Shown piece after piece: positions 1-36,779 of a DNA stretch of 36,779 nt. The position numbers and the translations under genes were made by a program. Position 1 is the stretch's first letter; every line of letters starts with the position of its first letter. This DNA comes from an uncultured bacterium (GTDB lineage: Bacteria; Verrucomicrobiota; Lentisphaeria; Victivallales; UBA1829), in contig CACWOL010000021.1 of NCBI GenBank assembly GCA_902762495.1, positions 1 through 36,779 on the forward strand, given 5' to 3'. The notes beneath the pieces were generated by a model that did no database searches, had not been told where the DNA came from, and was given only the letters and a program-made list of their open reading frames with translations.

Positions 1-7
1 GAATGCG

Positions 8-92
8 ACTGGCAGTCCATTCAGGGCCCGTGTCGGGCCGCCAGTACTATCGCCTTCTAGGCGCAGTGCATACCACCAGCTCAGCTGGTGGT
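8..92. repeat. Cluster of inverted repeats, non-coding
   Basis: Several hairpins sit side by side. ACTGGC 8-13 pairs with GCCAGT 40-45 and encloses GGCCCG 25-30 / CGGGCC 34-39 (3-nt loop). CGCC 51-54 pairs with GGCG 60-63. ACCACCAGC 72-80 pairs perfectly with GCTGGTGGT 84-92 over a 3-nt loop. No credible gene covers 1-115. The stems resemble REP/BIME units or the subterminal hairpins of IS200/IS605 elements, but no transposase is visible and the window edge cuts the context. The stems are seen; their identity is not settled. Confidence 0.5.
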
Positions 93-115
93 CCTGATTG
101 TGCCCGGGGAACAGG

Positions 116-151
116 AAAAAGCCCTGTCGGCCGGGTGGACCAACAGGGCTT
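116..151 (-). terminator. Intrinsic terminator of der
   Basis: On the minus strand AAGCCCTGT (151-143) pairs with ACAGGGCTT (127-119), a 9-bp stem with a 15-nt loop, and five T residues follow (120-116). It lies about 60 nt past the der stop codon, as expected for rho-independent termination. Confidence 0.8.
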
Positions 152-209
152 GAAAAACCTGTATTGTGAAGTGGACCGCCGCATCCTGTGCGGCGGCGGA
201 GAGGACGCG

Positions 210-1802
210 TCAGCCGCGTTCTTCGCGGCGTTTGTTCTGTGCGGCGACCTTCTTCTTGAAATTCGCCTTCGTTTTGGCGGACTTGGCCTGTTTCGCGTTG
301 GCGAACTTCTTCTTCGCGTTCTTGGAGCTTCCGGCGTGGTTCACGACCTCGGAAAGGTCGCGGCGGTCGCGTTCCTGAAGCACGATGCGGATGGGCACGC
401 CGACGAGGTTGAAGGCATTGCGGAAGTAATTGGAGAGATATGCCTTATAGCTGTCGGCGCAATATTCGCGCTTGTTGATGAAGAGGATGAAATGCGGCGG
501 CGCGGTCTCGGTCATGGTGCCGTAGTAGATTTTGAGCGGCTTGAGGCCGACGACCGGCGGCGCGGTGCGCGTGGTGGCGTCCTGGATCACGCGGTTCAGC
601 ATGGCTGTGGAGATGCGCGCGGAGAGCTGGGCGCGGACCTGCGCGATAAGGTCGAAGAGGACGGCGAGGTTTTCACCGGTGAGGGCGGAGACGAAGACGA
701 GCGGGGCGTAGCTCATTTTCGGCAGGGATGCGCGGAATTCGCGGATAAGCTCTTCGCGAGGCACTTTTTCGGGGCGGATGTCCCATTTGTTGACGACGAG
801 GATGCAGCCTTTGCCGGATTCCTCGATCATGCGCGCGATGGTCTTGTCCTGCGAGGTGGCCTCGCCCTTGTCGGCTTCGACCACGAAGAGCACGATGTCG
901 CAGGTGTCCAGCGAGTGCTGGGCGCGCATCATGCTGTACTGCTCGACCGCGCCGTCGACCTTGGATTTCTTGCGGAGCCCGGCGGTGTCGACGAGGACGG
1001 CTCGGACGGTTTCGCTGTCGGAGCATTTCAGCTCGAATTCGACGTCGATGGAGTCGCGTGTGGTGCCCGCCACGTCGCTGACGATCACGCGGTCCTTGCC
1101 GATGAGGCGGTTCACGAGGGAGGATTTGCCGACGTTCGGGCGGCCGAGTACGGCGATCTTCAGGACGTGCGCGGCGAGCTCGGCGTCGGACGGCTCGATG
1201 CCGGAAAGCGCGTCCTCCAGGACGTCTTCGATGCCGCGCTTGTGGAGGCAGGAGACGGGGTGGATGTGCTCGAATCCGAGCGTGTGGAAATCGTCCGCGA
1301 GGAGCGCGTCCGCATGGTTGTCCGCTTTGTTCGCGATCAGGTAGACGGGCTTGCCGCAGGCGCGGAGGCGGTCGGCGATGCCGTGGTCGAGCGGGAGAAG
1401 TCCCGCCTGGACGTCCACGACGAACAGAATGGCCGCGGCGTCCTCGATGGCGGCGGCGACCTGTTCGGCGATGAGCTTGTCCCACTTGCCGACGGAGTTC
1501 GTCTCGTTCTCGAACATGCCGAGCCCGCCGGTGTCGATGAGGTTGAAACGGCGTCCGTGCCAGACGCCGGACGCGCTTACGCGGTCGCGGGTGACGCCGC
1601 AGTCGAAGTGCACGATGGCCTGGCGGCGTCCGAGGATGGCGTTGAAGAGGGAGGATTTGCCGACGTTGGGGCGTCCCACGATGGCGAGGGAGGGGAGCTC
1701 CATGTGCGCGCAGGAGTCGATGAAGGACGCGGACACGGGTTCGGCGTCATCGCGGCGGGGCTGCCTGTGCGGTCTGGATTTCGGGATGCGTTTGCCTTTC
1801 AT
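210..1802 (-). CDS. der: Ribosome-assembly GTPase Der (EngA)
   Basis: Double-domain essential GTPase that helps assemble the 50S ribosomal subunit in the cytoplasm. The 530-residue product shows both G domains: P-loop GRPNVGKSS at about 43-51, DTGG 90-93 and NKAD 158-161, then P-loop GRPNVGKSS 220-228, DTAGL 272-276 and NKWD 338-341. A KH-like C-terminal domain and a long lysine-rich tail follow. The ATG at 1802 is preceded by AAAGGAG six bases upstream, so the basic extension of about 33 residues before the usual start (MELPSLAIVG) appears genuine. It lies downstream of the GGGtGRT gene on the same strand with a gap of about 190 bases and may be cotranscribed or have its own weak promoter. 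Terminator at 116-151. Identification is secure; only the N-terminal extension is unusual. Confidence 0.97.
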   Translation of the reverse strand: MKGKRIPKSRPHRQPRRDDAEPVSASFIDSCAHMELPSLAIVGRPNVGKSSLFNAILGRRQAIVHFDCGVTRDRVSASGVWHGRRFNLIDTGGLGMFENETNSVGKWDKLIAEQVAAAIEDAAAILFVVDVQAGLLPLDHGIADRLRACGKPVYLIANKADNHADALLADDFHTLGFEHIHPVSCLHKRGIEDVLEDALSGIEPSDAELAAHVLKIAVLGRPNVGKSSLVNRLIGKDRVIVSDVAGTTRDSIDVEFELKCSDSETVRAVLVDTAGLRKKSKVDGAVEQYSMMRAQHSLDTCDIVLFVVEADKGEATSQDKTIARMIEESGKGCILVVNKWDIRPEKVPREELIREFRASLPKMSYAPLVFVSALTGENLAVLFDLIAQVRAQLSARISTAMLNRVIQDATTRTAPPVVGLKPLKIYYGTMTETAPPHFILFINKREYCADSYKAYLSNYFRNAFNLVGVPIRIVLQERDRRDLSEVVNHAGSSKNAKKKFANAKQAKSAKTKANFKKKVAAQNKRREERG

Positions 1803-1991
1803 GGGAAACTCCTTTCAACATACGGAAACAGAAACAAAGCGGAGGGAAAATGGTTCGCGGCACCGTGTGGACATGCAATCCGGGCGGATGAACCGCCGGA
1901 ACGCTCCCGCACGATGCCGCTTTATTTTGTGCGACGCCCCGCTCAAGCGAGGGCAGGGCGCCGTACGGATCGGTTCAGATCAGGAACCGGA
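1803..1991. other. Intergenic region between der and the GGGtGRT gene
   Basis: No gene is seen. A bulged hairpin occurs at 1880-1899 (GGCGG/CCGCC core, loop ATGAA) without a following T tract. A weak minus-strand promoter-like pair (TTGAGC, 16 nt, TAAAGC) occurs near 1920-1955. Neither is convincing, so read-through into der is possible. Confidence 0.35.
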
Positions 1992-2993
1992 TCAGGCGGT
2001 CATGGCCTGGGCGACCGCGACCGCGACGTCGACGGAAGCGCCGACCATCGGGTTGTTGCCCATGCCGATGAGGCCCATCATCTCGACGTGCGCCGGGACG
2101 GAGGAGGAACCCGCGAACTGGGCGTCGGAGTGCATGCGGCCCATGGTGTCGGTCATGCCGTAGCTGGCAGGGCCGGCGGCCATGTTGTCCGGGTGCAGGG
2201 TGCGGCCGGTGCCGCCGCCGGAAGCGACGGAGAAGAAGGGCTTGCCGGCAGCGACGCGTTCCTTCTTGTAGGTGCCCATGACGGGATGCTGGAACCGGGT
2301 CGGGTTGGTGGAGTTGCCGGTGATGGCGATGTCCACACCTTCCTTCCACATGATGGCGACGCCTTCGCGGACGTCGTCGGCGCCGTAGCAGCGGACCGCG
2401 GCGCGTTCACCCTTGGAGTAGGCGGTCTCGGAGACGATCTTGAGCTCGCCGGTGTAGTAGTCGAACTCGGTCTCGACGCTGGTGAAGCCGTTGATGCGGG
2501 AGATGATCTGGGCGGCATCCTTGCCGAGGCCGTTCAGGATCACGCGGAGCGGATTCTTGCGGACCTTGTTCGCGGACTTGGCGAGGCCGATCGCGCCTTC
2601 GGCGGCGGCGAAGGATTCGTGGCCGGCGCAGAACGCGAAGCACTGGGTCTCCTCCTGGAGAAGCATGCTGGCGAGGTTGCCGTGGCCGAGGCCGACTTTG
2701 CGGTCGTCGGCGACGGAGCCGGGGATGCAGAAGCTCTGAAGGCCTTCGCCGAGGGTCTTGGCAATCTCGCTGGCGACGGTCTGGCCGCGCTTGATGGCGA
2801 CGGCTGCGCCGACGAGGTAGGCCCAGCAGGCGTTTTCGAAGCAGATGGGCTGGATGTCGCGGACGCGCTGGATGATGTCGAGGCCTTTGGACTTGGTGAT
2901 CTTTTCGGCTTCCTCGATGGAGGCAATGCCGTTGTCGTTCAGGAATTTATTGATCTGCGCGATTCTGCGCTCGTAGCTTTCAAAAAGTGCCAT
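1992..2993 (-). CDS. GGGtGRT family protein
   Basis: Member of the GGGtGRT protein family, named for the glycine-rich motif seen here as GGGTGRT at residues 259-265 of 333. No biochemical function is established. The family is known to sit beside a NifU/IscU-type Fe-S scaffold gene, and that partner is directly upstream here (stop to start gap of 12 bases). The SD AAGGAG eight bases before the ATG at 2993 overlaps the end of the upstream gene, so translation is probably coupled. Cysteines at 51, 56, 89, 118, 122 and 202 could bind metal, which is inference. No signal peptide or membrane segment is seen, so it is cytoplasmic. The family call rests on the motif and context; a role in Fe-S or redox metabolism is a guess. 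Confidence 0.9.
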   Translation of the reverse strand: MALFESYERRIAQINKFLNDNGIASIEEAEKITKSKGLDIIQRVRDIQPICFENACWAYLVGAAVAIKRGQTVASEIAKTLGEGLQSFCIPGSVADDRKVGLGHGNLASMLLQEETQCFAFCAGHESFAAAEGAIGLAKSANKVRKNPLRVILNGLGKDAAQIISRINGFTSVETEFDYYTGELKIVSETAYSKGERAAVRCYGADDVREGVAIMWKEGVDIAITGNSTNPTRFQHPVMGTYKKERVAAGKPFFSVASGGGTGRTLHPDNMAAGPASYGMTDTMGRMHSDAQFAGSSSVPAHVEMMGLIGMGNNPMVGASVDVAVAVAQAMTA

Positions 2994-3005
2994 GATGAAC
3001 GCTCC

Positions 3006-3716
3006 TTATGCCTTGCGGGGGTTGATGACTTTGACGGCGTCGCCAAAGCGGCCGTAGGATTTCTGGAACTTGGCGACGAAATCCTTGACGGACATCTTTT
3101 CGAGGTCTTCCGTGGAGGACTTGTTGACGAATTCCATCATCTTGCCGAGGTTGACGAACTGGTAGCCGATGACCTTGTTTTCCTCGTCGAGGGCGAGACC
3201 GGTCACATAGCCTTCGGCCATTTCGAGGTAGCGGACGCCCTTTTCGGCGGTGCTGTACATCGTGCCGGTGATGGAGCGGAGCTGCTTGAGGTCTTCGAGG
3301 CCGGCGCCGATCGGGAGGCCGTCTTCGGAGAACGCGGTCTGGGTGCGGCCGTAGACGATCTGGAGGAAGAGTTCGCGCATGGCGGTGTTGATGGCGTCGC
3401 AGACGAGGTCGGTGTTGAGGGCTTCGAGGAGCGTCTTGCCGGGGAGGATCTCGGCGGCCATGGCGGCGGAGTGCGTCATGCCGGAGCAACCGATCGTTTC
3501 CACGAGGGCTTCCTGGATGATGCCGTCCTTGACGTTCAGCGTGAGCTTGCAGGCACCCTGCTGGGGGGCGCACCAGCCGACGCCATGCGTCAGACCGCAG
3601 ATGTCCTTGATCTCTTTTGCTTTCGTCCACTTACCTTCCTGGGGAATCGGCGCGGGACCGTGTTTCGGACCCTTGGCGACGCACACCATCTGGTCCACTT
3701 CGTGCGTAAACTTCAT
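3006..3716 (-). CDS. NifU/IscU-like Fe-S cluster scaffold protein
   Basis: 236-residue protein with an IscU/NifU-N-like fold signature. The segment around C77 (IGCSGM...GKTL) matches the GCGSAIASS...GKTL region of IscU. Further cysteines are at 12, 40, 49, 56 and 106, so three candidate ligand positions are present. It is longer than classical IscU (about 130 residues), with a distinct C-terminal half of unknown role. The upstream in-frame ATG at 3827 is rejected: the ATG at 3716 has GGAG seven bases away and the residues before it have no family look. First gene of an operon with the GGGtGRT gene, under the promoter at 3799-3827. No IscS, HscA/B or ferredoxin lies nearby, so it is not the housekeeping isc cluster. 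Scaffold activity is inferred from the family. Confidence 0.87.
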   Translation of the reverse strand: MKFTHEVDQMVCVAKGPKHGPAPIPQEGKWTKAKEIKDICGLTHGVGWCAPQQGACKLTLNVKDGIIQEALVETIGCSGMTHSAAMAAEILPGKTLLEALNTDLVCDAINTAMRELFLQIVYGRTQTAFSEDGLPIGAGLEDLKQLRSITGTMYSTAEKGVRYLEMAEGYVTGLALDEENKVIGYQFVNLGKMMEFVNKSSTEDLEKMSVKDFVAKFQKSYGRFGDAVKVINPRKA

Positions 3717-3798
3717 TGTGTTTCTCCATTTGTTGGGACGGCATCCCCGTGCAGATAGAAGGGAGCCGCCGGTTCGGGTTAAACAAGTGCAGTTTAGT

Positions 3799-3827
3799 AA
3801 TATACCATGCGGGAAGGCTTTTTTCAA
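3799..3827 (-). promoter_or_regulatory. Sigma70-type promoter of the NifU-like operon
   Basis: Minus strand: TTGAAA (3827-3822), 17-nt spacer, TATATT (3804-3799). Transcription would start near 3792 and give a leader of about 75 nt before the ATG at 3716. Confidence 0.75.
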
Positions 3828-3876
3828 TCCCGGCGGCGAAGAAAAGAAAACAAAGCGGATCGTTTTTCATGTTAGT

Positions 3877-3905
3877 TTGACATTTTGATAAGAAGGATGT
3901 ATATT
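3877..3905 (+). promoter_or_regulatory. Sigma70-type promoter of the ArnT-like gene
   Basis: Consensus TTGACA (3877-3882), 17-nt spacer, TATATT (3900-3905). It lies back to back with the divergent promoter at 3799-3827; the two -35 boxes are about 50 bp apart, which leaves room for a shared regulator. The leader to the ATG at 3989 is about 75 nt. Confidence 0.8.
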
Positions 3906-3988
3906 AATCTTTTAATTTTTCGCGTGCGATGATGTCCCGCATCATGCCTGCGTCTGAATGACTGAAAAACACACGGAGTCTTTCTCGG

Positions 3989-5809
3989 ATGAAGTTGAAA
4001 TTCAATATCCCGGCCGCGTTGCTGATATTTGTTGTTCTTTACGTGCTCTTGATCTGGGTGCGTCCGCTCTATTCGCCTGACGAAGCTCGTTACGTCGAAA
4101 TCCCGCGCGAAATGATCGCCGACCATGATTTCGTGACGCCGCGCCTAAACGGCGCCCGGTATTTCGAAAAGCCGGTCATGGGGTACTGGCTGATCGCCGG
4201 AGCGCTCCGGGTGTTCGGGGAAAACGCCTTTGCCGGGCGTTTCATGCCGGCGCTTTCGACCGGACTTGCGGCGCTGATCGTAATGCTGCTGGCGATGAAG
4301 ATGACCGGGAAACGTGAGCTCGGCTTGTATGCGGCGGGGTGTTTCCTGCTGATGCCGCTGGTGTTCATCATCGGCACGACCTGTACGCTGGACGCGATCT
4401 TTTCACTGTTCGTGACGGCGACCGTGGCGTCGTTCTACTGCGCCATGGAGAGGTATTTGGAGAAAAAGTTTCTGAACTGCGTGCTGTGGCTGACGGCGAC
4501 CGGAGCGGCCGCCGGATGCGCGTTCCTTACGAAAGGCTTCCTGGCTTTCGCCCTGCCGGTTGTGGCGGTGCTGCCGTGGCTGGTCTGGAATATGGTCGAA
4601 GAAGCCGTCATGCGGAAGAAAATGGGGTCGGGAAATGACACGGACAAGGTTTATGATCCGGTCCGGTATGCGAAAGCGATCTTCACGCTGCCGTGGCTGC
4701 CGTTCGTCGTGGCTCTGGCCGTGATCGCGCCATGGGGAATCCTGGTTCACAAGGCGCAGCCGGATTTCTGGCGCTATTTCGTGATTGAGGAGCATTTCAG
4801 CCGTTTCGGTTTCATGGGCGAGACCAAAGTGGAGCATCCGCACGGGCCGTTCTATTTCCTGCTGACGCTGCTCTGGGGCGCGGCGGAATGGTTCCTGCTG
4901 TCGCCCGCCATCGGGTACGGTTTTCGAAAGATCGGCGTTTGCGGCGAGAGGAATTCATGGTTCCGTTTCCTGATCTGCTGGTTCGCCGGACCGTTCCTGT
5001 TCCTGTCCGCCTCGAGCGGAAAGCTCCCGACATATATCCTGCCGTGCTTCCCTCCGCTTGCGATCATGATCTCTGTCGGGCTTTTCCGGTATTTCGAGGA
5101 ACGCCCGGACGGGAAGGGCAAGCTGTTCAACGTGCCGTTGATGGTGTTTGCCATCCTCGGCGTGATTGCGGGACCCGTGGCGCTGGTCGTCATCCACTAT
5201 GTCCTGCCGAAATACTTCGACGTCGCGCTTTACAACAAGGGCGAAACTTGGAAGATATTCATCCTGTTCAATGCGCTTGTTCTGATCCTGTTCGGCGCGG
5301 TCGCGGCGTTCACGGAGAAAAAGCCGGCACGCAAGCTTTCGTATTTCCTCTCGGCAGTCATCCCGGCCTTTATCGCATCGTATTTCGTGGTGCCGCAGTC
5401 GGTCAACGATGCGCGCGGCATGGACGAGTTTCTGGATGAATGCCGGGATGAGATCACCCCGGATACGATTATTATCGCGCACGGATCGAACCTGCACGCC
5501 ATTTGCTTTGCCTATCATCGGAACGATCTGTACGTGATCTTCCCCGGGGAACTGACCTATGGTCTGACCTGCAAAGAGGCTGAGGAGAAAGACCGCATTC
5601 GCAATCAGAATGTTAGAGAAGTTCAGAAACTGCTGGATAGAAATCCCGGCAAGAAAGTCGTGATGTTCTTCCCTGCGGATCGCTTTTACAGCCATGATGC
5701 CAGATTTGCCGATTATCCATATCCGCCTGCGCTCTCCGTGAAAAAGTCGATCCCCGATGATCCTGAGGATAAGGAAGCCGACGGCCAGGTTTTTGTACGG
5801 TTCCAGTGA
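3989..5809 (+). CDS. ArnT-like undecaprenyl-phosphate-sugar glycosyltransferase
   Basis: Polytopic GT-C enzyme of the ArnT/PMT family (606 residues), expected in the inner membrane with its active site in the periplasm. ArnT moves 4-amino-4-deoxy-L-arabinose from undecaprenyl phosphate onto lipid A; related members use other lipid-linked sugars. After a first hydrophobic helix (about 8-24) comes SPDEARYVEIPREM (29-42), with the acidic pair D31/E32 of the first periplasmic loop, then YFEKP (58-62), both hallmark ArnT motifs. Many more hydrophobic helices follow, then a soluble C-terminal domain from about residue 470. It stands alone: no arnA/B/C/D genes are in the window, so the donor sugar is unknown. 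SD CGGAG lies about ten bases before the ATG. The 3' part is richer in AT than its neighbours. Family is sure, substrate is not. Confidence 0.88.
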   Translation: MKLKFNIPAALLIFVVLYVLLIWVRPLYSPDEARYVEIPREMIADHDFVTPRLNGARYFEKPVMGYWLIAGALRVFGENAFAGRFMPALSTGLAALIVMLLAMKMTGKRELGLYAAGCFLLMPLVFIIGTTCTLDAIFSLFVTATVASFYCAMERYLEKKFLNCVLWLTATGAAAGCAFLTKGFLAFALPVVAVLPWLVWNMVEEAVMRKKMGSGNDTDKVYDPVRYAKAIFTLPWLPFVVALAVIAPWGILVHKAQPDFWRYFVIEEHFSRFGFMGETKVEHPHGPFYFLLTLLWGAAEWFLLSPAIGYGFRKIGVCGERNSWFRFLICWFAGPFLFLSASSGKLPTYILPCFPPLAIMISVGLFRYFEERPDGKGKLFNVPLMVFAILGVIAGPVALVVIHYVLPKYFDVALYNKGETWKIFILFNALVLILFGAVAAFTEKKPARKLSYFLSAVIPAFIASYFVVPQSVNDARGMDEFLDECRDEITPDTIIIAHGSNLHAICFAYHRNDLYVIFPGELTYGLTCKEAEEKDRIRNQNVREVQKLLDRNPGKKVVMFFPADRFYSHDARFADYPYPPALSVKKSIPDDPEDKEADGQVFVRFQ

Positions 5810-5893
5810 GGTTGACGACTTTTTTAACGCCGCAGGGGAGCCTTTTCGACCACATTCCCTCAATGAAAACACGGTGTTTTTCGGGAAACGGAC
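5810..5893. other. Intergenic tail of the ArnT-like gene
   Basis: No gene is seen. A small hairpin (AAAACA/TGTTTT, loop CGG) at about 5867-5881 could end transcription weakly; there is no GC-rich stem. Confidence 0.3.
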
Positions 5894-5921
5894 TGGAAAA
5901 ACGCCAAAAGAATGCTATATT
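5894..5921 (+). promoter_or_regulatory. Promoter of the etfBA-acd-rpoZ-purE operon
   Basis: TGGAAA (5894-5899), 16-nt spacer, TATATT (5916-5921), giving a leader of about 50 nt before etfB. An SD AGGAAGG-like run lies just upstream of the ATG at 5978. Confidence 0.65.
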
Positions 5922-5977
5922 AATATTTTACTACAAAATCTTATCGACCTGTTGAAATAACCTAGGAAGGAACAGTC

Positions 5978-6862
5978 ATGAGCTGCACAATCCTCGTTTT
6001 TGTGAAGCAAGTCCCGGACACGAAGAATGTCACGGGCGACGCCATGAAGCCCGACGGAACCATCAACCGTCAGGCGCTTCCCGCCATTTTCAATCCCGAA
6101 GACCTGAACGCCCTTGAGCTGGCTCTCCAGCTGAAGGACCGCTACGGCGCGAAAGTCGTCGTCGCGACGATGGGGCTTCCCGCCGCCGCCGGCATCCTCC
6201 GCGATTCTCTGTTCCGCGGCGCCGACGAAACCGTGCTTCTGACCGACCGCGCGCTCGGCGGTTCCGATACGCTGGCCACCAGCTTCGCGCTGAGCCGCCT
6301 GGCGAAGAAGATCGGAAACTTCGACCTCGTCCTCTGCGGACGTCAGGCCATCGACGGCGATACCGCCCAGGTCGGCCCGCAGATCGCCGAAAAGCTCGGC
6401 ATCCCGCAAATCTCCTATGTGCAGGAAGTGCAGGACCTCGGCAGCGGCAAGATCCGTGCGAAGCGCGCCATCGAAGGCGGCTACGAAGTGCTCGAAGCCC
6501 CGCTGCCCGCCCTCCTGACCGTGGTCGACGCCAACCAGCCCCGTCCGCAGAACGCCTCCCGCATCATCAAGTACAAGAAAGCCAAAACTCCGTCCGAAAT
6601 CGCGGCCGCCAAGGGCGCGCCTGCCTCGGACGAGGAGATCGCGGCGCTGTCCGCGAAGGGCCTGCTGATCCAGGAATGGAACGCCGCGTACTGCGTGCCG
6701 CAGGATGAATTCGACCGCCTGGGCAAGGCCGGTTCCCCGACCAACGTGAAGCATATCCTGAGCGTCGTCCTGACTGCCGGGAACTTCCAGGAAGTCGCGC
6801 CGACGCCGGATGCGGTCGGCAATCTCGTACACGAACTTATCGAAGATCATACTCTGGGGTGA
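5978..6862 (+). CDS. etfB: Electron transfer flavoprotein beta subunit
   Basis: EtfB (294 residues) forms a heterodimer with EtfA and carries electrons between acyl-CoA dehydrogenases and a further acceptor. The protein has the adenine-nucleotide-binding domain, with FVKQVPDT at 8-15 and the signature QAIDGDTAQVGP at 123-134. That form, with GADETVLLTD 81-90 and TLATS 98-102, is typical of clostridial, electron-bifurcating-type EtfB; classical mitochondrial-type EtfB usually has AIDDDSNQTG here. It overlaps the alternative GTG start of etfA by four bases, so translation is probably coupled. First gene of a five-gene operon. Function is secure; bifurcation is inferred from the motif only. Confidence 0.95.
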   Translation: MSCTILVFVKQVPDTKNVTGDAMKPDGTINRQALPAIFNPEDLNALELALQLKDRYGAKVVVATMGLPAAAGILRDSLFRGADETVLLTDRALGGSDTLATSFALSRLAKKIGNFDLVLCGRQAIDGDTAQVGPQIAEKLGIPQISYVQEVQDLGSGKIRAKRAIEGGYEVLEAPLPALLTVVDANQPRPQNASRIIKYKKAKTPSEIAAAKGAPASDEEIAALSAKGLLIQEWNAAYCVPQDEFDRLGKAGSPTNVKHILSVVLTAGNFQEVAPTPDAVGNLVHELIEDHTLG

Positions 6863-6867
6863 GCGCA

Positions 6868-7893
6868 ATGGAAAATACCGCTATCGGAAACGTCTGGGTT
6901 TTCATCGAACAGGAAGGCGGCAAGATCGCCGACGTGAGCCTGGAACTCGTCTGCAAAGGCCGTGAACTCGCCGACCAGCTCGGCGTCAAGGTCGAGGCTC
7001 TGCTCCTCGGAGACAAGATCGAACACTGCTGCGCCACGCTCTTCCAGTACGGCTGCGACAACGTCTTCCTCGTGGAAGACCCGCGCCTGGAACCGTTCAC
7101 CGTCCTGCCGTTCGCCAAGGTCATCGTCGACCTCATCCGCGAACACCGCCCGAACATCCTCATGTTCGGCGCGACCATGAAGGGCCGCGAACTGGCCCCG
7201 CGCGTGGCCTCCGAAAAGCTTGCCGGCCTCACCGCCGACTGCACCGACCTCCGCATCGACGATTTCGACGACAAAGTCCACGGGAAGTACTACAAGAATA
7301 AACTCATGCAGATCCGTCCCGCGTTCGGCGGCAACATCATCGCCACCATCGTGAACACCTGGGAAGATCCGCAGATGGTTACCGTCCGCGAAGGCGTGAT
7401 GAAGATGGGCGAACCCGACGCGGCCCGCACCGGGACCGTCACCCGCGTGACCCCGGCCCTGACCGCGCAGGAGATGGTCGTGAAGGTCATCGAACGCGTC
7501 CGCCAGGAGAAGACCGTGAACCTGAAGGGCGCGCAGATCATCGTGGCCGGCGGCTACGGCGTCGGTTCCGCCGCGAACTTCAAACTCATCCACGAGCTCG
7601 CCAAGACGCTCGGCGGACAGGTCGGCGCCTCCCGCGCGGCCGTCGACGCCGGCTGGATCGACCACGACCACCAGATCGGCCAGACGGGCGTGACCGTCCG
7701 TCCGAAACTCTACATCGCCTGCGGCATCAGCGGCTCCGTGCAGCACCGCGCCGGCATGGCGGAAAGCAAGAAGATCATCGCGATCAACACGGATCCGGCG
7801 GCGCCGATTTTCTCCGTGGCGCATTACGGGATCATCGGCGACCTGAACCAGGTCATCCCGATGATGATCAAAGCGTACAAATCGAAAGCCTGA
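6868..7893 (+). CDS. etfA: Electron transfer flavoprotein alpha subunit
   Basis: EtfA (341 residues from the ATG at 6868) binds the electron-carrying FAD in its C-terminal domain. The characteristic stretch SRAAVDAGW, QIGQTGVTVRPKLYIA and CGISGSVQH lies in the C-terminal third, and the N-terminal ETF fold is complete. A GTG at 6859 inside the end of etfB could add three residues, but GGGGTG sits six bases before the ATG, which favours 6868. It pairs with etfB upstream and with the acyl-CoA dehydrogenase ten bases downstream. No N-terminal ferredoxin domain is fused to it, unlike some bifurcating EtfA proteins. Confidence 0.95.
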   Translation: MENTAIGNVWVFIEQEGGKIADVSLELVCKGRELADQLGVKVEALLLGDKIEHCCATLFQYGCDNVFLVEDPRLEPFTVLPFAKVIVDLIREHRPNILMFGATMKGRELAPRVASEKLAGLTADCTDLRIDDFDDKVHGKYYKNKLMQIRPAFGGNIIATIVNTWEDPQMVTVREGVMKMGEPDAARTGTVTRVTPALTAQEMVVKVIERVRQEKTVNLKGAQIIVAGGYGVGSAANFKLIHELAKTLGGQVGASRAAVDAGWIDHDHQIGQTGVTVRPKLYIACGISGSVQHRAGMAESKKIIAINTDPAAPIFSVAHYGIIGDLNQVIPMMIKAYKSKA

Positions 7894-7903
7894 GGAGACC
7901 ATC

Positions 7904-9628
7904 ATGTCCAACTTCTTTACAGACAACGCCGATCTGCTCTTTACCCTCGACAACCTCGAGATCCGGGAGGCCATGAGCCTCATTGAGAAGGATTACACCG
8001 AATCTCAGAAATACGACACCGCACCGGAAAGCTTCGAGGACGCCCTCGACAGCTTCCACCGCATCCTCGACGTCATCGGCGACGTCGCGGGCGAACGCAT
8101 CGCCCCGCGCGCCCGCCAGGTCGATGAGGAAGGCCCGAAGTTCGAAAACGGCGTCGTGACCTACCACCCGCTCACGGTCCAGAACCTGAACGACCTGAAG
8201 GCGGCGGGCGTCATGGGCGTGATCCTGCCCCGCCAGTACGGCGGCCTCAACTTCCCGCTCTCCGTCTACACGATGATGACCGAAATGGTCTCCCGCGCCG
8301 ACGCCAGTTTGCAGAACCTCTTCGGTCTGCAGGACATCGCCGACACCATCTGCGAGTTCGGATCCGAGGAACAGCGCCAGAAATACATCCCGCGCTTCGT
8401 CACCGGCGAAGCAGACGGTTCCATGGATCTCACCGAGCCGGATTCCGGTTCCGACCTCCAGTCCGTGCGCCTGAAAGCAACGCAAGATGCCGACGGCAAG
8501 TGGTACCTCGACGGCATGAAGCGCTTCATCACGAACGGCTGCTCCCAGATCCACCTGGTGCTCGCCCGTTCCGAGGAAGGCACCACCGACGGTCGCGGCC
8601 TCTCCATGTTCATCTGCGAGAAGTGCCCGCAGTTGGTCGTCCGCCGCATCGAGCACAAGATGGGCATCCACGGCGTCGCCACCTGCGAACTCCAGTTCAA
8701 CCACGTCCCGGCGGAACTCTGCGGCATGCGCAAGCGCGGCCTCATCAAGTACGTCATGTCCCTCATGAACGGCGCCCGCGTCTCCATCAGCGCGCAGGCC
8801 GTCGGCATCGCCGAAGCCGCCTACCGCGAGGCCCGCAAGTACGCCTCCGAGCGCGAGCAATTCAAGCAGAGCATCGACAAGTTCCCCGCGATCTACGACA
8901 TGCTCGCACGCATGAAGACCCAGCTCGCCGCCTCCCGCGCCCTGCTGTATGAAACGACCCGCTGCGTCGACCTCCGCCAGGCGTACACCCACCTCGCCGA
9001 AGGCGCGGAGAAGCCGGATCCGGCCGTCCGCGAGAAGGCGAAGCTCTACGTCGCCCTGTGCGACGTCCTGACCCCGATGTCCAAGGCGCTCTCCACCGAG
9101 TCCGCCAACAAGATCGCCTACGACTGCATCCAGATCCACGGCGGCACCGGCTACATGCACGACTTCGACGCCGAGCGCCTCTACCGCGATGCCCGCATCA
9201 CGAACATCTACGAAGGCACCACCCAGCTCCAGGTCGTGGCAGCCATCGGCGGCGTCATGGGACGCACGCTCGACGGCCGCATCGCCGAGATGATGGCCGG
9301 CATCCCGGACGAAGGCCTCTTCGGCGAACTCAAGAAGATCGTCGCCGGCATGCTCGAACAGCACCGCGCCTCGATCGAGTTCGTGGCCGGCATGAAGGCC
9401 ACCGCGCCCGACTACCGCAACCTCCGCGCCCGTGCCCTCGTTGAGAACGAAACGTTCATCTTCGTCGGCATGCTCCTCCTCCGCGACGCGCAGAAGGACG
9501 CCTCCCGCGAGGCCATCGCCGAGCGCTACATCCGCGACGCGAAGTTCGACTTCCTCCGCAACTACGAGCTCATCATGAGCGGCGACTGCACCACCATCGC
9601 CCGTCATGAAGAGGTTATCGCCTACTGA
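7904..9628 (+). CDS. Acyl-CoA dehydrogenase, long form with C-terminal extension
   Basis: FAD enzyme that oxidises an acyl-CoA to the enoyl-CoA and passes electrons to EtfAB encoded directly upstream. It shows MDLTEPDSGSD (FAD/substrate loop), a helical C-terminal domain with IQIHGGTGYMHDFDAERLYRD, and IYEGTTQLQ, where E437 is the expected catalytic base. At 574 residues it is much longer than short-chain enzymes (about 380). The extra N-terminal helical part and the ~120-residue C-terminal domain match the long ACAD group that includes DmdC-like enzymes. Substrate cannot be told from sequence. It begins ten bases after etfA with GAGGAG in the gap, so the three genes form one unit. No thiolase, crotonase or hydroxyacyl-CoA dehydrogenase lies nearby. 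Confidence 0.93.
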   Translation: MSNFFTDNADLLFTLDNLEIREAMSLIEKDYTESQKYDTAPESFEDALDSFHRILDVIGDVAGERIAPRARQVDEEGPKFENGVVTYHPLTVQNLNDLKAAGVMGVILPRQYGGLNFPLSVYTMMTEMVSRADASLQNLFGLQDIADTICEFGSEEQRQKYIPRFVTGEADGSMDLTEPDSGSDLQSVRLKATQDADGKWYLDGMKRFITNGCSQIHLVLARSEEGTTDGRGLSMFICEKCPQLVVRRIEHKMGIHGVATCELQFNHVPAELCGMRKRGLIKYVMSLMNGARVSISAQAVGIAEAAYREARKYASEREQFKQSIDKFPAIYDMLARMKTQLAASRALLYETTRCVDLRQAYTHLAEGAEKPDPAVREKAKLYVALCDVLTPMSKALSTESANKIAYDCIQIHGGTGYMHDFDAERLYRDARITNIYEGTTQLQVVAAIGGVMGRTLDGRIAEMMAGIPDEGLFGELKKIVAGMLEQHRASIEFVAGMKATAPDYRNLRARALVENETFIFVGMLLLRDAQKDASREAIAERYIRDAKFDFLRNYELIMSGDCTTIARHEEVIAY

Positions 9629-9651
9629 TCAACTTTTCGAAAGGTTTTGTC

Positions 9652-9939
9652 ATGAACAACGAGTATCTTCTCCGTGCAAGACAGGTCGTCCCGGACGCGA
9701 AAGTCCTGATCGTCCTCGCCTCCAAACGCGCCGCCATGCTGGCCTCCGGCAAGTCCCGCCCCATGGTCCGCTGCAAAGACGACAACTTCCTCGACATCGC
9801 CCTTCTCGAGATCGCCGAAGGCAAACTTGAGGCGGAATTCGCCAAGGAAGGCGAAAACGACATCCTGAACGAACTCGAAGCCCTGAAGAAAGCCCATCAG
9901 GACGAGCTCGAACCCATGAAGAAGACGCCCGGCGAATAA
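9652..9939 (+). CDS. rpoZ: DNA-directed RNA polymerase omega subunit
   Basis: Small subunit (95 residues) that helps beta-prime fold and join RNA polymerase. It has the family pattern NNEYLLRARQVVPDAKVLI, SKRAAMLASGK and PMVR, followed by IALLEIAEGKL. An acidic, lysine-rich helical tail ends it. SD GAAAGG lies seven bases upstream. It lies 23 bases after the acyl-CoA dehydrogenase and 34 before purE, so it is probably on the same transcript. The usual gmk partner is absent. Assignment comes from the pattern; the family is short and diverges quickly. Confidence 0.87.
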   Translation: MNNEYLLRARQVVPDAKVLIVLASKRAAMLASGKSRPMVRCKDDNFLDIALLEIAEGKLEAEFAKEGENDILNELEALKKAHQDELEPMKKTPGE

Positions 9940-9973
9940 GCCGCGCCGCTTCAGATTCGACGGAGTTTTCATC

Positions 9974-10474
9974 ATGTCTCTCGTCACCATCGTCATGGGA
10001 AGCAAGAGCGATCTCGCTTCCCTGCAGGGCGCGTTCGATACGCTCAAACAGTTCGGCGTGCCCTTCCGCGCCAGGATCCTTTCCGCCCACCGGACCCCGG
10101 ACGAGGCGGCGGATCTCGCCAAGAACGCGGCCGCCGAAGGCACGAAAATCTTCATCTGCGCCGCCGGCATGGCCGCCCACCTCGCGGGCGTGATCGCCGC
10201 GCACACCACGCTACCCGTCATCGGCATCCCGATGGCCTCCGCACCGTTCAACGGGCTGGATTCCCTGCTCGCCATGGTGCAGATGCCCCCTGGGATCCCC
10301 GTCGCGACCGTGACCGCCGGTTCCGCGGGCGGCAAGAACGCTGCGCTGCTGGGCGTCGAGATACTCGCGCTGTCCGACGCCGCGCTCGCCGCGAAGCTGA
10401 AGGATTTCCGCAAGGCGCAGGCCGACAAAGTCCTTGCGGACGACGCCGCGCTTCAGGCGGAGGTGCAGCAGTAA
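9974..10474 (+). CDS. purE: N5-carboxyaminoimidazole ribonucleotide mutase
   Basis: Class I PurE (166 residues) moves the carboxyl group of N5-CAIR to C4 to give CAIR in purine synthesis. VMGSKSDL (7-14), SAHRTP (37-42, with the catalytic histidine) and the glycine-rich AAGMAAHLAGV are all present, and length is normal for the family. SD GGAG sits eight bases before the ATG. Last gene of the etf operon, ended by the terminator at 10503-10541. No purK or other pur gene is beside it. Confidence 0.96.
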   Translation: MSLVTIVMGSKSDLASLQGAFDTLKQFGVPFRARILSAHRTPDEAADLAKNAAAEGTKIFICAAGMAAHLAGVIAAHTTLPVIGIPMASAPFNGLDSLLAMVQMPPGIPVATVTAGSAGGKNAALLGVEILALSDAALAAKLKDFRKAQADKVLADDAALQAEVQQ

Positions 10475-10502
10475 GCCGCGCTTCGGAAAAGCACACAAAA
10501 AT

Positions 10503-10541
10503 ACCCGGACTCCTCAAATCGGGGAGCCCGGGTTTCTTTTT
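10503..10541. terminator. Bidirectional terminator between purE and queD
   Basis: ACCCGG+CTCC pairs with GGAG+CCGGGT (10503-10533), one A/C mismatch and a 9-nt loop. On the plus strand TTTCTTTTT follows; on the minus strand ATTTTTGTG follows. It therefore serves both convergent operons. Confidence 0.88.
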
Positions 10542-10585
10542 GCGTTAAGCAGAGGATTTCCGGTCGAGTCAGGGCCGGGGAAACG

Positions 10586-10963
10586 TCAGTCGTGGTCGGG
10601 GATGTAGGTCGCGCCGGAGGTGGGGGATTCGCAGACGCGGACGCGGTCGAGCTTGACACCGGGGATGTTGACCGTCGGGGCGAGCTTCTCGTAGAGGATG
10701 CGGGCGATGTTCTCGCTGGTCGGGTTGATGCCCTGAAACTCGGGGAGCTCGTTCAGATACTTGTGATCGAACGACGCGAGAATGGCGGTCAGTTCGCGCT
10801 TGACGACGGTGAAATCGGCGGCGATGCCGAGCTCGTCGAGCTGAGATGCGCGGATGAAGACCTGCACGGTCCAGTTGTGCCCGTGCAGGGCGGAGCAGAG
10901 GCCGTTGTATCCGACGAGATTGTGGGCGGCGGAGAAATCGCGTGTGATGTCAAGTTCGAACAT
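10586..10963 (-). CDS. queD: 6-carboxytetrahydropterin synthase
   Basis: QueD (125 residues) turns 7,8-dihydroneopterin triphosphate into 6-carboxytetrahydropterin for preQ0/queuosine synthesis. Zinc ligands are H14 (FSAAH), H27 and H29 (LHGHNW); the catalytic cysteine is C23, and DFTVVK and FDHKYLNE complete the family pattern. Together these favour QueD over the eukaryotic PTPS enzyme. It starts 22 bases after pdxA and has no clear SD, so it is probably read by coupling. No queC, queE or queF is nearby. Terminator at 10503-10541. Confidence 0.93.
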   Translation of the reverse strand: MFELDITRDFSAAHNLVGYNGLCSALHGHNWTVQVFIRASQLDELGIAADFTVVKRELTAILASFDHKYLNELPEFQGINPTSENIARILYEKLAPTVNIPGVKLDRVRVCESPTSGATYIPDHD

Positions 10964-10985
10964 GTTCAGGGATGGGTGATTGGTT

Positions 10986-11948
10986 TCAGGCGTTTGCGAT
11001 GCGGGAGACGGCGCGTTTGCGGGCGAGCTCGAAGGCGGCGGTCAGGCTGCCGATGGAGGCAGAGCCCTTCCATGCGATCTCGAACGCCGTGCCGTGGTCG
11101 ACGCTGGTGCGGATGACCGGAAGCCCGAGCGTGGAGTTCACGCCGCGGTCGAACGCGAGCATCTTGAACGGGATGTGTCCCTGGTCGTGGTACATGGAGA
11201 CGATGCCGTCGAACTGGGACCGGATATTTTCGATGAAAAGCGTGTCCGGGGGGAAGGGGCCCTGGATATTGATGCCCTCGTCCGCAAGCGCCCGGACCGC
11301 GGGCTTCACGACGTTCTCGTCCTCCATGCCCATGTTGCCGTTCTCGCCCGCGTGCGGATTGAGCGCGGCGACGGCGATCTTCGGGTGGACGATGCCTTCG
11401 GCCACGATGGCGTCGCGAAGCAGATGCGTGACGGTCACGATGCGGTCGAACGTGACGGCGGACGGCACCTGTGCAAGAGAAATGTGCGTGGTGACGAAGA
11501 CGACGCGGAGATTCCCCGCGGACTGCATCATCACGAAATCCCGGACGCCGCAGAGGGACGCCAAAAGTTCGGTGTGCCCGGTGAACGGGATCCCGGCCAG
11601 ATTGACCGCGGCCTTGTTCATCGGGCAGGTCACGACGGCATCGACTTTGCCTGTGATGGCGTCAAGCGTGGCCGTGCGGAAACATTCGAGCGCGGTCAGG
11701 CCGCAGCACGCATCCAGTTTGCCGGGGCGCATCTGCGAAAACTTGAGCTCGGAGCAGGGGACGACCTTCGGCGTGAAACCGGGGGCGAAACGACGGACGG
11801 CCTCTTCGATGATGTCCGGCGCGCCGTAAATCACGACTTCCGCGGGAGAAGTCTTCCCGGCGGAAACCGCGCGTGCGAGACGGACGGCGATTTCGGGACC
11901 GATGCCGGCCGGATCGCCCATCGTGAGGGCAATTCGGGGGAGTCTCAT
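10986..11948 (-). CDS. pdxA: 4-hydroxythreonine-4-phosphate dehydrogenase
   Basis: PdxA (320 residues) oxidises 4-phosphohydroxy-L-threonine in the DXP-dependent vitamin B6 pathway. It opens with ALTMGDPAGIGPEI and carries the metal-binding histidine regions FTGHTE, NPHAGE and MYHDQGHIP, plus TSVDHGTAFEIA near the end. Length is normal. It lies in the middle of a three-gene unit: 24 bases after the histone-like gene and 22 before queD. The grouping of B6 and queuosine genes with a chromatin-like protein has no obvious pathway logic. The SD is weak. Confidence 0.96.
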   Translation of the reverse strand: MRLPRIALTMGDPAGIGPEIAVRLARAVSAGKTSPAEVVIYGAPDIIEEAVRRFAPGFTPKVVPCSELKFSQMRPGKLDACCGLTALECFRTATLDAITGKVDAVVTCPMNKAAVNLAGIPFTGHTELLASLCGVRDFVMMQSAGNLRVVFVTTHISLAQVPSAVTFDRIVTVTHLLRDAIVAEGIVHPKIAVAALNPHAGENGNMGMEDENVVKPAVRALADEGINIQGPFPPDTLFIENIRSQFDGIVSMYHDQGHIPFKMLAFDRGVNSTLGLPVIRTSVDHGTAFEIAWKGSASIGSLTAAFELARKRAVSRIANA

Positions 11949-11972
11949 GTCTGTCTTCGGATGGAAGCGGAA

Positions 11973-12317
11973 TTACTTCGCGAAGAAGGCTTTTTTCTTG
12001 TCTTCGAGGATGAGGCCGACGCGGTCGGTGTCGATCGGGAAATAGCCCTTTTCCTCGAGGTCGCGAAGGAAGTTCAGCCAGTCGGTGTGGTTCCAGCTGC
12101 CGTTGTGGGCCTTCACGAAGTTCGTCGCGAGGGAAGTCTTGGCGAAACGCTTGATATTTTCTTCCGGATCGTTGGAATTGGCGGGGACGATCTTGACAGT
12201 CTTCGGAGCCTTCGCGGGCTTCGGCGCGGTCTTGGCGGCGGCTTTCACGGCTGCGGGCTTGGCGGCAGTCTTCTTAGCGGTAGCGGTTTCTTTTTTGACG
12301 GTTTTCTTCGTTGCCAT
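11973..12317 (-). CDS. Histone H1-like basic protein with conserved C-terminal domain
   Basis: 114-residue protein in two parts. Residues 1-45 are almost only K, A, T and P in KK/AK/PK patterns, like histone H1-type or AlgP/Hc1 tails that bind DNA without sequence choice. Residues 50-114 form a compact, aromatic-rich segment (HNGSWNHTDWLNFL, then GYFPIDTDRVGLILE). I recall similar domains in small proteins of PVC bacteria but cannot name one. The in-frame ATG at 12413 is rejected: the ATG at 12317 has GAGGT seven bases upstream, and the promoter at 12385-12413 would lie inside the longer reading. First gene of the operon with pdxA and queD. A nucleoid role is inferred from composition only. 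Confidence 0.8.
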   Translation of the reverse strand: MATKKTVKKETATAKKTAAKPAAVKAAAKTAPKPAKAPKTVKIVPANSNDPEENIKRFAKTSLATNFVKAHNGSWNHTDWLNFLRDLEEKGYFPIDTDRVGLILEDKKKAFFAK

Positions 12318-12384
12318 AATGAATACCTCACAAGTTTGAAATTTGAAAGTTATGTGAAGGATGGGAAACCATTTTTGAAATAAT

Positions 12385-12413
12385 AATATACACCCGGATG
12401 ATAGAAAAATCAA
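12385..12413 (-). promoter_or_regulatory. Promoter of the histone-like gene-pdxA-queD operon
   Basis: Minus strand: TTGATT (12413-12408), 17-nt spacer, TATATT (12390-12385); leader of about 60 nt to the ATG at 12317. Confidence 0.75.
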
Positions 12414-12744
12414 ATATTTATGTCAAAACATTTCTGTTTTTAACTTGATTTGTATTTGATTGCAGTTGAATTTGCTTTAATTAACGGCAGGTGACCTGTT
12501 CATTTGAATTGTACGGGGGCACTGTTTTGAGGTGAAAAAGAAATACGGAGGGGGTATTTTGTCACGAACAGAGCGATTCGGCGGGAAAAATGCGAAAAAA
12601 GAGTTGTTCTATAAAATATATGGTTGAAAAAAGTTCCTGCCGGATGTACATTTTTATTTAAGCATTTTTCTGTCCACATTCAATCCGGGGCTGGAGCATA
12701 ACGGCTTTTCCTGTTTTCTCCCGAATTCACTCCGGCGAAACCTC
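12414..12744. other. AT-rich divergent intergenic region
   Basis: About 330 bases with no gene in any frame. It holds the AsmA promoter at 12624-12652 and, further left on the plus strand, a weaker pair near 12455-12485 (TTGATT, 16 nt, TAATTA) plus repeated TTGA steps. The AT content is far above the flanks. No riboswitch or tRNA is recognised. Confidence 0.5.
12624..12652 (+). promoter_or_regulatory. Promoter of the AsmA-like gene
   Basis: TTGAAA (12624-12629), 17-nt spacer, TACATT (12647-12652). It predicts a leader of about 85 nt before the ATG at 12745. Confidence 0.7.
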
Positions 12745-15700
12745 ATGCCTGAACCGAAACAAACAAAAAAGCGGCCGCCGCTGCACAGATTCCTGAAAGC
12801 CGTTTTCTGGACGGCCGGCATCCTTGTATTCCTGTTGGTGTTTGCTTCGATCGTGGCGCTCTTCACGATCGATAAGTGGATCGTGCCGTTCGGCGCGTGG
12901 TGCGCGGGCGTGGAGGTCGAGGGAGAGCCGGGCGTGATCGTGTCGCTCGCGGACCGCGAAATCCTCGTGGCCGGATTGAAGGTGAAGACCCCCGCCGGAG
13001 AGATCGAGGCGAGAACCTTAGGTTTGAAGCTGGACGGGGTAAAGCTGAGCGGCTGGTCCCTGAAGGAGATAAGAGTGTCGAATGTCCACGCGGACGGACT
13101 CCGCGTCTCGCTGGACTTCGCCCGCCTTGCGGAAATACAGGATGAACGCGATACCGGGGGCGGCGACGAGCCGGATTCCGGCGAGAAAGTACGGATGTTT
13201 TCGCATTTGGTCTGGGACCGGGCGTCGAAACCTGTCGTGCGGATGGCGGACCTGACATTGCTTGACGCCGAGGCGGGGTGGCAGGCCGGGGCCGTGCGGA
13301 GCCGGATCATCGTCTCCGATCTGTTCGCGAAGTTCGAGGACGGCTGTCTGACTCGCCCGGAGATCGAATGCGGGATGAAATACCGCCTGAACGATCCGCA
13401 GCGGTCCCTGGAGTGCGGCGGGCGGATCAACGTGTTGTCATCCGACGACGGAGGGAAGCTGATCGTGTCCCTCGATGCGGAGGAGCCGCTTCTGATCGAC
13501 CTGCCGGATTCTCACCTGGAGTTTCCCGCGTTTGAGTCGACGGAACTGGTCATGCAGTACGACCCGGAAAATGCCGACCTGGGATTCGGCGGGGAATGGA
13601 CGAACTCGAGCAGATGGGAATACAAGCCGCTGAACGTGAGCTTGGAGAACACGGTTTTCAATGTGTTCGGGACGCTTGCGCTTACCGGGGAGAAACTCCG
13701 CCTGAAATTCGCGGTGGACACGCAGGGGAACGGCCTGGTCTGCCGGGACGTCGGCATCCCCGGAGATATTCTGTTCGATGCGAAGGGGAACGTGGAATTT
13801 GACCTTGTGAACGGCGGCGTGACGCTGGATTCCGTGTCGGGACATCTGACAGGACCGAACAGCGGCCGCCTCAATTTCGGGACGACGGGCGTGTTCGAGT
13901 TCGTGCGGCACGAGGACGCGACGTACACGCTGGATCCGCATCCGGCGAAGCTGACCGTGGCGACGGAGAATGCCGTCGACCTGACGCCGTTCGACCCCGT
14001 TCTGCCGTTCGCTTCGGCGGGCAAAGGGCTGTCGTTCGATTACATCGTCGAGCTTGACCCGGAGAAAGAGTGTCTCCAAGGCGGAGCAAAAGCCGAGGTC
14101 CGGGAGTATGTCAGCGGGAAGCGCCTGTTCGATGCGGACGCGGATTTCGAGACCGAGGGCATCACCCGGATCGGCTCGTTCAACGTGTCGCGCTTCGGCA
14201 TGGCGTTTTACGACGGCGAGGAGCAAATCTGCAAAGCGCAGCTCGCGGGTACGTACAATGTCCGCACGGCCTCGCTCAAGGGCGACCTGAAGTATTACCC
14301 GTACCGCATGATCGAAACGTACGGCGACCGGACGCTGGCGGATCTGTGCAGTTTCCTGGACGACGCCAATCTGCGCGACGCCGAGCACGACGCCACGGCC
14401 GAGCTTAAACTCGACCTGATCAACATGGCGGCGACGCTTCATAAGGAATCGCATCTGTCGCACCTCGCGTTGACCGGGAGCGGACAGAAGAATCTGGTGC
14501 TGGACGCGATCGGGGATGCGGATTTCCGGCTGGAGCCGGATGACTGGGGCTGGCAGCTCGACTGCTCGCTGGAATTGAAGGCCGAGGCCGATTTCCACGC
14601 CATGCTGAGCGCGTCCGGCGGGAGCAAATCGGCGATTTCGGGCAGGATCGATGTCGACAAACTCAGCGATGTGCTGGCGCGCCAGCTGGAAAACAAATTT
14701 TTCCCCGGACGTGCCGATCTGCCGGTCCTGCGGTTCGCCAATGCCACGGCATCGGCGGCGTTCCGGTGCGTGCCGGAGACCTCCAGCATCACGCTGGACC
14801 GGATGTATGCGAAGGTCGACAACGGAGACGGAAGCCTGTCCGTTCAGTGCGAATCCGGCCTGACCTGGGAGAACGACGCGTTTTCGTGTTTCCCGATGGA
14901 GTTCAAGCTGAAGATGAACGACCTTCCGGTCTCGTTCTGGGAACCCTTCCTGAACGATGACGATTTCCGCCTTGCGGGCGGCGTCGTGACTTCCGAATTC
15001 GACGTCACTGTGAGCGAGGACGGGACGGTCGTCGGCGGGACGGGGAAGCTCGTCGGAAACGATCTGGCCGTCCTGATCGACGGGAAGCCGCGCGAGGCGG
15101 CACGGCTGGGCGCGAACGGGAGTTTCCAGTTCAACACGGAAAAGCGATTCCTGATCCTGCCGGAGCTGAACGTGGATATCCAGGACCGTCAGGCTCGGCA
15201 GACGCTGTTCGCCAGCGGGTCCGGCACGGTCGATCCGGCGGAGGAGTACCGGACGCGGATGAAGTTCCCGGAGGTGCGGTTCGGGCCGGAAGTCCTGTAT
15301 CTGATCGGATACGGCGTGGAGCGCAGTTTTTATTTCGAATATCTGGATGCTGCCGGGGAGATCGAGTTTCAGGCGGATCATGATTTCAATGATATGACCT
15401 GGACGGGCGGTCTGAAGATCAACCGTCTGAAGCTTCAGTCGGACACCCCGGAGGAATATCAGTTCCCCGAGCTGTCAGGCCGGCTCGAAGGCAGTTTGTC
15501 GTGGGTGGACAAGGAGATGTACGGCGACGCCCTGATCCGCCTGGCGGATACCTACGGCGAGGAGCATATTTCCGGACAGTTCATACACCGGCGCGGGGAG
15601 GACGCGCTGCCGAAGTTCATTTCCAGCTCGCTTGACCTGCCGTTTGCCGTGTCGTATTTCCAGTACAACCACAATACCGACCCCGGCGTGGAAAAGACGG

Positions 15701-16653
15701 CGATTTCGCTCATCGACAAGACGTTCGAGCTTGACTTGCATGGAATCTACTCGAAAAAACACGCGCTGATCTTCTCCGGGGTCGGGCTGATGGAGCTGCG
15801 CGACGGCGACGATCCGGCAATCCTGTTGCCACATGCGGTGTTTTCCGGCGACGTCTTCGGGACCGCTTCGGCGGAAATCCATGTGAAAGACGGCGCGTGG
15901 CCGTTCGACGTCGAGGCGGATTTGACCAATATTCCGTTCGATAAGTGTTTTACCGCGTTCCTGGCCACGGACGACAGTCCGGAGATCCCGCACAGCCTGC
16001 ACGGCTATGTGAGCCATCTGGACGCTTCCGTGCATGGCAAAGGCTTCACGACGGAGGCCCTGGCGAAGAACCTTCGGGCGGACTGCAAGGCCGAACTGGA
16101 GGCCGTTTCCCTGCGGTCGTACCTGCGCGACCGGTCGCTCTTCCTGAACATCCTCCTGCTGCCGCTGGTCAGCATGCCGCGTCTGATCGACTACGTGCCG
16201 GGTGAGATGCTGCGGCGCGCGCTGCGCCTGACGACGGCCGGCGCCCTCATGGAAATGATCTCGGGCGACGCGCCCGTCGAGTTCAGATACGGCACGGTGG
16301 AAATGTCCGTCCGGCAGGGCGTCGTAGAACTGAAATCTCTTGATCTGGAAGGCGACGTGATCGAAAGCTATCACGCGAACGGGACGATCGACCTGGCCGG
16401 AGACGGCGAGGCCGAGCTGGAGACGATGGCGCGTTTCGCGCTGCTCTACTGGCCGTTCTACCTGAACGGAAACATCCTCGATCCGCAGGTGTCCTACGGC
16501 AAGTCCATCTCGCATTTTTTCGCCGACAACACGAAGCACCTCATCACGCTGTTCCCGAACATGATCATTGATGCCTTCACGGACGAGGACGCCGAAGAGA
16601 TCGACCGCCGGGAATCCGAAAAGCAGAAGCAGGCGGATCAGAAAAAGGAATGA
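12745..16653 (+). CDS. AsmA/TamB-like giant envelope protein
   Basis: 1302-residue protein with a charged start, one membrane helix (about 18-42) and then a very long beta-strand-rich region, expected to lie in the periplasm. This layout fits the AsmA/YhdP/TamB superfamily, thought to form hydrophobic grooves that carry phospholipid between inner and outer membranes. The C-terminal ~250 residues look most AsmA-C-like: SLRSYLRDRSLFLNILLLPL, VEFRYGTVEMSVRQGVVELKSLDL and IDLAGDGEAELET. The very end (about 1277-1302) is rich in E, K, Q and D. Alternating strand patterns repeat through the middle without an obvious identical repeat. Monocistronic, promoter at 12624-12652; the SD is weak. The family is inferred from architecture and the C-terminal part; the transported lipid is unknown. 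Confidence 0.75.
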   Translation: MPEPKQTKKRPPLHRFLKAVFWTAGILVFLLVFASIVALFTIDKWIVPFGAWCAGVEVEGEPGVIVSLADREILVAGLKVKTPAGEIEARTLGLKLDGVKLSGWSLKEIRVSNVHADGLRVSLDFARLAEIQDERDTGGGDEPDSGEKVRMFSHLVWDRASKPVVRMADLTLLDAEAGWQAGAVRSRIIVSDLFAKFEDGCLTRPEIECGMKYRLNDPQRSLECGGRINVLSSDDGGKLIVSLDAEEPLLIDLPDSHLEFPAFESTELVMQYDPENADLGFGGEWTNSSRWEYKPLNVSLENTVFNVFGTLALTGEKLRLKFAVDTQGNGLVCRDVGIPGDILFDAKGNVEFDLVNGGVTLDSVSGHLTGPNSGRLNFGTTGVFEFVRHEDATYTLDPHPAKLTVATENAVDLTPFDPVLPFASAGKGLSFDYIVELDPEKECLQGGAKAEVREYVSGKRLFDADADFETEGITRIGSFNVSRFGMAFYDGEEQICKAQLAGTYNVRTASLKGDLKYYPYRMIETYGDRTLADLCSFLDDANLRDAEHDATAELKLDLINMAATLHKESHLSHLALTGSGQKNLVLDAIGDADFRLEPDDWGWQLDCSLELKAEADFHAMLSASGGSKSAISGRIDVDKLSDVLARQLENKFFPGRADLPVLRFANATASAAFRCVPETSSITLDRMYAKVDNGDGSLSVQCESGLTWENDAFSCFPMEFKLKMNDLPVSFWEPFLNDDDFRLAGGVVTSEFDVTVSEDGTVVGGTGKLVGNDLAVLIDGKPREAARLGANGSFQFNTEKRFLILPELNVDIQDRQARQTLFASGSGTVDPAEEYRTRMKFPEVRFGPEVLYLIGYGVERSFYFEYLDAAGEIEFQADHDFNDMTWTGGLKINRLKLQSDTPEEYQFPELSGRLEGSLSWVDKEMYGDALIRLADTYGEEHISGQFIHRRGEDALPKFISSSLDLPFAVSYFQYNHNTDPGVEKTAISLIDKTFELDLHGIYSKKHALIFSGVGLMELRDGDDPAILLPHAVFSGDVFGTASAEIHVKDGAWPFDVEADLTNIPFDKCFTAFLATDDSPEIPHSLHGYVSHLDASVHGKGFTTEALAKNLRADCKAELEAVSLRSYLRDRSLFLNILLLPLVSMPRLIDYVPGEMLRRALRLTTAGALMEMISGDAPVEFRYGTVEMSVRQGVVELKSLDLEGDVIESYHANGTIDLAGDGEAELETMARFALLYWPFYLNGNILDPQVSYGKSISHFFADNTKHLITLFPNMIIDAFTDEDAEEIDRRESEKQKQADQKKE

Positions 16654-16695
16654 CGCCGGGGCAGGGGGGATGTATTCCCGGCAGGATTTGAGCAT

Positions 16696-16726
16696 AAAAA
16701 AGCCGCAGGACGAATCCCGCGGCTTT
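16696..16726 (-). terminator. Terminator of hisS (also weak for the AsmA gene)
   Basis: AAAGCCGC (16699-16706) pairs with GCGGCTTT (16719-16726) and an inner GGA/TCC pair closes a CGAA loop. On the minus strand six T residues follow, fitting the hisS operon; the plus strand has only ATGTTTG after the stem. Confidence 0.82.
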
Positions 16727-16749
16727 ATGTTTGTCGAAAAGGGGACCGA

Positions 16750-18024
16750 TCACTTCGTTTCAGCATCGGCGGCCAGTGCGGCAAGCACGCCGTCGAGGGA
16801 AAGCTTCACCTCGATCTCGCGTCCGTCCGCCATGTGCTTGAGCTTGGCGGACTGCGCTTCGAGTTCGGAATCCCCGATCACGATCACATATTCGGCCTTC
16901 ATGCGGTCGGCCGCGCGCATCTGGGACTTCATGCTCTTCGCATCGTAGTCGATGGCGGCGGAGATGCCCGCATGGCGGAGCTTCGCGGCGAAGGACGTAT
17001 TGAACGCCAGCGCGGCGTCTCCGAGCGAGGCCAGATAGATTTTCGGCACGGGGGCCGGAGGCGGCGTCACGCCGAGCGCATCGCGCACGATGAGGAGGCG
17101 CTCCATGCCCGCGGCGAACCCGACTCCGGGGATCGGATTGCGGAGGCCGGGGAGCGTCAGCTCGTAGCGGCCGCCGCCCGCGATGGCGTTCTGCGCGCCG
17201 AGTCCGGAGTGCGTGAGCTCGAACACCGTGTGCACGTAGTAGTCGAGGCCGCGCACGAGACGCGGATCGACCGTGAACGGGATGCCCTGTTCCGTGAGGA
17301 GGTCGCAGACCTTCTTGAAGTAGTCGCGGGACTCCGCGCTGAAGAACTGCGCGGGATCGGGCGCGGATTCGATGAACGGACGGCAGCACGCCTGCTTGCA
17401 GTCCAGGATGCGCCAGACGTTGCGGTCGATGCGGGCCCGGCAGTCGTCGCACATCTCGGCGAGATGCGGACGGAAATGCTTCGCGAGGGCCTGTTCGGCC
17501 GCGGGACGGTCGGACACCACGCCGCGCGTGTTGATGAGCAGGTTGAAGCCCGTGATGCCGATTTCCTCGAGGAAATGGCAGAGCATGGCGATGGCCTCCG
17601 CGTCGAGGCCCGGCGAGGCCGGACGCCCGACGTTTTCGACGCCGACCTGGTGGAACTGGCGCTTGCGGCCCGCCGCGGGACGTTCGCCGCGGAACATCGG
17701 GCCCATATAGAAGACGCGGTGTTCGACGCCGTTGGCGGCATCGGTTCCGGCGAGGGCGCGCATGACGCCCGCGGTGCCTTCGGGGCGGAGCGTGAGGCTC
17801 CGGCCGCCGCGGTCTTCAAACGTGTACATCTCCTTCTGGACGACCTCCGTTTCTCCGCCGAGTCCGCGCTGGAAGACCTCGGTGAACTCGAAGATGGGGG
17901 TGCGGAGTTCGCCGAACCCGTAAAGTCCGAAGACCTTGCGGGCGGCGGATTCGAGCTGGAGCCAGGCTGTGGCCTCGTCCGGGAAGATGTCGCTCACTCC
18001 GGGAGGCGGAGCAATTTTCGGCAT
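16750..18024 (-). CDS. hisS: Histidyl-tRNA synthetase
   Basis: Class II synthetase (424 residues) that charges tRNA-His. It opens with PPGVSDIFP, has motif 1, motif 2 (YMGPMFRGERPAAGRKRQFHQ split over a short loop), the HisA motif RGLDYYVHTVFE, GGGRYE and motif 3 near GFAAGMERLL. The C-terminal anticodon-binding domain runs from about residue 325. A cysteine-rich stretch in the insertion domain (CDDCRARIDR and CKQACC) is present. It is 18 bases after the HU gene on the same strand, and GGAG lies ten bases before the ATG. Terminator at 16696-16726. Confidence 0.97.
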   Translation of the reverse strand: MPKIAPPPGVSDIFPDEATAWLQLESAARKVFGLYGFGELRTPIFEFTEVFQRGLGGETEVVQKEMYTFEDRGGRSLTLRPEGTAGVMRALAGTDAANGVEHRVFYMGPMFRGERPAAGRKRQFHQVGVENVGRPASPGLDAEAIAMLCHFLEEIGITGFNLLINTRGVVSDRPAAEQALAKHFRPHLAEMCDDCRARIDRNVWRILDCKQACCRPFIESAPDPAQFFSAESRDYFKKVCDLLTEQGIPFTVDPRLVRGLDYYVHTVFELTHSGLGAQNAIAGGGRYELTLPGLRNPIPGVGFAAGMERLLIVRDALGVTPPPAPVPKIYLASLGDAALAFNTSFAAKLRHAGISAAIDYDAKSMKSQMRAADRMKAEYVIVIGDSELEAQSAKLKHMADGREIEVKLSLDGVLAALAADAETK

Positions 18025-18042
18025 GGGAGGGGGTCTCCGGGA

Positions 18043-18333
18043 TCAGTCGATCTTGAGGCTGGCGACGCGGTCCTTGAGTTCCTTGCCGGCGCGGAATTTG
18101 ACGACCTTGCGCTCCGGGATCGGCACGGTGATCTGCGGCACTTTCGGGTTGCGGCCCTTGCGGCCCTTGCGGACGCGGATTTCGAAGACGCCGAAGTTGC
18201 GCAGTTCGATGTCGCGGCCGGCGGCGAGTTCGTCGGCGATGTAGTCGAGGGTCTTCTGAACGATGCTGGCGACTTCGGTCTGGATGAGACCGGTTTCAGC
18301 GGAGATTTTGACAACGAGGTCACGTTTCGTCAT
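18043..18333 (-). CDS. HU/IHF family DNA-binding protein
   Basis: 96-residue nucleoid protein of the HU/IHF fold that dimerises and bends DNA. It opens with MTKRDLVVKISAETGL and has the family core IELRNFGVFEIRVRKGRKGRNPK, followed by the proline-tipped beta arm VPIPERKVVKF and the helix GKELKDRV. Residues at the arm fit either HU or IHF, so no subunit name is given. SD AAGGAAA is close to the ATG. It is first in a two-gene unit with hisS. A minus-strand TATACT at 18399-18394 is the best -10, without a good -35. Confidence 0.92.
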   Translation of the reverse strand: MTKRDLVVKISAETGLIQTEVASIVQKTLDYIADELAAGRDIELRNFGVFEIRVRKGRKGRNPKVPQITVPIPERKVVKFRAGKELKDRVASLKID

Positions 18334-18433
18334 GGTTGATTTTCCTTTTCTGCCCAGTGGGCTTTTATTGGTTTTGGTTGAATCAAATCAAAAAGTATAG
18401 GTATGCCCGGAGTTTTTGCTTCGGACCTGATTT

Positions 18434-18461
18434 GCGGTTTTTTGAGCTCAAAAAGTGCCGC
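18434..18461. repeat. Inverted repeat after infA, possible weak terminator
   Basis: GCGG (18434-18437) and CCGC (18458-18461) enclose the palindrome TTTTTGAGCTCAAAAA. It stands just past the infA stop and could form a hairpin for the adk-map-infA transcript, but no T tract follows on the minus strand. Confidence 0.4.
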
Positions 18462-18466
18462 GGACG

Positions 18467-18682
18467 TTATTTCTGGCGGAAAACGATCCTTCCCTTCGTG
18501 AGGTCGTACGGGGACATCTCAAGCGTCACCGTGTCGCCCGGAAGAATGCGGATGAAGTGGAGCCGCATCTTGCCGCTGATGTGGGCAAGGACGATATGTT
18601 TGTTTTCAAGTTCGACCCGGAACATGGTGTTGGGGAGCAGTTCGCGGACGACGCCTTCTACTTTGACAACGTCTTTAGACAC
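18467..18682 (-). CDS. infA: Translation initiation factor IF-1
   Basis: IF-1 (71 residues, OB fold) binds the ribosomal A site during initiation. The sequence keeps [35 protein letters not shown] and [13 protein letters not shown], the family pattern. Start is a GTG at 18682 inside the last codons of map: the two genes overlap by eight bases (GTGTCTAA), and GGAGGT sits eight bases before the GTG. This points to translational coupling. It is last in adk-map-infA, the order seen at the end of many spc ribosomal operons, here without secY or ribosomal genes. Confidence 0.97.
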
Positions 18683-19451
18683 GTGTTAAGACCTCCGTAT
18701 GAGTTTCAGTTATTAGTATCATGTGTTCAAAATGCGCCGAGGGCAGGCCGTCCGCCGTGCGGACCGTCCAGTTGTCGTTTTCCACGTACACGCGCGCCGT
18801 GCCGAGGTTCAGCATGGGTTCGATGCAGAGGACCATGCCGGGCGCGAGGATCGGGCCCTCGCTCGTGGAAACGAAGTTCGGTACTTCGGGCGGCTCGTGG
18901 AGACGCGTGCCGCAGCCGTGTCCGACGAGGTCGCGGACGATGCCGAGCTTGTAGCGGTTCGCGACTTCCGCGACGGCGCGGGAGATGTCGCCGACATGCC
19001 CGCCGGGGTGGGCGGCGGCGATGCCCGCCTCGAGCGCTTCCTGCGTTCCGGCGAGGAGGCGTTCGATGTCTTTCGTGGTCGGCTTGTTGCCGACGAGCAC
19101 GGTCTTTGCCGTGTCGCCGATGCCGCCGTTCAGGGTCACGCCGACGTCCACGCTGACGAGGTCGCCGTCCTTCAGTACGCACTTCTCGCTGGCGATCCCG
19201 TGCACGACCACGTCGTTGACCGAGATGCAGATGTTGCGCGGGAATCCGTTGTAGTTCAGGAACGTCGGGGTCCCGCCGGTGGCGCGGATCACGGCCCCGG
19301 CGAGTTCGTCGAGTTCGAGCGTCGTCATGCCCGGATGGGCAAGCGCGGCGATCTCTTCGCGGGCGAGCGCGGTAACGCGCGCGGCCTCGCGGATGCGGAC
19401 GATCTCCTCGGGCGTGTGAATGACAAAATTTCTGCGTTTCATCAGGCGCAT
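18675..19451 (-). CDS. map: Type I methionine aminopeptidase
   Basis: Removes the starting methionine from new proteins; a two-metal enzyme. Counting from the ATG at 19451, the ligands are D102 (SVDVG), D113 (GDTAKT), H178 (GHGCG), E211 (IEPM) and E242 (HFEHM), with H84 in VVVHGI. Length (258) is normal. A second ATG at 19442 (MKRRNFVIH) is equally likely as the start; neither has a clear SD, and the gene begins only about 16 bases after adk, so it may be read by coupling. It overlaps infA by eight bases. Confidence 0.96.
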
Positions 19452-19467
19452 ACGGGAATCCGCGGGA

Positions 19468-20121
19468 TCACTTCAGGAGCGCGAGAAGCGCCGCGAATCC
19501 TTCCTTCACGGGCAGGGAGGAATTGATGCGCGCGAGGCAGCCTTTCCCTTCGTAGAACTGGATGAGGGGGGCGGTCTGCTCGTGGTAGACTTTCAGACGG
19601 TTCTTCGCGGTCTCGAGGGAGTCGTCGGCGCGCTGGATCAGCTCGCCGCCGCAGCGGTCGCAGACGCCTTCCTGTTTCGGGGGCGCGAAGAGCTTGTTGA
19701 ACGCGACGCCGCACTTCTTGCAGGTGAGGCGGGCGGTGAGACGCTGGAGCAGGAGGTCTTCGGGGGCCTCGAAGAGGATCACGGCGTCGAGCTTCATGCC
19801 GATGCGCTTCATGGCTTCTTCGAGGAGTTCGGCCTGCGCGACCGTGCGCGGGAAGCCGTCGAGGATGAATCCGTTGGCGCATTCCGCCGTGGCGAGGCGG
19901 GCGGCGACCATGTCGGCGACGACCTGGTCGGGGACGAGCTTGCCGGACTTCATGCAGGCTTCGGCCTGTTTGCCGAGTTCGGTGCCGGCTGCCACTTCGC
20001 CGCGGAGGATTTCGCCGGTGGAGATGTGCGCGAGCTTTTCCTGCGCCATCAGGGGATCGGAGAGCGTGCCTTTGCCGGCGCCGGGCGGGCCGAGCAGAAC
20101 GAGATTCTTTTTCGTAATCAT
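19468..20121 (-). CDS. adk: Adenylate kinase
   Basis: Converts AMP and ATP to two ADP. P-loop GPPGAGKGT is at 11-19, the AMP-site GFPRT at 89-93. The long LID has four cysteines, C134, C137, C154 and C157, so this is the zinc-binding (or structural metal) form common in Gram-positive and some other bacteria. Length 217 fits the long type. GAGGT lies about nine bases before the ATG. First gene of adk-map-infA with its own promoter at 20171-20199. Confidence 0.97.
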   Translation of the reverse strand: MITKKNLVLLGPPGAGKGTLSDPLMAQEKLAHISTGEILRGEVAAGTELGKQAEACMKSGKLVPDQVVADMVAARLATAECANGFILDGFPRTVAQAELLEEAMKRIGMKLDAVILFEAPEDLLLQRLTARLTCKKCGVAFNKLFAPPKQEGVCDRCGGELIQRADDSLETAKNRLKVYHEQTAPLIQFYEGKGCLARINSSLPVKEGFAALLALLK

Positions 20122-20170
20122 AAGAGTGAGACCTCTGAATTGGATGATTTTTCAGTAAAAACAATCTTTT

Positions 20171-20199
20171 AATATACTGCTGTTCAACATGTTTTTCAA
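20171..20199 (-). promoter_or_regulatory. Promoter of adk-map-infA
   Basis: Minus strand: TTGAAA (20199-20194), 17-nt spacer, TATATT (20176-20171); leader of about 40-45 nt to the adk ATG. Confidence 0.78.
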
Positions 20200-20230
20200 G
20201 CGGTTGAAGCGGAAAAGACGAAAAAAAAGC

Positions 20231-20267
20231 AAAAAAACGCCTCCAACCCGTTTCCGGATCGGAGGCG
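20231..20267 (-). terminator. Intrinsic terminator of the duplicated-domain gene
   Basis: Minus strand: CGCCTCC (20267-20261) pairs with GGAGGCG (20044-type arm at 20244-20238), with an inner ATCCG-GAAA-CGGGT hairpin, followed by seven T residues (20237-20231) and a further T-rich stretch. It ends the gene at 20287-21327. Confidence 0.88.
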
Positions 20268-20286
20268 CGGCGAAGATATTCTATGG

Positions 20287-21327
20287 TTAGGGATAAATCG
20301 CGCCAAACTCTATTCGGGGCTTCGGGGCGTTTCCCGGCCTGATCGTCACGGTGTAGACCGGCGAATGCGTACGGGACGGCCGTTCGGAATCGTCAAAAAT
20401 CACCTCGAATTTCCTGTCGTCGATCTTCGTCAGCCCGACAAGATTCCCGCCCTCGCTTTGCACCAATTCAGGGTGTGCGGTTTCGATTTTGAAGGGAAGC
20501 TCGAAGCTTTTCGTTTCCGGATGTGTCCAGCGTCTTCCGTTGATCTTCACGCTGTCCGGGCAGCCTCCCTTCTCGTGGCGGTAGGAGATCGTGTTTCCCT
20601 CAAAAACGAAAGCGCCTCGTCCCCTGATGACGGCCTTGATTTCGATCTTGCGGTCCTTGATGCTGTCATTCCACTGCGCTTCGGCCTGCGCGACATACGG
20701 ATCGGGACCGGTCGTCATGACTTGGGGAGGATCTTTCCCGACCGGAGGGGCAGGCCGATATCCCCCGAGATCGAGGTGCGGGAGCTGATCTTTCATGGCG
20801 AGCTTGACATGGAACGGAACAGGATTGCTTCTCGGGCTGCGATTTGCGATCCTGAGAGAAAACCACGTTTCCGTGGCGTCCACATAAAAGTCCCTCCTGA
20901 CACTTGTTTCCAGAATCCCCGCCTTGGCGAAATCCGGCGTGTAACCGAGCTTAAACGGTTTCGTGAGGTCTTTCCAGCGTTTTCCGTCGACGGTGATATC
21001 TTCCGGCATGCGATAGATCATCATGTTGCTGAACCGAATCGTATTTCCTTCGAATATGAACTCTCCTCCGGATATTTCCCCTTTTATGGTCAGTGTGATC
21101 TCCTTGTTTTCGGAGGAATCCTCTGCCTCCGTCTTCTGCTCGGAACCGAGGCGTGCGAAAACCTGATCCAGCGCGGCGGATGCCTTTGTCTCCGTTTTCG
21201 GCACGGACGATGCGCCTGCCTGTGCTTTGTTTGCCCTCGATTGCACGGAAGCGACGAACAGGACGACAGCGAGCAGGGCGAAGCCCAGCGCTACGCCCCA
21301 TAGTGTTTTGAATCGGTTATGTTTCAT
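20287..21327 (-). CDS. Membrane-anchored protein with a duplicated unknown domain
   Basis: 346 residues: short basic start, one hydrophobic helix (about 9-27), a flexible linker to about 75, then two copies of one domain at about 76-178 and 227-330. Shared landmarks are FEGNTI (92-97 and 242-247), a D/K-x-V-x-G-x-R-W block (ITVDGKRW near 111-118; VKINGRRW near 260-267) and a final strand of alternating hydrophobics (PFHVKLAMK; VYTVTIR). The linker between copies (about 180-226) is proline-rich. The domains are beta-rich and probably periplasmic. I do not recognise the family. AAGGAG lies eight bases before the ATG. A TATAAT on the minus strand at 21398-21393 is the likely -10, with no good -35. 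It is monocistronic. Confidence 0.75.
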   Translation of the reverse strand: MKHNRFKTLWGVALGFALLAVVLFVASVQSRANKAQAGASSVPKTETKASAALDQVFARLGSEQKTEAEDSSENKEITLTIKGEISGGEFIFEGNTIRFSNMMIYRMPEDITVDGKRWKDLTKPFKLGYTPDFAKAGILETSVRRDFYVDATETWFSLRIANRSPRSNPVPFHVKLAMKDQLPHLDLGGYRPAPPVGKDPPQVMTTGPDPYVAQAEAQWNDSIKDRKIEIKAVIRGRGAFVFEGNTISYRHEKGGCPDSVKINGRRWTHPETKSFELPFKIETAHPELVQSEGGNLVGLTKIDDRKFEVIFDDSERPSRTHSPVYTVTIRPGNAPKPRIEFGAIYP

Positions 21328-21687
21328 GGTTTGCGCTCCTTGGTGTTGCAGATGGAACAGAGTGATATCGAAAGCAGGAATCCGACTTGTGAATTATAAC
21401 GCGTGAAAATCTGAAAAAGTGTAAAAAAACATGTTTTTTTAAGAGAATTATCGAAAAAAATCCGTCCGAAGGAAAAAACGGTGAAAAAAACGCCGCGGGA
21501 CGGGATCGGGGCAGGGGATCAACTCTGTCGCGGGACTTCCGCAGACGTCGCTTCCGCCCGGAAAACGCGGTGCGAAAAAGTCCGGGAAAAAACGCGTTCT
21601 GAACTTGTAAATTCTGAATTATGTGCTACTTTAAAAGGATTTCATTTTTTTTAAACACATGGAACGACCCAGGAGGTTATCCCCACC
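21328..21687. other. Divergent intergenic region
   Basis: About 360 bases with no gene seen. The left part has the probable -10 of the minus-strand gene (TATAAT, 21398-21393). The middle (21420-21600) mixes A-runs and GC-rich blocks without a structure I can name. The right end has the plus-strand promoter at 21605-21632 and a strong SD, AGGAGG, about ten bases before the ATG at 21688. Confidence 0.5.
21605..21632 (+). promoter_or_regulatory. Promoter of the EIIA-CBS/permease pair
   Basis: TTGTAA (21605-21610), 16-nt spacer, TACTTT (21627-21632); leader of about 50 nt. It is weaker than the other promoters in the window. Confidence 0.5.
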
Positions 21688-22644
21688 ATGAGTGAAACGA
21701 AGAACGAGTTTTCGGATTACCTGTTTGCGAACAACATCGCCTGCGGCGTGACGGAGCCCGACGGCGCAAAAGTCATCGGCATGCTGCTGGATATGCTCAA
21801 ACGCCATTTCCCCCAGCTCAACATCGAAGAAGCCCGCGCCGAGATCGAGAAGCGCGAAAAAGTCTTCCCGTGCATCGTCGCCCCCGGCCTCGCCGTGCCG
21901 CACGCCCGTATCGCCGGGCTTGAGAAGCCGATGATCGCCATCGCGTGCAGCCCGACCGGGATCACCTACGGCGGCAAGGAAAATATGTCCACACAGGTCA
22001 TCTCCCTGAACATGAATGTGTTCATCAACGTGATGGTACTGATCCTGTCCCCGCTGGAAGACCCGAACCTTCACCTGCAGGTGATGTCCATGCTGGCGAA
22101 GTCGTTCTCCGACCCCGCGAACATCCGCCAGGTCGCCGGACTGCGGACCCCGGCGGAAGTCACCACGTTCTTTGCCACCGGCCAGATCAAGATGCCGGAA
22201 TACCTGCTCGCGAAGGACGTGATGCGCACCGATTTCACCCCGCTTCACGAGACGGACACCATCCGCGAGGCGATCGACATTTTCGCCACCACCCAGAGCG
22301 CGTCCCTGCCGGTGATCGACTCCGTGGGCGACCTGCGCGGCGTGCTGTCGCTGAAGGACATCCTGACCTACACGCTGCCGGAACACCTCCTGTGGATGGA
22401 GAACCTTTCCCCGATCTACCGCTTCCAGCCGTTCGTCGACCTGCTGAAGAGCGCCAGCGACACGCGCGTCTCCGACATCATGCAGGAGCTCGGCGAGCCG
22501 GTTTCGGAAGACGTCCCGGCGATCCAGCTGGCGAAGCTCTTCCTGGCTCAGGAGACGGCGCAGCTCATCATCACGGACGCGAACGGCCGCCTGGCCGGTC
22601 TGGTCTCCCTGCGCGAGTTCTGCGCGAAGTTCTTCTGGGAATGA
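21688..22644 (+). CDS. PTS EIIA domain fused to tandem CBS domains
   Basis: 318-residue cytoplasmic protein. Residues about 7-165 form a PTS EIIA domain of the fructose/nitrogen (PtsN) type; PGLAVPHARI carries H72, the expected phosphorylation site. Residues 174-232 and 258-316 are two CBS motifs (VMRTDFTPLHETDTIREAI...LPVID; IMQELGEPVSEDVPAIQLA...LIITD), which usually bind adenine nucleotides. No EIIB or EIIC is present, so it is more likely regulatory than sugar-transporting. It is followed after 45 bases by a permease, suggesting that it controls transport according to PTS phosphorylation and energy state. That role is inference. SD AGGAGG is strong. Domain calls are confident. Confidence 0.9.
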   Translation: MSETKNEFSDYLFANNIACGVTEPDGAKVIGMLLDMLKRHFPQLNIEEARAEIEKREKVFPCIVAPGLAVPHARIAGLEKPMIAIACSPTGITYGGKENMSTQVISLNMNVFINVMVLILSPLEDPNLHLQVMSMLAKSFSDPANIRQVAGLRTPAEVTTFFATGQIKMPEYLLAKDVMRTDFTPLHETDTIREAIDIFATTQSASLPVIDSVGDLRGVLSLKDILTYTLPEHLLWMENLSPIYRFQPFVDLLKSASDTRVSDIMQELGEPVSEDVPAIQLAKLFLAQETAQLIITDANGRLAGLVSLREFCAKFFWE

Positions 22645-22689
22645 CCGCGGCGCAACGAATACGAGATAACTAAAGAAAGGTTATAAAAC

Positions 22690-24477
22690 ATGTCGGAAGA
22701 ATCCTCCTCCATTTCCGTCAAATACTTTGTTTCGCGTTTCATGATCCTGCTGGCCGTGAGCCTGACCGTGGGCCTCGGCGGCTTCTTCTCCCACGCGCTC
22801 GAATCGCACCAGGCCGTGGCCTGCGCCGTGTTCATCGGCCTCATCATGGGCACGCTGTTCTTCTGGAAGTTCCGTCTGGCGCTGGCGTTCCTCGGCCTCG
22901 CGGTCCTGATCTTCACCGGCTCGCTGGACATCCCGCACTTCGTGCAGTCGTCCTCGCTGGAAGTGATCCTGTTCCTGGTCGGCATGATGGTGATCGTGGG
23001 CGCGCTGCGCGACCTCGGTTTCTTCACGTGGATCGTGCAGCTGATCGTGGAAATGCCGAACCTCTCCGGGATGAAGTTCATCACGGTCACGAGCGTGGCG
23101 TCCGCGCTGCTCGCCTGCGCCGTCGACGAGGTGACCTCGATCATCTTCATCTCCACCCTGATTTTCCAGGTGTGCGACCGCCTGAAACTGAACCCGACCC
23201 CGTACATCCTGATCGCCGTGCTCGCCACGAACATCGGCAGCTCCGGCACCATGATGGGCAACCCGGTCGGCATCTACATCGGCACGAAGGGCGGCCTCAC
23301 GTTCGGCGACTTCATGCTGTGGTCGTTCCCGATCATGCTCGTTTCGCTGTTCGCGGTGATCGCGCTGCTCCTCTTCATCTTCCGCAAGGACCTGAAGAAG
23401 TTCGATGAAAGCCTGCAGAGCCGCCTCGCGCAGGGGCTCTCGCTGGCTCCCCGCGTGAAAGTGCCGTACAAGCCCGGCCTGATCCTGCTGGTCTGCACCG
23501 TGTGCGCCATCGCCTCCCACCACCCGACCGAAGAGCTCCTCGGCCTGCCGAAGAACACCGTGCTGATCGTGGCGCCGCTCGTCTGCTCCGGCATCGTGAT
23601 GATCATCAAGCAGAACCGCGCCCGCTACTACATCGAACGCGAGGTCGACTGGTGGACGCTCATCTTCTTCATGCTCCTCTTCGCCGTCGCCGGCACGCTG
23701 GAATACACCGAGGTCGACAAGGTCATGGCGAGTGGATTCTCCAAGATTTGCGGCACCAGCCCCTACGAGCTCGTCCCGTTCATCTTCTTCACTTCCGCCG
23801 TCGGGTCCGCGTTCGTCGACAACGTGATCTTCGTTGCGGCGTTCTGCCCCGTGATCGAACAGCTCTCCCTGAGCGTGAAGGACTTCCCGCTGTGGTGGGC
23901 GCTCCTCTTCGGCGCATGCTTCGGCGGCAACATCACCATGATCGGCAGCACGGCGAACATCGTGGCGCTCGGCATGCTCGAGAAACGTCCGTCCGCCTCG
24001 CACGTCACCTTCATGAAATGGCTTGCGGTCGGCCTGCCCGCCACGCTGCTTTCCGGCGTGATCGTCGTCGGCACGCTCCTGCTGCTGGAACCGTCCATGG
24101 CGGACCGTCCCGCCGACCTGAACTTCGCGAAGGTCGAAAAGTCGACCGGCCGCGAATTCTGCAACAAGCTTGCTACGTTCGAAGTCGCCGGCGTCCGCGC
24201 CTACGACTTGAACAGCGCGTCCGTTCCCGCCCAGTCCCTCATTACGGGACGCACCATCGAGACCGGGATGGAACTCATGTTCGGCGGCAAGGCGCACACC
24301 CTCGCGACCGCCTACGGCAAGAACGAGGGCGAAGCCATCGCCGTAGCGGTGCCCGCGGGCTTCGAGCTGACCGATTCTCCGCTGACCCTCACCGGCTGCA
24401 TGTACAGCGTGCCCGAAACCGAGGCGAAGTACCCCGTCCTGCTCGTCGTGAAGGATGCGAAGCCCGTCAAGAAGTAA
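22690..24477 (+). CDS. SLC13/ArsB/NhaD-type permease with C-terminal soluble domain
   Basis: 595 residues. About 11-13 hydrophobic segments occupy residues 12-470, in the two-fold pattern of the ion transporter superfamily: AVDEVTSIIFIS with GSSGTMMGNPVGI in the first half and FVDNVIFVAAF with GGNITMIGSTANIV in the second. These paired Asp and Gly-Asn/Thr signatures are typical of ArsB/NhaD/SLC13 carriers that couple Na+ or H+ to an ion or dicarboxylate. About 120 residues after the last helix (475-595) form a soluble domain I do not recognise. It lies 45 bases after the EIIA-CBS gene and ends at a strong terminator. The substrate cannot be told. Confidence 0.88.
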   Translation: MSEESSSISVKYFVSRFMILLAVSLTVGLGGFFSHALESHQAVACAVFIGLIMGTLFFWKFRLALAFLGLAVLIFTGSLDIPHFVQSSSLEVILFLVGMMVIVGALRDLGFFTWIVQLIVEMPNLSGMKFITVTSVASALLACAVDEVTSIIFISTLIFQVCDRLKLNPTPYILIAVLATNIGSSGTMMGNPVGIYIGTKGGLTFGDFMLWSFPIMLVSLFAVIALLLFIFRKDLKKFDESLQSRLAQGLSLAPRVKVPYKPGLILLVCTVCAIASHHPTEELLGLPKNTVLIVAPLVCSGIVMIIKQNRARYYIEREVDWWTLIFFMLLFAVAGTLEYTEVDKVMASGFSKICGTSPYELVPFIFFTSAVGSAFVDNVIFVAAFCPVIEQLSLSVKDFPLWWALLFGACFGGNITMIGSTANIVALGMLEKRPSASHVTFMKWLAVGLPATLLSGVIVVGTLLLLEPSMADRPADLNFAKVEKSTGREFCNKLATFEVAGVRAYDLNSASVPAQSLITGRTIETGMELMFGGKAHTLATAYGKNEGEAIAVAVPAGFELTDSPLTLTGCMYSVPETEAKYPVLLVVKDAKPVKK

Positions 24478-24507
24478 GACGGAATCCATCCGATCCGCTT
24501 TTCCCGG

Positions 24508-24543
24508 AAGCCGGCGAACGCATCTTCGCCGGCTTTCTTTTTT
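24508..24543 (+). terminator. Intrinsic terminator of the EIIA-CBS/permease operon
   Basis: Perfect 11-bp stem AAGCCGGCGAA (24508-24518) / TTCGCCGGCTT (24525-24535), 6-nt loop, then TCTTTTTT. Confidence 0.92.
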
Positions 24544-24565
24544 CCCGTTTTTTCGCGGAAACGGG

Positions 24566-24594
24566 TTGACTTTTTTCCTATCTGGTGATACCTT
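24566..24594 (+). promoter_or_regulatory. Promoter of the acidic exported protein gene
   Basis: TTGACT (24566-24571), 17-nt spacer, TACCTT (24589-24594). A second candidate begins at once, TTGAAA (24601-24606) with TATCTA 16 nt on (24623-24628), but its start site would fall on the ribosome binding site, so the first is preferred. Confidence 0.6.
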
Positions 24595-24649
24595 TTTGAG
24601 TTGAAAACCGCTTTGTATTCATTATCTATATGCCGGGGAGCCGAAATCC

Positions 24650-26290
24650 ATGAAACATACCGTCTGCCAGTCGATCGTTCTCGTTTCAGCAATTCTTCTG
24701 TGCGCCCTGACCGCGCCTGTGCAGGGGCAGACCGCCGCGCCCGCCGCCGTGCCCGCCGCAACGGAAAAAACAGCGCCCACGAAAGATGCCGCCCCGGCGA
24801 AAGAGGCCACTTCGGAGAAGGATGCCGCGACTTCCGCTGCGGAACGTTCCGGCGCGTACCAGTATTTCGAGTATCAGGTCATCGCGGTCACGAAAAAAGT
24901 GCTGATGGAGGCCGCGGAGTACATGAAGCTCCCGAAGGATTCCCAGCCGACGGACGAGCTCCTGCCCGCGATCTACCATGTGGGCGGCTACCGCGTGATC
25001 GGGTATTCCTCCGGATATGTGGCCGCCGACGCGCCGGTCGAGCTCAAGATGTCCCGCTCGGAGTATTTCCCGGAGTTCTACATCCTGCCGAAGAGCTCCG
25101 AAGACGAGAGCGAGTTCAAGGACGGGGAGCTCCCGCCGCCCGACATGGACGACGGGGATGAGGGCGAAGATAACCCCAGCGTCATCTCCGGCGGTTCGGA
25201 CGATGAGGCCGAGGCAGAGGATGACGGCGACAGCGAAGACAGCGGGGACGAGGAGGCCGAAGACGACGATTCCTCCGGCGATTCCGGCAATTCGTACAAC
25301 AACCTCGCGAGCATCTTCCCGTTCTTCGGGGATCCTTCGTCCTACGGCAACGAGTTCTTCGTCGACCTCCGGCCTCCGCGCATTTTCTCCATCGACTCCA
25401 GTATGAAGAAACTGAGCGGCTTCTCGAACACCGAGTACGGCGACTGGGGCACGGGGCAGTCCCCCATCTTCGACGACAATTCCTTTTCCAGTGCGCTCAC
25501 CGCGACCAAAGGCAAGCCGATGATCGTCGCGAAAGCGCTGTCCGGGTCCACCTGGATCCTGCACGTGTTCTTCACGAAGCCGCAGCCGATGCCGGAAAAC
25601 ACCGCGCCTGCGGCCGGCAGCGAAAATAAGCTCGTGCGCCTGAATTTCCGCATCGTGCGCGCGAAGTGGAACGAGATTTGCGCCGCCGGGAGTACCGACG
25701 GCTGCCCCGCGGTCCCGTCCGAGGAGTTCGTTCGGAAGCTTTCCGCCAGCAGCCAGCTGCGCGACCTCTACAGCCCGATGTTCCGCCTGATCCCTTCGCA
25801 GGAGCCCGTCTCTCTCCAGCTCAACGCCAAAACGCAGTTCGTGCCGCTGAAATGGGCCCCTGCGCAGGAGCCCGGCGCCCCTGCCATCCCGCTGGATACA
25901 GGCGCGATCTGGACCGGGACGTCCATGCAGGCCGCCGCACGCGTCCTCGGCGACGGGAAGACCGTGCTGCTGGATTACAAGTTCGAGAAAGCGACCCAGA
26001 CCGGCTGGCGCAATTACACCTATTCGTTCTACGGCGAGCCGGATTCGGGAAATGCGGACCAGACGGACCGTTACGCGCGGCCGCAGCAGTGGGATCCCGA
26101 ACCGGATATCCTGTCCGGCATGGTGAAGCTGCCCATGATCGACACGACGGCGTTCCGGCAGACACTGTATCTGGAGCTCGGAAAGTCCGTCCTGGCGGCG
26201 CGGATCAGCAATCCCGCGTACCAGCCGGACACCCTCACGCTGCTCTTCGTGACGGCGACGGTCGAGGAGGCGGAGCCTCCACTGCGGTAG
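24650..26290 (+). CDS. Exported protein with an acidic low-complexity tract
   Basis: 546 residues, family not recognised. A signal peptide (about 1-26, cleavage near VQG-QT) precedes an A/P/K/T-rich linker (28-66). A first folded part (67-147) follows, then an acidic stretch (about 149-214) made mostly of D, E, S and G, for example DDEAEAEDDGDSEDSGDEE. The rest is a larger, aromatic-rich part with two cysteines (356 and 364 region) and no further membrane helix. Acidic tracts of this type can bind Ca2+ or basic partners, but nothing here proves it. GGGGAG lies nine bases before the ATG. It stands alone between two terminators. Export to the periplasm or beyond is well supported; function is unknown. 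Confidence 0.75.
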   Translation: MKHTVCQSIVLVSAILLCALTAPVQGQTAAPAAVPAATEKTAPTKDAAPAKEATSEKDAATSAAERSGAYQYFEYQVIAVTKKVLMEAAEYMKLPKDSQPTDELLPAIYHVGGYRVIGYSSGYVAADAPVELKMSRSEYFPEFYILPKSSEDESEFKDGELPPPDMDDGDEGEDNPSVISGGSDDEAEAEDDGDSEDSGDEEAEDDDSSGDSGNSYNNLASIFPFFGDPSSYGNEFFVDLRPPRIFSIDSSMKKLSGFSNTEYGDWGTGQSPIFDDNSFSSALTATKGKPMIVAKALSGSTWILHVFFTKPQPMPENTAPAAGSENKLVRLNFRIVRAKWNEICAAGSTDGCPAVPSEEFVRKLSASSQLRDLYSPMFRLIPSQEPVSLQLNAKTQFVPLKWAPAQEPGAPAIPLDTGAIWTGTSMQAAARVLGDGKTVLLDYKFEKATQTGWRNYTYSFYGEPDSGNADQTDRYARPQQWDPEPDILSGMVKLPMIDTTAFRQTLYLELGKSVLAARISNPAYQPDTLTLLFVTATVEEAEPPLR

Positions 26291-26342
26291 TGCGCGGCTG
26301 CGCTCGCGCATGAGTTCGTTCAGTCCGATGATCGGGCCCTGT

Positions 26343-26365
26343 ACCCGCGCCGGGTTTGTTTTTTT
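26343..26365 (+). terminator. Probable terminator of the acidic exported protein gene
   Basis: Short GC stem ACCCG (26343-26347) / CGGGT (26351-26355) with a 3-nt loop, followed by TTGTTTTTTT. The stem is short but the T tract is strong. Confidence 0.6.
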
Positions 26366-26368
26366 CGT

Positions 26369-26830
26369 CTATTTCCAGAGGGCGGGAGTGCGCCATGCCT
26401 GCGGCGGGTCGTTGATCGCATCCGGGGTGAAGAATCCGACCGTGAGGCCGCGAGTTTCCGAATCGTGGTCGAACTCCAGAATATACACCTGGTTCGTCCG
26501 CACGCTGCGGATCGTCCGTTCCAGCCGGAAGACGTCTTCCGCGATCGCCTCGTAGCGCGACGGGTCTGCCACCTCAATCCTGAAGCGGGCGGAGTCGTCC
26601 TTCGGGAGGCATTTCACGGGGCAGGCGTCGAGCCCGTTCCGTTCGAGCAGCGCCGGGATAACGTTTTCACGGATCTTTTCCTCGCGTGCCGCCATCGTCC
26701 CGCGCGGGGCCGTCATGGCGTCGAACACCATGTAGAGAAAACCGCACCCCAGGTTGATCGCGATGAGGATCAGGAACAGGACGCCGATCCCGATCTGCTT
26801 TACTACGAACCCGACGATATTCTGTTTCAT
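26369..26830 (-). CDS. Small single-pass membrane protein, paralogue of its upstream neighbour
   Basis: 153 residues, family not recognised. One hydrophobic helix (about 7-35) and a soluble domain after it. The start is set by the ATGA overlap with the stop of the gene at 26827 and a GGAGGTG run upstream; the longer in-frame start at 26899 is rejected. Compared with that neighbour it shares the order: membrane helix, a P-A-L-x-E-K/R-x-G-L block, a strand ending in R-I-x-V, RY-x-IAEDV-R (92-102 here, 137-147 there) and a LEFD strand (118-121 here, 162-165 there). This is a diverged tandem duplication. The two overlap by four bases, so expression is coupled. Confidence 0.75.
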   Translation of the reverse strand: MKQNIVGFVVKQIGIGVLFLILIAINLGCGFLYMVFDAMTAPRGTMAAREEKIRENVIPALLERNGLDACPVKCLPKDDSARFRIEVADPSRYEAIAEDVFRLERTIRSVRTNQVYILEFDHDSETRGLTVGFFTPDAINDPPQAWRTPALWK

Positions 26831-27516
26831 TCCTGCACCTCCTGCACCGTGTTTGCTTCGTCGGGATCGGCCGTGGGCGTGAAGTCGTCCGTGTGCCATT
26901 CGATGCGCCCGTCGTAGCCGCGCACGGCGTCCGGGATCACGATGATCACGAAGCCGGACTCGTTATAAAAATCATATGCCGTCCGCCAGTCCTCCGCGGT
27001 CTTCAGGTCGCCGAATGGCTGGTCGAACTCCAGCACGAAGGGGAGTTGCGGCAGGCCGGGCGTCTCGCGCTTGATGCGGGCGACGTCCTCCGCGATCTCG
27101 AAATACCGTTTCCCGTCGGCGGTCACGACCTTGATCCGGATCGTCCCGGCGGGATTCCAGCTCATGGAGCAGATGCGCCGTTCCCCGATGAACCATCCGG
27201 GGCGGGTGTATTTCACGTCGAAATCCTTCAGACCGTATTTCTCCGTCAGGGCGGGTTTGAGTGCGTCCCGCACGGGCTGTTCGAAGGACGCCGCCTTCGC
27301 CGGGCTGACCGCGCCGTTCGTGTCCGGGTGGATCTCAAGCCAGTAGCATAGGAAATGGAGCGCGACGGCAAAGAAACAGTACGCGGGAAAGACGCACAGC
27401 AGGAGAAAGCAGATCAGCTTGACGGACAGGCGTTTCCGCTTCTTTCGAGGCGGGGGGACTTGTTCCGCTGGCTGCGCTTGTGCTGCTTCGTTTTGCATGA
27501 CTTCATGATCTTTCAT
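26827..27516 (-). CDS. Single-pass membrane protein, tandem paralogue
   Basis: 229 residues, family not recognised. A charged start with PPPRKKRKR (21-29) is followed by one hydrophobic helix (about 32-59) and a soluble domain with RYFEIAEDVARIKR (137-150) and LEFD (162-165), the motifs shared with the next gene. A second start, M7 (27498), is possible; neither has a strong SD. The basic run before the helix suggests the N-terminus stays in the cytoplasm and the domain faces the periplasm. It lies 31 bases after the four-helix protein gene. Confidence 0.75.
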   Translation of the reverse strand: MKDHEVMQNEAAQAQPAEQVPPPRKKRKRLSVKLICFLLLCVFPAYCFFAVALHFLCYWLEIHPDTNGAVSPAKAASFEQPVRDALKPALTEKYGLKDFDVKYTRPGWFIGERRICSMSWNPAGTIRIKVVTADGKRYFEIAEDVARIKRETPGLPQLPFVLEFDQPFGDLKTAEDWRTAYDFYNESGFVIIVIPDAVRGYDGRIEWHTDDFTPTADPDEANTVQEVQE

Positions 27517-27547
27517 TGTTCGGTATTATTATGTTTGCGGGCGTCAA

Positions 27548-27937
27548 TCAGTGGAATGCCATGACTAAAAACGCGAGAAACGTGAGGAAAAAGAGAAAGA
27601 CGTTGTAGAACGCAAATGCGGCTGTGGCGACCCGAAGATCATGATTGTCCCATTTTTGAAAATGGACCAGATAGAGGATTTGCACGATGAGCAGGACCGG
27701 TACGAGGAAGAACCATGGAAGCGACAGAATGTCGGATTCGAGCATGAACGCCAGCGGAGGCAGAAGCGTATGAATCAGCATCAGAGCGAGCGGGAGCAGA
27801 AAACGCCGCCGCGTCATCCGGTCCTGTTTCCGGTTCCGGTATAAGAGGATGAACAGCACGAGCGAGACGACGATGCCGATCACGGTGAGAATGGCAAACA
27901 GAGCAGCATCCGTGAAATAAGAATAAAGCTTCGTCAT
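27548..27937 (-). CDS. Small four-helix integral membrane protein
   Basis: 129 residues with hydrophobic segments at about 9-33, 46-66, 71-93 and 103-128, joined by short loops (YRNRKQDRMTRRR after the first helix). The family is not recognised. AAGGAAA lies five bases before the ATG. It is first in a three-gene unit of membrane proteins under the promoter at 27987-28014, so it may be a partner of the two paralogues downstream. Confidence 0.7.
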   Translation of the reverse strand: MTKLYSYFTDAALFAILTVIGIVVSLVLFILLYRNRKQDRMTRRRFLLPLALMLIHTLLPPLAFMLESDILSLPWFFLVPVLLIVQILYLVHFQKWDNHDLRVATAAFAFYNVFLFFLTFLAFLVMAFH

Positions 27938-27986
27938 ATTCGTTTCCTTGCGCTCAGGGGGGGCGTGTTATTTCGTTTTCAGAGAT

Positions 27987-28014
27987 ACTATACCCTGCGA
28001 ATAGGAAAAGTCAA
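27987..28014 (-). promoter_or_regulatory. Promoter of the three-gene membrane-protein operon
   Basis: Minus strand: TTGACT (28014-28009), 16-nt spacer, TATAGT (27992-27987); leader of about 45 nt to the ATG at 27937. Confidence 0.75.
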
Positions 28015-28056
28015 GCGATAAAACATTGATTCTCTTTTTTTTGTGACTATTCGAAG

Positions 28057-28095
28057 AAAAACGGACTATTCTTCGCGTTTTTCCCGCTCAGTCCG
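28057..28095 (-). terminator. Terminator of the PP2C-hldD-ispE operon
   Basis: Minus strand: CGGACT (28095-28090) pairs with AGTCCG (28067-28062), enclosing a GCG...CGC hairpin, followed by TTTTTCTTC (from 28061). It lies just past the ispE stop. Confidence 0.72.
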
Positions 28096-28101
28096 GGATT
28101 T

Positions 28102-28959
28102 TTACGCAGGGAGAATGAAACGGACGGCGGGATCGAATTCCGAGGCGGCGCGTGCGTGTGTGGCCTGCGCCGCGGCATCGTCGCGGAACAGCGCGAGGAT
28201 GGTTGGGCCGCTGCCGCTGACCATGACGCGGAGCGCGCCGTTTTCGAGCAGGAAAGTGCGGAGCAGGCCCAGCAGGGGATACTTAATAAAAAGGGCGTGT
28301 TCCAGGTCGTTCCGCATGAACTGCGCGGCGGATTCGAAGTCGCGGCGGCGGAGGGCGTCGATCAGCTCGTTGGTGCACGGCGGCGTGAAAATGGCGCGTT
28401 GGAGGTCCATGTGCTGGTACGCCCAGGCCGCGCTGACCGGGACCTGAGGCGCGGCGAGCAGAAGCGGGAGGTGTTCCGGCAGCCCCTCGACGGGCGTGTG
28501 GTGTTCGCCCGCTCCTGTCACGTAGGATGGACGCGGAGTCAGGAAAAATGGGACGTCCGCGCCGAGGGAGAACGCCGCGTTTTCGAGCTGGGATTCCGAA
28601 AGCGCGCGGAAGCGTTCCTGAAGCAGTTTGAGCACGGTCGCGCCGTCGGCGGACCCGCCGCCCATTCCTGCCGCCACGGGGATATGTTTCTCCAGATAGA
28701 TGACCAGCCCGGGGACGTCCATCCCGGCGGCTTTGCAGTACGCGCAGACCGCCTTGCCGCAGAGATTCTTCTCCGGTTCGAGCGGGACGCCTGGCGCGTC
28801 GCAGCGGATGGTCACGCCGGACGAATCGGGCGCGTCCTCGATGGTGATCTCGTCGGACGGATCGCGGAACGGATAGAAGAGGGAATCCAGGTCGTGGTAG
28901 CCGTCGGGGCGTTTCGCGGTGACGGCGAGCGAGAGATTGACTTTGGAGCAGGTCAGCAT
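28102..28959 (-). CDS. ispE: 4-diphosphocytidyl-2-C-methyl-D-erythritol kinase
   Basis: IspE phosphorylates CDP-ME in the MEP isoprenoid pathway. The 285-residue protein has the GHMP kinase pattern: KVNLSLAVTAKRPDGYHDL near the start, the ATP loop PVAAGMGGGSADGA and a final SGSGPTILALF. The in-frame start at 29175 is rejected because those extra residues come from the end of the upstream Gfo gene; the ATG at 28959 begins directly with family sequence. It starts 17 bases after that gene's stop, with no clear SD, so coupling is likely. Last of five genes in the operon. Isoprenoids feed undecaprenyl phosphate, a link to envelope building. Confidence 0.96.
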   Translation of the reverse strand: MLTCSKVNLSLAVTAKRPDGYHDLDSLFYPFRDPSDEITIEDAPDSSGVTIRCDAPGVPLEPEKNLCGKAVCAYCKAAGMDVPGLVIYLEKHIPVAAGMGGGSADGATVLKLLQERFRALSESQLENAAFSLGADVPFFLTPRPSYVTGAGEHHTPVEGLPEHLPLLLAAPQVPVSAAWAYQHMDLQRAIFTPPCTNELIDALRRRDFESAAQFMRNDLEHALFIKYPLLGLLRTFLLENGALRVMVSGSGPTILALFRDDAAAQATHARAASEFDPAVRFILPA

Positions 28960-28976
28960 CGCTGATTCATCGAGGC

Positions 28977-29975
28977 TTATTTTTTGAACTTGTAGAGGCC
29001 GTACTTGGAGTTGTAGTCGTGGATTTCGCGGCAGATGGCGTCGGCGAGCTCCAGCGCGCGGAGTCCCTGTTCGCCGGTGACCTTCGGCGGGACGAGCTTT
29101 CCGGCGGCCTTCGTGGCGATCACGGCGTCGACGAAGTTGTTGATCTCGTCGGCGAGCGCGTTGGTGTTCGTGCACTTGATGTCCTTCTTGCCGACGCCGA
29201 GGAACCCCTTGCGGTAGATGACGCCCGTGCTGTTCGAGTAGTCCATGGAGATGTAGGAATCGGTCTGGAAGACGCGGAACTTGCGCATGGGGGCGGCGCT
29301 GATGCGGCTGGCGGTGATGTTCGCCACCGCGCCGTTCACGAACTTGATGCGGACGTTCGCGATGTCCTCGGTGTTGCTGAGGATCGGCACGCCGACGGCG
29401 TCGAATTTTTCGATCTCCTGTCCGACCATGGTGAGCACGAGGTCGAGGTCGTGGATCATGAGGTCGATCACGACGCTGACCTCGGTGCCGCGGCGGAGGT
29501 GGCCGGGACGCGGCGGGGGATATTTCGCGAGGCGGTGCGCCTCGATGAAGAGCGTGTTGCTGCGGTTCTTCTCGAGGAAATCCATGGCGGGGTTGAAGCG
29601 TTCCACGTGTCCGACGGCGAGCACGAGGCCCTTCTCGTCGGCGAGACGGACCATCTCGCGGGCGTGTCCGACCTCGGAGTCGATGGGCTTCTCCACGAGC
29701 ACGTGCTTGCCCTTCTGCAGAAGCGGCATGACGGTGGCGTAATGGAGCGTGGCGGGAACGGCGACCGTGAGGGCTTCGCAGCGGTCCACGAGCTCGTCGA
29801 GGTCCTGGAATGCCTGCACGTTGAACTGCTTGGCGGCGTCCGCCGCGACTTTCGGGTCCGCGTCGTAGATGCCGACGAGGTCCGCGTGGGGCGCGGTGCG
29901 GTACAGGTTGGTGTGGAATTTGCCGAGGACTCCGGTGCCGATGACGCCGACTTTCAGTTTGGGTTCGTTAGCCAT
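28977..29975 (-). CDS. Gfo/Idh/MocA oxidoreductase, possibly UDP-GlcNAc 3-dehydrogenase-like
   Basis: 332-residue NAD(P)-dependent oxidoreductase with VGVIGTGVLGKFH (9-21, dinucleotide loop) and VEKP (94-97, catalytic lysine region). The stretch GHVERFNPA (122-130) and HDLD in the second domain match a subgroup often found near lipid A genes, which includes GnnA-like enzymes that oxidise UDP-GlcNAc at C3. The partner aminotransferase GnnB is not in the window, so the substrate is only suggested. It lies between hldD (48 bases upstream) and ispE in one operon. An AAGGAA about eleven bases before the ATG is a weak SD. Family sure, substrate tentative. Confidence 0.88.
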   Translation of the reverse strand: MANEPKLKVGVIGTGVLGKFHTNLYRTAPHADLVGIYDADPKVAADAAKQFNVQAFQDLDELVDRCEALTVAVPATLHYATVMPLLQKGKHVLVEKPIDSEVGHAREMVRLADEKGLVLAVGHVERFNPAMDFLEKNRSNTLFIEAHRLAKYPPPRPGHLRRGTEVSVVIDLMIHDLDLVLTMVGQEIEKFDAVGVPILSNTEDIANVRIKFVNGAVANITASRISAAPMRKFRVFQTDSYISMDYSNSTGVIYRKGFLGVGKKDIKCTNTNALADEINNFVDAVIATKAAGKLVPPKVTGEQGLRALELADAICREIHDYNSKYGLYKFKK

Positions 29976-30023
29976 GATTGAGGGGGTTCCTTGCGGTTGC
30001 CGCTATGTCTGATGCGGTTGATT

Positions 30024-31028
30024 TCAGTTCGAGGATTCGTCGCCGAGATATTTGTCCGGGAGCAGATAGCCGCGCACGTAATCCGCGACGGCTTCGGCGA
30101 GCGGGGTCCTGCCGCCGGTGAAGCCCGCGGACCGGAGCTTCGTCATGTCGGCGCAGGTGTAATACTGGTACTTGCCTTTGAGGATCTCCGGCATGTCGAT
30201 GTATTCGATCCTGCGCGGTTTCCCCATGGCGTCGAAGACGGCGGAAACGAGCTCGTTCCAAGTCTCGGCGAGGCCGCTTCCGGCGTTGTAGATGCCGCAG
30301 AGCTCCGGGCGGTCGAGCAGGAAGAGGATCATCTCCACGATGTCCTTCACGTACACGAAATCGCGTTTCTGTTCGCCGTCGGCGTACTCGGGGCGGCAGG
30401 ACTTGAAGAGCTTCACGGTCCCCGTGTCGCGAATCTGCTCGAAGGCGCGGCAGACCATGCTGCGCATCGGGCCCTTGTGGCGTTCGTTCGGGCCGAAGAC
30501 GTTGGTGAACTTCATGCCCGCGATGGAGTTCACGAGTCCGTTGCGGATCGCCCACAGGTCGAACATCTGCTTGGAGTAGCCGTACATGTTCAGCGGGCGG
30601 AGCTCCGGGATGCCGTCGAGCGCGTCGGAATAACCCTGTTCGCCCGCGCCGTAGGTGGCGGCGCTGGAGGCGTAGATGAAGCGGACGCCGCGCGCGGCGC
30701 AGAGCGCGGCGAGGAGCTTGGTGTACTCGAAATTGTTGTGGACGAGGTAGGATGCGTCGAGCTGGGTCGTGGACGAGCACGCGCCGAGGTGGACGACCGC
30801 CTTCACATTGGAGGGCAGGCCGTTCGCCGCGAGCTCGCGGAAGAAGTCGTCCTTCTCCATGTAGTCGGCGTAGCGGAGGGCGCGGAGGTTTTTCCATTTT
30901 TCGGACTCGCCGAGGTGGTCGACGATCAGGATGTCGTCGATGCCCCTGCGGTTGAGCCCCCAGACGACGGCGCTGCCGATGAATCCGGCCGCGCCCGTGA
31001 CAATGTATTGGGTGTTCGTGATGCTCAT
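30024..31028 (-). CDS. hldD: ADP-L-glycero-D-manno-heptose 6-epimerase
   Basis: HldD/RfaD makes ADP-L-glycero-D-manno-heptose for the LPS inner core. From the ATG at 31028 the protein has 334 residues; a TTG at 31046 could add six but has no SD and no family match. It shows TGAAGFIGSAVVWGLN (NADP loop), VVHLGACSSTT, YASSAATYG, the YGYSK active-site tyrosine/lysine, KFTNVFGPNERHKGPMRS and RDFVYVKD. These are specific for HldD rather than general SDR epimerases. It is strong evidence that this organism makes heptose-containing LPS. No hldE, gmhA or gmhB is nearby. Third gene of the operon. Confidence 0.95.
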   Translation of the reverse strand: MSITNTQYIVTGAAGFIGSAVVWGLNRRGIDDILIVDHLGESEKWKNLRALRYADYMEKDDFFRELAANGLPSNVKAVVHLGACSSTTQLDASYLVHNNFEYTKLLAALCAARGVRFIYASSAATYGAGEQGYSDALDGIPELRPLNMYGYSKQMFDLWAIRNGLVNSIAGMKFTNVFGPNERHKGPMRSMVCRAFEQIRDTGTVKLFKSCRPEYADGEQKRDFVYVKDIVEMILFLLDRPELCGIYNAGSGLAETWNELVSAVFDAMGKPRRIEYIDMPEILKGKYQYYTCADMTKLRSAGFTGGRTPLAEAVADYVRGYLLPDKYLGDESSN

Positions 31029-31055
31029 GACGGTATCGTTTTCCAATGGGAGTTG

Positions 31056-31454
31056 TTACCAGTTGTAGATCGGGGAACCCCGTCCGAGGAGGGTTTCGCT
31101 CCGGTGCGGATCGTGGCTCTGCCAGGGGAAGACGGCGTTGTCCGCGTTGTCCTGCAGGCGTTCGTTCACGTTTCCGAGGCGTTCGCGTTTTTCGATGCTG
31201 TGGAGCTTATAAGAGAATCCGCTGCTGGCGGTCCCGTCCTCGTCCTGCATTTGAGCCCGTTCCGCACGGAGCCGGGCGCGCTGCGCATAGTATTCCGCGA
31301 CCTCGTCGGGCGTCATGTTGGCGATCTGCTCGGGCGTGAGCTCGGCCATCTGCTGCTGTTTTTTCGCCTCGGTAGAGGCGCAGGACGAGGCGGAGAGGAA
31401 GGAAACCGCGCAGGCGGAAACGATCAGAAGCGCGAATTTCGAGGCGAGTGTCAT
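31056..31454 (-). CDS. Small predicted lipoprotein
   Basis: 132 residues. A hydrophobic signal (about 6-20) leads to SASSC with C25 as the likely lipidated residue; the lipobox is a relaxed form. The mature part begins with a KK/QQQ run, then ELTPEQIANMTPDEVAEYYAQRARLRAERAQ, split here into its two halves, a helix rich in A, E and R, and ends with a short motif SPIYNW. The family is not recognised. AAAGGA lies nine bases before the ATG. It sits between the phosphatase and hldD in the operon, so it is probably an envelope component. Confidence 0.75.
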   Translation of the reverse strand: MTLASKFALLIVSACAVSFLSASSCASTEAKKQQQMAELTPEQIANMTPDEVAEYYAQRARLRAERAQMQDEDGTASSGFSYKLHSIEKRERLGNVNERLQDNADNAVFPWQSHDPHRSETLLGRGSPIYNW

Positions 31455-31471
31455 AGCTTGGGTTCCTTTCT

Positions 31472-32881
31472 TCAGATGAGGGGCGAGATGACGACGACGG
31501 TGCGGTCGTCCTGTTCTCCGTTGGCGGGGGCGAACCGGTCGACGCTGTCCATGATCTTGGCGACGGCTTCGCGTGGGGATTCCTGCGCGACGCAGGATTT
31601 CATGAAGCAGTCCTTGATGCGCTGGACGCCGAACTGCTCGCCGTCCGCGTTTTCCGCCTCGTTGATGCCGTCTGTGAACATGATGATCGACATCTCCGGG
31701 CCGAACTGGGTGTTGAAGGTGTCGTATTCGGTGAGCTCGGACGGGAAGAGGCCGAGGCCCGCGCCGTTCGGGTTGATGCTGCGGATGTGGTTGCGGACGT
31801 AAAAGATGAGCTCGGTGTGTCCGGCGCGCGCATATTCGAGCGTGTTCTCCTTCTTATTCAGCAGGCAGACGGCGAGCGTGATGTAGCGGCCGTCGCCCAT
31901 GTCACGGAAGAGGTTGTCGTTGAGCTCGAAGAGCATGGCCTTCAGCGTGGTGAAGTGCGGGATGTTGGCGCGGATGAAACTGCGCGTCATGGCCATGATG
32001 AGGCACGCCGGGATGCCCTTGCCGCAGGCGTCGCCGATCACCACGAGCAGGCGGTTGGAGTCGATCTCGACGAAATCGTAGAAGTCGCCGCTGACCTCCT
32101 TCGCGGCGCGGGATACGGCCTGGATGGAGAAACCGCCCCACTGCGGACAGTCGGGCGGGAGCAGAGAGCGCTGGAGCGTGCGCGCGAACTCGAGTTCCTG
32201 CGAGATGCGCTGCTGCTGGCTGAGGCGGTCGTACATGGCCAGGATGTTGCGCGCGAGGACGACCGGGGCGGTGAGGAGGTTCAGGCGGTTGACCTGTTCC
32301 TGCGAGAAGACTTTGCGGTACGGCGCGGAGCTGTTCGAGGCGCAGATGATGCCGAGGAGGTTCTTCTCATAGATCATGGGGACCGCGATGAACGTCTTCA
32401 CGGTCTCGGTGTGCGTGATCTTCGTGAGGAGCGGGTGCCGCGGGTCGCTGATGAGCAGGGATTCGTGCGCGAGAACTGTCGAGAGGATGAGGTCGGCGAG
32501 GTCTTTCGGCGCGGCGGACTGTATTTTGTCCCTGGCCTCCGGATCGTTCAGGTCGCAGGGCAGGGGACGCGAGAGCTGGAGCGGATAGTGCGGGGTCATG
32601 CCGGACGGGAAGAACGCGCCGTCTCGGTACAGGTACACGCAGACGGAATCGGCCTGGATGAGGTCGGAGAGGTATTTCGCCGTGACGCTCATCCATTCGC
32701 TTTTGTTTCCGGTCAGTCGGACGCCGCGCGAGAACATGTTCAGGTAGCTGCCTGTCTGCGCGTTGGCGTGGATGGAGCTTTCCAGCTTGCTGCGGAGCAG
32801 GGCGATCTTGATGCGCTGATACAGCGCGATCAGCCCGACGACGAGCAGCAGAACGATCAATCCAGTGATAAGCCAGAACAT
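31472..32881 (-). CDS. Membrane-anchored GAF-PP2C (SpoIIE/RsbU-type) serine phosphatase
   Basis: 469 residues: an N-terminal membrane helix (about 3-22), a GAF-like domain (about 45-215) and a PP2C-type phosphatase domain (about 235-469). Metal and active-site motifs are EVSGDFYDF, GDACGKGIPA, RAGHTELIFY, FTDGINEAEN and EQDDRTVVVI. RsbU-type enzymes dephosphorylate anti-sigma-factor antagonists or other partner proteins. No STAS or anti-sigma kinase gene is in the window, so the target is not known. The upstream in-frame start at 32905 is rejected: the ATG at 32881 has GGAG eight bases away. First gene of the envelope operon, promoter at 32916-32944. Confidence 0.9.
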   Translation of the reverse strand: MFWLITGLIVLLLVVGLIALYQRIKIALLRSKLESSIHANAQTGSYLNMFSRGVRLTGNKSEWMSVTAKYLSDLIQADSVCVYLYRDGAFFPSGMTPHYPLQLSRPLPCDLNDPEARDKIQSAAPKDLADLILSTVLAHESLLISDPRHPLLTKITHTETVKTFIAVPMIYEKNLLGIICASNSSAPYRKVFSQEQVNRLNLLTAPVVLARNILAMYDRLSQQQRISQELEFARTLQRSLLPPDCPQWGGFSIQAVSRAAKEVSGDFYDFVEIDSNRLLVVIGDACGKGIPACLIMAMTRSFIRANIPHFTTLKAMLFELNDNLFRDMGDGRYITLAVCLLNKKENTLEYARAGHTELIFYVRNHIRSINPNGAGLGLFPSELTEYDTFNTQFGPEMSIIMFTDGINEAENADGEQFGVQRIKDCFMKSCVAQESPREAVAKIMDSVDRFAPANGEQDDRTVVVISPLI

Positions 32882-32915
32882 GTGACAGACTCCAACAAGT
32901 TTCAAATTAACTTTA

Positions 32916-32944
32916 ACTATACCCCGTCAAACCCGTTTCTTCAA
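32916..32944 (-). promoter_or_regulatory. Promoter of the PP2C-lipoprotein-hldD-Gfo-ispE operon
   Basis: Minus strand: TTGAAG (32944-32939), 17-nt spacer, TATAGT (32921-32916); leader of about 30 nt to the ATG at 32881. Confidence 0.75.
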
Positions 32945-33056
32945 CCGGAAAACAAAGATTTCTCGGACTTTTTTCTATATTTTTTGCGCACGGGCGCGTT
33001 TTTTACCGCGAAATGCAGTTTTTTGGGGTATGATTTCTCCTTGTCCGCAAAGGCCC

Positions 33057-33096
33057 GGAAAAGAAGAACCCCCCGCACCGTTTCCGGTACGAGGAG
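33057..33096 (-). terminator. Terminator of the double solute-binding lipoprotein gene
   Basis: Minus strand: a 12-bp stem (33096-33085 with 33080-33069, several G-T pairs) closes a GAAA tetraloop, followed by TTCTTCTTTT. It lies about 30 bases past the stop codon. Confidence 0.82.
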
Positions 33097-33127
33097 CGCT
33101 TTTTGAAACCGAACAATGCTGTCCGGA

Positions 33128-34621
33128 TCAGATGCCGTCCAGACCGATCGTCTTGTAGATGGAGGTGTATTTGCGGAAGAGCGCCTGAAGATCGCCGTTC
33201 CGGCGTTTCGCCTCGATGACCCGGTCCGCGGCGGCTTTCGCCTCGGTATTGCCCAGGCGGAACGCGAATCCGTATTCCTCCGCGCGAATGGCGATCTGCA
33301 TCATCTTGATCTTGCCTTTATGTTTTTCCATGGCAAATTCGGCTTCGCTCTCGTCGTCGACATAGGCGTCGATCTCATTGTTGAGCAGCCCCAGGATGCC
33401 TTCCGCGGCATTGTCGTAGTGGATCGTCTTTTTTGCGCGGAGCTTGTTGACGGCATATTCCTCGTTCGTTGTGCCTTTTTCGGCTCCGACGACCTTGCCG
33501 TCCAGCTCGGAGACTCTGCTGAGATTGGAGCCTTCTCTGACAAGGATTCTCCGGGTGCTGTTCTCGTAGGCGTTTGAGAAAAGAATCATCGAGGAGCGTT
33601 CCGGCGTGATGGAGATGCCGGATGTCCCCATGTCGGCGGCGCCGTTGATGACGAGGGGCAGGATTTCGGAGAACGGCACGATCCGGAACTGGACCGGGCG
33701 TTTGAGCTCCTCGGCGATCGCTTCCGCCATTTCGATATCCACGCCGGCCAGACGGTTGCGGTTCATAAACGCAAACGGCGCGAACGAGGGATCGAGGCAG
33801 ACGACAAACGGTTTGACGTCTCCAAAATCATCGCGCATAGCGCCGTAGCCGGGATGCGTCCAGAGCTCTTCCATGTGCTTTTCACGGCTCTTGAGGAGTT
33901 GGCCGGAAGATTTGTACTTGTCGATCACGATATTGGCGGCGTCCGCGAGCTGGACATTCTCCTTGTTGAAGATGAGACCGTACTGCACTCGGCACAGAGG
34001 TTTCGAGTTGACCCTGAAATCGTCTCCGGTCCTGCGGACCAGGATCTCGGCCTCCAGCTGATCCATGACGGCGGCGTCGGCCCTGCTGTCGGAGAGCGCG
34101 GCATTGACGTCCTCCTGCGTCAGGTAAGGCAGGACGACTTCCGGCTTGATGACCTCACGCAGATACTCCAGGTCGGTGGTTCCTTCCTGTGCGGCGACCC
34201 GGACCTCCTTCAACGCGGCTTCGTCATTGATGTCGGAGTCCTTCGGCACGACGGCGACTTGCGTGGAGGTGTCGTAGACGGTCGAAAAGAGAACACGCTC
34301 GGCGCGTTCCGGTGTGATCGTGATCGCGGCGGCGCCGATGTCGGCCTCGCCCGAAGCAACGAGCGTGAAAACGTTCTGGAACGGAACGACCTTGAACTGG
34401 ACCGGACGCCCGAGGGCTTTCCCGATCTCCTCCACCAGATCCACGTCGATGCCGGCGACCGTGGGATCCATATGCGAGTTGAGGTAGTAGCAGTACGGCG
34501 ACGAGGATGCTTCGCAGGCGACGATCAGGGGTTTGTCCTTGTCGCTTTTTGCGCAGGACGACATGAGGGTGGAAGTGATGCCGATGAACAGAACAGCAAG
34601 AAGATAGAAGATTTTTTTCAT
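33128..34621 (-). CDS. Lipoprotein with two fused amino-acid-type solute-binding domains
   Basis: 497 residues from the ATG at 34621 (AGGT-type SD; the in-frame start at 34645 is rejected). A lipoprotein signal ends at LMSSC with C23. Two SBP_bac_3 domains follow, about 31-250 and 270-495. Each repeats the same pattern: a first strand (PLIVACEASSSPYCYY; PFVVCLDPSFAPFAF), AGIDVDLVEEIGKAL / AGVDIEMAEAIAEEL, RPVQFKVVPF / RPVQFRIVPF, GEADIGAAAITITPER / GAADMGTSGISITPER and a hinge EGTTD / KGTTN. Such domains usually deliver polar amino acids to an ABC importer, or act as sensor inputs. No permease or ATPase gene is in the window, so the partner is elsewhere. Own promoter and terminator. Confidence 0.9.
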   Translation of the reverse strand: MKKIFYLLAVLFIGITSTLMSSCAKSDKDKPLIVACEASSSPYCYYLNSHMDPTVAGIDVDLVEEIGKALGRPVQFKVVPFQNVFTLVASGEADIGAAAITITPERAERVLFSTVYDTSTQVAVVPKDSDINDEAALKEVRVAAQEGTTDLEYLREVIKPEVVLPYLTQEDVNAALSDSRADAAVMDQLEAEILVRRTGDDFRVNSKPLCRVQYGLIFNKENVQLADAANIVIDKYKSSGQLLKSREKHMEELWTHPGYGAMRDDFGDVKPFVVCLDPSFAPFAFMNRNRLAGVDIEMAEAIAEELKRPVQFRIVPFSEILPLVINGAADMGTSGISITPERSSMILFSNAYENSTRRILVREGSNLSRVSELDGKVVGAEKGTTNEEYAVNKLRAKKTIHYDNAAEGILGLLNNEIDAYVDDESEAEFAMEKHKGKIKMMQIAIRAEEYGFAFRLGNTEAKAAADRVIEAKRRNGDLQALFRKYTSIYKTIGLDGI

Positions 34622-34662
34622 GGTGACCTCGTATTGACAGGACACAAAAAATTAATCCATAT

Positions 34663-34690
34663 AAAATACATGTTTTTGTCGGAAATTCAA
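34663..34690 (-). promoter_or_regulatory. Promoter of the double solute-binding lipoprotein gene
   Basis: Minus strand: TTGAAT (34690-34685), 16-nt spacer, TATTTT (34668-34663); leader of about 35 nt to the ATG at 34621. Confidence 0.65.
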
Positions 34691-34778
34691 GTGAAAAAGC
34701 GCATAAAACCTTCTGTTTCTTTGGGAGTTAGCCGTTTTTTGACATGACAGCCGGATTCCTGTTTTTTCTGATTTCCAT

Positions 34779-34807
34779 TTGAAAAGGGCGGGGACGGAGA
34801 ATATATT
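34779..34807 (+). promoter_or_regulatory. Promoter of the right-hand Gfo/Idh gene
   Basis: TTGAAA (34779-34784), 17-nt spacer, TATATT (34802-34807); leader of about 65 nt before the ATG at 34880. Confidence 0.8.
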
Positions 34808-34879
34808 ATGGCGAATCTTCGAACAAAATCAGGCGGCATTGCGCTCGAATGAATCGAGGCGCCCCGGAAAGGTGAATTT

Positions 34880-35989
34880 ATGCAACGAGCAGGTTTGATC
34901 GGATGCGGAAACATCAGCGGCGCGTATCTGCGCAACAAGGATGTGTTCCGGCATCTTCGCGTCGTGAAGTGTGCGAGCAGGCGGGACGAATCGGCGCGCG
35001 CCGCGGCGGAACAATTCGGTCTTCAGGCTGTCTCCGTCGATGAGCTCCTCCGCGATCCCGAAATCGACATCATCCTCAACCTGACCACGCCGGACGCCCA
35101 CGCGGAGATCAATCTGCGTGCACTTGAGGCGGGGAAACACGTCTACACTGAAAAACCGTTTGCGATTACCCGCGAGGACGGCCGGAAGGTTCTGCGTCTG
35201 GCCTCGGAAAAAGGCCTGCGCGTGGGCTGCGCCCCTGACACGTTCCTCGGCGGCGGACACCAGACCTGCAGCAAGCTCATCGACGGCGGCATCGTCGGGC
35301 GGATCACGGGCGGCTGCGTCATCATGGCCAACCGCGGACCGGAATCCTGGCACCCCAACTCAGGTTTTTACTACAGAAACGGCGGCGGCCCGCTGATGGA
35401 CATGGGACCGTATTACATCACGGCGCTGGTGAACCTGCTCGGCCCGGTGAAGCGCATCGCCGGGTTCGGCGCCCGCGCGACGGATCTGCGGCGGGGAAGC
35501 GGGAGTAACGAGGGGAAAACATACCCCGTGGAAGTCGACACCCACGTCGCCGCCCTGCTGGAATTCGTCTCCGGTCCGGTCGTCAACCTCACCATGAGCT
35601 TCGACGTGTTCCGGACGAGCCCGCAAATGGAAAACTGCATCGAGCTGTGGGGGCTCGACGGCGCGGTCCATACGCCCGACCCGAATACGTTCTCCGGCGA
35701 GGTGCGCTTCGCGAACGCCGGAACCGGGGGCGAATGGAAAACCGCCGAAAACACGTTCCTCTACAACGATAACATGCGCCTGATCGGGCTGGCGGACATG
35801 GCCGCCGGGATCGAGCTCGGGCGTCCGCACCGCTGCAGCGGCGAACTGGCGTACCATGTGACAGACGTGATGTGCTCCATCCTCGAATCCGCGGAAAAAC
35901 GGCAGTACGTTATCCTCGAAAGCACGTGCGCTCGTCCGGCGGCGCTCCGCGATGGACTCCGCGGCCTGCCCGACCGTGGCGATCTGTGA
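34880..35989 (+). CDS. Gfo/Idh/MocA family oxidoreductase (3' end probably chimeric)
   Basis: NAD(P)-dependent sugar or cyclitol oxidoreductase. [15 protein letters not shown] (3-17) is the dinucleotide loop, EKPF (91-94) holds the catalytic lysine, and [13 protein letters not shown] (168-180) is the substrate-side motif with the usual Asp and downstream Tyr. AAAGGTG lies six bases before the ATG. Family proteins commonly end near RPAALP-x-GL; here that reads RPAALRDGL and then runs into guaA DNA in another frame, so the last 10-15 codons (from about 35948) are probably not native and the true stop is lost. It differs from the Gfo/Idh enzyme at 28977-29975. The substrate is unknown. Confidence 0.88.
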
Positions 35990-36779
35990 TGAGGAGCGCG
36001 GCTTCTACGGGGTGCAGTTCCACCCGGAGGTGAACCACACGGAGGAGGGCCGCGCCATGCTGCGAAACTTCCTCTACCGCGTCTGCGGCGCGACGGGGGA
36101 TTGGACCATGAGCGACTTCAAGACCCGGGCGATCGCCTCGATCCGGGAGAAGGTGGGCGAGGGCCGGGTGCTGCTGGCGCTCTCCGGCGGTGTGGATTCC
36201 TCCGTCGCGGCGGCGCTGCTGGCGGAGGCCGTGGGCGAGCAGCTCACCTGCGTGTTCGTCGACCACGGCCTGATGCGCAAGAACGAGGGGGATGAGGTGG
36301 AGGCCGCCTTCTCCCGCTGGCAGCTGCGCTTTCGCCGCGTGAGGGAGGAAGAGCGCTTTCTCGAGCGTCTCGCCGGTGTGACGGAGCCGGAGGAGAAGCG
36401 CAAGATCATCGGGGAGGAGTTCATCCGCGCCTTTGAGCGGGAGGCCAGGGCGATCGGTGCGGTGGATTTTCTCGCGCAGGGGACGATCTACCCGGATGTG
36501 ATCGAGTCCGGAGCCGGGAACGCCGCCGTGATCAAGAGCCATCACAACGTCGGCGGTCTGCCGGACTGCGTGGAATTCCGGGAGATCCTTGAGCCGCTGC
36601 GCCTGCTCTTCAAGGATGAAGTGCGCCAGCTGGGGCGTGAGCTCGGCCTGCCGGATACTCTGGTCATGCGCCAGCCCTTCCCGGGGCCGGGCCTCGGCAT
36701 CCGCGTGATCGGGGAGATCACCCGCGAGAAGCTGGAGATGCTGCGGGAGGCTGACGCGATCTTCCGCGAGGAGATGGCC
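35952..36779 (+). CDS. guaA: GMP synthase (guaA), 5'-truncated at a junction and 3'-cut by the window
   Basis: GuaA aminates XMP to GMP with glutamine and ATP. This open frame runs to the window end with no stop. It holds only the tail of the glutamine amidotransferase domain, with the FHPE motif (36018-36029; His and Glu of the triad). The linker GDWTM, the ATP-pyrophosphatase domain with the PP-loop SGGVDSS (36183-36203), [28 protein letters not shown] and [10 protein letters not shown] follow. The N-terminal ~170 residues, including the catalytic Cys, are missing. The first ATG is a convenience, not a true start: homology already begins at about 35946. The wording ([17 protein letters not shown]) resembles clostridial GuaA. 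Best read as foreign sequence joined to the contig. Confidence 0.9.

Follow-up and report, generated by a model that had tools for sequence, protein, structure and literature searches.

Results

A two-gene unit encoding an EIIA-CBS protein and a permease

The stretch of DNA which we analysed, referred to below as the window, is 36,779 nucleotides long and belongs to a genome of 2.76 Mb. Two open reading frames lie on its forward strand with 45 bp between them, the first (21688–22644) encoding an EIIA-CBS-CBS protein of 318 amino acids and the second (22690–24477) a permease of the CitMHS/ArsB fold of 595 amino acids, and both were found exactly where the original prediction had placed them. 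A plausible ribosome-binding site precedes each gene; on direct reading of the sequence it is AGGAGG for the EIIA-CBS gene (21671–21676, forward strand) and a purine run resembling a ribosome-binding site for the permease gene (22673–22681, forward strand). The unit is closed by a strong predicted intrinsic terminator 3' of the permease gene (24506–24543, forward strand), where folding gave a stem-loop of 13 pairs (24506–24537; -23.5 kcal/mol, z -4.65) and a U-run. Judged from the sequence, the spacing of the genes and the terminator are consistent with a two-gene operon. The closest named match is the rumen Lentisphaerae MAG RUG555, with 97% identity in the permease.

The EIIA domain and the CBS pair

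Residues 14–162 of the first protein (21727–22173, forward strand) form a PtsN-like EIIA domain, which was recognized by the Pfam model PF00359 (PTS_EIIA_2; 6.5e-13) with 49.3 bits against a curated cut-off of 27, and whose best profile matches were the PtsN/EIIANtr structures 3urr, 4gqx and 1a6j. The AlphaFold2 model of the protein has a mean pLDDT of 86.6 and resembles PtsN 3urr with a TMt of 0.84. The protein scores below the NCBIfam cut-offs for PtsN equivalogs, with 15.9 vs 138.7 bits for TIGR01419 and 14.2 vs 221 bits for PRK10896. The predicted phosphorylated histidine, H72 (codon at 21901–21903, forward strand), is present in 54/54 homologues of the alignment A4 and R56 in 53 of the 54, and at the position of H129 there is a histidine in 42 sequences and a tyrosine in 12. 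An insertion at residues 97–108 of the EIIA domain is confined to the close relatives of the window and is modelled with low confidence.

Pfam also found two CBS motifs in the same chain (6.8e-17). The original prediction of a PtsN-like EIIA domain with H72 joined to two CBS motifs is thus borne out by Pfam, and H72 occupies the position of the EIIA phospho-histidine. According to Pfam and the alignment, the first CBS motif covers residues 175–228 (22210–22371, forward strand), while domain models and the alignment place the second at about residues 258–311 (22459–22620, forward strand). The two motifs form a Bateman module, with CBSX2, AcuB and MgtE as structural matches. The ribose-binding motif S/T-x-x-D is partly conserved in the first CBS motif (S221 in 32/54 and D224 in 53/54 sequences) and is degenerate in the second, where it is not kept. 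The linker between the motifs (LPEHLLW...QPF; 22374–22440, forward strand) has six residues, L230, P231, H233, W236, L240 and P248, which are invariant in A4. Since this linker and W317 at the C-terminus show little or no variation, a surface under constraint is suggested, and the linker may be a contact surface of the protein.

Conservation of the gene pair

The original prediction had named a lack of co-occurrence in other genomes as what would speak against it; the pair proved to be kept when it was followed from either gene, and in two phyla. With the permease as bait, one genome per species was scanned and the best 80 of the 197 loci carrying a relative were used; the upstream sequence was available for 78 of them and in 71 of these 78 an EIIA-CBS gene lay directly upstream on the same strand. 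The pairs among these best 80 of 197 came from Lentisphaerota, from Kiritimatiellota (Pontiella), from a Hydrogenedentota MAG and from a MAG labelled Planctomycetota. With EIIA-CBS as bait, a permease gene was directly downstream in 78/85 cases (median intergenic distance 17 bp): in 27/30 relatives, in 37/41 distant loci across the phylum and in 14/14 loci of a second phylum, which were reached via the Hydrogenedentota locus. In every pair the two genes shared a strand and EIIA-CBS came first, and this order was unchanged even in distant partners of about 25% identity. Loci within one genus are not independent of each other; those of low identity and those from different phyla largely are. In the phylum as a whole, 291 of the 388 sampled genomes contain a match to EIIA-CBS (E 1e-20), a number which includes matches to the EIIA part only. 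Comparison of their distance matrices gave a correlation of r 0.855 between the two proteins (reached in 0 of 2000 permutations), which shows co-inheritance of the partners and not their binding. No third conserved gene was found at the best 80 of the 197 loci, where other neighbour families each occurred in at most 7/80.

There was no adjacent EIIA-CBS gene at seven permease loci and no adjacent permease gene at seven EIIA-CBS genes, so the tie between the two is not absolute. Could EIIA-CBS be co-expressed with the permease and related to it in function, yet have its target elsewhere, in transcription or in an enzyme for instance, and make no contact with the permease? The orphan genes, which have no permease beside them (L015, L016, L026, L189, L197, L199 and L201) would fit such a role. 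Against it stand the gene order, which is strictly kept with tiny gaps even at low identity, and direct fusions of EIIA with transporters in related genomes, and we regard this explanation as improbable.

Two further observations concern the neighbourhood of these genes. EIIA-CBS genes without a neighbouring permease also occur at L036:4468-5391, L037:4884-5822 and L046:3444-4433; from inspection by eye, we take the gene before two of them to be MtaB-like and the gene after one of them to be dihydrolipoamide dehydrogenase-like. In a distant subgroup of EIIA-CBS/permease loci (L187, L188, L190, L198, L199, L200, L205 and L206) an isocitrate dehydrogenase gene lies directly upstream of the pair; the icd gene was found at none of the 80 loci of the window type (best 80 of 197).

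Family and fold of the permease

Residues 60–408 of the permease match the CitMHS family (PF03600, 3.2e-58). Its AlphaFold2 model (pLDDT 86.8) has as the best solved fold match ArsB of Leptospirillum ferriphilum (10tp, TMt 0.81), followed by VcINDY and other DASS carriers. The re-entrant hairpin of the first repeat carries the motif VDEVTS (residues 145–150; 23122–23139, forward strand), which is invariant in the alignment A3 and is replaced by SAFLDNVTT in the distant partners, and the hairpin of the second repeat carries VDNV (residues 376–379; 23815–23826, forward strand), which alignment and motif reading place in the longer string VDNVIF. The crossover helices have GNPVGIYIG and GSTANIVALG, and IGDPPN is found in the distant partners. 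SAFLDNVTT and IGDPPN are typical of ArsB/OCA2-type carriers. The SNT signature of DASS/SLC13 carriers is absent from both hairpins. The permease remained below the NCBIfam cut-offs for DASS (TIGR00785, 66 vs 198.6 bits) and ArsB (PRK15445, 42.6 vs 457 bits), and the MamN model was also far under its cut-off; from these low scores we conclude that the permease represents a separate subfamily. With its ArsB-like fold and Asp-containing hairpin motifs, it groups with the ArsB/OCA2-type carriers of the IT superfamily, and the SLC13/ArsB-type assignment of the original prediction is corrected to this extent.

The prediction had left the choice between an ion and a dicarboxylate carrier, and the ion part of it agrees with our findings: the substrate is probably a small ion, moved with or against protons. 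The dicarboxylate part is less likely, as the SNT signature is missing and the fold is closest to that of ArsB. Is it nevertheless possible that the regulatory logic discussed below applies unchanged to a permease which carries a carboxylate, with the uptake of TCA intermediates tuned to the supply of PEP? Membership of the CitMHS family, the overall resemblance to the VcINDY/NaDC fold and the isocitrate dehydrogenase gene upstream of eight distant EIIA-CBS/permease loci all point in this direction. However, the DEVT/DNV and GNP/GSTAN motifs stand at the ArsB/OCA2 position, the DASS model falls well short of its cut-off and the icd gene does not accompany the pair at loci of the window type. 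We therefore consider carboxylate transport unlikely, albeit less so than an action of EIIA-CBS away from the permease.

Topology of the permease and a candidate docking loop

The extra soluble C-terminal domain noted in the original prediction is present (residues 472–595; 24103–24474, forward strand) and is modelled as a beta-rich structure with pLDDT mostly above 80, but the family as a whole does not conserve it. The mean top-residue frequency after residue 471 is 0.44 vs 0.77 in the core, and the tail is missing in 14 of the 53 complete permease homologues, 13 of which keep the EIIA-CBS gene upstream. Lysine and arginine make up 16.4% of the residues in loops assigned to the inside and 6.8% in those assigned to the outside (54 sequences), and from this charge bias, together with the count of membrane crossings in the model with its two inverted repeats, we predict that the tail lies outside the cytosol, in the periplasm. 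A domain which is poorly conserved, often absent even from paired relatives and predicted to be periplasmic is an unlikely docking site, and the proposed contact of EIIA-CBS with residues 475–595 was rejected. The cytosolic loops are better candidates, especially the one between the repeats (residues 231–261; 23380–23472, forward strand), which contains eight lysines and arginines as well as conserved positions and where EIIA-CBS may dock.

The phosphotransferase relay of the genome

The window genome encodes one EI, two HPr homologues and just two PF00359 proteins, a 163-residue PtsN-like protein and EIIA-CBS. Its EI consists of the three core EI domains and has no N-terminal GAF domain of the kind found in proteobacterial EINtr. 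EI was found in 34/36 genomes and HPr in 36/36. Two families of EII components were searched for, and PTS_EIIC was present in 0/21 genomes and mannose-family EIIA in 0/16; with EI and HPr present and neither of these two families found, the PTS looks purely regulatory. For lack of these two families, a role in a sugar PTS was rejected. In such a role EIIA-CBS would phosphorylate the solute during its uptake, for which the EIIA active-site residues are indeed intact, but Pfam detected no EIIB domain in either protein and the fold of the permease is that of an ion carrier, which makes this idea highly implausible. HPr kinase was considered as a further input and was dismissed, since HprK occurs in just 1/21 genomes and is absent from the window genome. 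A diadenylate cyclase is encoded there.

The other EIIA protein of the window genome (L212:3147-3638, G000:C37) keeps the histidine of the PHxR motif and has a tyrosine where the second histidine of the active site would be. The second HPr gene, with the site GIHCRP, lies directly upstream of trkA-trkH (L211:1560-4001, G000:C14), an order which is shared by 9/15 sampled relatives and which suggests a further link of the PTS to K+ uptake. Other genomes of this order encode single chains in which EIIA is joined to a Na_H_Exchanger domain (L136:226-1974, L140:1-1923 and L146:1480-3426) and, in one case, to a P-type cation ATPase (L135:1486-3429).

Discussion

In this work we have examined a gene pair in which a PtsN-like EIIA domain with an invariant H72, fused to a CBS pair, is encoded next to a permease of ArsB/OCA2 type. 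The conservation of the pair seen from both genes (71/78 among the best 80 of 197, and 78/85) and in two phyla, together with the EI and HPr genes, supports the original prediction of a PTS-linked regulator which is dedicated to one transporter. The explanation which we favour, and which we judge to be reasonably probable, is that the permease has its own cytosolic, PTS-phosphorylated subunit which gates transport according to the state of H72. Phosphate would pass from PEP to EI, HPr and finally H72 of EIIA-CBS in a purely regulatory PTS without transport functions. Held in place by the CBS pair, the EIIA domain would touch the cytosolic loops of the permease, whose activity would be set by the phosphorylation of H72, most likely with inhibition in the unphosphorylated state as described for PtsN and YcgO. 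A ligand of the CBS pair, either AMP/ATP or c-di-AMP, for which the genome has a cyclase gene, may provide a second input. The fusions of EIIA with ion transporters in related genomes and the HPr gene beside trkA-trkH also speak for this explanation; the partial conservation of the nucleotide motif in the CBS pair and the tyrosine in place of H129 in 12 of the 54 homologues speak against it. The retention of the pair across at least two phyla suggests an on/off control of a transporter which is so far undescribed and can be tested.

Could this pair be part of something larger? The transport-less PTS of Lentisphaerota, Kiritimatiellota and Hydrogenedentota might serve as a relay for ion homeostasis, in which EI and HPr feed EIIA modules on several ion transporters and EIIA-CBS joins the PEP status with a nucleotide signal on one permease. 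The outputs of such a relay would be EIIA-CBS with its ArsB/OCA2-type permeases, the EIIA fusions with a Na+/H+ exchanger and with a cation ATPase, and the HPr gene beside trkA-trkH. We propose this broader view only tentatively, and with clearly less confidence than the gating of the single permease. Regulatory PTS relays without sugar permeases occur in several phyla, and a conserved transporter partner would give them a concrete output which can be assayed.

Our literature search, which did not extend to subscription papers, found no description of the EIIA-CBS/permease pair, and within that literature the system may still be called undescribed, as originally predicted. Several known systems share some of its features. 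In E. coli, PtsN in its unphosphorylated state binds to the K+/H+ antiporter YcgO and inhibits it (PMC11808508). There, as we infer for our pair, an EIIA of the PtsN family directly controls a cation/proton antiporter in a phosphorylation-dependent manner. However, PtsN is a free global regulator which docks on the cytosolic C-terminal region of a CPA1 antiporter (PMC11808508), whereas here the EIIA domain is fused to a CBS pair, is encoded in a predicted operon with one permease of the IT superfamily, whose C-terminal tail is predicted to be periplasmic. The contacts of EIIANtr with TrkA and KdpD likewise place ion transport proteins under PTS control, but the targets are different and neither CBS domains nor a dedicated operon partner are involved (PMC13104625). 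In LacS an EIIA-type domain phosphorylated by HPr tunes one carrier; this carrier transports lactose, is a single chain, and has an EIIAGlc-like domain of an unrelated fold family and no CBS motifs (PMC10710835). The regulatory PTS with EI-R of Chlamydiales and Planctomycetes resembles the one discussed here in that EI and HPr occur in genomes without PTS transporters; EI-R was without functional information in the 2008 survey, and the EIIA-CBS/permease pair proposes an output (PMC2405797). In MgtE, CorC/CNNM and OpuCA a CBS pair likewise equips a transporter with a nucleotide-sensing module, but it is located within the transporter or its ATPase, while here it resides on a separate EIIA protein. 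The control of transporters by the PTS and by CBS domains is thus known separately, and what is new is that a dedicated EIIA-CBS protein accompanies an ArsB/OCA2-type permease in more than one phylum. Such an arrangement would extend EIIA control from a free PtsN with many targets to a built-in subunit which may also sense nucleotides.
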